Source: Pseudomonadota bacterium
GTDB taxonomy: Bacteria > Pseudomonadota > Alphaproteobacteria > Acetobacterales > Acetobacteraceae
Length of the DNA stretch: 12,992 nucleotides
NCBI GenBank assembly: GCA_021815835.1
Contig: JAKAZN010000009.1
Span: 1 to 12,992, forward strand
Direction of reading: 5' to 3'
In this document: positions 1-12,992 of the stretch, in pieces
Position numbering within the stretch: the first letter of the stretch is position 1
Layout: the number at the start of each line of letters is the position of its first letter
Translations under genes and position numbers: made by a program
Notes under the pieces: generated by a model
Databases searched by the model: none
What the model was told of the DNA's origin: nothing
Seen by the model: the letters and a program-made list of their open reading frames with translations, nothing else

Positions 1-636
1 CCCCAACCCCCTCCCGCAAGGGAAGGGGGAGACGACGTCCTGGCGCCCTATCTGTCCCTGATCCGCCGCCTCGGGCTCTATCCCGGGTCCCCGGCGCTGA
101 TCCGCGCGCTGCTCCGCCCCGGCGACCGGCTCGCCTGCTGCGAGCTGCATCCCGAGGACCACGCCGCGCTCCGCGCCCGCTTCCGCGGCGATTCGCAGAC
201 CGCCATCCACCACCGCGACGGGTACGGGGCCGTGAAAGCCCTGCTGCCGCCCGCCGAACGCCGCGGCCTGATCCTGCTCGACCCGCCCTTTGAGGCGCAA
301 GACGAATGGGATCGGCTGACCGCGGCGCTCCGCACCGGCCTCGCGCGCTTCCCCGCGGGCGTGTTCGCCGCCTGGTATCCGATCAAGCACCGCGCCCCGG
401 TGCGCAATTTCTTCGCCGCGCTGCAGGCGGCCGGCTTGCGCGACCTGGTCGCGGCCGAGCTCTGGCTGCGCGCGCCGCTCGATCCCGCGCGGCTCAACGG
501 GTGCGGCCTGGTGGTCGCCAACCCGCCCCATGGGTTCGAAACCGACATCCCGCCGATACTCGACATGCTATGCAACCGGTTGGGCGAGCGTGGCATGGGG
601 GAGGGAAGCGGCGTGATCCGACTGGCCGATGAGTAG
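1..636 (+). CDS. rlmJ: RlmJ, 23S rRNA (adenine2030-N6)-methyltransferase, 5'-partial
   Basis: The frame is open from the left edge to the stop at 634-636. It matches the C-terminal two thirds of RlmJ, which uses SAM to methylate A2030 of 23S rRNA. Visible family signatures are YLSLIRRLG-LYPGSP near the start, CELHPED, the catalytic N6-MTase motif in the form DPPF (usually DPPY) after RRGLILL, AAWYPIK, and NPP near the C-terminus. The N-terminal SAM-binding part (about 75 residues in the E. coli protein) lies off the window. The first 11 or so codons read through a hairpin-forming repeat at a place where the E. coli protein has a variable linker, so either the repeat is translated or the gene is broken there; the window cannot decide. 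An ATG at 232 would drop conserved blocks and is not the start. The gene overlaps gpsA by 8 bp. Confidence 0.85.
   Translation, partial: PQPPPAREGGDDVLAPYLSLIRRLGLYPGSPALIRALLRPGDRLACCELHPEDHAALRARFRGDSQTAIHHRDGYGAVKALLPPAERRGLILLDPPFEAQDEWDRLTAALRTGLARFPAGVFAAWYPIKHRAPVRNFFAALQAAGLRDLVAAELWLRAPLDPARLNGCGLVVANPPHGFETDIPPILDMLCNRLGERGMGEGSGVIRLADE
7..29. repeat. GC-rich hairpin repeat with GCAA tetraloop inside rlmJ frame
   Basis: CCCCCTCCC (7-15), loop GCAA (16-19), then GGG-A-AGGGGG (20-29) form a 9-bp stem with one bulged A and a GNRA-type loop. This resembles the short C-rich/G-rich palindromic elements that are dispersed between genes in many alphaproteobacteria. Here it lies in an open frame continuous with rlmJ. 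Membership in a repeat family is inferred from general appearance; only one copy is present in this window. Confidence 0.5.
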
Positions 637-1591
637 CGCGCTCGCGGTGATCGGCGCCGGCGCCTGGGGCACGGCGCTGGCGATCCAGGCGGCGCGCGCC
701 GGCGCGGGGCCGGTCGTGCTGGTCGCGCGCGATCCCGCCAAGGCCGCCGCGATCGCGGCCTCCCGCGAAAACCCCCGCCTGGCCGGCGCGCGCCTGCCGG
801 ATGCCGTCCGCGTGACCACAGACCCCGAGGGCGCGGCGATGCTGGTGCTCGCCGTCCCCACCCAGCAGCTGCGCGCCGCCGCCGCCGCGCTGCCCGCCGC
901 CGGGCTGCTGATCTGCTGCGCCAAAGGCGTGGAGGCGGGCACGGGAAGGCTGCCGCTGGAAATCCTCGCAGAGACCCACCGCGCCACGCCCTCCGTCGTG
1001 CTCACCGGCCCCAATTTCGCCCACGAGATTGCCGCCGGCCTGCCCGCCGCCGCCGTCGTGGCCGGCCCGGAGCCGCGGGCGCGGGAAGCCGCGATCGCCG
1101 CGCTGGCGACCCCCACCTTCCGCCTCTATGGCAACGAGGACGCGCTGGGCGCGCAGCTCGGCGGCGCGGCGAAGAACGTGATCGCGATCGCCGCCGGCGC
1201 GGTGATGGGCGCGGGTCTCGGGGAGAACGCGCGCGCCGCGCTGATCACGCGCGGACTGGCGGAGCTTGCGCGGCTGGCGGTCGCGCTGGGCGGGCGGGCG
1301 GAGACGGTGACGGGGCTGTCCGGCCTCGGCGATCTGTTGCTGACCTGCACCGGTCCGGCCAGCCGCAACTACAGCCTGGGCTTTGCGCTCGGCCAGGGGC
1401 GCGCGCTCGCCGAAGTGCTGGCCGGGCGGAGCGCGGTCACCGAGGGCGTCGCCACCGCCCCTGCCCTGCTGGCCCGCGCCGGCACCGTCGATCTGCCGAT
1501 CTGCCGCGCAGTCGCGGCCTGGCTGGAAGGCCGCATCACGCTCGCCGGCGCGATCGCCGAGCTGCTCGCGCGGCGGATGCGCGACGAATGA
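629..1591 (+). CDS. gpsA: Glycerol-3-phosphate dehydrogenase [NAD(P)+]
   Basis: This cytoplasmic enzyme reduces dihydroxyacetone phosphate to sn-glycerol 3-phosphate for phospholipid synthesis. The 320 residues fit the family length. The N-terminal Rossmann motif is GAGAWGTALA (G9, G11, W13, G14). CAKGVE and TGPNFAHEIAAGLP follow, then the catalytic lysine K182 in AAKNVIAIAAG. The substrate-binding block GLSGLGDLLLTCTGPASRN includes R246-N247, followed by GFALGQG. The ATG at 629 lies inside the end of rlmJ (ATGAGTAG), which suggests translational coupling; no well-spaced Shine-Dalgarno is seen (a GGAGGGAAG at 600-608 is too far away). The start places the glycine-rich loop at the usual distance. 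A housekeeping gene with nothing abnormal. Confidence 0.96.
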   Translation: MSSALAVIGAGAWGTALAIQAARAGAGPVVLVARDPAKAAAIAASRENPRLAGARLPDAVRVTTDPEGAAMLVLAVPTQQLRAAAAALPAAGLLICCAKGVEAGTGRLPLEILAETHRATPSVVLTGPNFAHEIAAGLPAAAVVAGPEPRAREAAIAALATPTFRLYGNEDALGAQLGGAAKNVIAIAAGAVMGAGLGENARAALITRGLAELARLAVALGGRAETVTGLSGLGDLLLTCTGPASRNYSLGFALGQGRALAEVLAGRSAVTEGVATAPALLARAGTVDLPICRAVAAWLEGRITLAGAIAELLARRMRDE

Positions 1592-1715
1592 TCCCGGCCG
1601 GCATGGGGCGACGACGCCATCGGGCCCGCGCGATGACCGCCCGCCGTCTCCGCCTCGTTCGCCCCACCGGGCGATCGGCGCCACCACGGCGGGAGCGGTG
1701 ACACGTGGCCGCATC

Positions 1716-1760
1716 AATTGCCAGACAACTTGACAACTTCTCCGACGGTATGCTTGCTCC
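1716..1760 (+). promoter_or_regulatory. Candidate promoter/operator of the dehydratase operon
   Basis: The 198-bp gap after gpsA is GC-rich except here. A perfect tandem repeat, GACAACTT GACAACTT, occupies 1724-1739. TTGCCAGACAA (1718-1728) fits the FadR-type GntR half-site pattern TNGTNNNACNA with one mismatch. TTGACA (1730-1735) looks like a -35 box, but TATGCT (1749-1754) is only 13 bp downstream; at 17 bp the hexamer is CTTGCT. The region is probably regulatory, but the exact boxes are uncertain. Confidence 0.35.
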
Positions 1761-1789
1761 GGCCACCTCTCCCCGCCCCAGGACCCCCC

Positions 1790-3523
1790 ATGCCGCGCAA
1801 AAACCCCGCCGAGCTTCGTTCCGCCCGCTGGTTCGGCCCCGCCGATCTGCGGAGTTTCGGTCATCGCTCCCGCGCGATGCAGATGGGCTACGCGCCGGAG
1901 GAATGGAGCGGCAAGCCCGTCATCGCCATCGTCAACACCTTCTCCGACCTCCAGCCCTGCCACCTGCATTTCAAGCATCGCGTCGATGACGTGAAGCGCG
2001 GCATCCTGATGGCCGGCGGGTTTCCGGTGGAACTTCCCGCGCTGTCGGTGTCCGAAAGCTTCGTCAAGCCGACGACGATGATGTATCGCAACATGCTGGC
2101 GATGGAGACCGAGGAGCTGCTCCGCTCCCACCCCGTCGATGGCGCGGTGCTGCTGGGCGGCTGCGACAAGACCACGCCCGGCCTGCTGCTGGGGGCCACC
2201 AGCATGAACATCCCGGCGATTTTCGTCCCCGCCGGGCCGATGCTGCGCGGTAATTTCCAGGGCAAGCAGCTCGGGTCCGGCTCCGATAGCTGGAAGTATT
2301 GGGACGAATTGCGCGCGGGCAAGATCACCGAGGCGGACTGGGCCGGCGTCGAGGCCGGCATCGCGCGCTCCTACGGCACCTGCATGACGATGGGCACGGC
2401 CTCCACCATGACCGCGATCGCCGAGGCCGTGGGGATGGTGCTGCCGGGCGGATCTTCGGTGCCCGCCGCCGATGCGGGGCATATCCGGCTCTGTTCGGAA
2501 TCGGGACGGCGGATCGTGGAGATGGTGTGGGAGGATTTGACGCCCGCGCGCATCCAGACCCGGCCCGCGTTCGAGAACGCGATCGCGGTGGCGATGGCGA
2601 TGGGATGTTCGACCAACGCGATCATCCACCTGATCGCCATGGCCCGCCGCGCCGGCCAGGATATCGGCCTCGATGATTTCGAGCGCGCCTCCCGCCGCGT
2701 CCCCGTCATCGGCAATGTGCGCCCGAGCGGGTCCACCTACCTGATGGAGGATTTCTATTACGCCGGCGGCATCCGCGCGCTGATGGCGCGGATCGCGCCG
2801 CATCTGCATCCCGGCTGCCTCACCGTCAGCGGCCGCAGCGTCGGCGAAAACATCGCCGGCGCGCGGGTGTTCAACGAGGACGTGATCCGTCCGCTCGACA
2901 ATCCGATCTACGGCGAAGGCTCGCTCGCGGTGCTGAAAGGCAACCTGGCCCCCGATGGCTGCGTCATCAAGCCCGCGGCGATGGACCAGCGCTTCCTGAA
3001 ACATGCCGGCCCGGCCTTGGTGTTCGACGATTATCCGTCGATGAAAAAGGCGGTGGACGACGAACACCTGGACGTCACCGCCGATCACGTCCTGGTGCTG
3101 CGCAACGCCGGCCCGCAGGGCGGACCCGGGATGCCCGAATGGGGCATGTTGCCGATGCCGAAGAAGCTGCTGAAACAAGGCCATCGCGACATGCTGCGGC
3201 TGTCGGATGCGCGCATGAGCGGGACCAGCTACGGCGCCTGCGTGCTGCACGTGGCCCCCGAATCCTGGATCGGCGGGCCGCTCGCGCTGCTGCGCACCGG
3301 CGATATCGTGGCGGTCGATGTCGATGCGCGCTCGATCCGCATGGAGGTCGCCGACGCCGAGCTGGCGCGCCGCCGCGCCGCCTGGACGCCGCCCGCGCCG
3401 CGCTTCGAACGCGGCTACGGCTGGATGTTCAGCCAGCACATCCAACAGGCGGATCAGGGCTGCGATTTCGATTTCCTCCGCACCGAATTCGGCGCCCCGG
3501 TCGCCGAACCCGTCATCTACTGA
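1790..3523 (+). CDS. IlvD/Edd-family sugar-acid dehydratase (L-arabinonate dehydratase-like)
   Basis: An Fe-S dehydratase that converts an aldonic acid (such as L-arabinonate, D-xylonate or a relative) to the 2-keto-3-deoxy acid. The 577 residues match the length of the pentonate/hexonate dehydratase branch. The three Fe-S cysteines are visible: C57 in DLQPCH, C125 in GGCDKTTPG and C198 in YGTCMTMGTASTM. The C-terminal catalytic serine motif is LSDARMSGTS (S477). It differs from true dihydroxy-acid dehydratase (IlvD) by these motif forms and by the RraA-like partner, so valine/isoleucine synthesis is less likely. The ATG at 1790 is chosen because CAGGA (1780-1784) precedes it and family similarity begins there; a TTG at 1718 would add 24 Pro-rich residues overlapping the putative operator. 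The rraA-like gene follows after 12 bp. The exact substrate cannot be read from the sequence. Confidence 0.88.
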   Translation: MPRKNPAELRSARWFGPADLRSFGHRSRAMQMGYAPEEWSGKPVIAIVNTFSDLQPCHLHFKHRVDDVKRGILMAGGFPVELPALSVSESFVKPTTMMYRNMLAMETEELLRSHPVDGAVLLGGCDKTTPGLLLGATSMNIPAIFVPAGPMLRGNFQGKQLGSGSDSWKYWDELRAGKITEADWAGVEAGIARSYGTCMTMGTASTMTAIAEAVGMVLPGGSSVPAADAGHIRLCSESGRRIVEMVWEDLTPARIQTRPAFENAIAVAMAMGCSTNAIIHLIAMARRAGQDIGLDDFERASRRVPVIGNVRPSGSTYLMEDFYYAGGIRALMARIAPHLHPGCLTVSGRSVGENIAGARVFNEDVIRPLDNPIYGEGSLAVLKGNLAPDGCVIKPAAMDQRFLKHAGPALVFDDYPSMKKAVDDEHLDVTADHVLVLRNAGPQGGPGMPEWGMLPMPKKLLKQGHRDMLRLSDARMSGTSYGACVLHVAPESWIGGPLALLRTGDIVAVDVDARSIRMEVADAELARRRAAWTPPAPRFERGYGWMFSQHIQQADQGCDFDFLRTEFGAPVAEPVIY

Positions 3524-3535
3524 ACGGAGCACGCC

Positions 3536-4252
3536 ATGCCCCTGTCCCCCGAAACGCGCGCCAAGCTGCGCGGCGTCAGCACCGCCACGCTCGCCACCGC
3601 GCTGTTCAAGCGCGGCTTGCATCGCCAGATGATCCAGGACGTGCTGCCGCTGTCGGCCCCGAAACAAACCATGGTGGGTGAGGCGGTCACGCTCCGCTAC
3701 ATGCCCGCGCGCGAGGACCTCAACCGCATCGACGTGTTCACCAACCCCGCGCATCCGCAGCGCCACGCGATCGAGAACTGCCCCGCCGGCGCGGTGTTCG
3801 TGATCGACAGCCGCAAGGATGCGCGCGCCGCCTCCGCCGGCGGCATCCTGGTGACGCGGTTGATGGCGCGCGGCGCCGAGGGCGTGGTGACCGATGGCGG
3901 CTTTCGCGATTCGGCGGAAATCGCGGGGCTCGGTTTCCCCGCCTACCACCACCGCCCCTCTGCCCCCACCAACCTGACCCTGCACCATGCGATCGAGGCC
4001 AACGTCCCGATCGGCTGCGGCGACGCGCCGGTGTTTCCCGGCGACGTGATGGTGGGCGACGCGGACGGGGTGATCGTGCTGCCCGCGCATCTGGCCGACG
4101 AGCTCGCCGCCGAAGCGGTGGAGATGACCGCCTACGAGGATTTCGCGACCGAGAAGGTCCGCGCCGGCGCGTCCATCACCGGCCTCTATCCCGCCACCGA
4201 CCCCGCGAACCTGACCGCGTTCGCCGCCTGGCGCCGACGAAACGGACGCTGA
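3536..4252 (+). CDS. RraA/HMG-aldolase-like family protein
   Basis: A 238-residue protein of the RraA-like fold, a family that includes the RNase E inhibitor RraA and metal-dependent 4-hydroxy-4-methyl-2-oxoglutarate (HMG) aldolases. The core motif GGILVTRLMARGAEG...TDGGFRD is present with R124-D125, the residues used for substrate and metal binding in the aldolases, so an enzymatic role is more likely than RNase regulation. Database entries often name such proteins 'ribonuclease activity regulator RraA'. The protein is longer than E. coli RraA (about 160 residues), mainly through N- and C-terminal additions. The ATG is preceded by GGAG (3526-3529) at 6 bp. It sits 12 bp downstream of the dehydratase, so it may cleave or otherwise process the 2-keto-3-deoxy product; this is inference. 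Confidence 0.85.
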   Translation: MPLSPETRAKLRGVSTATLATALFKRGLHRQMIQDVLPLSAPKQTMVGEAVTLRYMPAREDLNRIDVFTNPAHPQRHAIENCPAGAVFVIDSRKDARAASAGGILVTRLMARGAEGVVTDGGFRDSAEIAGLGFPAYHHRPSAPTNLTLHHAIEANVPIGCGDAPVFPGDVMVGDADGVIVLPAHLADELAAEAVEMTAYEDFATEKVRAGASITGLYPATDPANLTAFAAWRRRNGR

Positions 4253-4315
4253 GGGGGGCCAACCTGGCACGGAGCGCGCGATCGGCCGGCTCCGGCGCCG
4301 CAGGGGCTAGCCGGC

Positions 4316-4340
4316 ACGGGATAAAAATCCTATAGCCGCT
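4316..4340 (+). promoter_or_regulatory. Weak promoter/operator candidate before the S24 repressor
   Basis: The 144-bp gap 4253-4396 holds one AT-rich island. GGAT-AAAA-ATCC (4319-4330) is a short inverted repeat directly next to TATAGC (4331-4336), which resembles a -10 box. There is no good -35 hexamer 17 bp upstream. It could be the promoter and self-operator of the downstream repressor. Confidence 0.22.
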
Positions 4341-4396
4341 CGCAACCGGGCCGTGTGCCCGCCCCGAATCGCCTCCCCCAAGCGGGACCCGGCCCG

Positions 4397-5047
4397 ATGA
4401 AGCATGAAGACATCTGGCGCGCCCTCGACACCCTGGCCGCCGAGCATGGGCTGTCCGCCTCGGGCCTCGCCCGCCAGGCGGGGCTCGATCCCACCACGTT
4501 CAACCCGTCCAAGCGCCGCATGCCCGATGGGCGGGCACGCTGGCCGGGCACCGAAAGCATCGCCAAGGTGCTGGGCGCGACCGGCGCCAGCCTCGATGCG
4601 TTCTCGGCGTTGGTCTCTGGCGCCCGCGCGGTGTCCTCGGCCGCCGCCGTTCGTCAGATGCAGCGGCGCATCCCGGTGATCGGCTTCGCCCAGGCGGGTG
4701 GTGAGGGGTTCTTCGACGATGGCGGCTTCCCCGTCGGCGGCGGCTGGGACGAGGTGAACCTGCCGGAGATCGCCGACGCCAACGCCTACGCACTGGAAAT
4801 CAGCGGCGAGTCCATGGAGCCCGTGTTCCGCGACGGCGATCTTGTGATCGTCTCGCCCGCCGCGCCGATCCGCCGCGGCGATCGGGTGGTGGTCCGCACC
4901 GCGGCGGGCGAGGTGATGGCCAAGCAGCTCGCCCGGCAATCGGCGCGGCGGATCGATCTGCGCAGCCTCAATCCCGCCTTCCCCGATTACAGCTTCACCC
5001 TGGATCAGGTGACCTGGATGCACCGCATCGTCTGGGCGAGCCAGTAA
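4397..5047 (+). CDS. HTH repressor with S24 (LexA/CI-type) self-cleavage domain
   Basis: A 216-residue DNA-binding regulator. Residues 5-60 form an N-terminal HTH (LSASGLARQAGLDPTTFNPSKR) and a LexA-like peptidase domain covers about 90-210. The Ser-Lys dyad is visible: S139 in SGESMEP and K176 in GEVMAKQL. An Ala-Gly pair in GFAQAGGEGFF (A100-G101) is a candidate autocleavage site. By analogy with LexA and phage CI, RecA-stimulated cleavage would inactivate it on DNA damage; this is not shown here. The start at ATG 4397 gives the usual MKH.DIW.A.. opening of alphaproteobacterial relatives; a GTG at 4355 would add 14 unrelated residues. Its Shine-Dalgarno is weak. No phage genes are nearby, so it looks like a resident chromosomal regulator rather than a prophage switch. 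Targets are unknown. Confidence 0.88.
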   Translation: MKHEDIWRALDTLAAEHGLSASGLARQAGLDPTTFNPSKRRMPDGRARWPGTESIAKVLGATGASLDAFSALVSGARAVSSAAAVRQMQRRIPVIGFAQAGGEGFFDDGGFPVGGGWDEVNLPEIADANAYALEISGESMEPVFRDGDLVIVSPAAPIRRGDRVVVRTAAGEVMAKQLARQSARRIDLRSLNPAFPDYSFTLDQVTWMHRIVWASQ

Positions 5048-5059
5048 AGCCCGCCCCGC

Positions 5060-6280
5060 GTGCGCGATCTGCTGTTCGTCAGCCACCGGATCCCGTATCC
5101 GCTCAACAAGGGCGAGAAGATTCGCGCCTATAACCTGCTGCGCCATCTGGCGCGCGACTGGCGCATTCATCTCGGCTGCCTGATCGAGGACCCGGCGGAC
5201 GCGGCGCATCTGCCGCTGCTGCGCGAAATCTGCGCGGAAGCCGAGGGCTTCCCGATCGACAAGCGATGGCAGAAGCTGAGCGCGCTGGCGCGGTTTCGCC
5301 CCGGCCGGCGGCTTATGCTGTATTATTACCGCCATCCCGGGCTGCGCGCGTGGGTGGCGGCGCGGATGGGCGCGGCGGATGTGCACTACATCTACTCCGC
5401 CGCCATGGCGCCCTATGTTCTGGAAGCGGGGCCGCGCGGGCAGGCGGCGCGCGTGCTCGATATGCAGGACATCGACTCGGAGAAATGGGCGACCTACGCG
5501 AAGACCGCGCGGTTTCCCATGCGCGCGGTCTGGGCGCGGGAAGCGCGCACGCTGCTGGCTTACGAACGCCAGGCAGCGATGGCGTGCGACGTGACGTTCT
5601 TCGTTTCTGAACCCGAAACGATCCGCTTCGCCGAACTGGCGCCCGAGGCCGCCGACCGGGTCACCTGGGTGGAAAACGGCGTCGATCTGGACGGGTTCTC
5701 CCCCGCGCGCGCGTTCGACTCCCCTTATGCTGTCCCCGGGGCCGATCCCGGGCCGCGCCTGATCTTCACCGGCAACATGGATTACTGGCCGAACGCGGAT
5801 GCGGTGATCTGGTTCGCGACCGAAATCCTGCCGCTGCTGCGCCGCCGCGCCGTCCCGCCGGGGTTCTTCATCGTCGGCGCCAATCCGGGGCCGGAGGTGC
5901 GGCGGCTGGCGGAGTTGCCGGGCGTGACGGTCACCGGGCGGGTGGCGGATGTGCGGCCCTGGATCGCACACGCGGACGTTTCGGTGGGCCCGCTGCGGAT
6001 CGCGCGGGGGATCCAGAACAAGGTGCTGGAGGCGATGGCGATGGGCCGGCCCGTCGTCGCCTCCCCAGGCGCGTTTGAAGGCGTGCGCGCAGTGGCCGGG
6101 CGCGACCTGCTGGTGGCGGACGGCGCGGTGGCGATGGCCGAGGCGATCGGGGCGGTCCTGGACGGGGCGCATCCGGGCCTGGGCGCGGCCGGGCGGGCGG
6201 CGGTGGAGGCGGGATACGCGTGGTCCGCGACCCTGGCGCGGCTGGACGCAGCGCTGGCGCGGGTGGCGCCGGCTCCCTGA
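5060..6280 (+). CDS. GT4-type glycosyltransferase, PEP-CTERM/EpsH1-associated (TIGR03087-like)
   Basis: A 406-residue sugar transferase, probably acting at the cytoplasmic face of the membrane on a nucleotide-sugar donor. The N-terminus (LLFVSHRIPYPLNKGEKIRAYNLLRHLA), LDMQDIDSEKWATYA, FFVSEPE and VENGVDLDGF are typical of the 'sugar transferase, PEP-CTERM/EpsH1 system associated' group. The C-terminal half has the GT4 donor-binding region ARGIQNKVLEAMAMGRPVV, with E324 in the expected place. The start is GTG at 5060, 12 bp after the repressor stop; no convincing ribosome site is seen, so coupling to the upstream gene is possible. No exopolysaccharide, exosortase or PEP-CTERM gene is in the window. 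It ends 3 bp from the convergent SDR gene. Confidence 0.85.
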   Translation: MRDLLFVSHRIPYPLNKGEKIRAYNLLRHLARDWRIHLGCLIEDPADAAHLPLLREICAEAEGFPIDKRWQKLSALARFRPGRRLMLYYYRHPGLRAWVAARMGAADVHYIYSAAMAPYVLEAGPRGQAARVLDMQDIDSEKWATYAKTARFPMRAVWAREARTLLAYERQAAMACDVTFFVSEPETIRFAELAPEAADRVTWVENGVDLDGFSPARAFDSPYAVPGADPGPRLIFTGNMDYWPNADAVIWFATEILPLLRRRAVPPGFFIVGANPGPEVRRLAELPGVTVTGRVADVRPWIAHADVSVGPLRIARGIQNKVLEAMAMGRPVVASPGAFEGVRAVAGRDLLVADGAVAMAEAIGAVLDGAHPGLGAAGRAAVEAGYAWSATLARLDAALARVAPAP

Positions 6281-6283
6281 TCC

Positions 6284-6994
6284 CTACCAGGTCGCCCGTC
6301 CGCCCGACAGATCGAACACCGCCCCGGTGCTGAACCCACTCCCGGGCCCGCACAGGAACGCCACCATTTCCGCAACCTCCGCCGGCTCCAGGAACCGCCC
6401 CAGCGGAATCCGCGCCAGCAGATCGGCGCGGCGTTCGGGCGTGATCGCGCGCTCCATCGCCGTGCGCACCACGGTCGGCGTGATCGCGTTCACCAGGATG
6501 CCGCGATCGGCCACTTCCTTCGCCAAGGTCTTCGCCAGCGCGATCATCCCCGCCTTCGCCGCCGCGTAGGGGCCGGCCAGCGCCGTGCCCTCCTTCGCCT
6601 GCACCGAGGACATCAGCACGATCCGTCCCGCCCCGCGTTCCCGCATCCCCGGCACCACCGCGCGGCAGGTCAGGAAGGCGGAGACCAGGTTGGTGTCGAT
6701 CACCCGGCGAATGTCCTCCGGCGCCAGCTCCCACACCGGCGCCACCGGCCCCAGGATGCCGGCGTTCACCACCAGCGCCGCGATCGGCCCGGCACGCGCG
6801 ATCGTTTCATCCGTCGCCGCCGCCAGTGCCTGCGCGTCCGTGACATCGACCGCGAGCGCCAGCGACGCCGCCTTCGCGTCGGCCGAGAGGTCCCATGACA
6901 CCGGCACGAACCCGTCCTGGCCCAGCCGCGCGAGCACCGCCTGGCCGATGCCGCCCGCGCCCCCGGTCACGACCGCCGCGCCGCGGCCGGTCAT
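6284..6994 (-). CDS. Short-chain dehydrogenase/reductase (SDR)
   Basis: A 236-residue classical SDR that oxidises or reduces a hydroxyl/keto group with NAD(P)(H). Visible motifs are TGGAGGIG (10-17), NAG (77-79), N102, S130 and YAAAK (Y143, K147). An acidic D35 at the end of the second strand favours NAD(H) over NADP(H). The C-terminus ends FSTGAVFDLSGGRATW, close to the usual 'TG..ldvdGG' ending. The ATG at 6994 overlaps the permease stop by 4 bp (ATGA), marking it as the last gene of the importer operon; the frame is open further upstream, but that part lies inside the permease gene. In this context it probably acts on the imported sugar or on a derived sugar acid. FabG-like annotation is possible, but no fatty-acid genes are nearby. 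Confidence 0.9.
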   Translation of the reverse strand: MTGRGAAVVTGGAGGIGQAVLARLGQDGFVPVSWDLSADAKAASLALAVDVTDAQALAAATDETIARAGPIAALVVNAGILGPVAPVWELAPEDIRRVIDTNLVSAFLTCRAVVPGMRERGAGRIVLMSSVQAKEGTALAGPYAAAKAGMIALAKTLAKEVADRGILVNAITPTVVRTAMERAITPERRADLLARIPLGRFLEPAEVAEMVAFLCGPGSGFSTGAVFDLSGGRATW

Positions 6995-7812
6995 CCCTTG
7001 ACGCCCCCCGCCATCAGCCCGCCCACGAACCAGCGTTGCAGGCAGGCATAGAGGATCATCGGCACGACGGCGATCAGGGTCAGGATCGCGAACAGCTTGC
7101 CAGGATCTGTCATGTACGGCCCCTGGTAATAGAGCGGCGCCAACGGCAGGGTCTTCATCGCATTGCGCGTCATGATGACCAGGGCCAGGAAGAACTCGTT
7201 CCAGGCGAACAGGAACTCCCAGATCGCCACCACGATCAGCGCCGGGCGGATCAGCGGCACGACGATGCGCCACAGCACCGTCAGGCTGGACGCGCCGTCC
7301 AGGGTCGCGGCCTCCTCCAGCTCGTCCGGGATCGCCGCCATCGCCTCGTTGACGATGACGGTGGCGAACGGGATGCCGAGCGCGGCGTTCGGCCCGATCA
7401 GTCCGAAATAGCTGTTGGTCAGGCCGAGATTCTTGAGCAGCACGGTGATCGGGATCAGCAGCGAGGCGAGCGGCAGCAGCAGCGCCGACAGCACCAGCAG
7501 CAGGATCGCCCGCCCGAACCGGATCTTGAGCCGCGCGATGGCGAACGAAAGCGTGACCGCAGCGAACAGGGTCAGCGCCACGCTGCCCGCCGCGATCGCC
7601 ACGCTGTTGGCGAAGAACCGTCCGAGATGGCCCGAATGCAGCACGACCACGTAGTTCGCCAGGGTCGGGCGCGCCGCGATCAGCACGGGATCAAAACTGT
7701 CGGCGGGGGTACGAAACGAGATATCGACCATGTAGATCGTCGGCACCAGGCTCAGCGCCGTCGCCGCGATCAGGATCATCAGCGCGATCCGCTGCATCGC
7801 CCGCGGCGTCAT
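6991..7812 (-). CDS. Carbohydrate ABC transporter permease 2 (MalG-like)
   Basis: A 273-residue inner-membrane subunit of a CUT1-type sugar importer with about six membrane segments; the first is LMILIAATALSLVPTIYMV near residue 11. The periplasmic segment starts FRTPADSF and a segment resembling 'NYVVVL' follows, as in MalG relatives. The cytoplasmic EAA loop that contacts the ATPase is ELEEAATLDGASSLTVLWRIVVPLIRPAL. The C-terminus ends QRWFVGGLMAGGVKG, the hallmark 'GL..GavKG' ending of MalG-type permeases. The ATG at 7812 overlaps the stop of permease 1 (7809-7812, ATGA) and its own stop overlaps the SDR start, so the three genes are translationally coupled. The open frame continues to 8208 but overlaps permease 1 and is not coding there. 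Confidence 0.94.
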   Translation of the reverse strand: MTPRAMQRIALMILIAATALSLVPTIYMVDISFRTPADSFDPVLIAARPTLANYVVVLHSGHLGRFFANSVAIAAGSVALTLFAAVTLSFAIARLKIRFGRAILLLVLSALLLPLASLLIPITVLLKNLGLTNSYFGLIGPNAALGIPFATVIVNEAMAAIPDELEEAATLDGASSLTVLWRIVVPLIRPALIVVAIWEFLFAWNEFFLALVIMTRNAMKTLPLAPLYYQGPYMTDPGKLFAILTLIAVVPMILYACLQRWFVGGLMAGGVKG

Positions 7813-8753
7813 GGCCGCGCGCTCTTCGCCGCCAGCGACAGGCCGCCGCCCGCCAGGCGGTATTCCACCGCAACGAGCGCCAGCGCCAGCAGGAACAGCA
7901 CCACGGCGACCGCCGAGGCGTAGTGCATCTGGTCCTGCACGAACCCGGTCTGGAAGATGTAGGTGGCGAGCGTCTGCGAGGAATCCGCCGGCCCGCCCTC
8001 GGTCATCAGGTAGATCAACGGGAATTGCTGCAACGCCTGGATGGTACCCAGCACCACGAGCGACGTGGTGGTGCCGCGACACAGTGGCCAGAGGATATGG
8101 CGCACCCGGTTCCAGCCGCGCGCGCCGTCGATCTCGGCCGCGTCCAGATGCTCGCGGTCGATCGCGCTCAGGCCGACGCAATACATCAGCACGAAGAACC
8201 CCGACCATTGCCAGACATTGACCGCGATGATGGCGAGGCTCGCGGTGGCCGGCGCGCCGAGCAGCGCGGGGAACGCGCTCGCGAGCCCCAGCGCGCGGAA
8301 CAGCCCATACAGCAGCCCATAATCGGAGGCGTAGAAGGTATTGAACACCAGCGCGATCACGGACGGCGTGACGACCATCGGCAGGAACAGCAGGGTGCGA
8401 AACACCGCCCGTCCGCGCGGCAGATGAAGCTCGATCAGGATCGCCAGCGCGAAGCCGATGGCGATCTCGAAGGCCAGCGAGACCACCACCCAGAGCAGCG
8501 AATTACGAATGGCGGTGCCGAACACCGGGTCCGCCGCCGCCATCGTGTAATTGCCGAGGCCCCAGCGATGATGCGGGCCGATCAGGCTGGAGACAAGATT
8601 GGCCGCGATCGGCTCGGCGATGAAGACGGCGAACAGCGCGGCGGCGGGGAGGACGTAGAGCGCCGCCTCCCACCGCCCGGCACCCAGGATTGCCCCGCGC
8701 CGGCGCGCGCCGGCGCGGGGCAATCCTGGGTGCCGGGGCGCGCCCGCCGCCAT
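7809..8753 (-). CDS. Sugar ABC transporter permease 1 (MalF/UgpA-like)
   Basis: A 314-residue inner-membrane permease. The first membrane segment begins near residue 31 (AALYVLPAAALFAVFIAEPI); later hydrophobic blocks include SLLWVVVSLAFEIAIGFALA, LLFLPMVVTPSVIALVF and ASAVAVVLFLLALALVAVEY. The EAA loop is DREHLDAAEIDGARGWNRVRHILWPL. ATG 8753 is chosen because AAGG lies about 8 bp upstream and no ATG, GTG or TTG occurs in frame between the palindrome and membrane segment 1. As a result residues 6-26 (Pro-, Gly-, Arg-rich) are encoded by the 62-bp palindrome at 8676-8737, an odd N-terminus for this family. It starts 19 bp after the binding-protein gene. The main body is confident; the first about 26 residues are not. 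Confidence 0.9.
   Translation of the reverse strand: MAAGAPRHPGLPRAGARRRGAILGAGRWEAALYVLPAAALFAVFIAEPIAANLVSSLIGPHHRWGLGNYTMAAADPVFGTAIRNSLLWVVVSLAFEIAIGFALAILIELHLPRGRAVFRTLLFLPMVVTPSVIALVFNTFYASDYGLLYGLFRALGLASAFPALLGAPATASLAIIAVNVWQWSGFFVLMYCVGLSAIDREHLDAAEIDGARGWNRVRHILWPLCRGTTTSLVVLGTIQALQQFPLIYLMTEGGPADSSQTLATYIFQTGFVQDQMHYASAVAVVLFLLALALVAVEYRLAGGGLSLAAKSARP
8676..8737. repeat. Perfect 62-bp spacerless palindrome
   Basis: Positions 8676-8706 are the exact reverse complement of 8707-8737: 31-bp arms, no spacer, no mismatch. Pairing fails at 8675/8738. The outer arm reads CCCGGCACCCAGGATTGCCC and the centre is an alternating CG-rich tract. It lies in the 5' coding end of permease 1, just after the binding-protein gene. 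In RNA either strand would fold into a hairpin of nearly 30 bp. No second copy is present in the window. Confidence 0.97.
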
Positions 8754-8757
8754 CCCG

Positions 8758-8787
8758 CTTGCCTTGCGCCCCCTACTTGCCTTGCGC
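8758..8787. repeat. 12-bp direct repeat at binding-protein/permease junction
   Basis: CTTGCCTTGCGC occurs exactly at 8758-8769 and 8776-8787, an 18-bp period. On the minus strand the first-transcribed copy encodes the binding protein's last residues (AQGK before TAG), and the second supplies the AAGG that acts as ribosome site for permease 1. It looks like a local duplication. Confidence 0.85.
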
Positions 8788-10098
8788 TTCCGCGACCGCC
8801 TGCACCGCCGCCATCGCCGCCGCCGGCGTCTTGGTGCCGGCGCCGATCGCTTGCAGGTTGGACACCAGCGCCTGGTAGATCACCGGGTTGCCGATCTGGT
8901 GCGGGTGGGCGTGGGCGAGCTCGGCGATGTAGCTGTCATAGAGGCGCCGCACCGCCGGCGGCATCGTGCCCTGCGGGCGCATGCCCCCGAAGGCCGGCAG
9001 GTCATTGAGCTGGTTCAGCGCCACCTGCTCGCCGCCGCCGCTGATGAGCTCCTTGAGCACGATCGCCGCCGCCCGCGCCTCGGCCGGCGATTTCGCCGCC
9101 GTCTTGGTCACGCCCCAGCCCACATCCACCCCGCCGAGCGGCGCGCTGGCCGCTCCGCCCGCCTTCAGTGCGGGGAAGAAGAACTTGTCATAGCCGGACA
9201 TCGTCTGCAGCTTGGCATCGGTGGAGAGATGCGTCTCCTGCAACCACCACGAGCCGAGCGAGATCATCCCCACCCGTCCGACGGCAAACAGATTGGCCCC
9301 GGTCGGGTATTGCAGCGCGGCGAGCGCCCCGTCCTGCACCACCTTGCGGGTAAACAATTCGCCCCAGACCGTTGCCGCGGCGATCATGCCGGGCCGGGTC
9401 CAGACCGGCTTGCCGATTTCGGCCGCGAGCAGGTCCTTGAGGTCGGTCTGCGCGGCGATCTGCATATAGACCCAGTTGTCGAACACGCCGGTGGCGCCGC
9501 CCTGGTACATGCCGATGAAGCCCGCCTTGCGCAGCTTCGCCGCGTCCGCGACCAGTTCGTCGAAGGTCGCGGGCGGTTTGGCAATGCCCGCCGCGTGGAA
9601 CGCCGCGCGATCGAGCCAGAGGTTCAGCACCTCGGCTTCCATCGGCAGCATGTAGAACTTGATGTCGCCGGCGGGGTTGCCGAGCCGTGCCTGGGCCAGC
9701 AGCGCCGGGGCGAAATGCCGCTCCCACCCGGCACCCCAGGCGGCCTTCGCCATCGCATCCAGCGCCAGCAGATGTGGACGGTATTGCTGGGTGTAGTTGC
9801 CCGGCGTGAGACCGATGATATCGGGCAGGGTGCCGGACGCGGCGGCGGCCTTGAGGGCGGTGAAATACGCCGTATGCGGCTGGATGGTGGCGCGAATCCG
9901 GATATCCGGATGCGCCTTCTCGATCGCCGCGACCATCGCCGCCATGGTGGGCGCGACCGGGCTCCAGGACCAGAGCGTGACGGTGACGGGTTCCGCGGCG
10001 CGGGCGGGGCCGGACAGCGCCGGCACGGCGAGGCCGAGCAGCACGGCGAGGCCGGTTGCGGCGCGGCGAAGCGCCGCGCGGGGACGATGCGTGAGCAT
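8773..10098 (-). CDS. Extracellular solute-binding protein, family 1 (sugar ABC importer)
   Basis: A 441-residue periplasmic substrate-binding protein of the MalE/UgpB kind. A Sec signal peptide is clear: basic n-region MLTHRPRAALRRA, hydrophobic core TGLAVLLGLAVPALSG, cleavage near ARA-AEP (about residue 34). The mature start VTVTLWSW, then DIRIRATIQP...YFTALKAAAASGTLPDII and NLWLDRAAFHAAGIAKPPATFDELVADAAKLRKAG, are typical of family 1 sugar-binding proteins. The start at ATG 10098 is preferred because it gives a normal signal peptide; AAGGAGG (10111-10117 on the opposite strand) lies 12 bp upstream, a rather long spacing. The upstream in-frame codons to 10146 are an extension without signal character. 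First gene of the operon, divergent from iclR. The sugar bound cannot be named from sequence. Confidence 0.92.
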   Translation of the reverse strand: MLTHRPRAALRRAATGLAVLLGLAVPALSGPARAAEPVTVTLWSWSPVAPTMAAMVAAIEKAHPDIRIRATIQPHTAYFTALKAAAASGTLPDIIGLTPGNYTQQYRPHLLALDAMAKAAWGAGWERHFAPALLAQARLGNPAGDIKFYMLPMEAEVLNLWLDRAAFHAAGIAKPPATFDELVADAAKLRKAGFIGMYQGGATGVFDNWVYMQIAAQTDLKDLLAAEIGKPVWTRPGMIAAATVWGELFTRKVVQDGALAALQYPTGANLFAVGRVGMISLGSWWLQETHLSTDAKLQTMSGYDKFFFPALKAGGAASAPLGGVDVGWGVTKTAAKSPAEARAAAIVLKELISGGGEQVALNQLNDLPAFGGMRPQGTMPPAVRRLYDSYIAELAHAHPHQIGNPVIYQALVSNLQAIGAGTKTPAAAMAAVQAVAEAQGK

Positions 10099-10110
10099 GA
10101 CGGACGGAAT

Positions 10111-10117
10111 CCTCCTT
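10111..10117 (-). promoter_or_regulatory. Ribosome binding site of the solute-binding protein
   Basis: The minus strand reads AAGGAGG here, a perfect Shine-Dalgarno match, 12 nt before the ATG at 10098. It supports 10098 over the 16-codon longer reading from 10146, which would place this site inside the gene. Confidence 0.65.
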
Positions 10118-10147
10118 CCCGAAGCGATGGCAGGGCCTGGTCTCACC

Positions 10148-10177
10148 CTGTTCCAGGTCTGGCTGTTCCAGGTCTGG
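10148..10177. repeat. Perfect tandem 15-bp repeat in divergent control region
   Basis: CTGTTCCAGGTCTGG occurs twice back to back (10148-10162, 10163-10177). Each unit carries TGTTCCA, the same half-site found in the 15-bp palindrome at 10214-10228. The repeats lie between the binding-protein start and the palindrome, so they are plausible extra binding sites for the IclR-type regulator. Confidence 0.8.
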
Positions 10178-10188
10178 CCCGGACGCGG

Positions 10189-10205
10189 TTCCGCTTGACA
10201 CGGAA
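10189..10205 (+). promoter_or_regulatory. -35-like TTGACA framed by an inverted repeat
   Basis: TTGACA (10195-10200) lies between TTCCG (10189-10193) and CGGAA (10201-10205), an inverted repeat with a 7-bp spacer. The hexamer could be the -35 box of the iclR promoter, but no good -10 hexamer stands 16-18 bp downstream. The inverted repeat may be another regulator site. Confidence 0.3.
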
Positions 10206-10213
10206 ACCATTAC

Positions 10214-10228
10214 TGGAACAGTGTTCCA
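10214..10228. promoter_or_regulatory. IclR-type operator palindrome
   Basis: TGGAACAGTGTTCCA is a perfect 7+1+7 palindrome ending 5 bp before the iclR ATG. Its outer bases and spacing (TGGAA-N5-TTCCA) agree with the published E. coli IclR consensus as I recall it. The position suggests autorepression of iclR and control of the divergent transporter operon. Confidence 0.72.
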
Positions 10229-10233
10229 CTCCC

Positions 10234-11079
10234 ATGCACGTTGTCAAGGGTCTGCTTTCCCGCTGCGTCGCCGTGATCGAGCTGATGGCCGCCGGCACCG
10301 CGCCGCTGCGCCTGTCGGAGATCGCGCAGGCGCTCGACCTGCCGAAAAGCGCCACCCACCGGCTGCTGCGGGAGCTGGTCGCGCTCGGCTGGGTGACGCA
10401 GGAGGCGGCGGAGGGACGCTACCGGCTGTCGCTGCGCTTCGCGCTGCTGGGCAGCCGCGGCCTGTCGGCCACAGGGCTGCCGGATCTGGCCCGTCCGTTG
10501 TTGCGCGCGCTGGCAGATTCCACCCGCGAACTGGTGCGCATGACGCTTGCCAGCGGAGAGGGTCTGTCCTGGATCGCTGCCGCCCAGGGCGCGCCGCCCG
10601 GTCTCATGTACCAGCCGGCGATGGACGGGACGCTGGTGCTACACGCCACCGCCAACGGCAAGGCCTATCTCGCCGCCCTGCCGCCGGAGCCGGCGCTGCG
10701 GCTTGCTCGCCGGGGCGGGCTGGGCAAGATCCGGCCCACGCCGGCCACCCTGCACCAGGAGCGGGCGCTGCTGGCCGAGCTCGAACGGGTGCGCCGCGCC
10801 GGTTACGCGGTGGCGGCGGAGGAGGCGGAGCCGGGCGTGACCGCGGTCGCGGTCGCGATCGTGCCGCCCGGGACCGGGCCGGTCGGCTCCGTCTCGGTCG
10901 CCGGGCCGTCCCTGCGGCTGCCGTCGGCGCGGATCCCAGCCCTCGCGGCGCTGCTGACCGAGACCGCCGCGGCGCTGGCGGCCGGCTGGCCGATCGGGCC
11001 GCTGGCCGCCGCCCCGCCGCCTGGGCTGCTGCGGTTTTCACAAAACCGTCAAACGCGGGGCGACGCGGGCCGCCTATAG
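10234..11079 (+). CDS. IclR-family transcriptional regulator
   Basis: A 281-residue regulator. The N-terminal winged HTH (residues 1-70: GLLSRCVAVIELMAA...LRLSEIAQALDLPKSATHRLLRELVALGWV) is followed by a C-terminal effector-binding domain with TLVLHATANGKAYLAALP, a pattern typical of the IclR ligand domain, and GYAVAAEEAEPGVTAVAVAI near the end. The ATG at 10234 lies just after a palindromic operator and gives the normal IclR opening; the reading frame is open far upstream through the antisense of the transporter genes, but that part is not coding. Divergent orientation indicates control of the importer/SDR operon; the effector is probably the transported sugar or a breakdown product (inference). 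The stop codon falls in the loop of a hairpin. The last about 25 residues (APPPGLLRF...) are low-complexity and specific to this gene. Confidence 0.92.
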   Translation: MHVVKGLLSRCVAVIELMAAGTAPLRLSEIAQALDLPKSATHRLLRELVALGWVTQEAAEGRYRLSLRFALLGSRGLSATGLPDLARPLLRALADSTRELVRMTLASGEGLSWIAAAQGAPPGLMYQPAMDGTLVLHATANGKAYLAALPPEPALRLARRGGLGKIRPTPATLHQERALLAELERVRRAGYAVAAEEAEPGVTAVAVAIVPPGTGPVGSVSVAGPSLRLPSARIPALAALLTETAAALAAGWPIGPLAAAPPPGLLRFSQNRQTRGDAGRL

Positions 11080-11108
11080 GGCGGCCCGTCACGACCGACC
11101 GGGCCGCC
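11066..11108 (+). other. Mutually exclusive hairpins between iclR and pstS
   Basis: Three 9-nt segments are present: CGGGCCGCC (11066-11074), GGCGGCCCG (11080-11088) and CGGGCCGCC (11100-11108). The middle one pairs perfectly with either neighbour, giving loops of 5 or 11 nt. The iclR stop codon (11077-11079) is in the first loop. There is no U-tract, so it is not a standard intrinsic terminator. It may be an attenuator-like switch or simply GC-rich spacer. Confidence 0.5.
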
Positions 11109-11141
11109 GGACTCGCCGGCACCGGCGCCTTCCATGCATAA

Positions 11142-11149
11142 AGAGAGGA
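11142..11149 (+). promoter_or_regulatory. Ribosome binding site of pstS
   Basis: AGAGAGGA ends 5 bp before the ATG at 11155, a good purine-rich site. It overlaps codons 3-6 of the alternative start at 11134, so 11155 is preferred. Confidence 0.7.
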
Positions 11150-11154
11150 TTCCG

Positions 11155-12255
11155 ATGTCACGTCGCACCGAAGCCGGCCGTGGGCCTGGCCGTCGTCATC
11201 TGCTCGCGGGCGCCGGCGCGCTCGCCGCGCTGGCGGGCCTCGCCGCTTTTGCCGCCGCGCCCGTGCAGGCCGCCACCACCAACATCGTGGAGACAGGGTC
11301 GAGCCTGCTCTACCCGCTGTTCAACCTCTGGGTGCCCGGCTACACCAAGGCCAATCCCGGCGTGCGGATCACCACCAAGAGCACGGGCAGCGGGACGGGC
11401 ATCTCGGAAGCCATCTCCGGCGTCGCGCAGATCGGCGCCTCCGACGCCTATCTGTCCGACGCGCTGATGAAGCAGCACCCGGGCATGCTGAACATCCCGC
11501 TGGCAATCTCCAGCCAGATGATCAACTTCAACCTGCCGGGGCTGAACGGTCAGCACCTGAAATTCTCCGGCCCGGTCCTGGCCGGGATCTACAGCGGCAA
11601 GATCACCAAGTGGAACGACCCGGCGATCGCCAAGCTCAATCCGGGCGTGAAGCTGCCGGACCACGCGATCATCACCGTGCACCGCACCGATGGCAGCGGC
11701 GATACCTTCATCTTCAGCCAGTACCTGTCCTTCTCCACCCCGGCGTGGTCGAATTCGACAGGGTTCGGCACCACGGTCAGCTGGCCGGCCGCACCCGGCG
11801 CGATCGGCGCCGAGGGCAATCCCGGAATGGTCAACGCGCTCAAGACCAACCCGTATTCGATCGCCTATATCGGCGTGAGCTTCAAGCAGGCGATCGACGA
11901 GAGCAAGCTGGGCGAGGCGCTGCTCGAGAACAAGGCCGGCAAGTTCGTGCTGCCGACGGTGGCCAACGTGCAGGCCGCCGCCAACGCCACCTCCGCGCAT
12001 ACGCCGAAGGACGAGCGGATCAGCCTGATCTTCGCCCCCGGCGCCTCTTCCTACCCGATCATCAACTACGAATATGCGATCGTGAACGCCAAGCAGCCGA
12101 ACGCCGCCATGGCGGGCGAGCTGCGGAAGTTCTTCACCTGGGCGATCTCGCCCAAGGGCGGCAACGCACCGCATTTCTTGGCGGCGGTCAGCTTCGTGCC
12201 GCTGCCGGCCAGCGTGGTGAAGCTCAGCGCCGCGCAGATCGCCGCGATCAAGTGA
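11155..12255 (+). CDS. pstS: Phosphate ABC transporter substrate-binding protein PstS
   Basis: A 366-residue periplasmic phosphate-binding protein of the high-affinity Pst system. A twin-arginine motif (GRRHLLAG, R13-R14) precedes a hydrophobic core, with cleavage near VQA-ATT (about residue 39), so Tat export is likely. Phosphate-site motifs are visible: TGSSLLYPLF (48-56), STGSGTGI (76-83), ASDAYLSD (D97) and RTDGSGDTF (R177-D179, S181). SGKITKWNDPAIAKLNPG and SYPIINYEYAI are also PstS hallmarks. Start 11155 has a good ribosome site; ATG 11134 would add seven residues. It lies 75 bp after iclR on the same strand. I see no convincing Pho box in that short gap, so transcription may start inside iclR or read through from it. 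It is followed by a terminator-like hairpin and pstC. Confidence 0.95.
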   Translation: MSRRTEAGRGPGRRHLLAGAGALAALAGLAAFAAAPVQAATTNIVETGSSLLYPLFNLWVPGYTKANPGVRITTKSTGSGTGISEAISGVAQIGASDAYLSDALMKQHPGMLNIPLAISSQMINFNLPGLNGQHLKFSGPVLAGIYSGKITKWNDPAIAKLNPGVKLPDHAIITVHRTDGSGDTFIFSQYLSFSTPAWSNSTGFGTTVSWPAAPGAIGAEGNPGMVNALKTNPYSIAYIGVSFKQAIDESKLGEALLENKAGKFVLPTVANVQAAANATSAHTPKDERISLIFAPGASSYPIINYEYAIVNAKQPNAAMAGELRKFFTWAISPKGGNAPHFLAAVSFVPLPASVVKLSAAQIAAIK

Positions 12256-12281
12256 TCGCCTGACGCCGAGCCTGGACGACG

Positions 12282-12322
12282 CGGCGCCGGCGGGTCACCC
12301 TGCCGGCGCCGTTCGGCTTTTT
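12282..12322 (+). terminator. Rho-independent terminator/attenuator between pstS and pstC
   Basis: CGGCGCCGGC (12282-12291) pairs exactly with GCCGGCGCCG (12302-12311); inner GGG/CCT adds three more pairs around a 4-nt TCAC loop. A TTTTT run (12318-12322) follows after 6 nt. Such hairpins after a binding-protein gene often make it more abundant than the membrane subunits. The U-run is a little distant, so partial termination is likely. Confidence 0.72.
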
Positions 12323-12340
12323 GGCCCGGGGGACGCCGAT

Positions 12341-12374
12341 GCCCCTGACGATAATGGGCCCCTGACGATAATGG
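12341..12374 (+). repeat. Perfect 17-bp tandem duplication upstream of pstC
   Basis: GCCCCTGACGATAATGG is present at 12341-12357 and again at 12358-12374 without spacer or mismatch. The second copy ends 9 bp before the pstC ATG and supplies its only ribosome-site-like GG. The unit does not resemble the E. coli Pho box (CTGTCATA repeats with 11-bp period), though it shares CTGA-CAT-like character only weakly. Confidence 0.9.
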
Positions 12375-12383
12375 AATGATACG

Positions 12384-12992
12384 ATGAAGTTCCGCCGCCT
12401 GCTCGCCCTGATCGCCGGTATCCTGCCGGCCAGCCTGATCGCGGTGATCGGATTCCTCGCCATCTATTCCTGGCCGGCGCTGCGCTTCAACGGCTGGCGC
12501 TTCGTCGTCGGCACGACCTGGAACCTCGGCAACACCTACGGCAATCCCATCGTCCGCGACGGAGTGACGATGCTGCCCGGGGCACAGTACGGAATCCTGG
12601 TCCTGATCGTCGGCACCGTGCTGTCCACCGTGATCGCGCTGGCCCTCGCGGTGCCCACCGGAGTCGGGGCGGCGATTTTTCTTGCCGAGGCCGTCCCGGG
12701 GCGGATGCGGCTCTGGCTGTCCTTCCTGGTCGAACTGCTGGCCGCCGTACCCTCGGTCGTGTTCGGCCTCTGGGGCTACGCGGTGCTGATCCCGCTGCTC
12801 GGCCAGCACGTCTTTCCGGTGATGGAGAAGGTGCTGGGCTTCATCCCGATCTTCGCCGGCCCGACCGGCAGCGGCTACGGGCTGCTGACCGCGGGCGTTG
12901 TGCTGTCGTTGATGATCGTGCCGCTGATCGCCGCCACCTTGCGCGATGCGATCCTGGCCGAACCCATGGTCCTGCGCGAGGCCGCCGCGGCC
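12384..12992 (+). CDS. pstC: Phosphate ABC transporter permease PstC, 3'-partial
   Basis: An open frame of 203 codons from ATG 12384 to the right edge, with no stop. It encodes the N-terminal part of the inner-membrane permease PstC. Membrane segment 1 covers about residues 7-28 (LALIAGILPASLIAVIGFLA), followed by the conserved FVVGTTWN (40-47). Segment 2 begins YGILVLIVGTVLSTVIALAL, then GVGAAIFLAE, LVELLAAVPSVVFGLWGY and GVVLSLMIVPLIAATLRDAI. The last residues LREAAAA are the beginning of the EAA loop that meets the ATPase PstB. A weak GGA (12373-12375) precedes the start at about 8 bp. Downstream pstA, pstB and phoU are expected off the window. The N-terminal stretch RDGVTMLPGAQ is slightly longer than usual. 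Confidence 0.93.
   Translation, partial: MKFRRLLALIAGILPASLIAVIGFLAIYSWPALRFNGWRFVVGTTWNLGNTYGNPIVRDGVTMLPGAQYGILVLIVGTVLSTVIALALAVPTGVGAAIFLAEAVPGRMRLWLSFLVELLAAVPSVVFGLWGYAVLIPLLGQHVFPVMEKVLGFIPIFAGPTGSGYGLLTAGVVLSLMIVPLIAATLRDAILAEPMVLREAAAA

Follow-up and report, generated by a model that had tools for sequence, protein, structure and literature searches.

A perfect 62-bp palindrome inside the first codons of an ABC permease gene: a probable template-switch product at a binding-protein/permease junction

The window, namely the whole stretch of 12,992 nucleotides that was analysed, belongs to a metagenome bin of 2.83 Mb (575 contigs, 62% complete) and carries on its minus strand an operon for an ABC transporter in which, read along the gene strand, the binding-protein gene with its TAG stop codon is followed by 19 nt, permease 1 and permease 2. 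The features that are relevant for the following discussion are:

6991..7812, minus strand: ABC permease 2 (BPD_transp_1), 273 aa
7809..8753, minus strand: ABC permease 1 (BPD_transp_1), 314 aa
8676..8737, minus strand: perfect spacerless palindrome, 62 bp, touching permease 1 codons 6-26 (+17 to +78 of the gene)
8676..8706, minus strand: native arm (+48 to +78), the downstream one on the gene strand, encoding RRRGAILGAG, residues 17-26, conserved in orthologues
8707..8737, minus strand: copied arm (+17 to +47), the upstream one on the gene strand, reverse complementary to the native arm at every position
8754..8772, minus strand: spacer of 19 nt from the binding-protein stop to the permease ATG, which is preceded by AAGG
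8773..10146, minus strand: extracellular solute-binding protein (SBP_bac_1), encoded ahead of permease 1
12281..12312, plus strand: second hairpin, 14-bp, followed by TTTTT, after a PstS-like gene (PBP_like_2, 11134-12255) and before the ORF starting at 12384

The start of permease 2 was read from the sequence, at the ATGA in which it overlaps the stop codon of permease 1, the mechanical ORF (6991-8208) being longer; the AAGG that precedes the permease 1 ATG is a putative ribosome-binding site. On the plus strand, the hairpin at 12281-12312 has the lowest folding energy (−40.8 kcal/mol) among the 60-nt windows of 11134-12992 and, with its T-tract, looks like an internal terminator in the 12256-12383 interval, ahead of an ORF that is truncated where the contig ends and that is read as PstC-like, though it has no Pfam match. 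At 1718-4252 of the same strand an IlvD/Edd-type dehydratase gene adjoins that of an RraA-like aldolase, possibly reflecting a sugar-acid pathway near the sugar transporter of this operon.

The first-pass annotation had described a perfect palindrome of 62 bp, with 31-bp arms and no spacer, over residues 6-26 of permease 1, and direct inspection of the sequence bears this out: all 31 of 31 arm positions are complementary, with no mismatch, and the 8676-8737 stretch is its own reverse complement throughout. The distance of 16 nt from the permease ATG that was also given is correct if counted from the A, the palindrome starting 16 nt downstream of it, but the ATG (8753-8751) and the palindrome are actually separated by 13 nt. 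The binding-protein stop codon (TAG, 8775-8773) is found 35 nt upstream of the palindrome, in agreement with its placement just past this gene. Chance, initially regarded as negligible, is excluded as the source of such a structure, the longest other spacerless palindromes sampled having arms of 10-13 bp. Specifically, the next longest one has 10-bp arms in 61 of the 575 contigs of the bin (462,592 bases, window included), the longest one has 13-bp arms in 400,000 bases of a relative assembled as one contig, and 10-bp arms in the 247,845 bases sampled from five same-genus genomes, so that no spacerless palindrome with arms longer than 13 bp, besides that at 8676-8737, is present in the 1.11 Mb of own-genome and relatives' DNA sampled. 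Stems with short spacers are commoner than spacerless ones: when spacers of 0-8 nt were allowed, arms of up to 14 bp were found in the own-genome sample, and the same-genus sample reached 21-bp arms with a 4-nt spacer. The hairpin with these 21-bp arms lies at the very end of its contig (L177:1-46, contig C141 of genome G005), possibly marking an assembly break at a strong palindrome.

The RNA of the 62-nt palindrome is predicted to fold with −73.8 kcal/mol into a 29-bp stem closed by a 4-nt loop, and the fold of the DNA strand has a z value of −11.8 with respect to shuffled sequences. The extreme in-frame RNA hairpin envisaged at the binding-protein/permease junction is supported at the level of prediction. 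None of the Rfam families matches the window at gathering score. An intrinsic terminator was considered and ruled out: there is no terminator-like site in 8500-8950 and no U-tract follows the stem, which therefore should not terminate transcription by itself.

Alignment of the permease N-termini, which had been proposed as a check, distinguishes the two arms. In the two nearest orthologous operons (L034 and L035, from same-genus genomes), the permeases are 84% and 86% identical to permease 1 of the window, respectively, and the N-termini read VSAAVQAGAPPRRTV-RRRGAVLGAGRLEAALYV in L034, VSAAVQAGAPPRRTVRPRRGAVLGARRLEAALYV in L035 and MAAGAPRHPGLPRAGA-RRRGAILGAGRWEAALYV in the window. The downstream arm aligns to the orthologues codon by codon, with RRRGAVLGAG (L034) and PRRGAVLGAR (L035) at the positions of the native-arm peptide. 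The upstream arm does not align and occupies the place of a short, unrelated segment of the N-terminal tail, being thus an inverted copy of native permease sequence. The flanks are syntenic: the permease sequence that follows and the last part of the binding-protein gene align normally. Further orthologues were sought class-wide at E ≤ 1e-60, and among 385 genomes only the genome of the window was retrieved.

Arms that are mutually reverse complementary, with relatives keeping just one of the two, are what is expected of template switching, and a native downstream arm with an exact inverted copy upstream and normal flanks is the footprint that a replication template switch would leave. From these comparisons, a slip of DNA copying most likely generated the palindrome in a single step, as a mirror copy of the first codons of the gene itself. 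In such an event, 31 nt of the permease coding sequence (approximately codons 17-26) would be copied in the reverse-complement orientation and written directly upstream, replacing part of the old N-terminal tail and leaving the reading frame intact, so that the start of the permease message would become a hairpin of 29-31 bp. As regards an earlier, imperfect inverted repeat that may have seeded the switch, L034 contains, by eye, a 9-bp inverted repeat at the spot of the palindrome, and the native arm includes the self-complementary GCGCCGGCGC. The hosts were also searched for SbcD. The genus may lack the cleavage of hairpins, to judge from profile scores: none of six same-genus genomes has SbcD above the curated cut-off (the incomplete genome of the window included, with weak matches in four of the others), and one of the 20 genomes searched does. 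However, the idea of a permissive host carries no weight, because of the incompleteness of the own genome and the weak matches in four others, and because this cut-off is passed by just 8 of the 14 control genomes.

The position of the palindrome was evaluated in a survey of binding-protein-to-permease junctions. Profiles located 55 such pairs in the fetched loci, 51 after removal of the duplicates L005, L006, L007 and L120; since the binding-protein profile was built from loci found with the Pfam model and from the protein of the window, weakly related binding proteins are missed. The counts include the window itself, while the junction of contig C10 of the same genome and the PstS-like one are outside the 51. 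A 150-nt junction block containing a 50-nt fold that is matched by at most 2% of the coding blocks of the same locus (p ≤ 0.02) was found in 28 of the 51 pairs, as opposed to 7 of 51 for the block around the permease stop codon. When dinucleotide shuffles were used (50 junctions, the block of L146 being left out because it contains N), z ≤ −3 was obtained for 26/50 junctions, 7/51 permease ends and 67/562 coding blocks. Arms of 9 bp or more without mismatch are present in 17/50, 2/51 and 6/562 of them, respectively. Part of this enrichment may be an intergenic effect, as the permease-end control, in our reading, lies for the most part outside intergenic DNA; moreover, orthologous sets are present among the junctions, which are thus not independent. 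Restricting the comparison to the 11 orthologous junctions left a difference of modest size, with 7/11 as opposed to 3/11 permease ends in the locus coding-block test, and 7 as opposed to 1 in the shuffle test. The junction zone (−200 to +30) is the single fold minimum of the locus in 15 of 22 loci (16 with the tie of L050), a count that was set aside because the minima of L039 and L041 lie in the binding-protein gene.

With these figures the comparison with malE and malF made in the first-pass annotation finds support: binding-protein/permease junctions are enriched in stable folds, in line with the principle set out in PMC5927463 and PMC9045158. The junction of the window (z, −8.4) carries a stable stem above background, no coding block of its locus folding as well; however, the palindrome is not placed between the two genes, outside their reading frames, but covers permease codons 6-26. 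Its position is probably non-random, because the class of junctions to which it belongs is enriched in stable folds. About half of the junctions (24/50) have no strong fold. The orthologous junction of L039 lacks one (p 0.46), and two further junctions in the genome of the window do not reach p ≤ 0.02 (L116, 0.228; L117, 0.083). On contig C10 of the genome of the window (L064:7512-7542), a hairpin with 14-bp arms is found 6 nt past the stop codon of another binding-protein gene and ahead of its permease. By eye, the binding-protein/permease gap of L037 (3227-3374) contains palindromic units of the GGTCCAGGGG/CCCCTGGA type, which resemble an insertion of a repeat family at the same junction.

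The reading that is favoured here, with a probability of roughly 0.55, joins the origin by template switch to a role as junction hairpin, which would allow for the production of much binding protein and little permease. By analogy with junction stem-loops, which are known to shift the balance from permease towards binding protein, we infer that the palindrome acts in this way from inside the permease frame. If folded in the cell, the hairpin would block 3'-to-5' exonucleases coming from cuts in the permease message, and the binding-protein message would be protected. It would also slow ribosomes just past initiation at the permease, since the stem starts at about +17, a position that lies near the leading edge of the initiating ribosome. 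The net effect would be abundant binding protein along with limited permease. A broader and rather doubtful extension is that template switching may be a recurrent source of hairpins that set binding-protein/permease ratios, and that here it may have renewed one in frame as a translation-gated barrier to decay: ribosomes entering the gene would melt the stem, which would otherwise reform and protect the binding-protein message.

A serious rival, quite possible even if it is not the preferred one, is that of a neutral or near-neutral accident, in which the switch would have hit a change-tolerant N-terminal tail ahead of the first membrane helix, generating a hairpin with no role. The perfect palindrome is known in one species only, and the tail varies freely among 16 aligned homologues (out of 120 listed), both in favour of such an accident. 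When codons 2-31 were replaced by synonymous ones, none of 500 recodings folded as well as the actual sequence of the window (z, −6.75), but in seven relatives the fold was no better than after synonymous recoding (z between −1.31 and +1.25, with 0.10 as the smallest p). An in-frame hairpin conserved in the orthologues, which had appeared convincing by eye, was rejected with this test. Selection keeping such a hairpin in the clade should lead the first codons of the relatives to outfold their synonymous alternatives, and they do not; it is because the in-frame folds of the relatives are no stronger than their codons predict that the accident must be taken seriously. On the other hand, the palindrome falls at a kind of junction in which stable folds are enriched, a stem of −73.8 kcal/mol at the start of a gene would be unlikely to leave translation unaffected, and the structure is kept, at the protein level, in a second and slightly different sequence.

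The latter is P0001, a permease that differs from that of the window by A177T only and whose contig is given as 39,252 bases long, instead of 12,992. Its first 60 residues are identical to those of the window, with the peptides of both arms present, while the copied-arm peptide is absent from the first 60 residues of the other 119 of the 120 homologues listed (298 found). Because residue 177 differs and the contig is a different and longer one, P0001 is read, at the protein level, as probably deriving from another assembly of the same species. This bears on the possibility, which had been raised from the beginning, that an arm was joined to its own complement by a fold-back event during library preparation or assembly. 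Fold-back chimeras do produce spacerless palindromes, and a bin with 575 contigs and 62% completeness is a fragmented one. However, a simple fold-back gives the arm, the inverted arm and then the inverted flank, and here the next flank is the correct permease sequence in frame; no other such palindrome was found in the 61 contigs sampled, and P0001 shares the N-terminus, its single differing residue lying outside it. With the syntenic flanks and a nearly identical protein on a different, longer contig, the artefact is considerably weakened: the palindrome is probably not an assembly error, and an artefact of this sort is regarded as very unlikely.

Even lower is the probability that a mobile palindromic element of the REP, MITE or Rickettsia type landed in frame, as had also been suggested. 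Such elements are known elsewhere, and a spacerless palindrome inside a gene, in a member of an alphaproteobacterial family, would fit with them. The genome-wide search for further copies, however, returned a single full copy of the 62-mer in the 62% complete bin. The only other match in this genome (28 bp, 89%, on contig C237) was judged to be due to chance and lies in a stretch that we take to code for a carboxypeptidase-Taq-like motif. The 39 other genomes contain no full copy and one partial match (45 bases, 80%, in G006); viral contigs contain neither the exact arm nor detectable relatives of permease 1, phages gave no match, and the plasmid collection gave only matches of 26-28 bases in two records. 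A repeat family was consequently rejected, its members being expected in multiple copies, and one arm is native gene sequence: the palindrome is a single-copy inverted duplication. Equally improbable is a protein-binding or cruciform-forming regulatory DNA site, for which the perfect dyad symmetry and the gene for an IclR-type regulator in the window could be invoked, but the palindrome lies inside a reading frame, is not kept in orthologues, has no sigma-70-type promoter-like site around it (8500-8950) and is far longer than typical operator dyads.

If the favoured reading of a template-switch product acting as a junction hairpin is correct, a single step is enough to give an operon a new tuning hairpin, and a hairpin of this kind can be placed within a reading frame. 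The enrichment of folds at the junctions provides a comparative data set with which this could be tested. In any case, the locus shows in readable form how one replication error may give rise to an RNA stem of 31 bp within a bacterial operon, at a place where such stems are believed to adjust the ratios between proteins.

Precedents exist for the single components of this interpretation. Template switching is described as turning quasipalindromes into perfect ones in E. coli (PMC7202029), with inverted-repeat perfection also treated in PMC8604942, and as being able to create hairpins such as microRNA and rRNA stems (PMC8794818). As in the quasipalindrome-associated mutations of the Ripley model, studied with thyA and lacZ reporters in E. 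coli, one arm appears to have been replaced by an exact complement of its partner (PMC7202029), but here the arms are spacerless, measure 31 bp and lie in frame where a gene of an uncultured bacterium begins, and a pre-existing quasipalindrome is without certain reconstruction. With the microRNA and rRNA stems the palindrome would share the origin of a perfect stem in a single event (PMC8794818), although it is found in a bacterial mRNA and within a coding sequence. According to PMC5927463, the binding-protein message is the stabilized part of E. coli ABC operons, and according to PMC9045158 stem-loops after binding-protein genes lower the translocator transcripts in clostridia. The palindrome resembles these stem-loops, i.e. 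the malE-malF type and the internal terminators of clostridial ABC importers, in its position between binding protein and permease and in its GC-rich stem. It differs from them in lying inside the permease frame rather than in the intergenic region, in having no U-tract and in being far stronger (−73.8 kcal/mol) than the 191 clostridial stem-loops (from −38.3 to −10.1 kcal/mol) reported in PMC9045158. The numerous perfect inverted repeats, up to 284 bp, of nematomorph mitochondrial genes also lie inside functional protein-coding genes; however, both of their arms encode conserved residues (PMC6649704), whereas the palindrome described here is present once and is conserved in its downstream arm only. 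When the literature was searched for perfect palindromes that lie in frame in bacteria, no paper was found with the terms used, which is weak evidence of absence. Thus, what is known is the perfection of inverted repeats by template switching, on one side, and hairpins at binding-protein/permease junctions, on the other; what we call new is their combination, with a spacerless stem with 31-bp arms set inside the frame of the permease.
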